The position numbers were made by a program, and so were the translations under genes. Shown one piece after another: positions 1 to 40,729 of a DNA stretch of 40,729 nt. The number at the start of each line of letters is the position of its first letter. The first letter of the stretch is position 1. The DNA comes from Candidatus Magnetocorallium paracelense (lineage in GTDB: Bacteria; Nitrospirota; Thermodesulfovibrionia; Thermodesulfovibrionales; Magnetobacteriaceae). The notes below the pieces were generated by a model, which had not been told where the DNA came from, made no database searches, and was given only the letters and a program-made list of their open reading frames with translations. The stretch is taken from contig JAREWP010000052.1 of the NCBI GenBank assembly GCA_029001845.1, positions 1 through 40,729 of the forward strand. Reading direction: 5' to 3'.

Positions 1-755
1 TTAGAATCAACTCGGCAAAAGACGACGCCGCAGGTCTGGCCATTGCCACGAGAATGACTTCTCAGATCAGGGGACTTCACGTTGCCATCAGGAACTCAAA
101 TGACGGTCTTTCCATCGTACAGACAGCGGAAGGCGCAATGGACGAGATTGTCAACAATATCCAGAGGATAAGAGAGCTTGCCATACAGGCCAAGAGCGGA
201 CAATACTCGTCTTCGGACATTGGTTTTATGCAGGCCGAAGTAAACGCTCTGGTAACGGAAATCGGCAGAATAGCGCAGCAGTCCAAATTCAATGACATAT
301 CCATGCTCGATTCCACAGGCGGATATTCAAGGTCAATTCATGTCAGTTACAAAGCAAGCGATCCCGGTATCGATATCAACATAGCCAATATAGACATCGA
401 TCAGTTGGGAAGCGGTACAAATACTCTGAACCTTTTGCAAACCGGTCAGACCTATGCACTGTCAACCGTGTCAAGTTCCATGAATACGACGGTGCAGATA
501 CTGGACGGCGCATTGAACACAATACTGACGGAGAAGGCGAATCTCGGAGCAGCGGCTAACAGGTTTTTGGCCACAGTCAGGAATCTGGACAATGTCATAG
601 AGACAACAGAGGCTGCAAGATCGAGAATACTGGATGCCGATCTGGCAATAGAGACGGCGAATCTGACAAAGCAATTGATTCTGCAACAGGCAGGTGTATC
701 GGTATTAGGACAGGCAAACACAATGCCCCAGAATGTCCTTTCATTATTACAGTAA
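1..755 (+). CDS. fliC: Flagellin, 5' end missing (window edge)
   Basis: The reading frame is open from the first bases of the window (codons begin at position 3) and ends at a TAA at 753-755, so the N-terminal 30 or so residues lie outside the window. The visible part begins with [17 protein letters not shown], the conserved D0/D1 segment of flagellin, and ends with the conserved C-terminal helix ([18 protein letters not shown], then a terminal SLLQ). It is a short flagellin with almost no variable D2/D3 region. Flagellin is exported by the flagellar type III apparatus and polymerises into the filament. It is closely similar along its whole length to the complete flagellin downstream, so the two are tandem paralogues from duplication. 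The Met at 54 is internal and is not the start. Confidence 0.95.
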   Translation, partial: RINSAKDDAAGLAIATRMTSQIRGLHVAIRNSNDGLSIVQTAEGAMDEIVNNIQRIRELAIQAKSGQYSSSDIGFMQAEVNALVTEIGRIAQQSKFNDISMLDSTGGYSRSIHVSYKASDPGIDINIANIDIDQLGSGTNTLNLLQTGQTYALSTVSSSMNTTVQILDGALNTILTEKANLGAAANRFLATVRNLDNVIETTEAARSRILDADLAIETANLTKQLILQQAGVSVLGQANTMPQNVLSLLQ

Positions 756-1008
756 GTCGCTAATTTGAAATTTACAATCCTTATATAGATTCCCCTTTAA
801 AGAAAGTGATTAGGAGTATTTACAACTCCAGACCATCGACTGAGGCTGTCTGTGAACAGTCATTTTTAAAGGAGGTGACGAACAAAACGCTGTCTGGAAT
901 TTAATAATATCTTAACCGAATAGCATAAACAGGACATTAATGCCTTATTCAAGCAGGATAATGACATAAAAAATACAAAGGAGAACTACGTGACGAAAAA
1001 CATCGCTC

Positions 1009-1036
1009 AGGTTCAGGTCGGCTGCGGCCTGAACCT
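1009..1036 (+). promoter_or_regulatory. Hairpin in flagellin spacer
   Basis: Perfect 9-bp inverted repeat: AGGTTCAGG at 1009-1017 and CCTGAACCT at 1028-1036, with a 10-nt loop. It lies inside a possible 24-codon GTG reading frame preceded by AAAGGAG. There is no U-tract directly after it, so it is not a typical intrinsic terminator. It could be an RNA-level control element of the flagellin mRNA, but that is inference. Confidence 0.4.
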
Positions 1037-1098
1037 AAAGTGCGTTGTTATTTTCTGCGTGTAGACGCGCTCGAACTGCATAGTTAAGGACGATTCAT

Positions 1099-1257
1099 CC
1101 TGAAAAAACAGCAGTCAGCGATCAGCTATCAGCTCTCTGTTTTCAACGTTTTACATGAAAGTTTGCACATCACTTTTAGGTGAGCGCTGTTTTTAACGTA
1201 ACGCTTTTATTTTCCTTTGCTGACCGCTGATAACTGATCACTAATCGCTGTTTTAGG
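1099..1257. repeat. Non-coding inverted-repeat element, family B, copy 1 (MITE-like)
   Basis: About 159 bp. The left end begins CCTGAAAAAACAGC and carries the CAGTCAGCGATCAGC word. The right end is its approximate inverted complement and closes with CGCTGTTTTAGG. The element is flanked on both sides by TTCAT (1094-1098 and 1258-1262), which looks like a 5-bp target duplication. It has no coding capacity. It shares its interior with the copy at 21830-21977 in the same orientation. Confidence 0.7.
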
Positions 1258-1351
1258 TTCATATACGAATTTTGCATGCAACCTTTATAAGGAGGTGAAA
1301 AAATGATTATTTAAAATGAAGATCAGAGAGCTTCAGGCGAATTATATCCGA

Positions 1352-1368
1352 GATAGCATGAAGCTATC
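1352..1368 (+). promoter_or_regulatory. Leader hairpin upstream of the second flagellin
   Basis: Perfect stem GATAGC / GCTATC with a five-base ATGAA loop, ending 18 bases before the flagellin Shine-Dalgarno sequence. Its position in the 5' leader fits post-transcriptional control of flagellin synthesis (CsrA-type control is known for flagellin mRNAs in other bacteria), but no CsrA or FliW gene is in the window. Confidence 0.4.
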
Positions 1369-1398
1369 GAAAACAGCAAAAATTACAAGGAGGTAACC

Positions 1399-2259
1399 AT
1401 GGGCTTTGTAATTAATACAAATGTTATGTCTATCAACGCACAGAGGAATCTGCGTAAAACACAGGGGCCTCTTGAGACAGCAATGCAAAGGCTCTCTTCC
1501 GGCTTAAGAATTAATTCGGCCAAAGACGACGCCGCCGGTCTTGCCATCGCCACCAGAATGACCTCTCAAATCAAGGGTCTGAACGTGGCTGTACGAAATG
1601 CCAATGACGGTCTGTCCGTTGTTCAGACCGCTGAGGGCGCAATGGATGAAATCATAAACAATATCCAGAGAGTAAGGGAGCTTGCCGTACAGGCCAAAAG
1701 TGGTCAGTACTCTGCGTCTGATATCAGTTTCATGCAGGCCGAGGTAAATGCTCTCGTTACCGAAATAAGCAGGATATCGACGCAAACCAGATTTAACGAT
1801 ATATCCATTCTCGACGCAACAGGCGGTTACAGCCAGACCATACATATAAGCTATAAAGCCAGCGACACGGGAATAAACGTTAATATCTCCAATATGGACA
1901 TCGATCAGTTAGGCAGCGGCAGCAACTACATCAACAGCCTTCAAACCGGTCAGACATATGCATTGTCAACCGTTTCAGCCACAATGCAGGTTACGATGAA
2001 TATATTGGACGGTGCTTTGAATACTCTGTTAAACGAAAAGGCGAATCTCGGCGCCCTTGCGAACAGGTTTCAGGCTGCTATCAGAAATCTGGAAAATATT
2101 ATCGAAACAACGGAAGCGGCAAGATCCAGAATTCAGGATGCCGACTTTGCAGTGGAAACTGCAAATCTCACAAAGCAACTGATATTACAGCAAGCCGGTG
2201 TATCCGTTTTAGCCCAAGCCAATACATTGCCCCAAAACGTCTTGGCTCTATTACAATAA
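1399..2259 (+). CDS. fliC: Flagellin, complete
   Basis: A 286-residue flagellin that builds the flagellar filament after secretion through the flagellar export channel. The N-terminus ([18 protein letters not shown]) and the [18 protein letters not shown] segment form the D0/D1 coiled coil. The C-terminal region with [17 protein letters not shown] and the final ALLQ is the matching D1/D0 half. The middle is short, so the surface-exposed domains are largely absent, as in many non-enteric flagellins. The ATG has an excellent ribosome site, AAGGAGGT, four bases upstream. It follows a near-identical flagellin, so the cell probably makes a multi-flagellin filament. A strong bidirectional hairpin follows the stop. 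Confidence 0.97.
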
Positions 2260-2263
2260 ACGC

Positions 2264-2300
2264 AATCGGGACAGGTAAAACCGATTTACCCGTCCCGATT
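2264..2300. terminator. Bidirectional terminator hairpin between flagellin and pdxA
   Basis: A 16-bp stem with a single mismatch (AATCGGGACAGGTAAA paired with TTTACCCGTCCCGATT) and a five-base loop. It begins four bases after the flagellin stop codon and overlaps the last codon of the convergent pdxA. T-tracts are weak on either side, so termination may not be purely intrinsic, but the position between convergent genes is typical. Confidence 0.7.
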
Positions 2301-3281
2301 CTTTATCCTCTCTGCAAGCCTGACCGCTTCTACCATACTCTCGGGATTGGCGATACCTTTCCATGCAATATCGTAGGCAGTACCATGATCCGGAGAGGTT
2401 CTTATTATAGGCAGACCGACTGTTACATTTACCCCTTTGTCAAAGGCAATCATTTTGAGTGGAATAAGACCCTGGTCGTGATACATGACAACAACAACAT
2501 CTGCTTCACCCTTGTAGGCAGAATAAAACAGAGTATCCGGCGGATAGGGTCCTTTAAGAGAAATCCCTTCCCTCTCCGCCTCTTCTATAGCCGGGATGAT
2601 CTCTCTTTTCTCCTCGTCGCCAAATATGCCGCCTTCGCCGGCATGGGGGTTCAATCCGGCTACTGCTATTACAGGATTATCTATCCCAAGCATCTCGGAC
2701 GCCTTTGAAGCAAGCCGGATGGTCTTTAATACTCTTTCCTTTGTAATGAATGAAGATACATCTTTTATAGCAACATGTATTGTCACAAGTATTACCCTTA
2801 ACGGTCCTCCGCAAAGCATCATGGCATAGTCACTTGCACCTGTCAGATCGGCAAGCATCTCTGTATGGCCGGGATAGGGAACTCCCGCCATTTTTATCGC
2901 TTCCTTGGAAATAGGCGCCGTTACCAGGGCATGGGCTTCCCCTTTCATGATCAGCTCAACGGCCATTCGAATATACTCCGCCGACGCTTTTCCGCCCTCT
3001 GGCGAAGGCTGGCCCTTTCGAAATGTTTTTATTATTTCAGGGCTTATAAAATTAATCGTCCTGCCGTCGAACTTTGCATCCCTGACAGAGGCTGTCTCCC
3101 TAAGTTCAATATCCGCCTCCAGTAAATCGATACCATCCCTCAAAACCACTCCGTCTCCAACAAACACAAACCGTCCTCTTCCCGCGTCAGCCTCTGAAAT
3201 AAAAGCCTTTAGAGCAACCTCAACTCCCACACCACCGGGATCTCCACAGGTTATAACAGTTACTTTCTCTTTACTCGTCAT
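2286..3281 (-). CDS. pdxA: 4-hydroxythreonine-4-phosphate dehydrogenase (PdxA family)
   Basis: 331 residues, the usual PdxA length. PdxA oxidises 4-phosphohydroxy-L-threonine with NAD to feed the DXP-dependent pyridoxal phosphate pathway, a cytosolic reaction at a divalent-metal site. Family landmarks are clear: GDPGGVGVEV near residue 13, TAPISK at 121, GHTEML at 138, NPHAGE at 211, MYHDQG at 266 and TSPDHGTA at 295. The metal-binding histidines expected from E. coli PdxA correspond to H169, H213 and H268. It is encoded convergently to the flagellin and shares the terminator hairpin. No other pdx gene is nearby. Some PdxA-like proteins (PdxA2, DUF-type catabolic homologues) act on related substrates, but this one matches the classical enzyme best. 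Confidence 0.95.
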   Translation of the reverse strand: MTSKEKVTVITCGDPGGVGVEVALKAFISEADAGRGRFVFVGDGVVLRDGIDLLEADIELRETASVRDAKFDGRTINFISPEIIKTFRKGQPSPEGGKASAEYIRMAVELIMKGEAHALVTAPISKEAIKMAGVPYPGHTEMLADLTGASDYAMMLCGGPLRVILVTIHVAIKDVSSFITKERVLKTIRLASKASEMLGIDNPVIAVAGLNPHAGEGGIFGDEEKREIIPAIEEAEREGISLKGPYPPDTLFYSAYKGEADVVVVMYHDQGLIPLKMIAFDKGVNVTVGLPIIRTSPDHGTAYDIAWKGIANPESMVEAVRLAERIKNRDG

Positions 3282-3391
3282 TGTTTTTTTGTAATTACTT
3301 AAGGTATACAGCAGTCAGGCGACCTCAAAAGTCCATTGTTGTGAAAAACATACTCAATGTCAATATCCATCTTTAGCCATACACAACAATT

Positions 3392-4969
3392 TTACATCCC
3401 CCACACAATTATTTTCTTCTCCTGATACGTCTCTTTTTTGCTAAATATCTTATCCTCCCAACTCCTTTCACTCCTGTCAAATATCACCAGATGCCCTTCA
3501 TCCGTATTGCATCTGTCCATATATTCCACCGTCTGTTTCAGACCTGTTTCTATAACCTTTTCCAATGATCCATATCTTATTTTTGTCTCTATTACCACCT
3601 TCTGCCTCCCTTTTTCATAATCCCATATTAGTAACAGGTCCGTTCTCTTTCTTCCCAATCCGTACTCCCTCTCTATCCTCCCTCCGGCATTTATTATCCT
3701 CTGTAAAAATGCCTGAAGTAGAAGCTGTGGCCCGGCCTCTTTGTACTGAAATCTCTCCACCCAGTGTTCCGAATTTTCTCTGAAAAACTCCTGAAAGGCG
3801 AACAAAAGTCCTTCCATTTCCAATTTACCCTCTTTTCCTGCATACCACTTCGAATCATGAGATATGGTCACCTGGGTGCCGTATGTCAGCTCCCTTGGGA
3901 TCACCTCCCGGTAGATTCGGTTCGCTATCTCTATCTTCTTGTCTATTCTGATCAGACCAAGATCACTTACATAACTCAGGTCATCTATCGATATCTGTCT
4001 CGACTCTTCATCTCCTGTGAGTATGGGTTCTATCACACTCTGAACCCTTGGTTCACTTAATTTATCCACTAACTGATCGATATGGGTCTCTCTCCTCAAT
4101 ATTATTCTCTCCTTAGCCCCTTCTATCATATCCTTTGTTATGGTAACCGATCTGTCTCTATTCTCTTTTTGTTTAAAACACACCTCATAGCCAAGGGCAT
4201 TCACAAGCCAGGGCTGCCCCCTTGTCAGCTCCCAGCAGAGATTCAAAGCCTCCTGCTCAAACTCCTGGCCTGTATCTCCTCTATGTTGCCCATATAGTAC
4301 TTCCATTTCATCTCTATCGAAATCACTCAGTTTAAGAGATGCTGCTTTTACATTAAATGCGCTACCTCCCGTTATAATACTCTTTTCCATTGAGGAACGT
4401 ATCCTGTAGTCCCGTACATCCCGTACACCGCACAGAATAATGCTTTTAGGAAACAACTCGGGACGCCGATTATGTCCCTCCCTTAATTGTCTTAAAACCG
4501 AAATCAGTGTGTCTCCAACCAATGCATCTATCTCATCTATGAGAAGCACCAAAGGCAAATCACTGTTTTCAGCCCATAGAGACAATAATTCGCTCAATAC
4601 ATCATATTCTCCGCTTTCATCAAAAACCTTTTTCCAATTATCTTTAAGAAAGGTATCTTTTAAATAGATCCTTGCATTGGACGCGATTCTGTGAGTGATC
4701 GATCTCATTCCTTCTCTCACATTTTCCCTTGCCGCCTGCGCCCCTTCTACATTGACGTAAAGGGATTTATATTTGCCTGAATTATTTAAATACTCCATCA
4801 ATGCCAATAATGACGACGTCTTGCCTGTTTGTCTTGGAGCGTGCATGACAAAGTATTTTTCATCCTCGATAAGTGTCAATACCTCTTCAAAATCAAATCG
4901 ATTTAAAGGAGGCAGGCAATAGTGTTTTTTACAGTTAACAGGCCCTGCAGTATTAAATTTACGCACCAT
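3392..4969 (-). CDS. AAA-like ATPase fused to a C-terminal PD-(D/E)XK nuclease domain
   Basis: 525 residues. An N-terminal P-loop ATPase domain carries Walker A (APRQTGKTSS, lysine 50) and Walker B (LVLLIDEIDAL, about 140-150). A middle region resembles the winged-helix part of archaeal-type/AAA_35-like ATPases. The C-terminus has a restriction-endonuclease fold signature: RTDLLL (D444) followed by VVIETKI (E461, K463). Such proteins are widespread multicopy accessory proteins in Nitrospirota, cyanobacteria and Bacteroidota; their biological role is unknown, with mobile-element or defence links suspected. It stands alone, with repeat elements and gene debris just upstream, which fits acquisition by transfer. 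The ATG at 4969 lacks a strong ribosome site. Confidence 0.85.
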   Translation of the reverse strand: MVRKFNTAGPVNCKKHYCLPPLNRFDFEEVLTLIEDEKYFVMHAPRQTGKTSSLLALMEYLNNSGKYKSLYVNVEGAQAARENVREGMRSITHRIASNARIYLKDTFLKDNWKKVFDESGEYDVLSELLSLWAENSDLPLVLLIDEIDALVGDTLISVLRQLREGHNRRPELFPKSIILCGVRDVRDYRIRSSMEKSIITGGSAFNVKAASLKLSDFDRDEMEVLYGQHRGDTGQEFEQEALNLCWELTRGQPWLVNALGYEVCFKQKENRDRSVTITKDMIEGAKERIILRRETHIDQLVDKLSEPRVQSVIEPILTGDEESRQISIDDLSYVSDLGLIRIDKKIEIANRIYREVIPRELTYGTQVTISHDSKWYAGKEGKLEMEGLLFAFQEFFRENSEHWVERFQYKEAGPQLLLQAFLQRIINAGGRIEREYGLGRKRTDLLLIWDYEKGRQKVVIETKIRYGSLEKVIETGLKQTVEYMDRCNTDEGHLVIFDRSERSWEDKIFSKKETYQEKKIIVWGM

Positions 4970-4990
4970 ATATCTCTTAACAGCAATTAT

Positions 4991-5141
4991 CTAAAAAAAA
5001 AGCATTTAGCTGTCAGCTTTTTAATTGCAATACTTTACAGTTCAAAACACTTTCACCAATAAGGTGAAGCTTATTGTTAACACAACATCAATACTTTCCA
5101 TGGCTGAAGGCTGACCGCTGATAGCTGACTGCTGTTTTTAG
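4991..5141. repeat. Non-coding inverted-repeat element, family B, copy 2
   Basis: About 150 bp. It begins CTAAAAAAAAAGCATTTAG and ends GCTGACTGCTGTTTTTAG, with internal AGCTGTCAGC / GCTGATAGCTG words and a central TTACAGTTCAAAACAC segment. The copy at 16971-17129 is the same subfamily in the opposite orientation and shares the centre. No clear flanking duplication is visible for this copy. Confidence 0.65.
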
Positions 5142-5232
5142 TATGCATTTATATCATGCTCTTTCATACGTTCTACGGTATGAACAGATAAATATTAACA
5201 TAAAATAACAACTTCTTAAATATTAAAACTGA

Positions 5233-5487
5233 ATAAGGTCAATTTTTGCAGTACAGCACCGGATAAGTTCTCAATACCCTGACTGTGAGCCGGCGCCAGG
5301 TTCAGACACAGGATTAATAAGATTTCTTAATCCCGAATATGCTTTAAAATTAGTTGAAAAGGCAAAATCTACAACCTCAGATTGTAAATTTAATTATATT
5401 TTTCAATCTACAATTGATGGAAATTATCAATCTGTAGTTGCAATACTAAAAAGAGAGCAGCAGAGCCATCTGTTGTCAAAACTTTAG
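5233..5487 (+). pseudogene. Possible gene remnant without a start codon
   Basis: A frame open from a TGA at 5230-5232 to a TAG at 5485-5487, 84 codons, with no ATG, GTG or TTG near its beginning. The last 60 codons read like real protein (for example RFLNPEYALKLVEKAK, then CKFNYIFQSTIDGNYQ), while the first part does not. This suggests the 3' end of a gene whose 5' part was lost. I do not recognise the family. The same stretch contains repeated AATCTACAA / CAATCTGTAG words in both orientations (5368-5441) that could instead be operator half-sites for the XRE regulator just downstream. The rest of 4970-5559 holds repeat copy 2 and nothing else recognisable. Confidence 0.3.
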
Positions 5488-5559
5488 CCATTGCCCTAAA
5501 GATAATCTCAATAAACTGCACCTCACCCTTATTAAGAGGGAATAAAGGCTATATTACCC

Positions 5560-5979
5560 ATGAATAAAGGACAAAAAAAATATAGACAGGACAAAGCAAA
5601 GGAGAGCGATCACGATATAGGGTTGAGGGTCAAAATTTTGAGAAAGGCTCTTGGAATCTCACAAATGAAACTTGCAGAAGGGGTCGGTGTTTCCTTTCAA
5701 CAAATACAAAAGTATGAGAGTGGTGAAAACAAAATTTCAGTAGAAAAGCTTAGAAAAATAGCATCCTTTTTCAATACGCCTTTAGGATATTTTTTGGGCA
5801 CCAACAAAGAATCTTTTCAAAGAGACACTACCCATGAAAGAGGAAGACAGTATGGTAATATTTACTTTGAAGATTTATCAAAAGAAGAAATCGAGCTTGT
5901 ACTCAGACTAAGGGCCGTAAAAAACAGTGATGTAAAAAAGGGAATACATCTTATATTAAAGGGAATTGTGCAGTACTAA
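5560..5979 (+). CDS. XRE-family helix-turn-helix transcriptional regulator
   Basis: 139 residues. Residues 20-77 form a Cro/C1-type HTH: GLRVKILRKALGISQMKLAE, then GVSFQQIQKYESGENKISVE and LRKIASFFNTPLGYFLG. This is the pattern of phage-repressor-like regulators such as SinR and Rhizobium/Caulobacter XRE proteins. The C-terminal 60 residues (FEDLSKEEIELVLRLRAV) are a helical tail seen in proteobacterial proteins of this group. It likely binds DNA as a dimer; its targets are unknown. Its own upstream region has several imperfect AATCTACA-type repeats that could be autoregulatory sites. It is flanked by gene debris, including a broken HTH gene on the opposite strand downstream. Confidence 0.88.
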   Translation: MNKGQKKYRQDKAKESDHDIGLRVKILRKALGISQMKLAEGVGVSFQQIQKYESGENKISVEKLRKIASFFNTPLGYFLGTNKESFQRDTTHERGRQYGNIYFEDLSKEEIELVLRLRAVKNSDVKKGIHLILKGIVQY

Positions 5980-6011
5980 ACAGTTTCATCTCACCAGGAC
6001 TTTTTCCCAAA

Positions 6012-6221
6012 TTAATGAAAACCTTGTCGCTGTTTTTCCAAAAATTTTTTCTTGTCACACTCTTGGCAAAGGACAAACTTCACATTCAGGCTTTTAACGA
6101 GTGCTCCTTCTATCTTCCTGAAAAGATCAATACCTGCGTTCACATTTCCATCTTCAAGCTTAGATATGACTACCTGTGTATTAGCAACTCGATCTGCAGG
6201 CTCACGCCGGGTAAGATTATA
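6012..6221 (-). pseudogene. Remnant of an XRE/HigA-type HTH antitoxin gene (5' end lost)
   Basis: Reading the minus strand from 6221, the frame begins directly after a TAA (6222-6224) and runs to TAA at 6012-6014. It encodes NLTRREPADRVANTQVVISK, then LEDGNVNAGIDLFRKIEGAL, then KSLNVKFVLC. This is the second half of an HTH_3 domain of the HigA/NadS antitoxin kind (LTRRELAERV-TTQSVISRLE pattern), cut before recognition helix 2 with no start codon or N-terminus. It is therefore a truncated, probably dead copy. The plus-strand frame over the same bases (6015-6260) is a shadow. No toxin gene is visible beside it. Confidence 0.6.
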
Positions 6222-6287
6222 TTAGAGAGAGTGATCCGTGTAGTAACATCTTTTTTATAAAACAGGCAAATGAATTCGAGTTTTTGT

Positions 6288-6293
6288 TATAAT
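6288..6293 (+). promoter_or_regulatory. Candidate -10 box for the amidase operon
   Basis: A perfect TATAAT lies ten bases before the ATG at 6303. The matching -35 (around 6265) is poor. If used, transcription would start at or within a few bases of the ATG, giving a leaderless or nearly leaderless message; no Shine-Dalgarno sequence precedes this ATG, which agrees with that. Confidence 0.35.
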
Positions 6294-6302
6294 GTAACGA
6301 TT

Positions 6303-7253
6303 ATGTTTAGATTTCTTGTTTTCCTCTTTACTATTCTTTTTATTTCGTCGAACACCGGAGCACAGGAAAGCGACGATATTGCCCTCAGAGTCAGCGAAAG
6401 GGACGGTTTTGTTCGTATTGTGTTTGAAAGTCAACGGGATTCTCAGATCGCACGTTCGAAGATATTTGCATCTCACACTCTTGTGAAAGTAGATTTTCCG
6501 GAGAGTTTTTCCTTAAAGGAACATTCCATACCTTCCTCTGTCTCTCTCTCTATTAAAGAGAGAAGTCTCTATCTGAGAATTAAGAACCTTGACAAAATAA
6601 AAGAATTCAAACTTGCATCTCCTCCGAGACTGGTAATAGATGCATTTCTTAAAGGATATAAACCGCCTGAAATTACTGTCGGGAAAAAGTCCCTTCGGTC
6701 CATAATGCTCGATGCCGGTCATGGAGGGCATGACAGCGGTATCAGAGTGAGAAAGCATAAGGAGAGTGCTATTACTCTCTCTTTAACCAAAAGCCTTGCC
6801 TCCTCCATCAAAAGTAGTTTTAAAAAGATATACCTTACAAGAGAGGACAGCAACACAATGTCCTTAAAGGAGAGAATCTCGGTAATTCAGAGTAGCGGTC
6901 CAGATATTTTTCTCAGTTTTCATTTATCCAATGCAAACTACTTCGCTCTTTATACCGGAATTCCCTTTAGTGAATATAGTTTAAACGATAGGGATTATAA
7001 TACGGCTTTTTCTCTATTGAAGCATAAAGACAAAAGTAAAGCTCTGGCCCGCTCCATGGGGACGGCCTTTCGCAGTGTCTTTAATACCGAGATTCTGTAC
7101 AGGGAAATGCCTCTGCCTTTGCTCTCTTATGCAAATGCTCCATCTGTTCTGATAGAGCTTCCCGGGGCGGACTTTCTTGCATATGACGGAAAAACCCTGT
7201 CTATGATTGCAAATGCCGTTTCGGTAGGGCTTTCAAATTATGGGAAGAGGTAA
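6303..7253 (+). CDS. N-acetylmuramoyl-L-alanine amidase (Amidase_3) with N-terminal AMIN-like domain
   Basis: 316 residues from the ATG at 6303, chosen because it opens a standard signal peptide (MFRFLVFLFTILFISSNTGA, cut before QE); an ATG at 6270 would add 11 polar residues before it. The N-terminal third (VSERDGFVRIVFESQ onward) resembles an AMIN septum-targeting domain. The C-terminal zinc amidase domain has LDAGHGGHDSG, the metal-binding Glu of HKESAITLSL, LTREDSNTMSLKERI, the HxxN-like SFHLSNAN, and a C-terminal VLIELPGAD in the position of the catalytic Glu. It cleaves the amide bond between MurNAc and the stem peptide in the periplasm, for daughter-cell separation. SFHLSN departs from the usual SIHANA. 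It overlaps the next gene by 14 bases. Confidence 0.87.
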   Translation: MFRFLVFLFTILFISSNTGAQESDDIALRVSERDGFVRIVFESQRDSQIARSKIFASHTLVKVDFPESFSLKEHSIPSSVSLSIKERSLYLRIKNLDKIKEFKLASPPRLVIDAFLKGYKPPEITVGKKSLRSIMLDAGHGGHDSGIRVRKHKESAITLSLTKSLASSIKSSFKKIYLTREDSNTMSLKERISVIQSSGPDIFLSFHLSNANYFALYTGIPFSEYSLNDRDYNTAFSLLKHKDKSKALARSMGTAFRSVFNTEILYREMPLPLLSYANAPSVLIELPGADFLAYDGKTLSMIANAVSVGLSNYGKR

Positions 7254-7815
7254 ATTTCTACTTCTGTCATTTCTACTTATAATAACCGGTGCAATTGTTG
7301 TTGCAGGTTATTATTTTTTGAAAATCGAGGATTTTAACACCGAAGGCGTTCACAGAGTTATTGGGAGAAACGAACCAAGAAGTGTTATAGAGGATAGCGT
7401 ATCTCTTAAAATATTTTATCCCGCCGGCCTTAGCCTGCAAATGAGTGAGATCGAGATAAAAGGGGTTTTTAACCCTCTTAAGAAAGTCGAGGCTTCATTA
7501 AAGGCTCTTTTTGAGCAGGAGCACACTATAGATACAGGCGTTATTCCGGAGAAGTCGTCAATCGAGGGTCTTTACATGGGGATTGACGGTGTGTTTTACA
7601 TAGACCTGTCCCGCAGTTTTCTAAATAACTTCAGCGGCGATATTATGGATGAGTATATGCTATTGAAAAGTATTTTCGAGACAGTCAGAGCAAATAATGA
7701 AGAAGTCAAAGAGGTTAAACTCCTGATCGAAGGTGAAGAAATCGAGACACTTGGAGGTCATTTCTTCCTGAAATATCCGTTAAAGAGTTTATTCGGCGAA
7801 GAAGCTGAATTTTAA
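7240..7815 (+). CDS. GerMN-domain protein, membrane anchored
   Basis: 191 residues. One N-terminal membrane segment (FLLLSFLLIITGAIVVAGYYF, about 5-26) precedes a periplasmic domain with the GerMN/Spore_GerMN fold pattern: VSLKIFYPAG, a middle LKALFEQEHTIDTGVIPEKS, then LYMGIDGVFYIDLSRSF and a final VKLLIEGEEIETLGGHF. The domain is known from sporulation protein GerM but is widespread in non-sporulating bacteria. It often sits, as here, between an amidase and the murI/rph/rdgB genes, which suggests a role in cell-wall maintenance. Its start overlaps the end of the amidase gene, so the two are translationally coupled. Confidence 0.8.
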   Translation: MGRGKFLLLSFLLIITGAIVVAGYYFLKIEDFNTEGVHRVIGRNEPRSVIEDSVSLKIFYPAGLSLQMSEIEIKGVFNPLKKVEASLKALFEQEHTIDTGVIPEKSSIEGLYMGIDGVFYIDLSRSFLNNFSGDIMDEYMLLKSIFETVRANNEEVKEVKLLIEGEEIETLGGHFFLKYPLKSLFGEEAEF

Positions 7816-7819
7816 CAAT

Positions 7820-7862
7820 AATAATTGACGATTTTCGATTGACTATTGACGATTGTTTTTTA
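7820..7862. repeat. Short tandem/inverted GACGATT-type repeat
   Basis: Three imperfect copies of TTGACGATT / GATTGACTATTGACGATTG lie between the GerMN gene and murI. These short words recur between genes in many genomes of this kind. No coding capacity and no known role. Confidence 0.35.
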
Positions 7863-7898
7863 AGTCCTTTCAATCAGAATTTTAATGGAAGATGAGAA

Positions 7899-8786
7899 AT
7901 GAGCAGCAATAATTCAGACAGTCCTATCGGGGTGTTTGACTCGGGCATTGGGGGGCTGACTGTTCTGAAAGAGATCAGGAGGCTTTTACCCGGGGAAAGC
8001 ACTATTTATCTGGGAGACACGGCAAGAGTCCCTTATGGCATTCGTTCACCTGAAACCGTTATTAAATATTCTTTCGAAAATACTCAGTTTCTTGTCGAAA
8101 AAGGGATCAAAATGCTTGTTATAGCCTGTAATACCGCCTCTTCCGTAGGTCTTGACAATATAAGACAATCTTTTTCCATCCCCGTTATTGGTGTTATCGA
8201 TCCCGGAGCAAGGGCTGCCGTGAAGTTTTCCGACAGTGGAAGAATAGGAGTGATAGGTACGGAAGCCACAATAAAAAGTAAAGCCTATAAAAAGGCGATA
8301 ACAGCGATTAACGAAAAGGCCGTTGTCATTGAAAGAGCCTGCCCTTTATTCGTCCCCCTTGTCGAGGAGGGGTGGCTCGAGGACGAAATAACGGGGATCG
8401 TAGCATCCAGATATTTGAGAGATCTGAAGAATTTTAAAATTGATACACTGGTGCTCGGGTGTACACACTATCCCTTATTAAAAGGAATAATTAAAGAGGT
8501 AGTCGGGGAACATGTGACTTTAATAGATTCGGCAGTGGAAACGGCAAAGGCGGCAAAAGAAACACTTGGAGATTCCGGTATTTTCAGCAGTAATGTCGGA
8601 GATGCTCTGCATAAGTATTTTGTAACCGATTCTCCGGGCAGATTTTCCGCTACTGCCGGAAAGTTTCTCGACGAAGCAATAAACAATATTGAGTTGAAAG
8701 AACTGATGTCTCTGGAAGAGATGCAAACAGGAGGGATTGTTTCAGAGGAACCAGGCCTTAAATCTTTTTTCAAGGAGGCAAAATGA
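7899..8786 (+). CDS. murI: Glutamate racemase
   Basis: 295 residues. It interconverts L- and D-glutamate to supply D-Glu for peptidoglycan, a cofactor-free cytosolic reaction. The two catalytic cysteines are in place: VIACNTAS (C77) and LGCTHYP (C188). The N-terminal [14 protein letters not shown] and ARVPYG motifs are canonical. It carries about 25 residues beyond the normal C-terminus ([20 protein letters not shown]), so it is slightly longer than the usual 260-270. Ribosome site GGAAGATGAG precedes the ATG. The end overlaps rph by four bases (ATGA), so the two are coupled in one wall/RNA/nucleotide housekeeping operon. Confidence 0.97.
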
Positions 8787-9517
8787 GACCAGAGGGCAGA
8801 CGAAATGACGAGCTCAGGCCGACAAGAGTGACCAGGGATTTCATAAGAAATGTCGCCGGGTCGGTCATGATCGAATCGGGCCATACAAAAGTTATATGCA
8901 CGGCTTCTATTGAGGAGAAAGTCCCCGCATTCCTGAGAAATCAAGGGCAGGGATGGTTGACAGCGGAATATGGTATGATCCCGCGGTCCACTTATGTGCG
9001 CCATAACAGGGAAGGCAGGGTGGGAAAACTGGGAGGAAGAACGCAGGAGATTCAGAGATTGATCGGCCGTTCTTTAAGATCGGTAATAGATCTAAAAGAG
9101 CTGGGGGAGAAGACGATCACTATCGACTGCGATGTAATCCAGGCAGACGGAGGCACAAGGACCGCTTCTATTACAGGAGCCTTTATATGTCTGATAGATC
9201 TGCTCAGGTATGCCATGAGAAACGGAATTATCGAGAAGACTCCTATAAGGGATTACCTGGCGGCCGTAAGCGTAGGAATCGTCAATGGAGAGCCGAGACT
9301 GGACCTCTGCTATGAAGAGGATTCCGCTGCTGACGTAGATATGAACGTTGTAATGACCGATTCCAATAAAATAGTCGAGATTCAGGGCACTGCAGAGGGT
9401 GCGCCCTATTCGCGTCAAGATGTAAATGATCTCCTCGATCTCGCGGAGAAGGGTATCAGAGAACTGATTATAATGCAAAAAAAGGTTCTTGAAAGTGAAG
9501 CTGATTTTAGCTACTAG
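8783..9517 (+). CDS. rph: Ribonuclease PH
   Basis: 244 residues, standard length. RNase PH is a phosphorolytic 3'-5' exonuclease that trims tRNA 3' ends, acting as a hexamer. Seen here: [20 protein letters not shown], the [22 protein letters not shown] core containing the catalytic and phosphate-binding region, and the C-terminal [14 protein letters not shown]. It starts inside the end of murI, preceded by AAGGAGG within the murI coding sequence, and overlaps rdgB by 29 bases. The murI-rph-rdgB order is common in Desulfobacterota and Nitrospirota. Confidence 0.97.
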
Positions 9518-10079
9518 CAATAACGGAAAAATAAGAGAGATAAACGATTTATTCTCCAAAACCGGTGTGGATTTTATCAGCTTAAGGGACTGTGGCGAAC
9601 TTCCTCCTCTCGTCGAAGACGGCAATACATTTAAAGAGAACGCCTTTAAAAAGGCTATAACTGTATTCAAGGCAACGGGGATAAATGTTGTGTCCGAGGA
9701 TTCCGGGCTCGAGGTCTTCGCTTTAAACGGTGCGCCGGGTATTTTCTCGGCCCGCTTTGCCGGAGAAGGCGCCGGAGACAGAGAAAACAACGAAAAGCTG
9801 TTAAATATGCTAAAAAAGGTTCCCGAAGAAGAGAGGGGTGCCCGTTTTGTCTCTCTCTTTTGCCTGATAATCGATGGTCACGCAAGCTATTTTGAAGGCG
9901 ATGTTAAAGGTAGAATAATACATTCACCGGCAGGGCAGTCAGGGTTCGGATACGATCCGCTGTTTGTGCCTGAAGGTTACGATAAAACATTCGCCCAACT
10001 GGGTGGGGAAATTAAAAACAGAATCAGCCACAGGGCCGTAGCCTTGGACAAGCTGAAGAAATTTTTACTCTCCCCTTAA
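9489..10079 (+). CDS. rdgB: Non-canonical purine NTP pyrophosphatase (RdgB/HAM1)
   Basis: 196 residues, normal length. It hydrolyses dITP, ITP and XTP to monophosphates, cleaning the nucleotide pool. Motifs: [14 protein letters not shown] at the N-terminus (substrate-binding T/SNxxK), [20 protein letters not shown] with the metal-binding [16 protein letters not shown], and [10 protein letters not shown] near the end. The ATG lies within rph (29-base overlap), so translation is probably coupled. A hairpin begins right after the stop codon and probably ends this operon. Confidence 0.96.
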
Positions 10080-10080
10080 T

Positions 10081-10112
10081 GCCGCCGTCATACGACCTGG
10101 CGGCGCTTTGGT
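10081..10112 (+). terminator. Terminator downstream of rdgB
   Basis: Stem GCCGCC-GTC / GAC-CT-GGCGGC (10081-10104, two-base bulge, four-base ATAC loop), followed by GCTTTGGTTTTTG. It starts one base after the rdgB stop. GC-rich stem plus a U-rich tail fits a Rho-independent terminator. Confidence 0.65.
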
Positions 10113-10139
10113 TTTTGAAGGTTTTTTGTATATAATATC

Positions 10140-10365
10140 GAAATCAAATATAAAGCTCAAGGTAACATAAGTTTTAGTAATTATTTTCAAAAACCCTTAA
10201 AAGGTTTAAGATTCAAAGGTTCTTTAAATTGTTTTATTGATTTTGCGAGCAACTCTAAGGACATCCGCTCTATCCCTGGTATTTAAAAAGTTGTTCTGTT
10301 TCTGTTTTTTTAAATCTCTGAATTCAGAACCTTTAAACCTGTGAAGGCTTATATTTTTTGTTACC
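10140..10365. repeat. AT-rich spacer with inverted GGTTTAAAGGTTCT-type repeats
   Basis: Between rdgB and ftsH (10080-10555) there is no gene. This part carries AGGTTTAAG-ATTCAAAGGTTCT (from about 10201) and an inverted relative, CAGAACCTTTAAACC (about 10325-10339), about 100 bases apart. On the minus strand the interior reads a short protein-like end (TRDRADVLRVARKINK, stop at 10224-10226) that may be the C-terminus of a lost gene. This is weak evidence. Confidence 0.35.
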
Positions 10366-10375
10366 CCTTTGCACA

Positions 10376-10480
10376 CAATACCATTAACTTAAGGGGGGAA
10401 GCACCTTCCGACGGAAGCGGAGCCTTCGAGTTTAGCCGCTGAAAGCGGAAGTCGCTTTGCTTCTTAAGTTAATGACATTG
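10376..10480. mobile_element. MITE-like element, family A, copy 1, with 10-bp flanking duplication
   Basis: 105 bp without coding capacity. The outer ends CAATACCATTAACTTAAG and (reverse complement of the right end) CAATGTCATTAACTTAAG form terminal inverted repeats continuing into the AAGCACCTTCCG-type arm. CCTTTGCACA stands immediately outside both ends (10366-10375 and 10481-10490), a perfect 10-bp direct repeat of the kind produced by transposition. The second copy at 14910-15043 has the same arms and core (CGGAGCCTTCGAGTTTAGCCG). It lies just upstream of ftsH. Confidence 0.72.
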
Positions 10481-10555
10481 CCTTTGCACAATTTTTTTTC
10501 TTAAGTTACTAATTTTGTGCTTTATATGTTAACATATGAACGGAGGTAAACCAAG

Positions 10556-12373
10556 TTGAACAATCAAAATACTTATAAAAATCTTTTTCTCTGGGTAGTA
10601 ATAGGCGGACTTATGATTCTGCTTTTTAACCTTCTCAGCGTTCCCGAAGCCCTGCCCGATGAACTGATATTCTCGGATTTTATGGAAAAACTCAATGCAG
10701 GTCAGATAGATGAAGTAATAATAAAAGAAAACGAGATTTTCGGAAGACTAAAAGGAGGCTCAACATTCAAAACATATGCTGCCGATTATCCGGACCTTGT
10801 TAAGGAACTTCGCAGCAAAGACGTGAAAATAACTGTAAAACCTCCTGTAAACAACCCCTGGTATGTAAGCTTTTTCTTTTCCTGGGGGCCGATCATTTTC
10901 CTGGTGCTTGTTTGGGTTTTTTTTATGAGACAAATGCAGATAGGCGGAAACAGGGCCATGTCGTTCGGCAAGTCAAAGGCCAGACTGATTTCCGAGAAAT
11001 CGCCGAAAGTAACATTTAACGACGTTGCCGGTGTTGAAGAGGCTAAATCCGAGGTACAGGAGATAATAGATTTTCTCAAAGATCCGCAAAAGTTTACGAA
11101 ACTTGGGGGAAAAATCCCTAAAGGCGTGTTAATGGTGGGCCCTCCGGGAACAGGCAAAACGCTGCTTGCAAAGGCAATCGCCGGTGAGGCCGATGTGCCT
11201 TTTTACTCAATATCCGGTTCCGATTTTGTCGAAATGTTCGTAGGCGTTGGGGCCTCCAGAGTAAGAGATCTTTTTGAACAGGCCAAAAAGAACGCACCCT
11301 GCATTATTTTTATCGATGAAATAGATGCCGTAGGCAGACACAGAGGCGCAGGGCTCGGAGGAGGGCATGACGAGAGGGAACAGACACTTAACCAACTGCT
11401 TGTCGAGATGGATGGTTTTGAAGGTAAAGAGGGAAGAATTGTCATTGCCGCCACAAACAGACCCGATGTTCTGGATCCTGCTTTATTAAGACCCGGAAGG
11501 TTTGACAGGCAGGTGATCGTTTCCCATCCCGACGTTAAAGGCAGGGAGGAGATACTTAAGGTTCATACAAGAGAAATACCTGTTGCCGAGAATATAGATC
11601 TTGCTGTTGTAGCCAGAGGCACTCCCGGTTTTACCGGCGCCGACCTTGCCAATCTCGTTAATGAAGCCGCACTGATTGCAGCCAGAAAATCGAGAGAAAC
11701 AGTGGATGAAGAAGACTTTGACGAAGCAAAGGACAAGGTGCTTATGGGTGTGGAGAGACGGAGTATGATTATCAGCGATGAAGAGAAAAAGAACACTGCC
11801 TTTCATGAAGCGGGGCATACATTGGTCGCCAGACTTACACCCGGCACGGATCCTATACACAAAGTAAGCATTATACCAAGGGGAAGGGCTCTCGGAGTGA
11901 CCCAACAGCTTCCCATAGACGAAAGATACACCCATTCAAAAGAGTATCTTAAAAATACACTTAAAGTTCTGCTTGGTGGCAGATCCGCCGAAGAGATTGC
12001 TTTGAAACATCTTACCACAGGCGCTGGTAATGACCTGGAAAGGGCGACGGAGATCGCAAGAAAAATGGTTACAGAATGGGGAATGAGTGATAAGATGGGG
12101 CCTCTTACGTTTGGTAAAAAAGATGAACAGATTTTCCTTGGAAGAGAAATCGCAAAGCACAAGGACTACAGCGAAAAGACCGCTGAAGATATAGATATCG
12201 AAGTCAAGAACTTTGTTGTTGAGGCGTACAAAACGAGTCATGAGATGCTGAAGGAAAACTTTGATATTCTCGAGGCGATTGCAAATAAGCTGTTGGAAAA
12301 AGAGACAATGGACGCTACTGAGATAGATGTTGTAATAGAAGAGATTATAGGCGCCAGGGTAGCAGAGGCTTGA
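10556..12373 (+). CDS. ftsH: ATP-dependent zinc metalloprotease FtsH
   Basis: 605 residues from a TTG start, chosen for the CGGAGGT ribosome site eight bases upstream and the family-typical N-terminus. Two membrane segments (about 10-28 and 105-124) bracket a small periplasmic domain. The AAA domain has Walker A GPPGTGKT (K201), Walker [12 protein letters not shown] (about 250-260), and the second region of homology [19 protein letters not shown]. The protease domain carries HEAGH (417-421), with the third zinc ligand in [10 protein letters not shown]. It degrades unassembled membrane proteins and regulators such as LpxC in many bacteria. It overlaps folP by three bases at the stop. Confidence 0.98.
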
Positions 12374-13230
12374 TTCTCACCTGTAAAGACTTCCTTTTCG
12401 ACTTTTCAAAAAAGACCTTCATAATGGGGATACTCAATGTAACGCCCGACTCTTTTTCTGACGGAGGACAATTCTTTAACGCCCAAAAAGCGACTGATCA
12501 TGCACTGCGCATGATCGACGACGGTGCGGACATTATCGATATAGGCGGTGAATCGACCAGGCCGGGGTCAGAGTCTGTAAGCGGAGAGGAAGAATTAAGG
12601 AGGATAATTCCGGTAATCGAATCTCTGTCCGGAAAAACCAATATTCCCCTTTCCGTCGATACATATAAAGCCAATGTGGCGAAAGCTGCCTTAGAGGCAG
12701 GCGCAAATATTGTAAACGACATCAGCGGCCTTCGATTCGACAAGGAGATGGCCGGTGTGGTAGCAGAAAAAGAAGCCCCTCTGATCGTTATGCACATAAA
12801 AGGAACTCCAAAGGAGATGCAAAAAGCGCCTGTCTATGACGATATTCTTACCGAAATAGCCGACTACCTGAGCGAAAGCATTGAAACAGCGATGAAAGCC
12901 GGGATAAAGAAGGATAAGATTATTATCGATCCGGGAATCGGATTTGGCAAGACCTTTGATCATAACCTGCAAATTATCGATAATCTGGATAAATTTAAAT
13001 TTCTTGGGAAACCGATCCTTGTCGGTACATCGAGAAAGGCTTTTATAGGCAGCATCCTGGGGGACGTTCCCTCAGAAAAGAGGCTTATGGGAACAGCTGC
13101 TACAGTGGCCGTTTCTATTATGCATGGAGCGAATATCGTCAGAGTCCATGACGTAGCGGAAATGGCCGAGGTAGCAAAGGTGACTGATGCCATCAGGAAA
13201 GAACAGGAAGAGAGAAATAAAAACCTTTAA
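12370..13230 (+). CDS. folP: Dihydropteroate synthase
   Basis: 286 residues. It condenses p-aminobenzoate with 6-hydroxymethyl-7,8-dihydropterin pyrophosphate in folate synthesis; it is the sulfonamide target. Signatures: [15 protein letters not shown] (about 19-33), [14 protein letters not shown], the NDISGL loop, [10 protein letters not shown] and [11 protein letters not shown]. The TTG start overlaps the ftsH stop codon, so the pair is translationally coupled, as in the common ftsH-folP arrangement. An ATG at 12424 would begin too close to the first catalytic loop. In many relatives folP is followed by a cyclic-di-AMP cyclase gene; here a convergent glycosyltransferase follows instead. Confidence 0.96.
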
Positions 13231-13247
13231 TCCCGGTACAAATTTTT

Positions 13248-14237
13248 TCATTCTGATTTCTCGTTTTTTTTGAGACCATATGCGAATACTCCCTTTACCA
13301 TCCCGATGAACCATGCAAAATTGCGGCATAATTGGACCGGAATACTGTATAGGGCGACGATCTTGTCTTTACCGAAAAAGTAAGAGAAAGGAATTAATGT
13401 CGTAAGAAACAGGAAAAGAGATATTGATATGGGAATCATGAAGCTTCCTGTAAATAAGGGATAAAAAAAGAGCGAACAGGGGATTAACAGGCCCGATGCA
13501 AGTACCTGATATTTTATAATCTTACCTGTATAGGTGTCGCCGGTTCTTCTGTCGGGGTGGTCCAGGTATATCTTTACCCTGTCAAGACCGCGCTGTACCT
13601 GATTCCCCAAATACCACAGAAAATCTTCCGGATGGAAATGACCGACCACTGCTTCCGGAACAAAAACGATTTTGTATACTCTTGAGATTTTATAGGTCAA
13701 ATCCCAGTCCTCTCCGCTCGGTTTTTTGTAAGCTTCGTTAAAACCTCCAAACTCTTCAAGCACATGCCTCCTTACGGCAAGATTGTACGAGCCGTGTACA
13801 TCCACTTCACCTTTAACGTCTCTGTATCTCCAATCGATCTCCATGCCCGTAAACTTTGCGAGAATGCTATCGGGATTCAAAGTTCTGTAGGCGCCTCCGA
13901 CAGCCCCGACTCTCTCATTGTCAAAGGGGAGAGTTATCCTCTCGATCCAGTTTTTATCGGGAATACAATCACCGTCTGTAAACAGGCAGATATCCGATAT
14001 GGCATTCCTCCAGGCAGTGTTTCTGGCGGAAGCGGGGCCGGAGTTTTTCTGGGCTTTATATTTGATGATGGAATTCTTTTTTACATATTGATTTATTAAA
14101 GCAGGCGTCTTGTCAACAGAACCGTCATCAACAATTATGATTTCATCGGGTAGTCGGGTCTGGTTCAAAAGAGAATCTATAAGATTGGATATATTCTTTT
14201 CTTCATTATACACTCCTATCGCTACTGCAATTTTCAT
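13248..14237 (-). CDS. Family 2 glycosyltransferase, membrane associated
   Basis: 329 residues. A GT-A domain occupies residues 1-225: AVAIGVYNEEKNI at the nucleotide-binding N-terminus, EIIIVDDGSVDKTP, NSGPASARNTAW, the DxD-like FTDGDCIPD, and the acceptor-side GEDWDLTYK (the ED motif). Two hydrophobic segments near the C-terminus (about 245-265 and 270-290) anchor it in the membrane. It transfers a sugar from a nucleotide donor to an unknown acceptor, probably a lipid-linked glycan. Its start overlaps the end of the membrane protein gene upstream by four bases, so the two form one unit and may work on the same glycan. Confidence 0.88.
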   Translation of the reverse strand: MKIAVAIGVYNEEKNISNLIDSLLNQTRLPDEIIIVDDGSVDKTPALINQYVKKNSIIKYKAQKNSGPASARNTAWRNAISDICLFTDGDCIPDKNWIERITLPFDNERVGAVGGAYRTLNPDSILAKFTGMEIDWRYRDVKGEVDVHGSYNLAVRRHVLEEFGGFNEAYKKPSGEDWDLTYKISRVYKIVFVPEAVVGHFHPEDFLWYLGNQVQRGLDRVKIYLDHPDRRTGDTYTGKIIKYQVLASGLLIPCSLFFYPLFTGSFMIPISISLFLFLTTLIPFSYFFGKDKIVALYSIPVQLCRNFAWFIGMVKGVFAYGLKKNEKSE

Positions 14238-14827
14238 AGCTTTTTCTTTTTCAAAAGTGCAGCATAATCTCCGTATCGCAAGATCAGTTCCATATTTTCG
14301 AATCTTTCCTTTCCACGGGTCAACACACCTGTCGATCCGTCAAACCATGAGTCCCTGTCTGCAAGTAAAACAACACTGTTGCTCTCGCCCGTGACACGCT
14401 TTGCAGGAAGAAGGTAATACTGAGTTTTTAGCGGGACTTCACCATACATTGAATCTGAAGTGTATAGAATGTAATCTTCATCAATATAATTTTTTACTTT
14501 TAAGGGAAAATCATATATGGCGCCGCTCATTTTCAGGAGTTTCTCGTCGGTATTCAGCCTTCCATATTGTTTTAAGTCATTGAAAAACCATGTTAGCCAG
14601 AGAGTTTCGGAGTAGGTTCCATAAAAAACAGCTGCAACGAAAAAAGTCGTTACAACGGCTTTTTTAAAGGCAACGATATAATTTCCGTTTTTTTTAAAAA
14701 GGTACAGTGTGGTTGTAACCAGTGTACAAAATGAAACAGCGTACAAAACAATCCGAAAGTCTTCGGGCAAGGGAATTGTATTAATAGTGACACCGGAAAT
14801 CGGTGTTGTCTCAAACAAATTGATCAT
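14234..14827 (-). CDS. Uncharacterised membrane protein with a soluble C-terminal domain
   Basis: 197 residues, family not recognised. Two hydrophobic segments (about residues 24-44, IVLYAVSFCTLVTTTLYLF, and 53-75, AVVTTFFVAAVFYGTYSE) precede a soluble region of some 120 residues containing DEDYILYTSDSMYGEVPLK and VVLLADRDSWFDGS. It resembles the tail end of large membrane glycan-assembly proteins, where a small extracytoplasmic domain follows membrane helices, but no catalytic motif is evident. Coupling (ATGA overlap) to the family 2 glycosyltransferase suggests a joint role in surface glycan synthesis. It may be a fragment of a longer O-antigen ligase-like ancestor. Confidence 0.65.
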   Translation of the reverse strand: MINLFETTPISGVTINTIPLPEDFRIVLYAVSFCTLVTTTLYLFKKNGNYIVAFKKAVVTTFFVAAVFYGTYSETLWLTWFFNDLKQYGRLNTDEKLLKMSGAIYDFPLKVKNYIDEDYILYTSDSMYGEVPLKTQYYLLPAKRVTGESNSVVLLADRDSWFDGSTGVLTRGKERFENMELILRYGDYAALLKKKKL

Positions 14828-14909
14828 GAATTAAATGTTCCGGCTCAACCTGTTGCTAACGTAATGAAACATTGTGCTCAAAATGGTGAGAATTTCTCTA
14901 TTTATGTTT

Positions 14910-15043
14910 CTATACCATTAACTTAAGGAGCAAAGCACCTTCCGACGGAAGCGGGTCATGTTTGAGAAGGCGCAGCGAAGCGGAGCCTTCGAGTTTAGCC
15001 GATGAAGGCGGAAGGTGCTTTGCTCCTTAAGTTAATGTCACTG
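14910..15043. mobile_element. MITE-like element, family A, copy 2, with perfect 29-bp terminal inverted repeats
   Basis: The inner unit 14916-15037 has perfect 29-bp inverted ends (CATTAACTTAAGGAGCAAAG continuing to CACCTTCCG, mirrored at 15009-15037). As in copy 1, six less-conserved bases extend each end. The flanking decamers ATTTATGTTT (14900-14909) and ACTTACGTCT (15044-15053) agree at 7 of 10 positions, all differences being T/C, consistent with an old target duplication. The core has an extra GTCATGTTTGAGAAGGCGCA segment absent from copy 1. No open frame. It separates the membrane protein from ssb. Confidence 0.7.
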
Positions 15044-15096
15044 ACTTACGTCTTTAAATAGAGTACCCGGTATTGACTACATAAAATCAGGCCAAA

Positions 15097-15525
15097 TCAG
15101 AAGGGGCTCATATTGTCATAATCATTCATACCGAAACCGCCACCCTGCTCAGGGTATTCGGAAGGCCCCCTGTCCTGAGACTGCTTCTGTCCTCCTCCCT
15201 GCCCGAGCATTACCATGTTTGCAGCGATAATTTCCGTTGTTGTTCTGTTATTGCCGCTATTATCCTGCCACTCTCTTGTTTGGATTCTGCCTTCTATATA
15301 AACCTGCTTTCCCTTTGAGAGATACTGTCCGCAGGTTTCTCCCAGTTTTCCCCAAGCTACGATGCGATGCCACTCGGTTCTCTCTTCTCTGTTGCCGTCA
15401 CGACCTGTCCACCTTTCAGTGGTTGCAAGACTGAAATTTGTCACCACCTGACCGCTTTTAGTATACCTCACTTCCGGGTCACGCCCTAAATGACCGACAA
15501 GTATTGCTTTATTTACACCTGACAT
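15097..15525 (-). CDS. ssb: Single-stranded DNA-binding protein
   Basis: 142 residues. An OB-fold domain fills residues 1-110 ([20 protein letters not shown], then [11 protein letters not shown] and [20 protein letters not shown]). A Gly/Gln-rich linker follows, then an acidic tail ending [11 protein letters not shown] tetramers coat single-stranded DNA and recruit repair and replication proteins through the C-terminal tip. The tip here is MSPF rather than the usual DIPF or DLPF, keeping the Pro-Phe that docks in partners. A strong ribosome site (AAGGAGGT) lies seven bases upstream of the ATG. Confidence 0.97.
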
Positions 15526-15552
15526 TTTTATACCTCCTTAAATTTTTGTGAA

Positions 15553-15586
15553 TATTCGGCAAACAGCATTCAGCTGTCGTTTTTTC
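15553..15586. repeat. Fragment of family B repeat
   Basis: AACAGCATTCAGCTGTCG followed by TTTTTTCAG matches one arm of the family B elements. Only this end is present, just upstream of the ssb ribosome site. Confidence 0.4.
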
Positions 15587-15620
15587 AGAAACAATTACGA
15601 TAACCTCATTTTTAGCAATT

Positions 15621-16751
15621 TTATGCGACTCCTCCGTCTCCGATTGAATACAAAAGAGAGTGTTTTGAAATCGTCTGCTGCAATTTTCTATATCTTACAG
15701 GCCCCGGAGTGAGAGTGTCGTCTTTGATCTTCGAATAATAGTGTAAAGCATTGTCAACGTCCCCCAGCTTTTCGTAAGAGTCAGCAAGATAGAAGTATAT
15801 CATATTCGTCCATTTTGAATTCGAGGGAAATCTCTTCGACAGGGCAGTCAACCAATCTATGCATTTCCGATAGGCCTGCATATCCCAATATGTCTGTCCC
15901 ATAAAAAATGCAGTTTCATACTCTATTACACTATCTACACTTTTTTTCAGGTCTCTATATTGAATGCCGTAAAAGAGGCTGTCATAATTATGGAGTACAT
16001 TTATACTTTCTCTATTACTCAAAATTTGGTTATAGTCATTTAATGCGGATTGAAACCTCCATGTCAGTTGTTTATATCTCGCTTTTAAAAAGATGTTGGT
16101 TTTGGATAGAGAAAAATAGGTGCTCTGAAAAAGAACCAAAAAGGTATCTCCAAATAATTTATAAAATATGTCTATTACCAATATTATAAGCTCATCGATT
16201 TTCCTGTTCTTTACATCTATAAAGAGTGTTTTCTCCTTAAACAATCTAAAATACTCATCTTTCACAGATGAGGAGTATTTACTACGCGCATCCATTTGCT
16301 CTGAATGCATGGTTGCTCCGTTATTTGCAATAATCTCGTTAAAAGCCGCCAATTCTCCGTTTCCATTAAAAAAAACAATGCCCTTATAGGGATCAAAAAA
16401 TCTGTATTTCCCATTTATGTATATCTCCGTAGCAACATGGTGAGGCGCGCCTATCAAATGTCCCGATAAATTCAGTTTCCCTGCCAAAGTGACAAGTGTT
16501 GCCGCCTGTTGATCGCACGACCCAACCCCTTTTGTCAGATTATATATCTCATTTATATAGATACTGACAGATTGGTCTCCAAGGTGTGAGTGGAGAAAAT
16601 TAAACAGCGCTAAAACCTTTTCCTGATCGCCTGTTATATTCATAGTCAGTTTTGTGACTATTACAGAATACACTAACTCTCTATGCATGAACTCTCTCAA
16701 TTGCTCTGTACCTAAAAGCATGAGAAAAGGAGACACTGTGAGTAACAACAC
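15621..16751 (-). CDS. Transglutaminase-like cysteine protease fold protein with C-terminal TPR region
   Basis: 376 residues from the GTG at 16751. After a hydrophobic N-terminus, a transglutaminase-like domain (about 40-135) shows the catalytic triad: Cys in GVGSCDQQAATLV, His in PHHVATEIYI and Asp in YRFFDPYKG. The last 130 residues hold TPR-like helices (YETAFFMGQTYWDMQAY, FYLADSYEKLGDVDNALHYY). Such proteins are often periplasmic proteases or peptide-modifying enzymes. The start is doubtful: there is no ribosome site at this GTG, and upstream codons (KKRFIGFIIPAIV) would complete a proper membrane anchor but have no in-frame start. An ATG at 16795 lies one frame off across a run of seven A (16781-16787); see findings. 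Confidence 0.75.
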   Translation of the reverse strand: MLLLTVSPFLMLLGTEQLREFMHRELVYSVIVTKLTMNITGDQEKVLALFNFLHSHLGDQSVSIYINEIYNLTKGVGSCDQQAATLVTLAGKLNLSGHLIGAPHHVATEIYINGKYRFFDPYKGIVFFNGNGELAAFNEIIANNGATMHSEQMDARSKYSSSVKDEYFRLFKEKTLFIDVKNRKIDELIILVIDIFYKLFGDTFLVLFQSTYFSLSKTNIFLKARYKQLTWRFQSALNDYNQILSNRESINVLHNYDSLFYGIQYRDLKKSVDSVIEYETAFFMGQTYWDMQAYRKCIDWLTALSKRFPSNSKWTNMIYFYLADSYEKLGDVDNALHYYSKIKDDTLTPGPVRYRKLQQTISKHSLLYSIGDGGVA

Positions 16752-16795
16752 GATGGCAGGGATGATGAAGCCGATAAATCTTTTTTTATAGTCAT

Positions 16796-16970
16796 GAAGT
16801 AGATTGTAACATTATTTCAATTATCCTTAAAACCAAATAAAAGTCGTAGAATTAATCGGAAATCAATATATTTCATATACTTACATTTTATTCAATTCAT
16901 ATGATAATATAGAGCCATGGCATTTTATGAATGCAGAATTCAGATTTAATTTAAGGAGACACCTCAAAGA
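16796..16970. other. AT-rich divergent promoter region, no gene seen
   Basis: The spacer between the transglutaminase-like gene and the cNMP-binding gene (16796-17162) has no open frame of note. This part is AT-rich with several TATAAT-like words (for example ATGATAATATAG near 16900) and could carry divergent promoters. The remainder is repeat family B copy 3. Confidence 0.35.
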
Positions 16971-17129
16971 TTTAAAAAAACAGCAATCATCTGTCAGCCT
17001 TCAGCTAAGGAAAATAGTGATATCAAGCTTAAAAAGAGCATCACCTAAAGGGTGAAAGTGTTTTGAACTGTAAAGTGTTGCAATTTAAAAGCTGACAGCT
17101 GATGGCTGAAAGCTAAATGCTTTTTTAGG
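16971..17129. repeat. Non-coding inverted-repeat element, family B, copy 3
   Basis: About 159 bp. The left end is AAAAAAACAGCAATCATCTG and the right end is GGCTGAAAGCTAAATGC followed by TTTTTTAGG. It is inverted relative to copy 2 (4991-5141), with which it shares the central AGTGTTTTGAACTGTAAAG sequence and the ends. It lies 34 bases upstream of the cNMP-binding gene, so it may sit between that gene and its promoter. Confidence 0.65.
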
Positions 17130-17162
17130 TTAATAGTCTAAAAATGAGGTGCAGGTTAAGAA

Positions 17163-17561
17163 ATGAGTAGAAAAATCATTGTACAGGAATCATATAAAAA
17201 CAAAGAGTATATAATCAAAGAAGGAAGTTTTGGAGAGGTCACCTATGTGATACTCTCCGGTAAAGTAGAGATATCAAGGATTGTCAATAATAAAGACGTA
17301 GTTCTTGCTTTGCTCGAGAAAGGGGATATTTTCGGGGAAATGAGCTTTATCGACCAGAATCCGCGAAGCGCTTCCGCCAAAGCAGTGGGGAATGTCAAGG
17401 TCGGAGTCATTGACAAAGATTTTCTCGATAATGAAATCAATAAAACGTCCCAGGAATTTCGTACAATAATAAAGGCCATTACCGAAAGGTTAAGAACAAC
17501 TTCATTCGAACTCGTCAAGCTGAAAGGCGAATATATAAAGTTAAAGGAGTCCGGCGGATAA
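17163..17561 (+). CDS. Single-domain cyclic nucleotide-binding protein
   Basis: 132 residues, essentially one cNMP-binding domain without a DNA-binding domain. The jelly-roll pattern is clear: YIIKEGSFGEVTYVILSGKV, then LALLEKGDIFGEMSFIDQNP (the phosphate-binding FGEMS stretch) and RSASAKAVGNVKVGVID. The Arg of PRSASA is at the position that contacts the cyclic phosphate. The C-terminal helix (EFRTIIKAITERLRTTSFEL) matches the CRP dimerisation helix and ends there. It could be a cAMP- or cGMP-responsive adaptor, or a ligand-free fold used for protein interaction. It is monocistronic, with a repeat element directly upstream. Confidence 0.85.
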   Translation: MSRKIIVQESYKNKEYIIKEGSFGEVTYVILSGKVEISRIVNNKDVVLALLEKGDIFGEMSFIDQNPRSASAKAVGNVKVGVIDKDFLDNEINKTSQEFRTIIKAITERLRTTSFELVKLKGEYIKLKESGG

Positions 17562-17650
17562 CCTTTCAGGAGACGGAAGTCAAAAGATAGAAAATCAGAC
17601 CAAATCTGACTTCTGAGAGAAAGTCAATTCTTTTTTTATTCTAACCCACC

Positions 17651-19144
17651 CTATACCCCGCCTCTTAAAACTTCCGGGTTTGTATGGGGTATGAACATGG
17701 CCGAGGGGAATTCACGCATAAAGTCGTTGTCTTCGTTCATCTCTTTATAGGTGATAATTCCGATTATTAATTCGATTTCTTGAAGTTTCGTTTTATCTTT
17801 AAGGAGCAATTCGGCCCCCAGGAGGGAAGTGTTTGTGATAAATCGGAACCTTTCGTCAGGAAGATCGGGCAGCATTCCCAGAGTCCTTGCATCTTCCATC
17901 TTAATACCGTTGCCCAGAGCGCCTGAGATGTAAAATCTTTCGATTTCGTGAAACTTTACTCCAACAGCCCCGGAAAGTACATAAAAAGCAGTAAACATAC
18001 CGGCCTTTGATCTGAGAAAATTCAGCACCTCTCTTTCACGAACAATCAATCTCTTTCCTGCTTCAGTAAAGAACTCAAAGTACTTTTCATTCTCTCCTGC
18101 CAGGACACCTGTCTTATTTGTGTCAAGCCTCCCGTTCTTATCAATTATCCCGCTTCTGAACATCTCGGCGATCAGGCTCACCATGCCTGATGCGCAAAAT
18201 CCCGTTGGCCCGGTATGCCCGATGGTCTTTAAAATTACTTCAAAAGATTCACTCTCTATCTTCACCTCACAAACAGATCCTTCCGTTGCCTTTTCCCCAA
18301 TATCCGCAATTCCTTCCTCAAGCGCCGGGCCGGCGGCTCCGGAACCTGCGATAATCCATTCCTCTGTACCTATAACCATCTCTGCATTTGTACCTACATC
18401 GATAAGAACGGCAGGTACTTTCATTGTATGTATGCCTGTGGCAAGGATTCCCGATATTATATCTCCGCCTACATATGTTCCGGCATTGGGGAACAAATAG
18501 ATAACGCCATTTGGATTAATTTCTATTCCCAAGTCAACAGGATTTTGAAATCCAGGATTATGAGTTACTGGTACGTAAGGTTCCACAGGTAAAAAGTCTA
18601 CAGGGAAGCCCATTAAAAGATGAGTCATTACTGTGTTGCAGGAGATTGTCATTGCAGCGATGTCTCCCCTTTGACACTCTGACTCGCTACAGAGGATTTG
18701 TATCAGCTCATTTATCGATGCAATGAGACATAAATTAAGCTCTTCCACGCCATTAAGCATGGCAAAGTGCATCCTTGTTAAGAGGTCCGGTCCAAACTCT
18801 CTTTGAGGATTAACGATCCCGCACTGAGACACCATTACACCGGATTCCAAATCCAACAATCTTCCTATAATGTTTGTAGTGCCAATATCGAGAGCGATTC
18901 CGGTTATCCTTTCAGGAAGAAAAGAAACGATTCTGTATGAGCTTTCGGTTTTGCAAATCGCCAGAGTCAGAGAATAATCGTTTTCTCTGAGTACTTGAGG
19001 CAGGCTTTTTATTAGGGGAAGAGGAATTTCAAGGTTTTTATAATTCAGTGAGGAAAAGAGGCGCTCTTTATCCGCTGTTTTGTCCAGGGAAGAGGGTGGT
19101 GAAAGGCTTACAGAGTCTCTCCGGACCAGTGGTTTCATTGGCAT
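17651..19144 (-). CDS. ASKHA-domain reductive activator of corrinoid proteins, lacking the ferredoxin domain (RACo-like)
   Basis: 497 residues. Linker motif SLSPPSSLDKTADKERL at residues 12-28 and LPQVLRENDYSLTLAI near 48 match the segment that follows the [2Fe-2S] domain in RACo proteins. From residue 82 comes the ATPase domain: IALDIGTTNIIGRLLDLESG, NPQREFGPDLLTRM, and the glycine-rich ILIDVGTNAEMVIG and AGSGAAGPALEEG segments of the RACo C-terminal domain. RACo uses ATP to reduce inactive Co(II) corrinoid proteins of methyltransferase systems such as the Wood-Ljungdahl pathway. The expected N-terminal ferredoxin of about 90 residues is absent, so electrons must come from a separate protein. 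No methyltransferase gene lies nearby. Confidence 0.85.
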   Translation of the reverse strand: MPMKPLVRRDSVSLSPPSSLDKTADKERLFSSLNYKNLEIPLPLIKSLPQVLRENDYSLTLAICKTESSYRIVSFLPERITGIALDIGTTNIIGRLLDLESGVMVSQCGIVNPQREFGPDLLTRMHFAMLNGVEELNLCLIASINELIQILCSESECQRGDIAAMTISCNTVMTHLLMGFPVDFLPVEPYVPVTHNPGFQNPVDLGIEINPNGVIYLFPNAGTYVGGDIISGILATGIHTMKVPAVLIDVGTNAEMVIGTEEWIIAGSGAAGPALEEGIADIGEKATEGSVCEVKIESESFEVILKTIGHTGPTGFCASGMVSLIAEMFRSGIIDKNGRLDTNKTGVLAGENEKYFEFFTEAGKRLIVREREVLNFLRSKAGMFTAFYVLSGAVGVKFHEIERFYISGALGNGIKMEDARTLGMLPDLPDERFRFITNTSLLGAELLLKDKTKLQEIELIIGIITYKEMNEDNDFMREFPSAMFIPHTNPEVLRGGV

Positions 19145-19175
19145 TGTAGTTTTAACTTCAAAAAAGCGTAGCAGC

Positions 19176-19289
19176 TTAAAGACTCAGGTTACATACCCAA
19201 ATCAAGTGCTTATGGTTAGACCATATAAAAGTAGATGCTTCCTTCAATACTTCTATGAGGTCTTCTTTCGATAATGGTTTGTCAGACAT
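19176..19289 (-). CDS. Small hypothetical protein or truncated gene
   Basis: 37 codons, beginning MSDKPLSKEDLIEVLKEAST and ending in a stop at 19176-19178, 31 bases before the RACo-like start on the same strand. The first 25 residues look like a genuine helical N-terminus. The tail (HKHLIWVCNLSL) does not, suggesting a longer gene cut short by deletion or frameshift. The ribosome site is weak (AAAAAAG). Nothing recognised. Confidence 0.3.
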   Translation of the reverse strand: MSDKPLSKEDLIEVLKEASTFIWSNHKHLIWVCNLSL

Positions 19290-19597
19290 CTTTTTTATTG
19301 TACATTAAGGTTTAAGAGATGTCAAGATATGCAATGCAGGGCGTTAGTAATTTCAATTTTTTAGTGGCTTTACAGCATTATTTATGTTGTAAAAATCACC
19401 TGACTACATGTAATCTAAACTATACGTTCGGAAATTGCCAAAGGGATCACAGGTGTAAAAAATCGCCTATCCCTCTTAGCAATCCCTATTTTCATCTTCT
19501 TATATTGATTTTTGATGAGGCAATTCTCAGGGTTTGTTCGTACGATAAAGCTTATGTTATCATAATCGATATTGTGGAGTAAAATTAATTAATACTT
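19290..19597. other. Spacer upstream of the radical SAM gene
   Basis: No credible gene; the 87-codon frame at 19319-19582 is Cys/His-rich in an irregular way and unlike its neighbours. A near-palindrome, TTTACAGCAT-TATTT-ATGTTGTAAA (19369-19393), could be a regulator operator or a small hairpin. Confidence 0.35.
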
Positions 19598-21109
19598 ATG
19601 TCACATGAGAAACCTTTGGATATTTTGTTTATAAATCCCCCCTACGAAAGATTAAAGGGATTTTCCCTGGGCAGTATTCCTAACGGATTGCTGGGGCTGG
19701 CCACTCATATAAGTAAATCCGGTTATCATGCAGTTGTATATGACGCCGATACGAATACAGAAGACGGATTGCTCACATACAACAACAAAAACAGAGCCGA
19801 AAGTCAGGGGCAATATGCAAAAAGAATCGATGACGATACATTTTATGTATGGCGGGAAATTAGTGAAACAATCTCAAGACTAAATCCTCGTTTTGTAGGA
19901 GTCTCGTTAATGACCCCGACATTGCACTCAGGATTAAAAATCGCCTCTATAGCCAAATCACTGGATAAGACCGTACTGATCGGAGGACCTCACGTCAATA
20001 TAGTAGGAGAGAAAATTATTGGTCTTTACAGGGATGTGGATTTTATTTTTTTCGGAGAGAGCGAATACACAATAATGTATTTTTTAAAAGCCTTTCCCCA
20101 TTACGAAAAATTAAAAACAATAAAGGGATTGGCCTTTAAAAGAAATGGTGATTTCACTTTCAATGGTTACGCTGAACGTATAAAAGACCTCGATCTCCTC
20201 CCTTTCCCTGACAGGGGCCTTCTGATTTACAGGGAAAGGTATGCTAAAAATACTTTGGCAACAATTATAGCCAGTCGGGGATGTCCTTTTAAATGCGATT
20301 TTTGCGCATCTGTCCCCATATGGGGCAGAAAAGCGGTTTTTCGTTCGCCTGAGCATATTGTCGCGGAAATAAAGGACTTACATGACAGATATCACATAAA
20401 GGAGTTTAAATTTTTTGACGATACCTTTACGATCGTAAAAAAGAATGTAATAGAGTTTTGCAGGCAGCTGACAGCGGCCTATGGCGAGAAATATTTTTCA
20501 TGGCTCTGCCTCAGCCATATAACCACCCTTAACGATGAGGTTATTTATTGGTTGAAAAAAGCAGGCTGCAGACAAATTCACCTTGGCGTAGAAACAGGAA
20601 GCGAAAAAGTTGTAAAACTTATCCATAAAGGGATAAAATTAAGCGATGTCGAAAAAGCCGTAAAACTCGTAAAAAAACACAACCTCTGGGTTCATACTTT
20701 TTTTATGATCGGCATACCCTATGAAACAGAGCAGGATATGGACGACACAATCGATTTTATAAAGAAAATAAAACCCGATTCCGTCAACTTATGCACCTTC
20801 ACGCCATATCCGGGAACGGAGTTATATTCATATTGCGTCGAAAAGGGATTACTGAAACATGACGACAATTATGAAATATTTAAGCATATAGGTCATCACA
20901 GTACGGAAAATTTCTTCCTTGAAAACGTTTCCAAAGAGACTTATCGAATTAAGCTGAAAGAAATCCTTGAAGTCACAACAGCCATGACCAACTCTGTGAC
21001 ATCGAGAAAATTAATATACCGGATAAACACCCTTACATTGGAAAAAGTTGTAAAAAAAATAGAATTTATTTTTAGAAAAATCAGGATCCGTTTTGACAGG
21101 GACCTGTGA
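19598..21109 (+). CDS. B12-binding-domain radical SAM protein
   Basis: 503 residues. A cobalamin-binding-like Rossmann domain (about 8-150: LDILFINPPYERLKG, FVGVSLMTPTLHSGL, KTVLIGGPHVNIVG, VDFIFFGESEYTI) precedes a radical SAM barrel with the cluster motif ASRGCPFKCDFC (CxxxCxxC, about residue 225-235). Further barrel motifs are FFDDTFTI, HLGVETGSEKVVKLIHKGI and LCTFTPYPGTELY. Members of this class methylate or rearrange unactivated carbons (lipids, hopanoids, chlorin precursors, natural products). The substrate cannot be deduced. Its stop codon overlaps the start of the TlpA-like selenoprotein gene, so the two are likely made together. Confidence 0.9.
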   Translation: MSHEKPLDILFINPPYERLKGFSLGSIPNGLLGLATHISKSGYHAVVYDADTNTEDGLLTYNNKNRAESQGQYAKRIDDDTFYVWREISETISRLNPRFVGVSLMTPTLHSGLKIASIAKSLDKTVLIGGPHVNIVGEKIIGLYRDVDFIFFGESEYTIMYFLKAFPHYEKLKTIKGLAFKRNGDFTFNGYAERIKDLDLLPFPDRGLLIYRERYAKNTLATIIASRGCPFKCDFCASVPIWGRKAVFRSPEHIVAEIKDLHDRYHIKEFKFFDDTFTIVKKNVIEFCRQLTAAYGEKYFSWLCLSHITTLNDEVIYWLKKAGCRQIHLGVETGSEKVVKLIHKGIKLSDVEKAVKLVKKHNLWVHTFFMIGIPYETEQDMDDTIDFIKKIKPDSVNLCTFTPYPGTELYSYCVEKGLLKHDDNYEIFKHIGHHSTENFFLENVSKETYRIKLKEILEVTTAMTNSVTSRKLIYRINTLTLEKVVKKIEFIFRKIRIRFDRDL

Positions 21110-21606
21110 GGAGAGTTATTTTGTCTAACATTATTAAATCAACGACTGTTTTTCTGTTTTTACTTCTGACCGTCATCAACTGTACTGCAGAGACAGGTCA
21201 CAAAGCTCCCGATTTCAAAGGAACCACTTTAGAAGGCAGGGAGATTACCTATGAATCTCAACTTAAAGGCAAGAAATCTGTTTACCTTATATTCTGGGCT
21301 TCGTGGTGACCATATTGCAGAGACGAACTTCCCCGTGTGGAGAAGCTGCATAGAAAATTTAAAAATAAAATTGAATTTATAGGTGTCAATGTCGCTATAA
21401 ACGAAAGCGTTAAAAAAGCGAAAAGATATGTGAAAAAACTGAACCTCACGTTCCCCAACATTTATGACCAAAACAACTCAGTTTTAACTTCATATAGAGT
21501 GGCAGGCACACCGGCCTTTTTTATATTAGATAAAGAAGGCGTAATCAGACATAAAGGCATATATGCCCCTGATAATATAGAAAACATTTTGAAAAGGCTG
21601 CCCTAA
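21106..21606 (+). CDS. TlpA-like thioredoxin, probable selenoprotein (TGA at 21307-21309 read as Sec)
   Basis: About 166 residues if the in-frame TGA is read through. Order: N-terminal signal/anchor (TTVFLFLLLTVINC), the GHKAPDFKGTTLEGREITYE AhpC/TlpA start, then the active site FWASW-TGA-PYCRDELPRVE, EFIGVNVAIN, and the cis-proline loop VAGTPAFFILDKEG. In relatives the TGA position is the first Cys of WCPYC, so selenocysteine gives a UxxC redox site. The frame stays open for 98 codons after the TGA with perfect thioredoxin-fold sequence, and a hairpin follows the TGA. It would act in the periplasm or on the outer face of the membrane. The start is either GTG 21106, overlapping the radical SAM stop, or TTG 21121, which has GAGGAG seven bases upstream and is perhaps preferred. 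Confidence 0.88.
21310..21350 (+). promoter_or_regulatory. Candidate bacterial SECIS element
   Basis: Directly after the TGA: lower stem TGCAG (21316-21320) with CTGCA (21346-21350), a seven-base left bulge, and upper stem CTTC (21328-21331) with GAAG (21342-21345) extended by CC/GG around one bulged A. The apical loop CGTGT (21334-21338) has G in its second position. The loop begins 24 nt after the TGA, inside the range described for bacterial SECIS elements. SelB would bind here to insert selenocysteine. Folding was done by eye. Confidence 0.6.
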
Positions 21607-21829
21607 CTCCGGAGCACCTGACCTCACGGAAAATAATCTGATACTGTTTCATCTAAAAACGAAACCATTACATTCAAAAGTTCCTGTTCTGTCATTAAAT
21701 CCTTGCCCTCACAGTTCTATCGGATTCAGCCTTCAGTCTATACACCTAAGTAGTTACCAAAAAAACAAGTATTGGAAGCCATTATAAAAGCCTGCAATTT
21801 TACAATTTTATAACGTAACATGATATAAT
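21607..21829. other. Spacer downstream of the selenoprotein gene
   Basis: No complete gene. On the minus strand a 23-residue frame (21624-21695, MTEQELLNVMVSFLDETVSD and stop) looks protein-like and may be a relic of a gene's 3' end; nothing else is recognisable. The other part of the 21607-22074 gap is repeat family B copy 4 and the P-type ATPase leader. Confidence 0.3.
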
Positions 21830-21977
21830 CCTAAAAAAGCACTCAGCTATCAGCTCTCTGTTTTTAACCTATTGCCTGACAAACGGCGCATCATTTTTTG
21901 GTGAACCTTGTTTTTACGTAATGCATTGATTTTTCTTTGCTGACTGCTGATGGCTGACAGCTAAATGCTGTTTTTAG
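21830..21977. repeat. Non-coding inverted-repeat element, family B, copy 4
   Basis: About 148 bp, starting CCTAAAAAAGCACTCAG and ending AAATGCTGTTTTTAG. Its interior matches copy 1 (1099-1257) in the same orientation, for example CAGCTATCAGCTCTCTG and CTTTGCTGACTGCTGAT. ATAAT is found directly outside both ends (21825-21829 and 21978-21982), again a 5-bp duplication. It stands upstream of the P-type ATPase gene. Confidence 0.68.
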
Positions 21978-22074
21978 ATAATTGAAGTTTATGTTCACTA
22001 AAGGTTTGGCATTGTACACCTCCGGTACTTTAAGAGCATTAATAAAGATTCCATAGTCCAGGATACAAATTTTC

Positions 22075-24066
22075 ATGTTTATAGAAGTGGGTATCATGTT
22101 CGCAGCCTATTTTGGCGTTAGAATCTATGAGAGATATAAGGACATCAAAGAACCGGGGAAAGAGACCCTCAATATAGAACCTTCCAAAGACATAGCTAAA
22201 GACAGCTTAGGTGACGACGATATAAATGGTTCCAATCACGAGCTTCAGCATTATCATAAAGCAGGTTTAGCCTCTATGGGAGTATCGTTTTTAAGAGAGT
22301 CGGTTTTCCCTGTTTTAGCGCCCTTTAGTCTCGGTTTATATATCTATACTGCCATGCCATATATGAAAAGAGTAGAAGACTCTTTAGCTAAGGACAGGAA
22401 AGTCAACGTAGATGTACTCTTTTTTCTTGCCGATGCTTTAACCCTTGGCGCAAGTCAGTATTTTACGGCGTCATTGGGGGTCTGGCTGATGAATGCCGGA
22501 AAAATGTCAGTGGAAATGGCTAAAGATCAATCGGGCAAATCGATTATTGATGTATTCGACCAACTGCCGCAAAAAGTATGGGTTTTAATGGATAATGTGG
22601 AAGTCGAGTTTCCCCTTAAAAATATTAAAATCAATGACATTGTCGTAGCGAATACAGGCGAAAAAATTCCTGTCGACGGGATCGTAACAGAAGGTATGGC
22701 CACTGTGGATCAACACACTCTGACCGGAGAATCGCAGCCTGCCGAAAAGACTGTCGGCGATCGAGTGTTTGCCGGTACAATCGTGTTTGCAGGACGGATA
22801 TGTATTAAGGTCGAAAAATCGGGTGAAGATACAACCTTCTCTAAAATCAGGCAAATTCTCACCAATTCTACCGATTTTAAAACAGGAGTGCAGTTAAAAG
22901 GAGAAAAGTGGGCCGACAACTCGACTCTCCCCATGCTGGGGGCGTCCTGCCTTATGTTGCCCTTTACAGGACCTGTAACGACCGCTGTCTTCATAAACAG
23001 CCATATTGGAAATCGTATCCGAGTGCTTGCACCAATGGTAACCCTTAACCACATTACCGCAGCCTCGGAAAAAGGTATTCTCATCAAAGATGGTCGGGCA
23101 ATCGAAAGTCTTTCAGAGATAGATACAATACTTTTCGATAAGACAGGGACATTAACAACGGAAGTTCCGAAAATTGGTGATATCAATCTCTATGACAACT
23201 ACAAGGAGGAGGAGATATTATGTTTCGCCGCAGTGGCGGAGCACAAATTCACGCACCCCATTGCTACTGCTATTCGCAAGAAATTCGAAGAGATTAATTT
23301 ACTTCTGCCTGATATGGATGACTTGCAATACAAAATCGGTTATGGTATTACAGTTATAATGAACGGTACGGTTCTCAGGGTAGGAAGCATGCGCTTTATG
23401 ATGGAAGAGAAAATTACAATCCCCTCTAAAGTGTCGGATATACAGAATAGGGCTCATCGTAAAGGAAACTCGCTGATCTATGTGGCTGTTAACGATAAAA
23501 TCAGTGGTTCCATCGAATTAAAACCACAAGTACGTACTGAGGTCAGGGAGATTATAAGCGGATTGAGATCCTATGGAATCGAACATATCGCCATTGTTTC
23601 CGGAGATCACAGGGGGCCTACGGAAAAACTGGCTAAAGAACTTGATATGGATGATTATTATTATGATATTTTGCCCGAAAAAAAGGCGGAAATAGTCGAA
23701 AAGTTACAGAAAGAGGGCAGGTCTGTCTGTTATATAGGTGATGGTATTAATGATGCGATCGCAATGAAAAAGGCGAACGTATCCATATCGTTGAGTGGCG
23801 CTGCGAGTATTGCCACAGACACGGCGGAGGTAGTGCTTATGGACGGGTCTCTGTCTCACCTGTACAATTTGTTCGATATCTCAAAAAGATTACATGGCAA
23901 GCTTAAAAAGTGTCTTGCCTATACCATTGCTCCCGGAGTCGCCAATTTTAGCGGCGCCTTTATTTTTCATTATAGTATTTTAACCTCGATGCTAGTGAAC
24001 GCCGGCTTCGGCATTGTTGCCATGAAGGATGCGATGTTACCTCCGAAAGAGATTACTCGTAAGTGA
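22075..24066 (+). CDS. P1B-like cation ATPase with non-canonical metal-transport helix
   Basis: 663 residues. The cytoplasmic machinery is intact: TGES (217-220, actuator), DKTGT with phosphorylated D355, the P1B-specific HP pair in EHKFTHP (394-395), VSGDH (508-511) and GDGINDA (554-560). There is no N-terminal metal-binding domain, only one hydrophobic segment followed by a charged stretch. The helix that normally carries CPC/SPC before the GILIKDG motif instead reads GNRIRVLAPMVTLNHITAA (312-330), without Cys. Membrane segments look fewer or shorter than usual. Transport of a heavy metal is therefore uncertain; it may move another cation or be a regulatory ATPase. There is no strong ribosome site at the ATG. 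It ends before a bidirectional hairpin. Confidence 0.8.
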   Translation: MFIEVGIMFAAYFGVRIYERYKDIKEPGKETLNIEPSKDIAKDSLGDDDINGSNHELQHYHKAGLASMGVSFLRESVFPVLAPFSLGLYIYTAMPYMKRVEDSLAKDRKVNVDVLFFLADALTLGASQYFTASLGVWLMNAGKMSVEMAKDQSGKSIIDVFDQLPQKVWVLMDNVEVEFPLKNIKINDIVVANTGEKIPVDGIVTEGMATVDQHTLTGESQPAEKTVGDRVFAGTIVFAGRICIKVEKSGEDTTFSKIRQILTNSTDFKTGVQLKGEKWADNSTLPMLGASCLMLPFTGPVTTAVFINSHIGNRIRVLAPMVTLNHITAASEKGILIKDGRAIESLSEIDTILFDKTGTLTTEVPKIGDINLYDNYKEEEILCFAAVAEHKFTHPIATAIRKKFEEINLLLPDMDDLQYKIGYGITVIMNGTVLRVGSMRFMMEEKITIPSKVSDIQNRAHRKGNSLIYVAVNDKISGSIELKPQVRTEVREIISGLRSYGIEHIAIVSGDHRGPTEKLAKELDMDDYYYDILPEKKAEIVEKLQKEGRSVCYIGDGINDAIAMKKANVSISLSGAASIATDTAEVVLMDGSLSHLYNLFDISKRLHGKLKKCLAYTIAPGVANFSGAFIFHYSILTSMLVNAGFGIVAMKDAMLPPKEITRK

Positions 24067-24094
24067 CCGGTGATAAAAGAATTTCAAAGAAATT

Positions 24095-24136
24095 CCTTTT
24101 ACTTCCTCTCCCTTTGAGGGGAGAGGGAGTAAAAGG
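24095..24136. terminator. Bidirectional terminator hairpin between P-type ATPase and HU genes
   Basis: Stem of 18 bp, CCTTTTACTTCCTCTCCC paired with GGGAGAGGGAGTAAAAGG (one G-U wobble), with a six-base TTTGAG loop. It lies between convergent genes. Similar CTCCCTTTGAGGGGAGAGGG hairpins are scattered through many genomes. There is no long T-tract. Confidence 0.6.
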
Positions 24137-24165
24137 AGTTACAAATATTTTTCAACAGACATAAA

Positions 24166-24450
24166 CTATTGCAACGAATCATTTACATATTCTCTAAATA
24201 CTTTGCCGGGGATAAATTTCACCGTTTTTGTGGCAGGAATATCAATGGATTCGCCTGTTTGCGGGTTGCGTCCTTTTCTTGCCTTTTTTGAATTAACCAT
24301 GAATGTGCCGAACCCGAATAATGTTACCTTTTTGTTACTGTTTACAGCATTCATTATACCCTCAAGCAGAGTTTTAACAGCCAATGATACTTCGTCTTTC
24401 GACAGATCGGTTTCCTTTATAAGGTGTCTGGTTAATTCCGATTTATTCAT
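24166..24450 (-). CDS. hup: HU/IHF-family DNA-binding protein
   Basis: 94 residues from the ATG at 24450, chosen because GAGGAG lies eight bases upstream; an ATG two codons earlier (24456) is too close to it. The bacterial histone-like fold is complete: MNKSELTRHLIKETDLSKDE, VTLFGFGTFMVNSKKARKGR (the GFGTF core) and the DNA-intercalating arm GRNPQTGESIDIPATKTVKF with its Pro. It bends and compacts DNA as a dimer. It sits six to twelve bases after the HD-GYP gene, with its ribosome site at that gene's end, so the two are co-transcribed. Confidence 0.95.
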   Translation of the reverse strand: MNKSELTRHLIKETDLSKDEVSLAVKTLLEGIMNAVNSNKKVTLFGFGTFMVNSKKARKGRNPQTGESIDIPATKTVKFIPGKVFREYVNDSLQ

Positions 24451-24462
24451 ACACATAACTCC

Positions 24463-26205
24463 TCAAATTTTTTTAAAATCGGGGCAATTATATTCAACCC
24501 CTTTATATGTAAAAGAGTCCTTCTGATAATCCTTGAGTTCTTTACCGGCATACTTACAGACCAGACCTGAAGTTATAAGCAGGTCAACCAGATCGCTGTC
24601 TATATGATTGTCCTTTATCATAAATCCAAGTATTTTTATACATTCCGACAGGGTCTTGCCCTCTTTATACGGTCTGTCAGAAGCGGAAAGGGCCTCGAAT
24701 ATATCTGCTACTGCAATTATTCTTGCCTGGAGAGGCAGTTCCTCCTTTGTCAGCCCCTCCGGATATCCGGTTCCGTCCAGTTTCTCGTGATGACCTCCGG
24801 CGTATTGAGGCACATGTCTGAGTTTTTTAGGCCACGGTAATCCACCGAGCATCTTCTTTGTAAGTACAACATGATTTTCAATAATCTTGCGCTCTTCACT
24901 ATTAAGAGTGCCTTTTCTTATCGAGAGATTCATAATCTCCTCTTCTGACAATAAAGGCTGCTTCGCATCATTAATCGTAAGCATATGGGAGCCAATCTCC
25001 TTAATCCTTTCAATTTTTTCATCCTTTAAAAATTCACCGCCTGCATTTACGTTTTTTATAAACTCTATATCTTTTTCGATGCGATCGAGTTTCTCTTTGT
25101 AGGAATTCTCCATAGCCTCCAAATCTTCGTCTTTTTTGGCCGGATAGGCTTTTTTCGTCAAATACTCTATTTCCACCTCCTTTTTTAGCAGCTCAAATCT
25201 TAAAAGAACAGTATTAATCCTGTCATGAACCGTTTCCAGCTTAGTCGCTTTATCTACAACATATTCGGGAGTCGTAATCTTCCCTATATCGTGCATCAAC
25301 GCTGCTATTCTCAGTTCGTTTTTCTCGTCAAAGCTAAACTCCGTTTCTCTCCATGCCTCGTTTTGAGACTCGTTTACCGCCTGTCCTAAATCTATTGTCA
25401 GTTCAGCAACTCTCCGAACATGACCTGCCGTATAAGGAGACTTATCATCAATGGCCCCGGCGATGACTTGTATAAAAGAATCCAGTAAATTCTCAAGGTT
25501 TTCAATAAGCGACGAATTCACTATGGCTATGGCAGCCTGCGAGGCGAGGGATTCTATCAGTTCCTGGTAATCCCTGGAAAAGGGGATCGTGACATCTTCT
25601 TTGTTTTTTGCGTTCAACAACTGCAACACGCCTATGATTTCGTTTTCGTGATTTCTCAGGGCTGTTACAAGCATTGACTGTGATCTGTAGCCGGTGTTTT
25701 TATCAAAGGCCCTGGCTCCTTTGAAATCGAAGCCCTCTGCCTCGTAAACGTCGGGTATGTTAACGGTTTTCCCGGTGATAGCCACATAGGCCGAGACATT
25801 CTGCTCGTTTATAGAGCCGTCTTCCATATACAACTTTAAGGGTGGAAAGGGAATTTCCTTTCCACCGGTGCCTCCCATTTCAAAATTCAGGGATTTGGTT
25901 CTCATTATCTTAAAGGCTATCGATGCTTCATCCGGTTCCATGATATAGAGTGTTCCGCCGTCGGCATTCGTATAATCCATTGCCTCGATAACGATTTTTT
26001 CCAGCAGAACATTCAGATTTTTCTCTGCAGACAGAGCAATACCAATCTCTGCAAGCTTTTTCGTAAGATTTTCCTGGGACCTGGAATAGGATTTTACTTC
26101 TTCAAAAACACTTTCAATAACCGTTGACAGGGAATCGTCATTTAAAATATCCCTGTATCTCTCTCTGATGTCTTCCAGTAACTCATTTATATTTCGATTA
26201 TCCAT
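24463..26205 (-). CDS. GAF and HD-GYP domain protein, probable cyclic-di-GMP phosphodiesterase
   Basis: 580 residues. After a helical N-terminus, a GAF domain spans about 48-228 (LNVLLEKIVIEAMDYTNADG, VTALRNHENEIIGVLQLLNA). The HD-GYP domain follows: TAGHVRRVAEL, LMHDIGKITTPEYV, then HHEKLDGTGYPEGLTKEE and ADIFEALSASDRPYK. An insertion of roughly 120 residues, partly coiled coil, separates HDIGK from HHE, as in a known GAF-HD-GYP subgroup. All metal-ligand residues seen are present, so c-di-GMP hydrolysis is likely, controlled by a ligand bound to the GAF domain. It shares a transcript with the HU gene. Confidence 0.92.
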   Translation of the reverse strand: MDNRNINELLEDIRERYRDILNDDSLSTVIESVFEEVKSYSRSQENLTKKLAEIGIALSAEKNLNVLLEKIVIEAMDYTNADGGTLYIMEPDEASIAFKIMRTKSLNFEMGGTGGKEIPFPPLKLYMEDGSINEQNVSAYVAITGKTVNIPDVYEAEGFDFKGARAFDKNTGYRSQSMLVTALRNHENEIIGVLQLLNAKNKEDVTIPFSRDYQELIESLASQAAIAIVNSSLIENLENLLDSFIQVIAGAIDDKSPYTAGHVRRVAELTIDLGQAVNESQNEAWRETEFSFDEKNELRIAALMHDIGKITTPEYVVDKATKLETVHDRINTVLLRFELLKKEVEIEYLTKKAYPAKKDEDLEAMENSYKEKLDRIEKDIEFIKNVNAGGEFLKDEKIERIKEIGSHMLTINDAKQPLLSEEEIMNLSIRKGTLNSEERKIIENHVVLTKKMLGGLPWPKKLRHVPQYAGGHHEKLDGTGYPEGLTKEELPLQARIIAVADIFEALSASDRPYKEGKTLSECIKILGFMIKDNHIDSDLVDLLITSGLVCKYAGKELKDYQKDSFTYKGVEYNCPDFKKI

Positions 26206-26318
26206 TATTTATAACCAGAGCGAATACTCAGATGGACAGATTAAAGGCTTTCAGAAAAAACAAATGATTTGTAAGCATTTATCCCGAAAATGAATCCTAA
26301 GAGACTTTGGTTTACAAT

Positions 26319-26393
26319 ACCACGAAAGTCGCGAAGGGTACGAAGAAAAAAGAATTTCTTTAAAAACTTCGTGCTCTTCGCGACCTTCGTGGT
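26319..26393. repeat. Inverted-repeat element, family C, copy 1
   Basis: ACCACGAAAGTCGCGAAGGG at the left and TCTTCGCGACCTTCGTGGT at the right are imperfect inverted complements around an AT-rich centre (AGAATTTCTT). The transcript would fold into a long hairpin. Copy 2 is at 31378-31446. Confidence 0.7.
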
Positions 26394-26642
26394 CAAAATA
26401 TAATGTGCTCCTATTACAACTAAAATATTTCCATGCTTTGTGGTGACCAGGAGGATCATGAACGTTTACCCTTTAAATTGGCCGACAAGCCCAAAAATGC
26501 ATTTTTTGGCTTTAGCCTTCGGTCTGAATATCCGAGTAGTCACAATGTAAGTCAACATAGTATATCTGAGAGCACTCTTTTTTTCAATACACTGTTTGGA
26601 TTTTTACTTTTACTCTTGATTACAAAAAACAACCTCATATAG

Positions 26643-26648
26643 TATAAT
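26643..26648 (+). promoter_or_regulatory. Candidate -10 box for the receiver-kinase/MamK cluster
   Basis: Perfect TATAAT 59 bases before the ATG of the first receiver-kinase gene. With 17-bp spacing the -35 would be TTACAA (a weak match). No other -10-like site stands closer. Confidence 0.35.
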
Positions 26649-26706
26649 AACCGGAATCGAAGCACCTCGTTACAAACAACTTTAATAATTACCGGCAGGT
26701 GATGAC

Positions 26707-27888
26707 ATGGCGGCGAAAAAGCATTCCATATTGATTGTAGATGACGAACAGGATATTCTCGACACGCTGATGGATACCTTTCATGAGCACTACAATGTCT
26801 TTCAGGCCGATAACGCCAGGGATGCATTGCAAATACTGGAGAATAACGAGATTGACATCATTATATCCGATCAAAGGATGCCCGAGATGACCGGGGTCGA
26901 GATGTTTTCTCAGATTGATTCCAAATACCCCCATGTCGGTAAGGTTCTCCTGTCTGGGTACTCCGACAATAAGGCACTTGAAGACGCCATTAACAAAGGC
27001 AGTATCGACAAATTCCTCTCAAAACCATGGAAAGAGAACGAGTTGCTGGAGATCGCCCTCGAAGTAATAAATGCTCGTTTTCATAAATTATTGGAAGAGA
27101 GGAAGGCCGTGGAGTCTCAATTGTTTCAAACCGCGAAGCTGGCCTCAATAGGAGAATTAACGGCAGGCATCGCTCATGAACTGAACAATCCTCTCGGTTA
27201 TATAGACTCCAACCTCGGCAATCTGCAAAAATTCGTTGGTCGAATCGTAGCACTGGTCGAAGCATACAGCCATGTACAACTTCCTCCGGAAACAGCCGAG
27301 GAGTTCAGGAGATTAAAAGAAGAGATAAAATACGAATATATCAGAGGCAGAGCAGAGGAGATGATTGAAAGATCCAGAGTAGGCGCGGAACGGATGAAAA
27401 AAATCATCGTCGATCTGAAGACATTTTCGAGGCGGGAGGATTCACAAAACAGCGAGGCCGATATTAATGAAGCCATAGAGACCACATTGAGCCTTCTGAA
27501 GAACGAATATAAATACAATATTGAAATAATCAGGGACTATGGTGATCTTCCTCTTGTGATATGCAATATTTCCAAGCTGAATCAGGTATTTATGAACCTT
27601 ATGATAAACGCCTGCCACGCTATCGAAGGGGAAGGAGAGATAAGAATAAAAACGGCCATGGAAAGCAATGGCGTTAGAATCGATATAAGCGATACAGGAA
27701 AAGGTATGCCCGAGGAGTTGTTGCAAAGAATCTTTGAACCTTTTTTTACGACAAAACCTGTTGGTAAAGGCACAGGGCTCGGTCTATCCATAAGCCGACG
27801 TATTATATCCGAACATAACGGCGAATTATCCGTGAGAAGCGCGGAAGGCGAGGGCACTACTTTCACTATAAAAATACCACGTCAATAA
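26707..27888 (+). CDS. Receiver domain-histidine kinase fusion protein
   Basis: 393 residues. An N-terminal receiver domain (1-125) has SILIVDDEQDIL, the phospho-acceptor Asp in IIISDQRMPEMTG and the conserved Lys in FLSKPWKENEL. A dimerisation segment with the H-box GELTAGIAHELNNPLGYI (about 152-170) and a HATPase_c domain (NLMINACHAI, ISDTGKGMP, KGTGLGLSISRR) complete an active-looking soluble kinase. There is no membrane segment. With the receiver first, its own phosphorylation would tune kinase output. It is the first of three signalling genes in tandem before the MamK-like actin gene and is a paralogue of the third (28885-30069). Confidence 0.92.
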   Translation: MAAKKHSILIVDDEQDILDTLMDTFHEHYNVFQADNARDALQILENNEIDIIISDQRMPEMTGVEMFSQIDSKYPHVGKVLLSGYSDNKALEDAINKGSIDKFLSKPWKENELLEIALEVINARFHKLLEERKAVESQLFQTAKLASIGELTAGIAHELNNPLGYIDSNLGNLQKFVGRIVALVEAYSHVQLPPETAEEFRRLKEEIKYEYIRGRAEEMIERSRVGAERMKKIIVDLKTFSRREDSQNSEADINEAIETTLSLLKNEYKYNIEIIRDYGDLPLVICNISKLNQVFMNLMINACHAIEGEGEIRIKTAMESNGVRIDISDTGKGMPEELLQRIFEPFFTTKPVGKGTGLGLSISRRIISEHNGELSVRSAEGEGTTFTIKIPRQ

Positions 27889-27950
27889 AATAGAATTATA
27901 AAGACATCATTAAAAAATATTCATGAGCATATAAAAAATAGGAGGAGAAC

Positions 27951-28748
27951 ATGCCTGAAAAAAAGTGGACCATATTATGCGTGGATGACGAGCAGGATAT
28001 CGTTGACAGCCTGTTTGACACATTTATGGATTCATACAATGTCAAAACTGCAACAAGCGGCGAGGAAGCAATAGACATATTTAACAAAGAGGATATTGCT
28101 TTGGTAATTACCGATCAGCGCATGCCCGGTATGACAGGCACCGATTTACTTTCTCAGGTAAATGAAAAAAAACCGATCTGTAAAAAGGTTCTTCTAACGG
28201 GATATGCTGACATAAATGCAGCTGTCAGTGCTATCAATATTGGCGCCGTGGACAAATATTTCAGCAAACCCTGGGATGACGACGAGCTGATTAAAGCAGT
28301 AGAGCACCTTCTTAGCATGTATGATTTCGATAGTTTTCTGAGAAAGATGGAAACAGACTCGAAAAGGATCCTCCAGGATGAAAAAGACATGAAAGGCAGT
28401 TTGTCATCTTTTGAAGCATTTTTGGACAGTTATTTAACCGGAGTAGCCGTTGTTTCCGAGAATAAGATAGAGTTTATAAACAAGCAGGGACTGGCCATAA
28501 CGGGTTATAAGAGTGTCAGTGAGGTGAAGGGAAAAGTTTTTTCCGACATATTTTCCATAAACGACGCCAAAAGGCTCGAGTGCGCTGAAAGACATCTGAA
28601 AAATGAACAGATATTTGAGGAGATTGTAATGAAGTCACAGGACGGAACTGTTAAAACCGTCACCGGCGCGTTGACTTTCTCAAATGATAAATCCGGCGCT
28701 TCACCCGATGATTTAGTAATTTCCGGTATCGTTTACAAAGAGTCGTAA
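27951..28748 (+). CDS. Response regulator with receiver and PAS-like domain
   Basis: 265 residues. The receiver domain (1-122) has TILCVDDEQDIVDSL, phospho-acceptor LVITDQRMPGMTG, KKVLLTGYADINAAVSAI and YFSKPWDDDELI. A linker of about 30 residues is followed by a PAS-like domain (about 145-260: FLDSYLTGVAVVSENKIEFI, ITGYKSVSEVKGKVFSDIFS). There is no DNA-binding, kinase or cyclase output, so it probably works by protein contact with the neighbouring kinases. A good ribosome site (AGGAGGA) lies upstream of the ATG. Its receiver is most similar to that of the lone regulator at 31487-31924. Confidence 0.9.
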   Translation: MPEKKWTILCVDDEQDIVDSLFDTFMDSYNVKTATSGEEAIDIFNKEDIALVITDQRMPGMTGTDLLSQVNEKKPICKKVLLTGYADINAAVSAINIGAVDKYFSKPWDDDELIKAVEHLLSMYDFDSFLRKMETDSKRILQDEKDMKGSLSSFEAFLDSYLTGVAVVSENKIEFINKQGLAITGYKSVSEVKGKVFSDIFSINDAKRLECAERHLKNEQIFEEIVMKSQDGTVKTVTGALTFSNDKSGASPDDLVISGIVYKES

Positions 28749-28884
28749 AATTGATACTGCAATGGAGTTCCAATATAGATGAGACTATTATGAATTAAAA
28801 TAACAGCTCAAAAATGAATACTCACCGGAATCGATCTTTATCGACCGGATATTGATATCTTTAACGGAGATGCAGGAAAGACAT

Positions 28885-30069
28885 ATGGGAGAAAAACAAA
28901 ACTCTATATTAATTGTAGACGATTCGAAATCCGTTATTTATGCTTTAAAAGAAAATCTGGAGAAGCATTTTAAAGTCTTTACCGCATATAATGCAGAAGA
29001 GGGGTTGTTTATTGTCGAGGAACAATCGATAGATATTATTATCTCCGATTACATGATGCCCGGCATGAACGGCTTGCAACTCCTGGAAAGGGTCGAGAAA
29101 AAATTCCCATATATCGGAAAGATTCTCCTGACTGCCATTGACGATATTGACGGTGTTGTGGAAGCCGTCAACAGCGGATGTGTCGATAAATTATTAAGAA
29201 AACCATGGAAAGACGATATCCTCCTGCCTACTATTAAAAATACTCTGATAGTCCGTGAAAAAAGAATGTTAGAAGATCAATTGGCTCAAAGCGCCAAACT
29301 GGCCTCTCTTGGTGAAATGGTCGCCGGTATTGCCCATGAGATAAACAATCCCTTGAGCTTTGTCTACTCCAATGTGGCGAATTTAAAAAAATTTACAACC
29401 AAGATCATCCAAATAATCGACAGCTTAGATGAGCTAAACGCCGACAATCAGGTAATGAGCGAAATAAAAGAAATCACGGATAATGCAAAATTTTCTTATA
29501 TGAAAACGAGAATACCAGAGATACTGGAGCGATCGCAAATCGGTCTTGACAGAATGAAAAAGATAATCGCTGATTTGAAGTCATTTTCCAGACTCGACTC
29601 CCATGAACCTGAAAATCTGGATATTAACAATGCAATAGAAAGCACACTGAATATAATACTCCATGAACACAAAAACAGAATAGAGATTGTCAAAGAATTC
29701 TCCGGACTGCCTGTGGTGAGATGTTACGCCGGTAAAATCAATCAGGTTTTTATGAATCTTCTGATAAACGCCTGCCATGCCATTAAGGAGAAAGGGCGTA
29801 TAACTATCAGGACCAAAGAATCGGAGGAATTTGTTATTGTAGAAATCGAAGACACCGGCGAGGGAATTTCGGCAAGGGTTCTTGACAGAATGTTCGAGCC
29901 CTTTTTTACTACCAAGCCAAAGGGTAAGGGAACCGGCCTCGGCCTGTCCGTAAGCTACGGTATTATACAACAACACAACGGTCTGCTGGCAGCTGAAAGT
30001 CAGGTGGGTAAAGGAACCAAATTTACCGTTAAAATTCCCGTAACTTCGGATAAATGCAATGTCAATTAA
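28885..30069 (+). CDS. Receiver domain-histidine kinase fusion protein (second copy)
   Basis: 394 residues from the ATG at 28885, preceded by AGGA eight bases upstream; a TTG at 28852 would add 11 residues but lacks a ribosome site. The receiver domain has SILIVDDSKSVIY, the phospho-acceptor IIISDYMMPGMNG and KLLRKPWKDD. The kinase has H-box GEMVAGIAHEINNPLSFVYS, NLLINACHAIKEKG, EDTGEGI and GKGTGLGLSVSYGI. It parallels the 26707-27888 protein domain for domain, with the same linker pattern (RLEDQ/QSAKLASLGE), so the two arose by duplication. It immediately precedes the MamK-like gene. Confidence 0.92.
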   Translation: MGEKQNSILIVDDSKSVIYALKENLEKHFKVFTAYNAEEGLFIVEEQSIDIIISDYMMPGMNGLQLLERVEKKFPYIGKILLTAIDDIDGVVEAVNSGCVDKLLRKPWKDDILLPTIKNTLIVREKRMLEDQLAQSAKLASLGEMVAGIAHEINNPLSFVYSNVANLKKFTTKIIQIIDSLDELNADNQVMSEIKEITDNAKFSYMKTRIPEILERSQIGLDRMKKIIADLKSFSRLDSHEPENLDINNAIESTLNIILHEHKNRIEIVKEFSGLPVVRCYAGKINQVFMNLLINACHAIKEKGRITIRTKESEEFVIVEIEDTGEGISARVLDRMFEPFFTTKPKGKGTGLGLSVSYGIIQQHNGLLAAESQVGKGTKFTVKIPVTSDKCNVN

Positions 30070-30238
30070 TTGTCGGGAATTTGCGGTCAAGTAAAACAGC
30101 ATTTAATGGAAATTTGTTCGTCTCCCCTTTTACTTAAAAACAACGAAATCTGTTCATGTAGAACTGCAATCATTGAATAATTCTTGTAAATTGGCGGATA
30201 CATATTTGAAAAGATAGACATAAAGGAGGCATATGGTC

Positions 30239-31345
30239 ATGTCAAGACTAAGAGTATTGAATATAGGTATTGATCTGGGTACATCAAGAAGCGTCATAGC
30301 ATGCGATAACGGCGTAAGGACTTTTGTCCCCAGTTTTGTGGGGTATCCAAAAGATGCTGTTTCACAGAAGATGTTTGGAAAGGATATCGTTTTCGGCGAT
30401 GACGTTTTAAAGAGCAAAATGGCTTTAGATGTATACAGACCTTTCGATAAGGGGCAGTTGAAATATTCGGAAGAAGATTCCACAATATACAAAGATCAAG
30501 AGAAGTATCAGAAGTCCGTTAAAGTGGCCAGGGAGTTGTTAAAGCACCTGGTGGAACTTGCAAAGGAAGGAGAAGCCTTTGATCATATCAGAGGACAAGA
30601 GGCTTTTTCCGATCAATATGTGGTAAGAGGCGTCATTGGAGCCCCTGCTCTTGCAAGCAGAACAAACAAAAAGGCTCTTCTCGATATTGCAGAGGGCATT
30701 CTTGACGATGTAATGATAGTTTCCGAGCCCTTTTGCGTTGCCTATGGTCTCGGTGTTTTATCTAACGCCCTTATCATAGATATCGGCGCCGGCACAGTCG
30801 ATCTGTGCAGGATGCATGGGACAATGCCGGGAGAGGATGATCAGGTAACCACCTTAAAAGCGGGCGATTATGTTGACAAACTCTTTTACGACTTCATTAT
30901 AGAGAAGCATCCCGATGCTAATTTTACCATCAATATGGTAAAAAAATTTAAGGAAGACAACTCCACACTGGTAGACGGTAATGAGCAGGTATATATAGAA
31001 GTACCGGTAAATGGCAAGCCGACTCGCTATGATGTAACCGAAGAGATTCACAGAGCATGCAGAGCCATAGTGCCCGACATAGTGGAAGGAGTCAAACACC
31101 TTGTCGCCACTTTCGATCCTGAATTTCAGAGTGGTTTAAAAGAGAGGGTGATTCTCGCGGGGGGAGGAAGCCAGATCGTAGGACTAAAGAAAGAGATAGA
31201 ACACTATATGAAGGAAAATCTGGGATACGGCAATGTCATAAAAGAGGAAGAACCATTATACGCCGGAGCAAACGGGGCGCTAAAGCTGTGTAAAGACATG
31301 CCTGACGAGTATTGGCACGCCCTAAAAGGTAAGAGAAAGTTGTAA
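30239..31345 (+). CDS. mamK: MamK-like bacterial actin
   Basis: 368 residues from ATG 30239 (GGAGG nine bases upstream; ATG 30233 is only three bases from it). The actin/Hsp70 ATPase fold is clear: phosphate-1 NIGIDLGTSRSVI, phosphate-2 LIIDIGAGTVDL, adenosine motif VILAGGGSQIVGL. Segments match MamK of magnetotactic bacteria more than MreB or ParM: SFVGYPKD, RGVIGAPALASRTNKKALL, VSEPFCVAYGL, GTMPGEDDQVT, KAGDYVD, VTEEIHRACRAIVPDIVEGV, and the C-terminal MPDEYWHAL. MamK forms cytoplasmic filaments that align and segregate magnetosomes. No other mam or mad gene is in the window, and the gene follows three signalling genes, so here it may organise another structure. Confidence 0.85.
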   Translation: MSRLRVLNIGIDLGTSRSVIACDNGVRTFVPSFVGYPKDAVSQKMFGKDIVFGDDVLKSKMALDVYRPFDKGQLKYSEEDSTIYKDQEKYQKSVKVARELLKHLVELAKEGEAFDHIRGQEAFSDQYVVRGVIGAPALASRTNKKALLDIAEGILDDVMIVSEPFCVAYGLGVLSNALIIDIGAGTVDLCRMHGTMPGEDDQVTTLKAGDYVDKLFYDFIIEKHPDANFTINMVKKFKEDNSTLVDGNEQVYIEVPVNGKPTRYDVTEEIHRACRAIVPDIVEGVKHLVATFDPEFQSGLKERVILAGGGSQIVGLKKEIEHYMKENLGYGNVIKEEEPLYAGANGALKLCKDMPDEYWHALKGKRKL

Positions 31346-31377
31346 ATTAAGATCGATTATACTTTATATAATTTATA

Positions 31378-31446
31378 ACCAAGTAGGTCACGACGAGCAC
31401 GAAGAAAATAATTTTAAGCTTCGTGTACTTCATGACCTTCGTGGTT
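31378..31446. repeat. Inverted-repeat element, family C, copy 2
   Basis: ACCAAGTAGGTCACGACGAG at the left and TTCATGACCTTCGTGGTT at the right are imperfect inverted complements, matching the copy at 26319-26393. It lies between the convergent MamK-like and response regulator genes, where its hairpin could serve as a terminator. Confidence 0.6.
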
Positions 31447-31486
31447 ATTGTTCTTTCAAACCTGAATTTTTGCTCAATAACAGGCT

Positions 31487-31924
31487 CTACTCTTTTTTCT
31501 GGTGATTTTCCATCAGATCCTTGAAATCGTTAAAGAACTCCTCCATTGTATATTCGTCGCAAAGCTGCTTGATTATCAGTAAAAGTTCGTCGTTATCCCA
31601 GGGTTTGAGTATATATCTGTCAAGATTACCAAAATTTACGGCCTTTATCGCGGCGTCGATATCCGAGTATCCGGTGAGGAGGATTCTTTTACAGTGATAT
31701 TTTTTCTTTGAAATCTCTTCAAGTATATCGGTTCCCTCAGTATCGGGCATTCGTTGATCGGTTATTACTACGGCGATTTTTTCTTTGCCAAGAATATCTA
31801 TCGCCTCTTTCCCGCTTGTCGTCGTCTTCACTATAAAGTCGTCCATTAACAAATCCGTTAAACTGTCTAAAATGTACTGTTCGTCGTCTATACAAAGTAT
31901 TGTCAGTTTCTTTTTATTTTCCAT
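31487..31924 (-). CDS. Single-domain response regulator
   Basis: 145 residues from the ATG at 31924 (GGAGCG upstream); an in-frame ATG at 31978 would overlap clpX and adds a non-family tail. It is a receiver domain with TILCIDDEQYILDSL, phospho-acceptor AVVITDQRMPDTEG, CKRILLTGYSDIDAAIKAV and YILKPWDNDELL, plus a short helical tail. No output domain. The sequence is very close to the receiver of the PAS regulator at 27951-28748, so it belongs to the same local paralogous set although it is on the opposite strand, 28 bases after clpX. Confidence 0.88.
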   Translation of the reverse strand: MENKKKLTILCIDDEQYILDSLTDLLMDDFIVKTTTSGKEAIDILGKEKIAVVITDQRMPDTEGTDILEEISKKKYHCKRILLTGYSDIDAAIKAVNFGNLDRYILKPWDNDELLLIIKQLCDEYTMEEFFNDFKDLMENHQKKE

Positions 31925-31952
31925 TGTACGCTCCGATATACTTTTATTGTTT

Positions 31953-33191
31953 CTATGCCGACTCAGCCTGCTTTTCATAAATCAGGAGAGGGGCTTCGTT
32001 TGAGTTAACGACGCTTTCGTTAATTACGCACTCCTTTACGCCGGTTTGAGAAGGAATATCATACATCACATCGAGCATAATATCTTCCATTATGGCCCTC
32101 AGTCCCCTGGCGCCGGTCTTTCTTTTTATAGCTTTGTTCGCTATGGCCTGAAGTGCACCTTCGGTAAATCTGAGACCTACATCTTCAAAAGCCATAAGCT
32201 GCTCATACTGTTTTGTGATTGCATTCTTCGGTTCTACCAATATCTTGATAAGAGCCTCTTCATTGAGTTCGTCAAGAGGTGCAATTACCGGAAGCCTTCC
32301 CACCATTTCAGGAATAATACCGTATTTAATGAGATCTTCCGGCGCTACTTTAGACAAAACATTTATATCTCTCTTTTTGCTGTAAAGCTTCATGCCGAAT
32401 CCGACGGTTTTACTCCCGGTTCTCTGCTCAATTATCTCTTCAAGGCTGTTAAAGGCGCCTCCGCATATAAACAATACATTTGTCGTATCGACCTGTACAT
32501 ACTCCTGCTGCGGATGCTTCCTGCCTCCCTGTGGAGGAATGCTTGCCACCGTGCCTTCTATTATTTTCAACAGGGCCTGTTGAACACCCTCTCCCGATAC
32601 GTCTCTGGTAATGGAAGGATTGTCCGATTTCCTGTTAATTTTGTCGATTTCGTCTATATAAACAATTCCCCTTTGGGCGCGCTCCACTTCGTAGTTGGCT
32701 GCCTGAAGGAGCTTGAGAATAATATTTTCCACATCCTCACCGACATAACCGGCCTCGGTCAGGGTTGTAGCGTCGGCAATAGTAAAAGGAACCTTAAGAA
32801 ACCTCGCCAGAGTCTGCGCCAACAGTGTTTTCCCCGTTCCCGTCGGACCGATCAACAGGATATTGCTCTTTTGAAGCTCAACCGAGGATTCTTCGTGCCT
32901 GAATATCCTTTTGTAATGATTATGAACGGCAACGGATATAATTTTTTTCGCCCTCTCCTGGCCGATAACATAGTCGTTAAGGTAATTATGTATTTCCATG
33001 GGAGTGGGCAGGGCTTTCTGACTGTCGTCTCCACCCTTCTCCTCAGGCATATCTTCCGAAATAATCTCATTACACAAATCCACACATTCGTCGCATATAT
33101 ATACAGACGGCCCTGCTATAAGCTTTTTGACTTCATTTTGATGCTTACCGCAGAAAGAACATTTTAGTTGTTCGCTCTTCTTCTTTGGCAT
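31953..33191 (-). CDS. clpX: ATP-dependent Clp protease ATP-binding subunit ClpX
   Basis: 412 residues. An N-terminal zinc-binding domain ([11 protein letters not shown] and [10 protein letters not shown], four Cys) recruits substrates and adaptors. The AAA+ domain has Walker A GPTGTGKT, Walker [10 protein letters not shown], the pore loop [10 protein letters not shown], the [20 protein letters not shown] stretch and the C-terminal [15 protein letters not shown] sensor-2 region. The hexamer unfolds tagged proteins and feeds them to ClpP. It follows clpP by 14 bases in the conserved tig-clpP-clpX order. Confidence 0.98.
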
Positions 33192-33205
33192 ATAGCCTTA
33201 CCTCC

Positions 33206-33805
33206 CTACTCCTTTTCTCCTTTATTATGCTCCATTATAACTTCGTCGACGATACCGTACGCCTTGGCCTTTTCGGCGGACATAAAGTAGTCTCTGTCAG
33301 TGTCGTCCTGTATTTTCTCCAAGGGCTGCCCTGAGTGTGAGGACAAAATACCGTTCAAAGTATCTTTCATTTTTAAAATTTCTTTGGCATGAATCTCAAC
33401 ATCCGTGGCCTGTCCCTGAAAGCCTCCCATTGGTTGGTGAATCATAATCCTTGAATGGGGAAGTGCGAATCTCTTCTTGTTAGTGCCTGCAGCAAGCAGA
33501 AGAGCTCCCATACTGGCCGCCTGACCTATGCAATAGGTTGCGATATCGGGTTTTACATATTGCATTGTATCGTATATGGCTAAGCCGGATGTAACGATTC
33601 CTCCGGGGGAGTTTATATAAAGATGTATATCCTTTTCCGGGTCCTCGGTTTGTAAAAAAAGCATTTGCGCGATAATGGTGTTTGAAACTATATCGTCCAC
33701 GGCAGTGCCAAGAAAAATGATTCTGTCCTTTAAGAGTCTTGAATATATATCGTAAGCTCTTTCAGACCGTCCTGTCTGCTCAATTACTATCGGGATAAAA
33801 CTCAT
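33206..33805 (-). CDS. clpP: ATP-dependent Clp protease proteolytic subunit ClpP
   Basis: 199 residues, the standard length. The serine protease triad is visible: Ser in [11 protein letters not shown] (about 98), His in [12 protein letters not shown] (about 123) and Asp in the [14 protein letters not shown] region (about 172). The N-terminal [20 protein letters not shown] and RIIFLG motifs are canonical. Fourteen subunits form the barrel that degrades proteins unfolded by ClpX. It directly abuts tig (no gap), so translation is probably coupled. Confidence 0.98.
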
Positions 33806-35062
33806 TTATTCTCCTTTTTCGATTTTCGCTTTTGAATATATTAGGTCCATAACCTTTTCTCTGTAGATCATGTCTCTGATTCCGTCAAGTGAACCATCGC
33901 CCTGATTTTTATAAAATTGTATCAGAGCTTCGGGCGACATTGACATCATTTGAGACAGCATGTATATTTTTTCCTGTATCTCATTGTCGGCGACAGATAC
34001 GTTTTCCCTGTCTCCGATTGTGCTTAGTATAATCATTGCTTTTACACTCTGCTTAACCTCGTCTTTAAACTCTTCCTTCAGCGCCTCCTCGGTTTTATCT
34101 TTGTGTTTGTCTGTCTGCCGTGCTTCTGCAACTATTTTTGCAAGCTCCGAATCGAGTATGGACTGTGGTACTTCAAAGTCATGCTTATCTGAAAGCGATT
34201 TTATCAGCTTGGCTTTTTGCTCCTTGATGAGGTATTCCTTTTTCATCTTTTCAAGTTCTTCGCCGACGTTCTTTTTCAAATCCGCGATGCCGTCAAAACC
34301 AATATCCTTTGCCAATTCGTCGTCCAGTTCCGGTATTACAAACTCTTTATTGTCTTTTACCGTAATTTTCAGGTTAACCCTTTTTCCGTGAAAGTCCTCT
34401 ACAGGGAAAGTGTCGGGAAAGGAATCGGTAATTTCTACTGAATCTCCAATATTCTTCCCTAATAAAGCGTTAAAGGTGTTTTCCGGAATGGAGGATAATT
34501 CGAATCTCACATATTGATCTGCATAGGTGTTGTTATTATCAACGTCTTCAAAATCCAGTACAACCAGGTCGTCTTCACGGATTTCCCTGTCAGCAGGCTC
34601 ATATGCGCCTTTACTTTTTTGCAGACCCTGTAATCTGGCATTGATTTCATCGTCTTCTATTTTTACGTCTATCTCCTTAGTAGGGAGCCCTTCATATACG
34701 AGATTTTCGATTTCCGGACGTACTTCCATCAAACATACAATTTTGAGATCGATGTTTCTTTTGAATTCGCTTCTGAAATCCGTTTCGAACACAGGCGTAG
34801 TTATTGGTGTAAGCTTACTCTCCTGAAGGGCGCCGGAAAAAGATTCGGCCACAATCCTGTCAAGTACATCCTTCTCAACGTCCTTTCCGTATTTTTTATC
34901 CAGCAACGATACAGGCACTTTACCTGGCCTGAAACCGGGCAATTTGGTCCTTCCGCGCAGTTCGTTAAGGGCTTTTTTAATCTCTCCCTCTACAATATCT
35001 GCTTTTACTTCAAAGGTGAGCCTCTTTTTTGTTATGGATATGTCCTCTACTACACAGTTCAT
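33806..35062 (-). CDS. tig: Trigger factor (ribosome-associated chaperone and prolyl isomerase)
   Basis: 418 residues. The N-terminal ribosome-binding domain includes the signature region around LPGFRPGKVPVSLL (binds L23). A PPIase FKBP-like domain spans about 150-230 (EDDLVVLDFEDVDN, LLGKNIGDSVEITDSFPDTF). The C-terminal domain is long and helical (YLIKEQKAKLIKSLSDKHDF) and forms the chaperone cradle. It folds nascent chains at the ribosome exit tunnel. First gene of tig-clpP-clpX. Ribosome site AAGGAGA precedes the ATG, and an inverted repeat lies in its leader. Confidence 0.97.
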   Translation of the reverse strand: MNCVVEDISITKKRLTFEVKADIVEGEIKKALNELRGRTKLPGFRPGKVPVSLLDKKYGKDVEKDVLDRIVAESFSGALQESKLTPITTPVFETDFRSEFKRNIDLKIVCLMEVRPEIENLVYEGLPTKEIDVKIEDDEINARLQGLQKSKGAYEPADREIREDDLVVLDFEDVDNNNTYADQYVRFELSSIPENTFNALLGKNIGDSVEITDSFPDTFPVEDFHGKRVNLKITVKDNKEFVIPELDDELAKDIGFDGIADLKKNVGEELEKMKKEYLIKEQKAKLIKSLSDKHDFEVPQSILDSELAKIVAEARQTDKHKDKTEEALKEEFKDEVKQSVKAMIILSTIGDRENVSVADNEIQEKIYMLSQMMSMSPEALIQFYKNQGDGSLDGIRDMIYREKVMDLIYSKAKIEKGE

Positions 35063-35077
35063 TCAGTCTCCTTTTGT

Positions 35078-35155
35078 AACCGTTTGGAGGTATAAAGTTT
35101 CGAGCTCAAAAGTGATATTACGAAATGTTCTCCCTCTTCGAACCTCTAAAGGGTT
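35078..35155. promoter_or_regulatory. Inverted repeat in the tig leader
   Basis: AACCGTTTGGAGGT (35078-35091) and ACCTCTAAAGGGTT (35142-35155) pair with three mismatches across a 50-base spacer, just upstream of tig on the minus strand. The distal arm is preceded by AAAAAAAGGAGG on the minus strand. It could fold to affect translation of tig or be a small repeat element. Confidence 0.35.
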
Positions 35156-35303
35156 ACCTCCTTTTTTTATCTTTCTCCGGGGACTTGCAATTTATTGCCG
35201 GCCCCGACCTTTGCAAACGATTTTTTCACTATCTAATGTAAAATATTGGGTGAACTTATCAATGTAACATATTTTTGCTCCGAAAATAAACAACAGTGTA
35301 CCG

Positions 35304-35389
35304 GAAGCAGCCGTGATGTCCAGCCAAAACAAAGTGGTGTTTGAGTTTACGAGTTTCAGCTTGTTTTGGCTGCACATGATGACTGCTTC
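35304..35389. repeat. Long imperfect inverted repeat downstream of the DUF2400 gene
   Basis: Arms of 28 bases with four mismatches: GAAGCAG, ATGT and CAGCCAAAACAA blocks on the left repeat in inverted order on the right. The loop is about 30 bases. It begins ten bases after the stop codon of the gene at 35399-36268 on the minus strand. Probable terminator or MITE-like element. The remainder of 35063-35398 shows nothing else. Confidence 0.55.
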
Positions 35390-35398
35390 TAACAATAT

Positions 35399-36268
35399 TC
35401 ATACTTCCAGGTAATCCGGAGGATCATGGGTGTTTATCTCGCAATTCCTACATGCACTTTCATCCCTGCCTGTGTTGCAGTATCCCGAAATACCGAGATG
35501 ACAGAGGGCGAAGTCATACTTTAACGGATCCAGAGGATCCAGTTTTTTCAACGCCTCTGTTATCTCTACCGCAGTTCTCCAACTGCCGGATTTTTTTGTT
35601 GTCAGGCCCAGACATCTTGATATCCTCGCTATATGGGTGTCCAGGGGAATAACAAGTGAATTTCCCGGTATCTCTTTCCATATACCAAAGTCAATATCTC
35701 TGTCTCTCACCATCCACCTTAGAAACATATTAATTCTTTTACATGCGCTCCCTTTCCGCGGAGACGGAAAAAACTGCAGTTTACCCGACTGAGAAACACT
35801 GTTATTGTAAACAGGAGTTGTATCGACAGCCAACATATAATCGAAAAAATCAGATATTGATTTGTGCATATTCCCGTTAAAAAAATGTAAGAAGGCCTTT
35901 TTCAGGGAGCCGAATTCTCTGAAAATTATATGAAGTATATAAATAAGAGCCGTTATATCGATACCTTTATTGAATCTGTAAGAAATATGAAGAAAATCGG
36001 ATTTATTCTTTTTTATGTTAAACTCATATAAATATCCTCCCGGGCTTTCACCCATTTGCGCCAAAATCTCATTTATGACCGGCTTAAAAAGGGTTACTTT
36101 ACCGTAAGCCAGAGAAGCTGCTATGTAGCCTGCAACTTCTATATCCGCCTCGACTTTATATTTATGGGGAAACTCAATGGGATCATCCAATACCCTCTCC
36201 CTGAAGTTATATCCCTCATAGAGCTTATCGAGCAAATGTTTGGTTTTGGCTATTTGGGCGGATTGCAT
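35399..36268 (-). CDS. TIGR02757 / DUF2400 family protein
   Basis: 289 residues, normal for this uncharacterised family. Landmarks include RVLDDPIEFPHKY near residue 25, GYIAASLAYGKV, HISYRFNKGIDITALI, RKGSACKRINMFLRWMVRD, the IPLDTHIARISRCLGL helix-hairpin-helix-like stretch and KYDFALCHLGISG. The end carries a four-Cys pattern (ALCHLG, GYCNTG, ACRNCE) like the iron-sulfur loop of endonuclease III relatives. A DNA-repair-type role has been suggested by the HhH similarity but not shown. Start overlaps the upstream gene by 19 bases. Confidence 0.85.
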   Translation of the reverse strand: MQSAQIAKTKHLLDKLYEGYNFRERVLDDPIEFPHKYKVEADIEVAGYIAASLAYGKVTLFKPVINEILAQMGESPGGYLYEFNIKKNKSDFLHISYRFNKGIDITALIYILHIIFREFGSLKKAFLHFFNGNMHKSISDFFDYMLAVDTTPVYNNSVSQSGKLQFFPSPRKGSACKRINMFLRWMVRDRDIDFGIWKEIPGNSLVIPLDTHIARISRCLGLTTKKSGSWRTAVEITEALKKLDPLDPLKYDFALCHLGISGYCNTGRDESACRNCEINTHDPPDYLEV

Positions 36269-37326
36269 GTATTTAACGATTTCACTATTTTGAATACTTC
36301 CCTGATATCGCCGGTTTCTTTCCAGGATTTAATTATCTCCTTTTTTACGCCTGTCGCCTTTGTATAGCCTGTCTCTCCGGCTTTTTTGATCAGGTCCCAG
36401 TCATTCGATTCGACAAAGGTCCGATATGCCTCGATTATTTCAGGGAAGATATACGTTCTCACATCGCCAAGCAACAGGATAAAAAAACTCAACAGGCCCC
36501 TCTCTTTTTGTTTAATTATATAGTTTAGCGGACCTTTTGACGTTGTATCTGCAACGATATCTTTAACGCCTCTCAGGTAAAGCTCGGTAGTCTTGTCGTT
36601 TACACTGTCCAGTAAAGCGAGCCACTCTGTAGAGTCTTCATCTTCCAAAGCCTCCCCCAATTCATGCAAATGAAAAACAGGAGAGAGTCTGTGGGCAAGC
36701 ATTACAATTTTATCATACAGGTCGTCCGATACATGATGGGAGGGATGGATTCCGTAGTCTGTAAACGCCAGATAAAGAGTTCCTTTAAACTTCTTTCCTT
36801 TGAGTTCAAGGAACTTCTCGCACAAAAAGTCGGATAGCAGACGTAATCTTACGATAATAGTGTTTTCCCTGAACATCGAGATCGATGAAGAGAGATCACG
36901 GCAATACTCCTCTTCCCCGTATAGAGAGGAAAAATCTTTTCTGAAATCGCTTTTTTCAGAGAGTCCTGAAAGGAAGAACATAGGCTTTTTGAATATTCCG
37001 TAACCGGCGCCGTAAAGTATTCCCCACTTATTTAAAACTCCATTAATCCCCTTTATATCAAAAGGATCATAACAGGCTTCATCAATGCAGATATCTCCGA
37101 ATTCATTATCCTCCAAGCTCTCCCACAGTGCTTCCCTGTCTGCTATCCAAGCCGATATCTCAGCCCGATCTACCGGCTGAAAGGGAGTCATCGAGTTCTC
37201 CTGTCTGTAGAGCTCTCTCATCCTCATAAGCATTCCACACATGGAATAATATCCCCAGTACTTTGCATCCGACAAATTGCAGTTACCTTTAACCTGGCTT
37301 ACTATATCTTCAAGCTGAAAGTTCAT
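36250..37326 (-). CDS. Uncharacterised conserved protein (Sfum_1244-like)
   Basis: 358 residues, soluble and alpha-rich, without a signal peptide or known catalytic motif. The N-terminus (CNLSDAKYWGYYSMCGMLMR, then MRELYRQ, WIADREALWESLED) and the central LYLAFTDYGIHPSHHVSDDL recall the family annotated as Sfum_1244, found mainly in Desulfobacterota and relatives; that name is from memory and is tentative. No function is known. It is tightly placed between the histidine kinase upstream (stop and start adjacent) and the DUF2400 gene downstream (19-base overlap), so it is surely part of that operon. Confidence 0.7.
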   Translation of the reverse strand: MNFQLEDIVSQVKGNCNLSDAKYWGYYSMCGMLMRMRELYRQENSMTPFQPVDRAEISAWIADREALWESLEDNEFGDICIDEACYDPFDIKGINGVLNKWGILYGAGYGIFKKPMFFLSGLSEKSDFRKDFSSLYGEEEYCRDLSSSISMFRENTIIVRLRLLSDFLCEKFLELKGKKFKGTLYLAFTDYGIHPSHHVSDDLYDKIVMLAHRLSPVFHLHELGEALEDEDSTEWLALLDSVNDKTTELYLRGVKDIVADTTSKGPLNYIIKQKERGLLSFFILLLGDVRTYIFPEIIEAYRTFVESNDWDLIKKAGETGYTKATGVKKEIIKSWKETGDIREVFKIVKSLNTCNPPK

Positions 37327-38901
37327 TTACAGGGACTCCTCCTTTTCTCCGATCAAAGGTATATATACCTTAAATTTCGATCCTTTCCCTGTTGTACTTT
37401 CAATGTTGATAAAGCCGTTGTGCCGCTTTGCTATACTGTAAGCAGCCGAAAGTCCCAGGCCCGCACCGCTGTCGATTTGATCGTCATGAATCGTATAGTT
37501 AACGAAAAAGGGTTCAAAGGCTCTCTTCATTGTATTTCTATCCATACCGATTCCGGTATCCTTTATTTCTATAACGATATATTGCTCCTGAATCCCCTTA
37601 TTGCAATGTTTAAATAAGCTTGTAGGATTTTTATGGCCGATTTGAAGTTCATTACCTGACCATTCCGACGAGGTACTAATTGAAAGAGTTCCGCCGGTTG
37701 GCATGGCGGTTACGGCGTTTTGGGTGATATTAATGATCAATCGCTCAATTTGAGCAATATCCATCATTGAGGTAAGGTCCTCATTTGTTAGCGAATACTT
37801 CGTTTCAATAATACTGCCCGTTAACTCCCCTATCCTCTCCTTTAAAAGTAAAATAACATCATTGACGTCTATATATTCAAACACCGGCTCCTGTCTTTTG
37901 CTTACTATCAGAAGATTGGAAGTAAAGTTCGAAGCTTTATTCACGGCATCCGATATTTTCCTAAGATATCTACTGTAATGATTGTTGTCTCTGCTTTTTA
38001 AAACCATTATTTCCACATACCCCCTTACCGAAGTAAGAAGGTTATTGAACTCATGAGCGACAGCACCTGTAAGCGAACCGATTTCCTCTATTGTCGATAT
38101 TTTTATGGAGCCTCTGCCTGTGTCCTTTCCGGTTTTCTGCTCGCTGCGATTTACGCCTGCTTTCCCGTTGGCTTCATTATGGTTTAACATAGACATAAGG
38201 GAAAACACATCGTCTTTGAAGCGAGCCGGGGATTCTCTGTTTTCCTCATTAGCGACCGCTTTTTTGATTGCCATATTAACCGTCAGAGTTCCGGAAACAA
38301 TTAGCAGGAAACCCAGGACAAAGCCGGCAACTACAATATTTTCGATCACTCTGTTATGTGGTTCTTTGTCGAAACTTAAATTTATATAACCTGTAAGATT
38401 CGTGTTCGTTCCGGTGACTTCAAAAGTCATTGCCATATCATACTTTATTAAGGGATTTCCTAATTTTATTACAGAATCCCAATATTCAAGGGTGCTGTCA
38501 TTTTCTATAAAAATTTCGTTTTGGTTTTTCGTGAGAGAGTTAAAAGTTTCGTTCAAAATTGCTCTGCTCCTCTCTTTTTTTATGTACTCCGGCGCTTTTA
38601 ATGAGCTTACAGCCAGTTCCCCGTCCCTGTTGTAGAGCATTATCGAAGAGAGACCTTCAAAAACCATTATACTGTTGTCAAGTATAAATTTATACTCTTC
38701 GGAAGTCATATGAAATGAGTGATAGGAGAGCAGGTTTGTAAGAAACAGGCCTTTTTCTTTAATACTCCTCTTATAATTTTTGTTCTCGACCATTATAAGA
38801 GCGCAAACAAACAGAAAGACAGTAATTGCGATTAACAGCGAGAAGAGTAGTAAGACTTTGCCTCTGGAGTCTCCGAGAGTTTTTAAATAGCCGATTTTCA
38901 T
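37327..38901 (-). CDS. Membrane sensor histidine kinase
   Basis: 524 residues. First membrane helix about 17-37 (VLLLFSLLIAITVFLFVCAL), then a periplasmic or extracytoplasmic sensor of about 140 residues, and a second helix about 187-210 (NIVVAGFVLGFLLIVSGTLT). A cytoplasmic linker leads to H-box GAVAHEFNNLLTSVRGYVEI and an ATP-binding domain with NITQNAVTAMPTGG, IKDTGIGMD and GAGLGLSAAYSI. The kinase is of the NtrB-like HEFNN type and should phosphorylate a partner regulator. None is adjacent; the receiver proteins further along are candidates. There is a short gap to the DsbC-like gene upstream. Confidence 0.9.
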   Translation of the reverse strand: MKIGYLKTLGDSRGKVLLLFSLLIAITVFLFVCALIMVENKNYKRSIKEKGLFLTNLLSYHSFHMTSEEYKFILDNSIMVFEGLSSIMLYNRDGELAVSSLKAPEYIKKERSRAILNETFNSLTKNQNEIFIENDSTLEYWDSVIKLGNPLIKYDMAMTFEVTGTNTNLTGYINLSFDKEPHNRVIENIVVAGFVLGFLLIVSGTLTVNMAIKKAVANEENRESPARFKDDVFSLMSMLNHNEANGKAGVNRSEQKTGKDTGRGSIKISTIEEIGSLTGAVAHEFNNLLTSVRGYVEIMVLKSRDNNHYSRYLRKISDAVNKASNFTSNLLIVSKRQEPVFEYIDVNDVILLLKERIGELTGSIIETKYSLTNEDLTSMMDIAQIERLIINITQNAVTAMPTGGTLSISTSSEWSGNELQIGHKNPTSLFKHCNKGIQEQYIVIEIKDTGIGMDRNTMKRAFEPFFVNYTIHDDQIDSGAGLGLSAAYSIAKRHNGFINIESTTGKGSKFKVYIPLIGEKEESL

Positions 38902-38960
38902 GGCCTCAGGTGAAAAGTATCAGCGTAAACGGCAATATGAAGAATAAAAAAAATAGGAAG

Positions 38961-39791
38961 TTATTTGTTGTCTATTTCCTGTAATATGGCAGCCGGATCG
39001 ATGGCTCCTGTCAGAACTCTCCCATCGGGAAGAATTATTGTAGGCGTACCTGTAATGCCGAATGATTTAGCAAGCTTTATATTCTCGTCCACTGCATTGG
39101 AGTTGCAGGAAGGTTCGGGAAAAGGTTTCTTTTTGAATTTGCCTTTCTTGTCAAAAGCGTCTTCCAGCGTTTGTATTGATTTATCGCAGATAATTATTTT
39201 TGCTTTCTGATAAGCGTCGGGATGTATTTTCATTAAAGGAAACATCTTTATATATATGGCAATATCTTCTCTTGTTTTCAGCATGTCTTTTAATGCATGA
39301 TGGAGTTTCTTGCAGTAAGGGCAGTCAGGATCGTCGAAGAGAATCACTTTTTTTTCAGCGTCCCTTTTACCCAGGACGATTGCGTCGTCAAGGGGGATTA
39401 AAGAAACATCAACCTTATTCAATTCAAGAACCTTGGCGTGTGTCAGATTTTTTTTACTCTTTATCTGCACGATCTGGCCTACTATAAGATTCTCCTTCGA
39501 AAAATCGATGTATACGAGGCTCTTTTTTCCTCCCCTTTCCAGCTCTACTTCCCAGAGTCCCTTGGAAGGTGAAATCTGTATATTGTTTACTTTGACGCCG
39601 CTGTCAAAAGTTTTCATGATTTCAAGGGCTTCATCGTCGGACAGAGAGTGACACTTGGCGCAGTCGGGTTCGCAACCGCCAAAAGATAAAAGGTTATCGG
39701 CCTTTATCAGAAGAGTTAAAAAAGTCAGAGAGACGATGAAAAGAGCGAATAATATTATTCTTTTTGTTTGAGGCATCGTATTTTTTAACAT
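38961..39791 (-). CDS. dsbC: DsbC/DsbG-like thiol:disulfide isomerase with a CxxCH motif
   Basis: 276 residues. The N-terminal hydrophobic segment (IILFALFIVSLTFLTLL) is a signal peptide or anchor. Right after it stands GGCEPDCAKCHSLSDDEA, containing CAKCH, the c-type heme attachment pattern. A DsbC-type N-terminal region with IQISPSKGLWEVEL follows, then a thioredoxin-like domain with active site DDPDCPYCKKLH, a helical insertion and the cis-Pro loop ITGTPTIILPDGR. It would isomerise or reduce disulfides in the periplasm. Similar CxxCH-containing DsbC proteins occur in Geobacter-type bacteria, where the isomerase may help cytochrome c maturation. First gene of the minus-strand series. Confidence 0.88.
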   Translation of the reverse strand: MLKNTMPQTKRIILFALFIVSLTFLTLLIKADNLLSFGGCEPDCAKCHSLSDDEALEIMKTFDSGVKVNNIQISPSKGLWEVELERGGKKSLVYIDFSKENLIVGQIVQIKSKKNLTHAKVLELNKVDVSLIPLDDAIVLGKRDAEKKVILFDDPDCPYCKKLHHALKDMLKTREDIAIYIKMFPLMKIHPDAYQKAKIIICDKSIQTLEDAFDKKGKFKKKPFPEPSCNSNAVDENIKLAKSFGITGTPTIILPDGRVLTGAIDPAAILQEIDNK

Positions 39792-39863
39792 ACTTTCTGA
39801 TTTATAGTCAAGATTTTAAGCAGCTCCTCTGTCATCTTTTTTCTCTCTCAAATTCAAAGTTAT

Positions 39864-40015
39864 TTATTGTGCGGGTGGAGTAAACGGGCCTCCCTGTGGC
39901 GCACCGAATTTGTCGGCAATTTTAATTATCTGTTTCACAGGTACATAACCTTAGGGAACTTCACTCGTCCGGCTGTCTTGTCCTGTAAGCCTGAGATGTT
40001 ACGATATTTCTTCAT
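39864..40015 (-). pseudogene. Decayed small gene (one frameshift, one nonsense codon)
   Basis: On the minus strand an ATG at 40015 starts MKKYRNISGL. A one-base shift there gives TGQDSRTSEVP, then an in-frame TAA where AAA (Lys) would fit, then GYVPVKQIIKIADKFG and APQGGPFTPPAQ to a stop at 39864-39866. Joined, these give a coherent protein of about 50 residues with a Gly/Pro-rich tail. The span of 152 bases is one short of a whole number of codons, as expected for a single-base deletion. Family not recognised. Confidence 0.5.
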
Positions 40016-40084
40016 TTGTGAAAACCCCTGCCAACAGCAATAGAAATTGCCCTTCAGTAAACCTTTCATGTATAATGAATTCAA

Positions 40085-40729
40085 GTGAAGAAAGCACCGA
40101 ATCCGCATGACAGATTTTTCAAGGAGTCTTTGAGCAGGAAGGAGAATGCCTTCGACTTTTTGAAGAACTACCTGCCCGGCAGGGTGTTGGAATTAATAGA
40201 TTGTGAAAATATAGAGATATCAAAGGACACATTCATAGAAGATGATTTAAGGGAGTACTTTTCCGATACCCTGTATAATGTGAGGCTTGGAGGAAAGCCC
40301 GGATATATATATGCACTTTTTGAACATAAGAGCAGCACTGATGAGTTGACGCTATTACAGGTGTTGGGCTATATGGTGGAAATCTGGAAACTGCATGTAA
40401 AGCAGCATAAAGTATCAAAGGGATTGCCGATAATAATCCCCCTTGTGATATATCACGGAGTGGAGAAGTGGAAGGTAGCGGAGCGGTTGTCGGAAATATT
40501 GGATGGTCCGGTGTTGGAATTGAGGGAGTATATACCTGATTACGGCTATTTGTTATATGATCTGAGCGGATATGGTGATGAAGAGATAAAGGGAGGGGTA
40601 TTACTGAGAGTATTTCTATTGATGTTGAAATATATAAAGAGAGAGGATTTGGGAGAGAAATTAAGAGAAATATTCATGCTGTTGGCGGAGTTGAGCGATA
40701 AGGAGAGGGGCTTGGAATATCTTGAGGTG
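40085..40729 (+). CDS. Rpn-family recombination-promoting nuclease (PD-(D/E)XK transposase-like), 3' end cut
   Basis: 215 codons from a GTG at 40085, directly following an in-frame TGA at 40076-40078, and open to the window end, so the C-terminus is missing. The N-terminus PNPHDRFFKESLSRKENAF and the core DTLYNVRLG, YIYALFEHKSSTDELTLLQV, then LGYMVEIW are diagnostic for the Rpn/YhgA (PD-(D/E)XK nuclease transposase, Transposase_31) family; the metal-binding set is the Asp of SDTLY and Glu-His-Lys of EHK. E. coli Rpn proteins are DNA endonucleases that raise RecA-independent recombination. Codon use (many TTG and AGG, GTG for Val) differs from neighbours, indicating transfer. Confidence 0.88.
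   Translation, partial: MKKAPNPHDRFFKESLSRKENAFDFLKNYLPGRVLELIDCENIEISKDTFIEDDLREYFSDTLYNVRLGGKPGYIYALFEHKSSTDELTLLQVLGYMVEIWKLHVKQHKVSKGLPIIIPLVIYHGVEKWKVAERLSEILDGPVLELREYIPDYGYLLYDLSGYGDEEIKGGVLLRVFLLMLKYIKREDLGEKLREIFMLLAELSDKERGLEYLEV

Follow-up and report, generated by a model that had tools for sequence, protein, structure and literature searches.

The window, i.e. the whole stretch of 40,729 nucleotides that was analysed, contains a thioredoxin-fold gene with an in-frame TGA, which raises the question whether this codon ends a broken gene or is read as selenocysteine (Sec). An earlier note, made from the sequence alone, had proposed the latter. The TGA is the only stop inside a frame that closes with TAA at 21604-21606 and, as listed in Table 1, it occupies the active site. 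In the motif FWASW-U-PYC, it takes the codon of the first CxxC Cys, while the rest of the gene is intact. Read through, the protein scores 91.2 bits against the Pfam model AhpC-TSA (cut-off 26), in whose alignment the TGA falls on the first Cys of CxxC, and 86.5 bits against Redoxin (cut-off 26.6). With a score above the gathering cut-off of AhpC-TSA and a UPYC motif, it falls among the PF00578 UxxC proteins (Prx-like thiol:disulfide oxidoreductases). Both the frame reading and the Pfam alignment agree with the earlier note on the position of the TGA and on a frame running intact to 21606. The start given there, GTG at 21106, is less likely than TTG at 21121, since a Shine-Dalgarno-like GAGGAG, read directly at 21109-21114, lies ahead of the latter. 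The GTG overlaps the stop codon of the upstream radical SAM gene.

Table 1. Features of the locus, with positions given in the window.
Feature	Position	Strand	Remarks
B12-binding/radical SAM gene, upstream	19598-21109	+	Ends 11 nt ahead of the TTG start
Predicted selenoprotein gene, 161-aa ResA/TlpA-like thioredoxin-fold protein	21121-21606	+	TTG start, TAA stop; alternative start GTG at 21106
Candidate signal peptide, lipoprotein-like, MSNIIKSTTVFLFLLLTVIN then C	21121-21183, Cys codon included	+	Read from the translation
In-frame TGA, predicted Sec that opens the UPYC active site	21307-21309	+	Frame, Pfam alignment, orthologue column
TGC, putative resolving Cys of UPYC	21316-21318	+	Translation; invariant among orthologues
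Predicted bSECIS hairpin CTTC-C-CC-GTGT-GG-A-GAAG, loop GTGT at 21335-21338	21328-21345	+	26 nt after the TGA

The upstream B12-binding/radical SAM gene is probably co-transcribed with the predicted selenoprotein gene. The neighbours within the window (radical SAM, P-type ATPase) give no functional hint. Nearby on the opposite strand, 17651-19144 encodes a RACo-type corrinoid reductive activator with the linker, middle and C-terminal domains of RACo. The remaining TGA-joined frames of the window, viewed by eye, show no motif resembling that of the UPYC gene.

The motif FWAxWU..C was found in 15 of the 176 genomes of the order, with a reversed-pattern control yielding 0. A profile search of 175 genomes of the order gave 12 orthologues at E <= 4.1e-54, with paralogues appearing only from about 1e-29, and these 12 form a clade (support 100/99). 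At the active-site column, ten orthologues have TGA and two (in genomes G021 and G162) have TGC, encoding Cys; the two Cys members are nested inside the TGA members (support 96/92). The window gene thus carries an in-frame UGA where homologues have Cys, a selenoprotein trait. The TGA-bearing orthologues span several families of the order. Homologues are intact rather than decayed, the G145 copy alone breaking off early. Among 396 sampled genomes of the phylum, members of the subfamily occur only in this order, and a plasmid search returned only ordinary homologues with less than 60% identity. The orthologues are scattered (12/175 genomes); therefore, their role may be dispensable or specialised. 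Two side observations concern single parts of the clade. The homology of the G145 copy ends after FPNIFDRDKK, reflecting a frameshift by decay or an assembly error. In one branch, represented by four loci, the cis-Pro of the thioredoxin fold is apparently replaced (IETN/IQTN).

The SECIS-like hairpin with a G in its loop, which the earlier note placed 24 nt downstream of the TGA, is present, the distance being 26 nt. On its own, the window hairpin proves little. Its stability is unremarkable (z -0.8 to -1.4), a mechanical bSECIS-like test was passed by 10% of 2174 background TGAs, and Rfam searches (gathering and e-value) returned nothing relevant at the window locus. Because of the weak z-scores and the background pass rate, comparative evidence rather than hairpin stability was used as proof. 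The same hairpin, CTTCCCCGTGTGGAGAAG, is kept at the same distance from the TGA in nine of the ten TGA orthologues. In these nine, despite only 49-56% nucleotide identity to the window gene over its whole length, synonymous identity over the six hairpin codons is 0.96, compared to 0.44 elsewhere in the gene, and 0 of 100,000 permutations reached a hairpin codon identity as high. Both-sided changes are seen in three hairpin pairs, two of them within the core stem (G161, G145), against 0 or 1 in slid controls. The tenth TGA gene (G082) has a similar hairpin, CTTCC-CGTGT-GGAAG, in another frame, coding PVWK instead of PRVEK. As for the two Cys orthologues, both are without the hairpin and have CTTCCCCAGATTGAGGAA and TTCCCCCTGGTCGAAGAT at that place. 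The UGA is hence closely followed on its 3' side by a hairpin with a small, G-containing apical loop that is under selection, again a selenoprotein trait. Since the Cys orthologues lost this hairpin and nest inside the TGA clade, Sec appears to have reverted to Cys.

A pseudogene, or a TGA that stands for TGC or TGT through a fault of sequencing or assembly, can practically be dismissed: the TGA is one base away from either Cys codon and the G145 copy does break off, but ten of the 12 orthologues, drawn from several families, have TGA in the same column, the frame is otherwise intact, synonymous-site conservation is restricted to the hairpin, and the hairpin is lost with Cys. This rules out a chance nonsense mutation, which the earlier note had called much less likely than Sec, as well as a misread codon.

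The genome of the organism (6.0 Mb, 99.6% complete) contains the Sec machinery that the earlier note had proposed to look for, namely selA (613 bits), selB (363 bits), selD (338 bits) and tRNA-Sec(UCA) (74.6 bits), the last also called by ARAGORN with anticodon tca. The selD gene carries its own in-frame TGA (2749-2751 of its locus) at the usual catalytic Sec site, LARTCG-U-AAKLG, with a strong hairpin. All 12 orthologue genomes have selA, including both with a Cys form, and machinery loss as the cause of the Cys forms was therefore rejected.

It is very improbable that Sec is not involved and that the UGA is instead decoded as a different amino acid or terminates a short functional product. 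Read-through of UGA as Trp occurs in some bacteria. However, homologues have Cys and not Trp at this column, the full Sec machinery is in the genome, and the SelB-type hairpin is lost exactly where Cys returns. UGA acts as a stop in this genome, since the radical SAM gene upstream has TGA as its own stop codon (21107-21109).

We are highly confident that the gene encodes a ResA/TlpA-type thiol-disulfide oxidoreductase of the envelope, membrane-anchored and containing Sec, with the UGA decoded via the hairpin. During translation, SelB and Sec-tRNA(UCA) would bind the hairpin just downstream of the UGA, and Sec would be inserted instead of termination, giving the U-P-Y-C active site. Outside the cytoplasm, the Sec selenolate might then act as the nucleophile, attacking and reducing disulfides (or other oxidised substrates), with a mixed selenenylsulfide being formed and the second Cys resolving it. 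Re-reduction may be carried out by a CcdA/DsbD-type membrane protein. As the basis is fold and family, we infer a periplasmic or envelope reductase role, presumably fed by CcdA/DsbD. In line with this reading, DsbD/CcdA genes are direct neighbours of the orthologue in genomes G082 and G145, G150 has a homologue of one of these genes, and the organism's own genome encodes two DsbD_TM proteins, which are located elsewhere.

The AlphaFold2 model (pLDDT 87.5) has ResA as its best structural match (4nmu, TM up to 0.87), with 28-32% identity to ResA structures, and a sequence search also puts ResA nearest among solved structures. Its thioredoxin fold matches solved ResA/TlpA structures; the label ‘TlpA-like’ used by the earlier note holds if taken broadly, ResA being the closest relative of known structure. 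Fold, membrane-anchored N-terminus and CxxC position are as in ResA (4nmu, 1st9, 3c71), whereas the window protein has Sec for Cys and UPYC for the CEPC active-site motif of ResA. The N-terminal helix is hydrophobic in the model, and the lipobox VINC is imperfect by eye.

A Sec protein with a dedicated job, e.g. cytochrome c maturation (as ResA) or sulfur/selenium handling, instead of a general envelope reductase, is possible but rather doubtful. The proximity to ResA among solved structures would fit such a job, as would the surroundings of the gene in relatives, where a recurring set (six loci) comprises DsbD/CcdA, LolA-like, MMPL, YeeE/YedE-type sulfur transport, rhodanese and methyltransferase genes. 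However, the window copy lies outside this gene set, and the scores against the NCBIfam models for ResA (NF002854; 93.3 bits, cut-off 170) and DsbE (55.6 bits, cut-off 123) are too low.

A Sargasso Sea study of 2005 (PMC1088965) described UxxC selenoproteins of the Prx-like and thiol-disulfide isomerase-like kinds, and later reviews (PMC9312934, PMC13188914) list them. With these Prx-like/Redoxin/thiol-disulfide isomerase-like proteins (PF00578, PF08534, cd02966), the window protein shares Pfam families, the UxxC motif, Sec at the first Cys and a downstream bSECIS. Compared by description only, the window subfamily differs in having its own SECIS and in having been seen in only one order of the sampled phylum. 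The WAxxUGC ResA-like selenoprotein (NF041054) also combines a ResA-like fold with Sec in a WAxxU context, but the window protein has UPYC instead of the UGC spacing and scores 47 bits (cut-off 300). The scores against two further NCBIfam selenoprotein models, NF053656 and NF045694, are likewise below the curated cut-off.

Two other groups of the same order have a thioredoxin fold with TGA at the first active-site Cys, like the window protein, but stand outside its orthologue clade in the tree and have different hairpins. The FWASWUDTC group (one member with FWAPWUDTC) occurs in six genomes of one family, with the TGA at 1516 on the coding strand (352 at one locus). The FWATWUSWC group (two loci), also with the TGA at 1516, has a longer N-terminal part.

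The general kind, i.e. UxxC Prx-like/TlpA-like thiol:disulfide oxidoreductases, has thus been known since 2005, while the small bacterial subfamily is unnamed. In literature naming both Nitrospirota and selenoproteins, nothing on this selenoprotein subfamily was found. A Sec-to-Cys change leaving SECIS-like remnants has been illustrated earlier (PMC1794560). With moderate confidence, we regard the orthologues as a selenoprotein subfamily without a name, from an order where at least three separate ResA/TlpA-like groups have Sec, and the Cys forms as a natural reversion from Sec, with the hairpin decaying while the machinery was kept. Standard annotation would cut the genes of the subfamily short at the TGA, and they stay below the cut-offs of the NCBIfam models. 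In the clade, Sec orthologues that have a working SECIS can be matched with Cys orthologues that lack one, and such pairs would be useful for learning why an envelope thiol-disulfide enzyme keeps Sec and how Sec gets lost.
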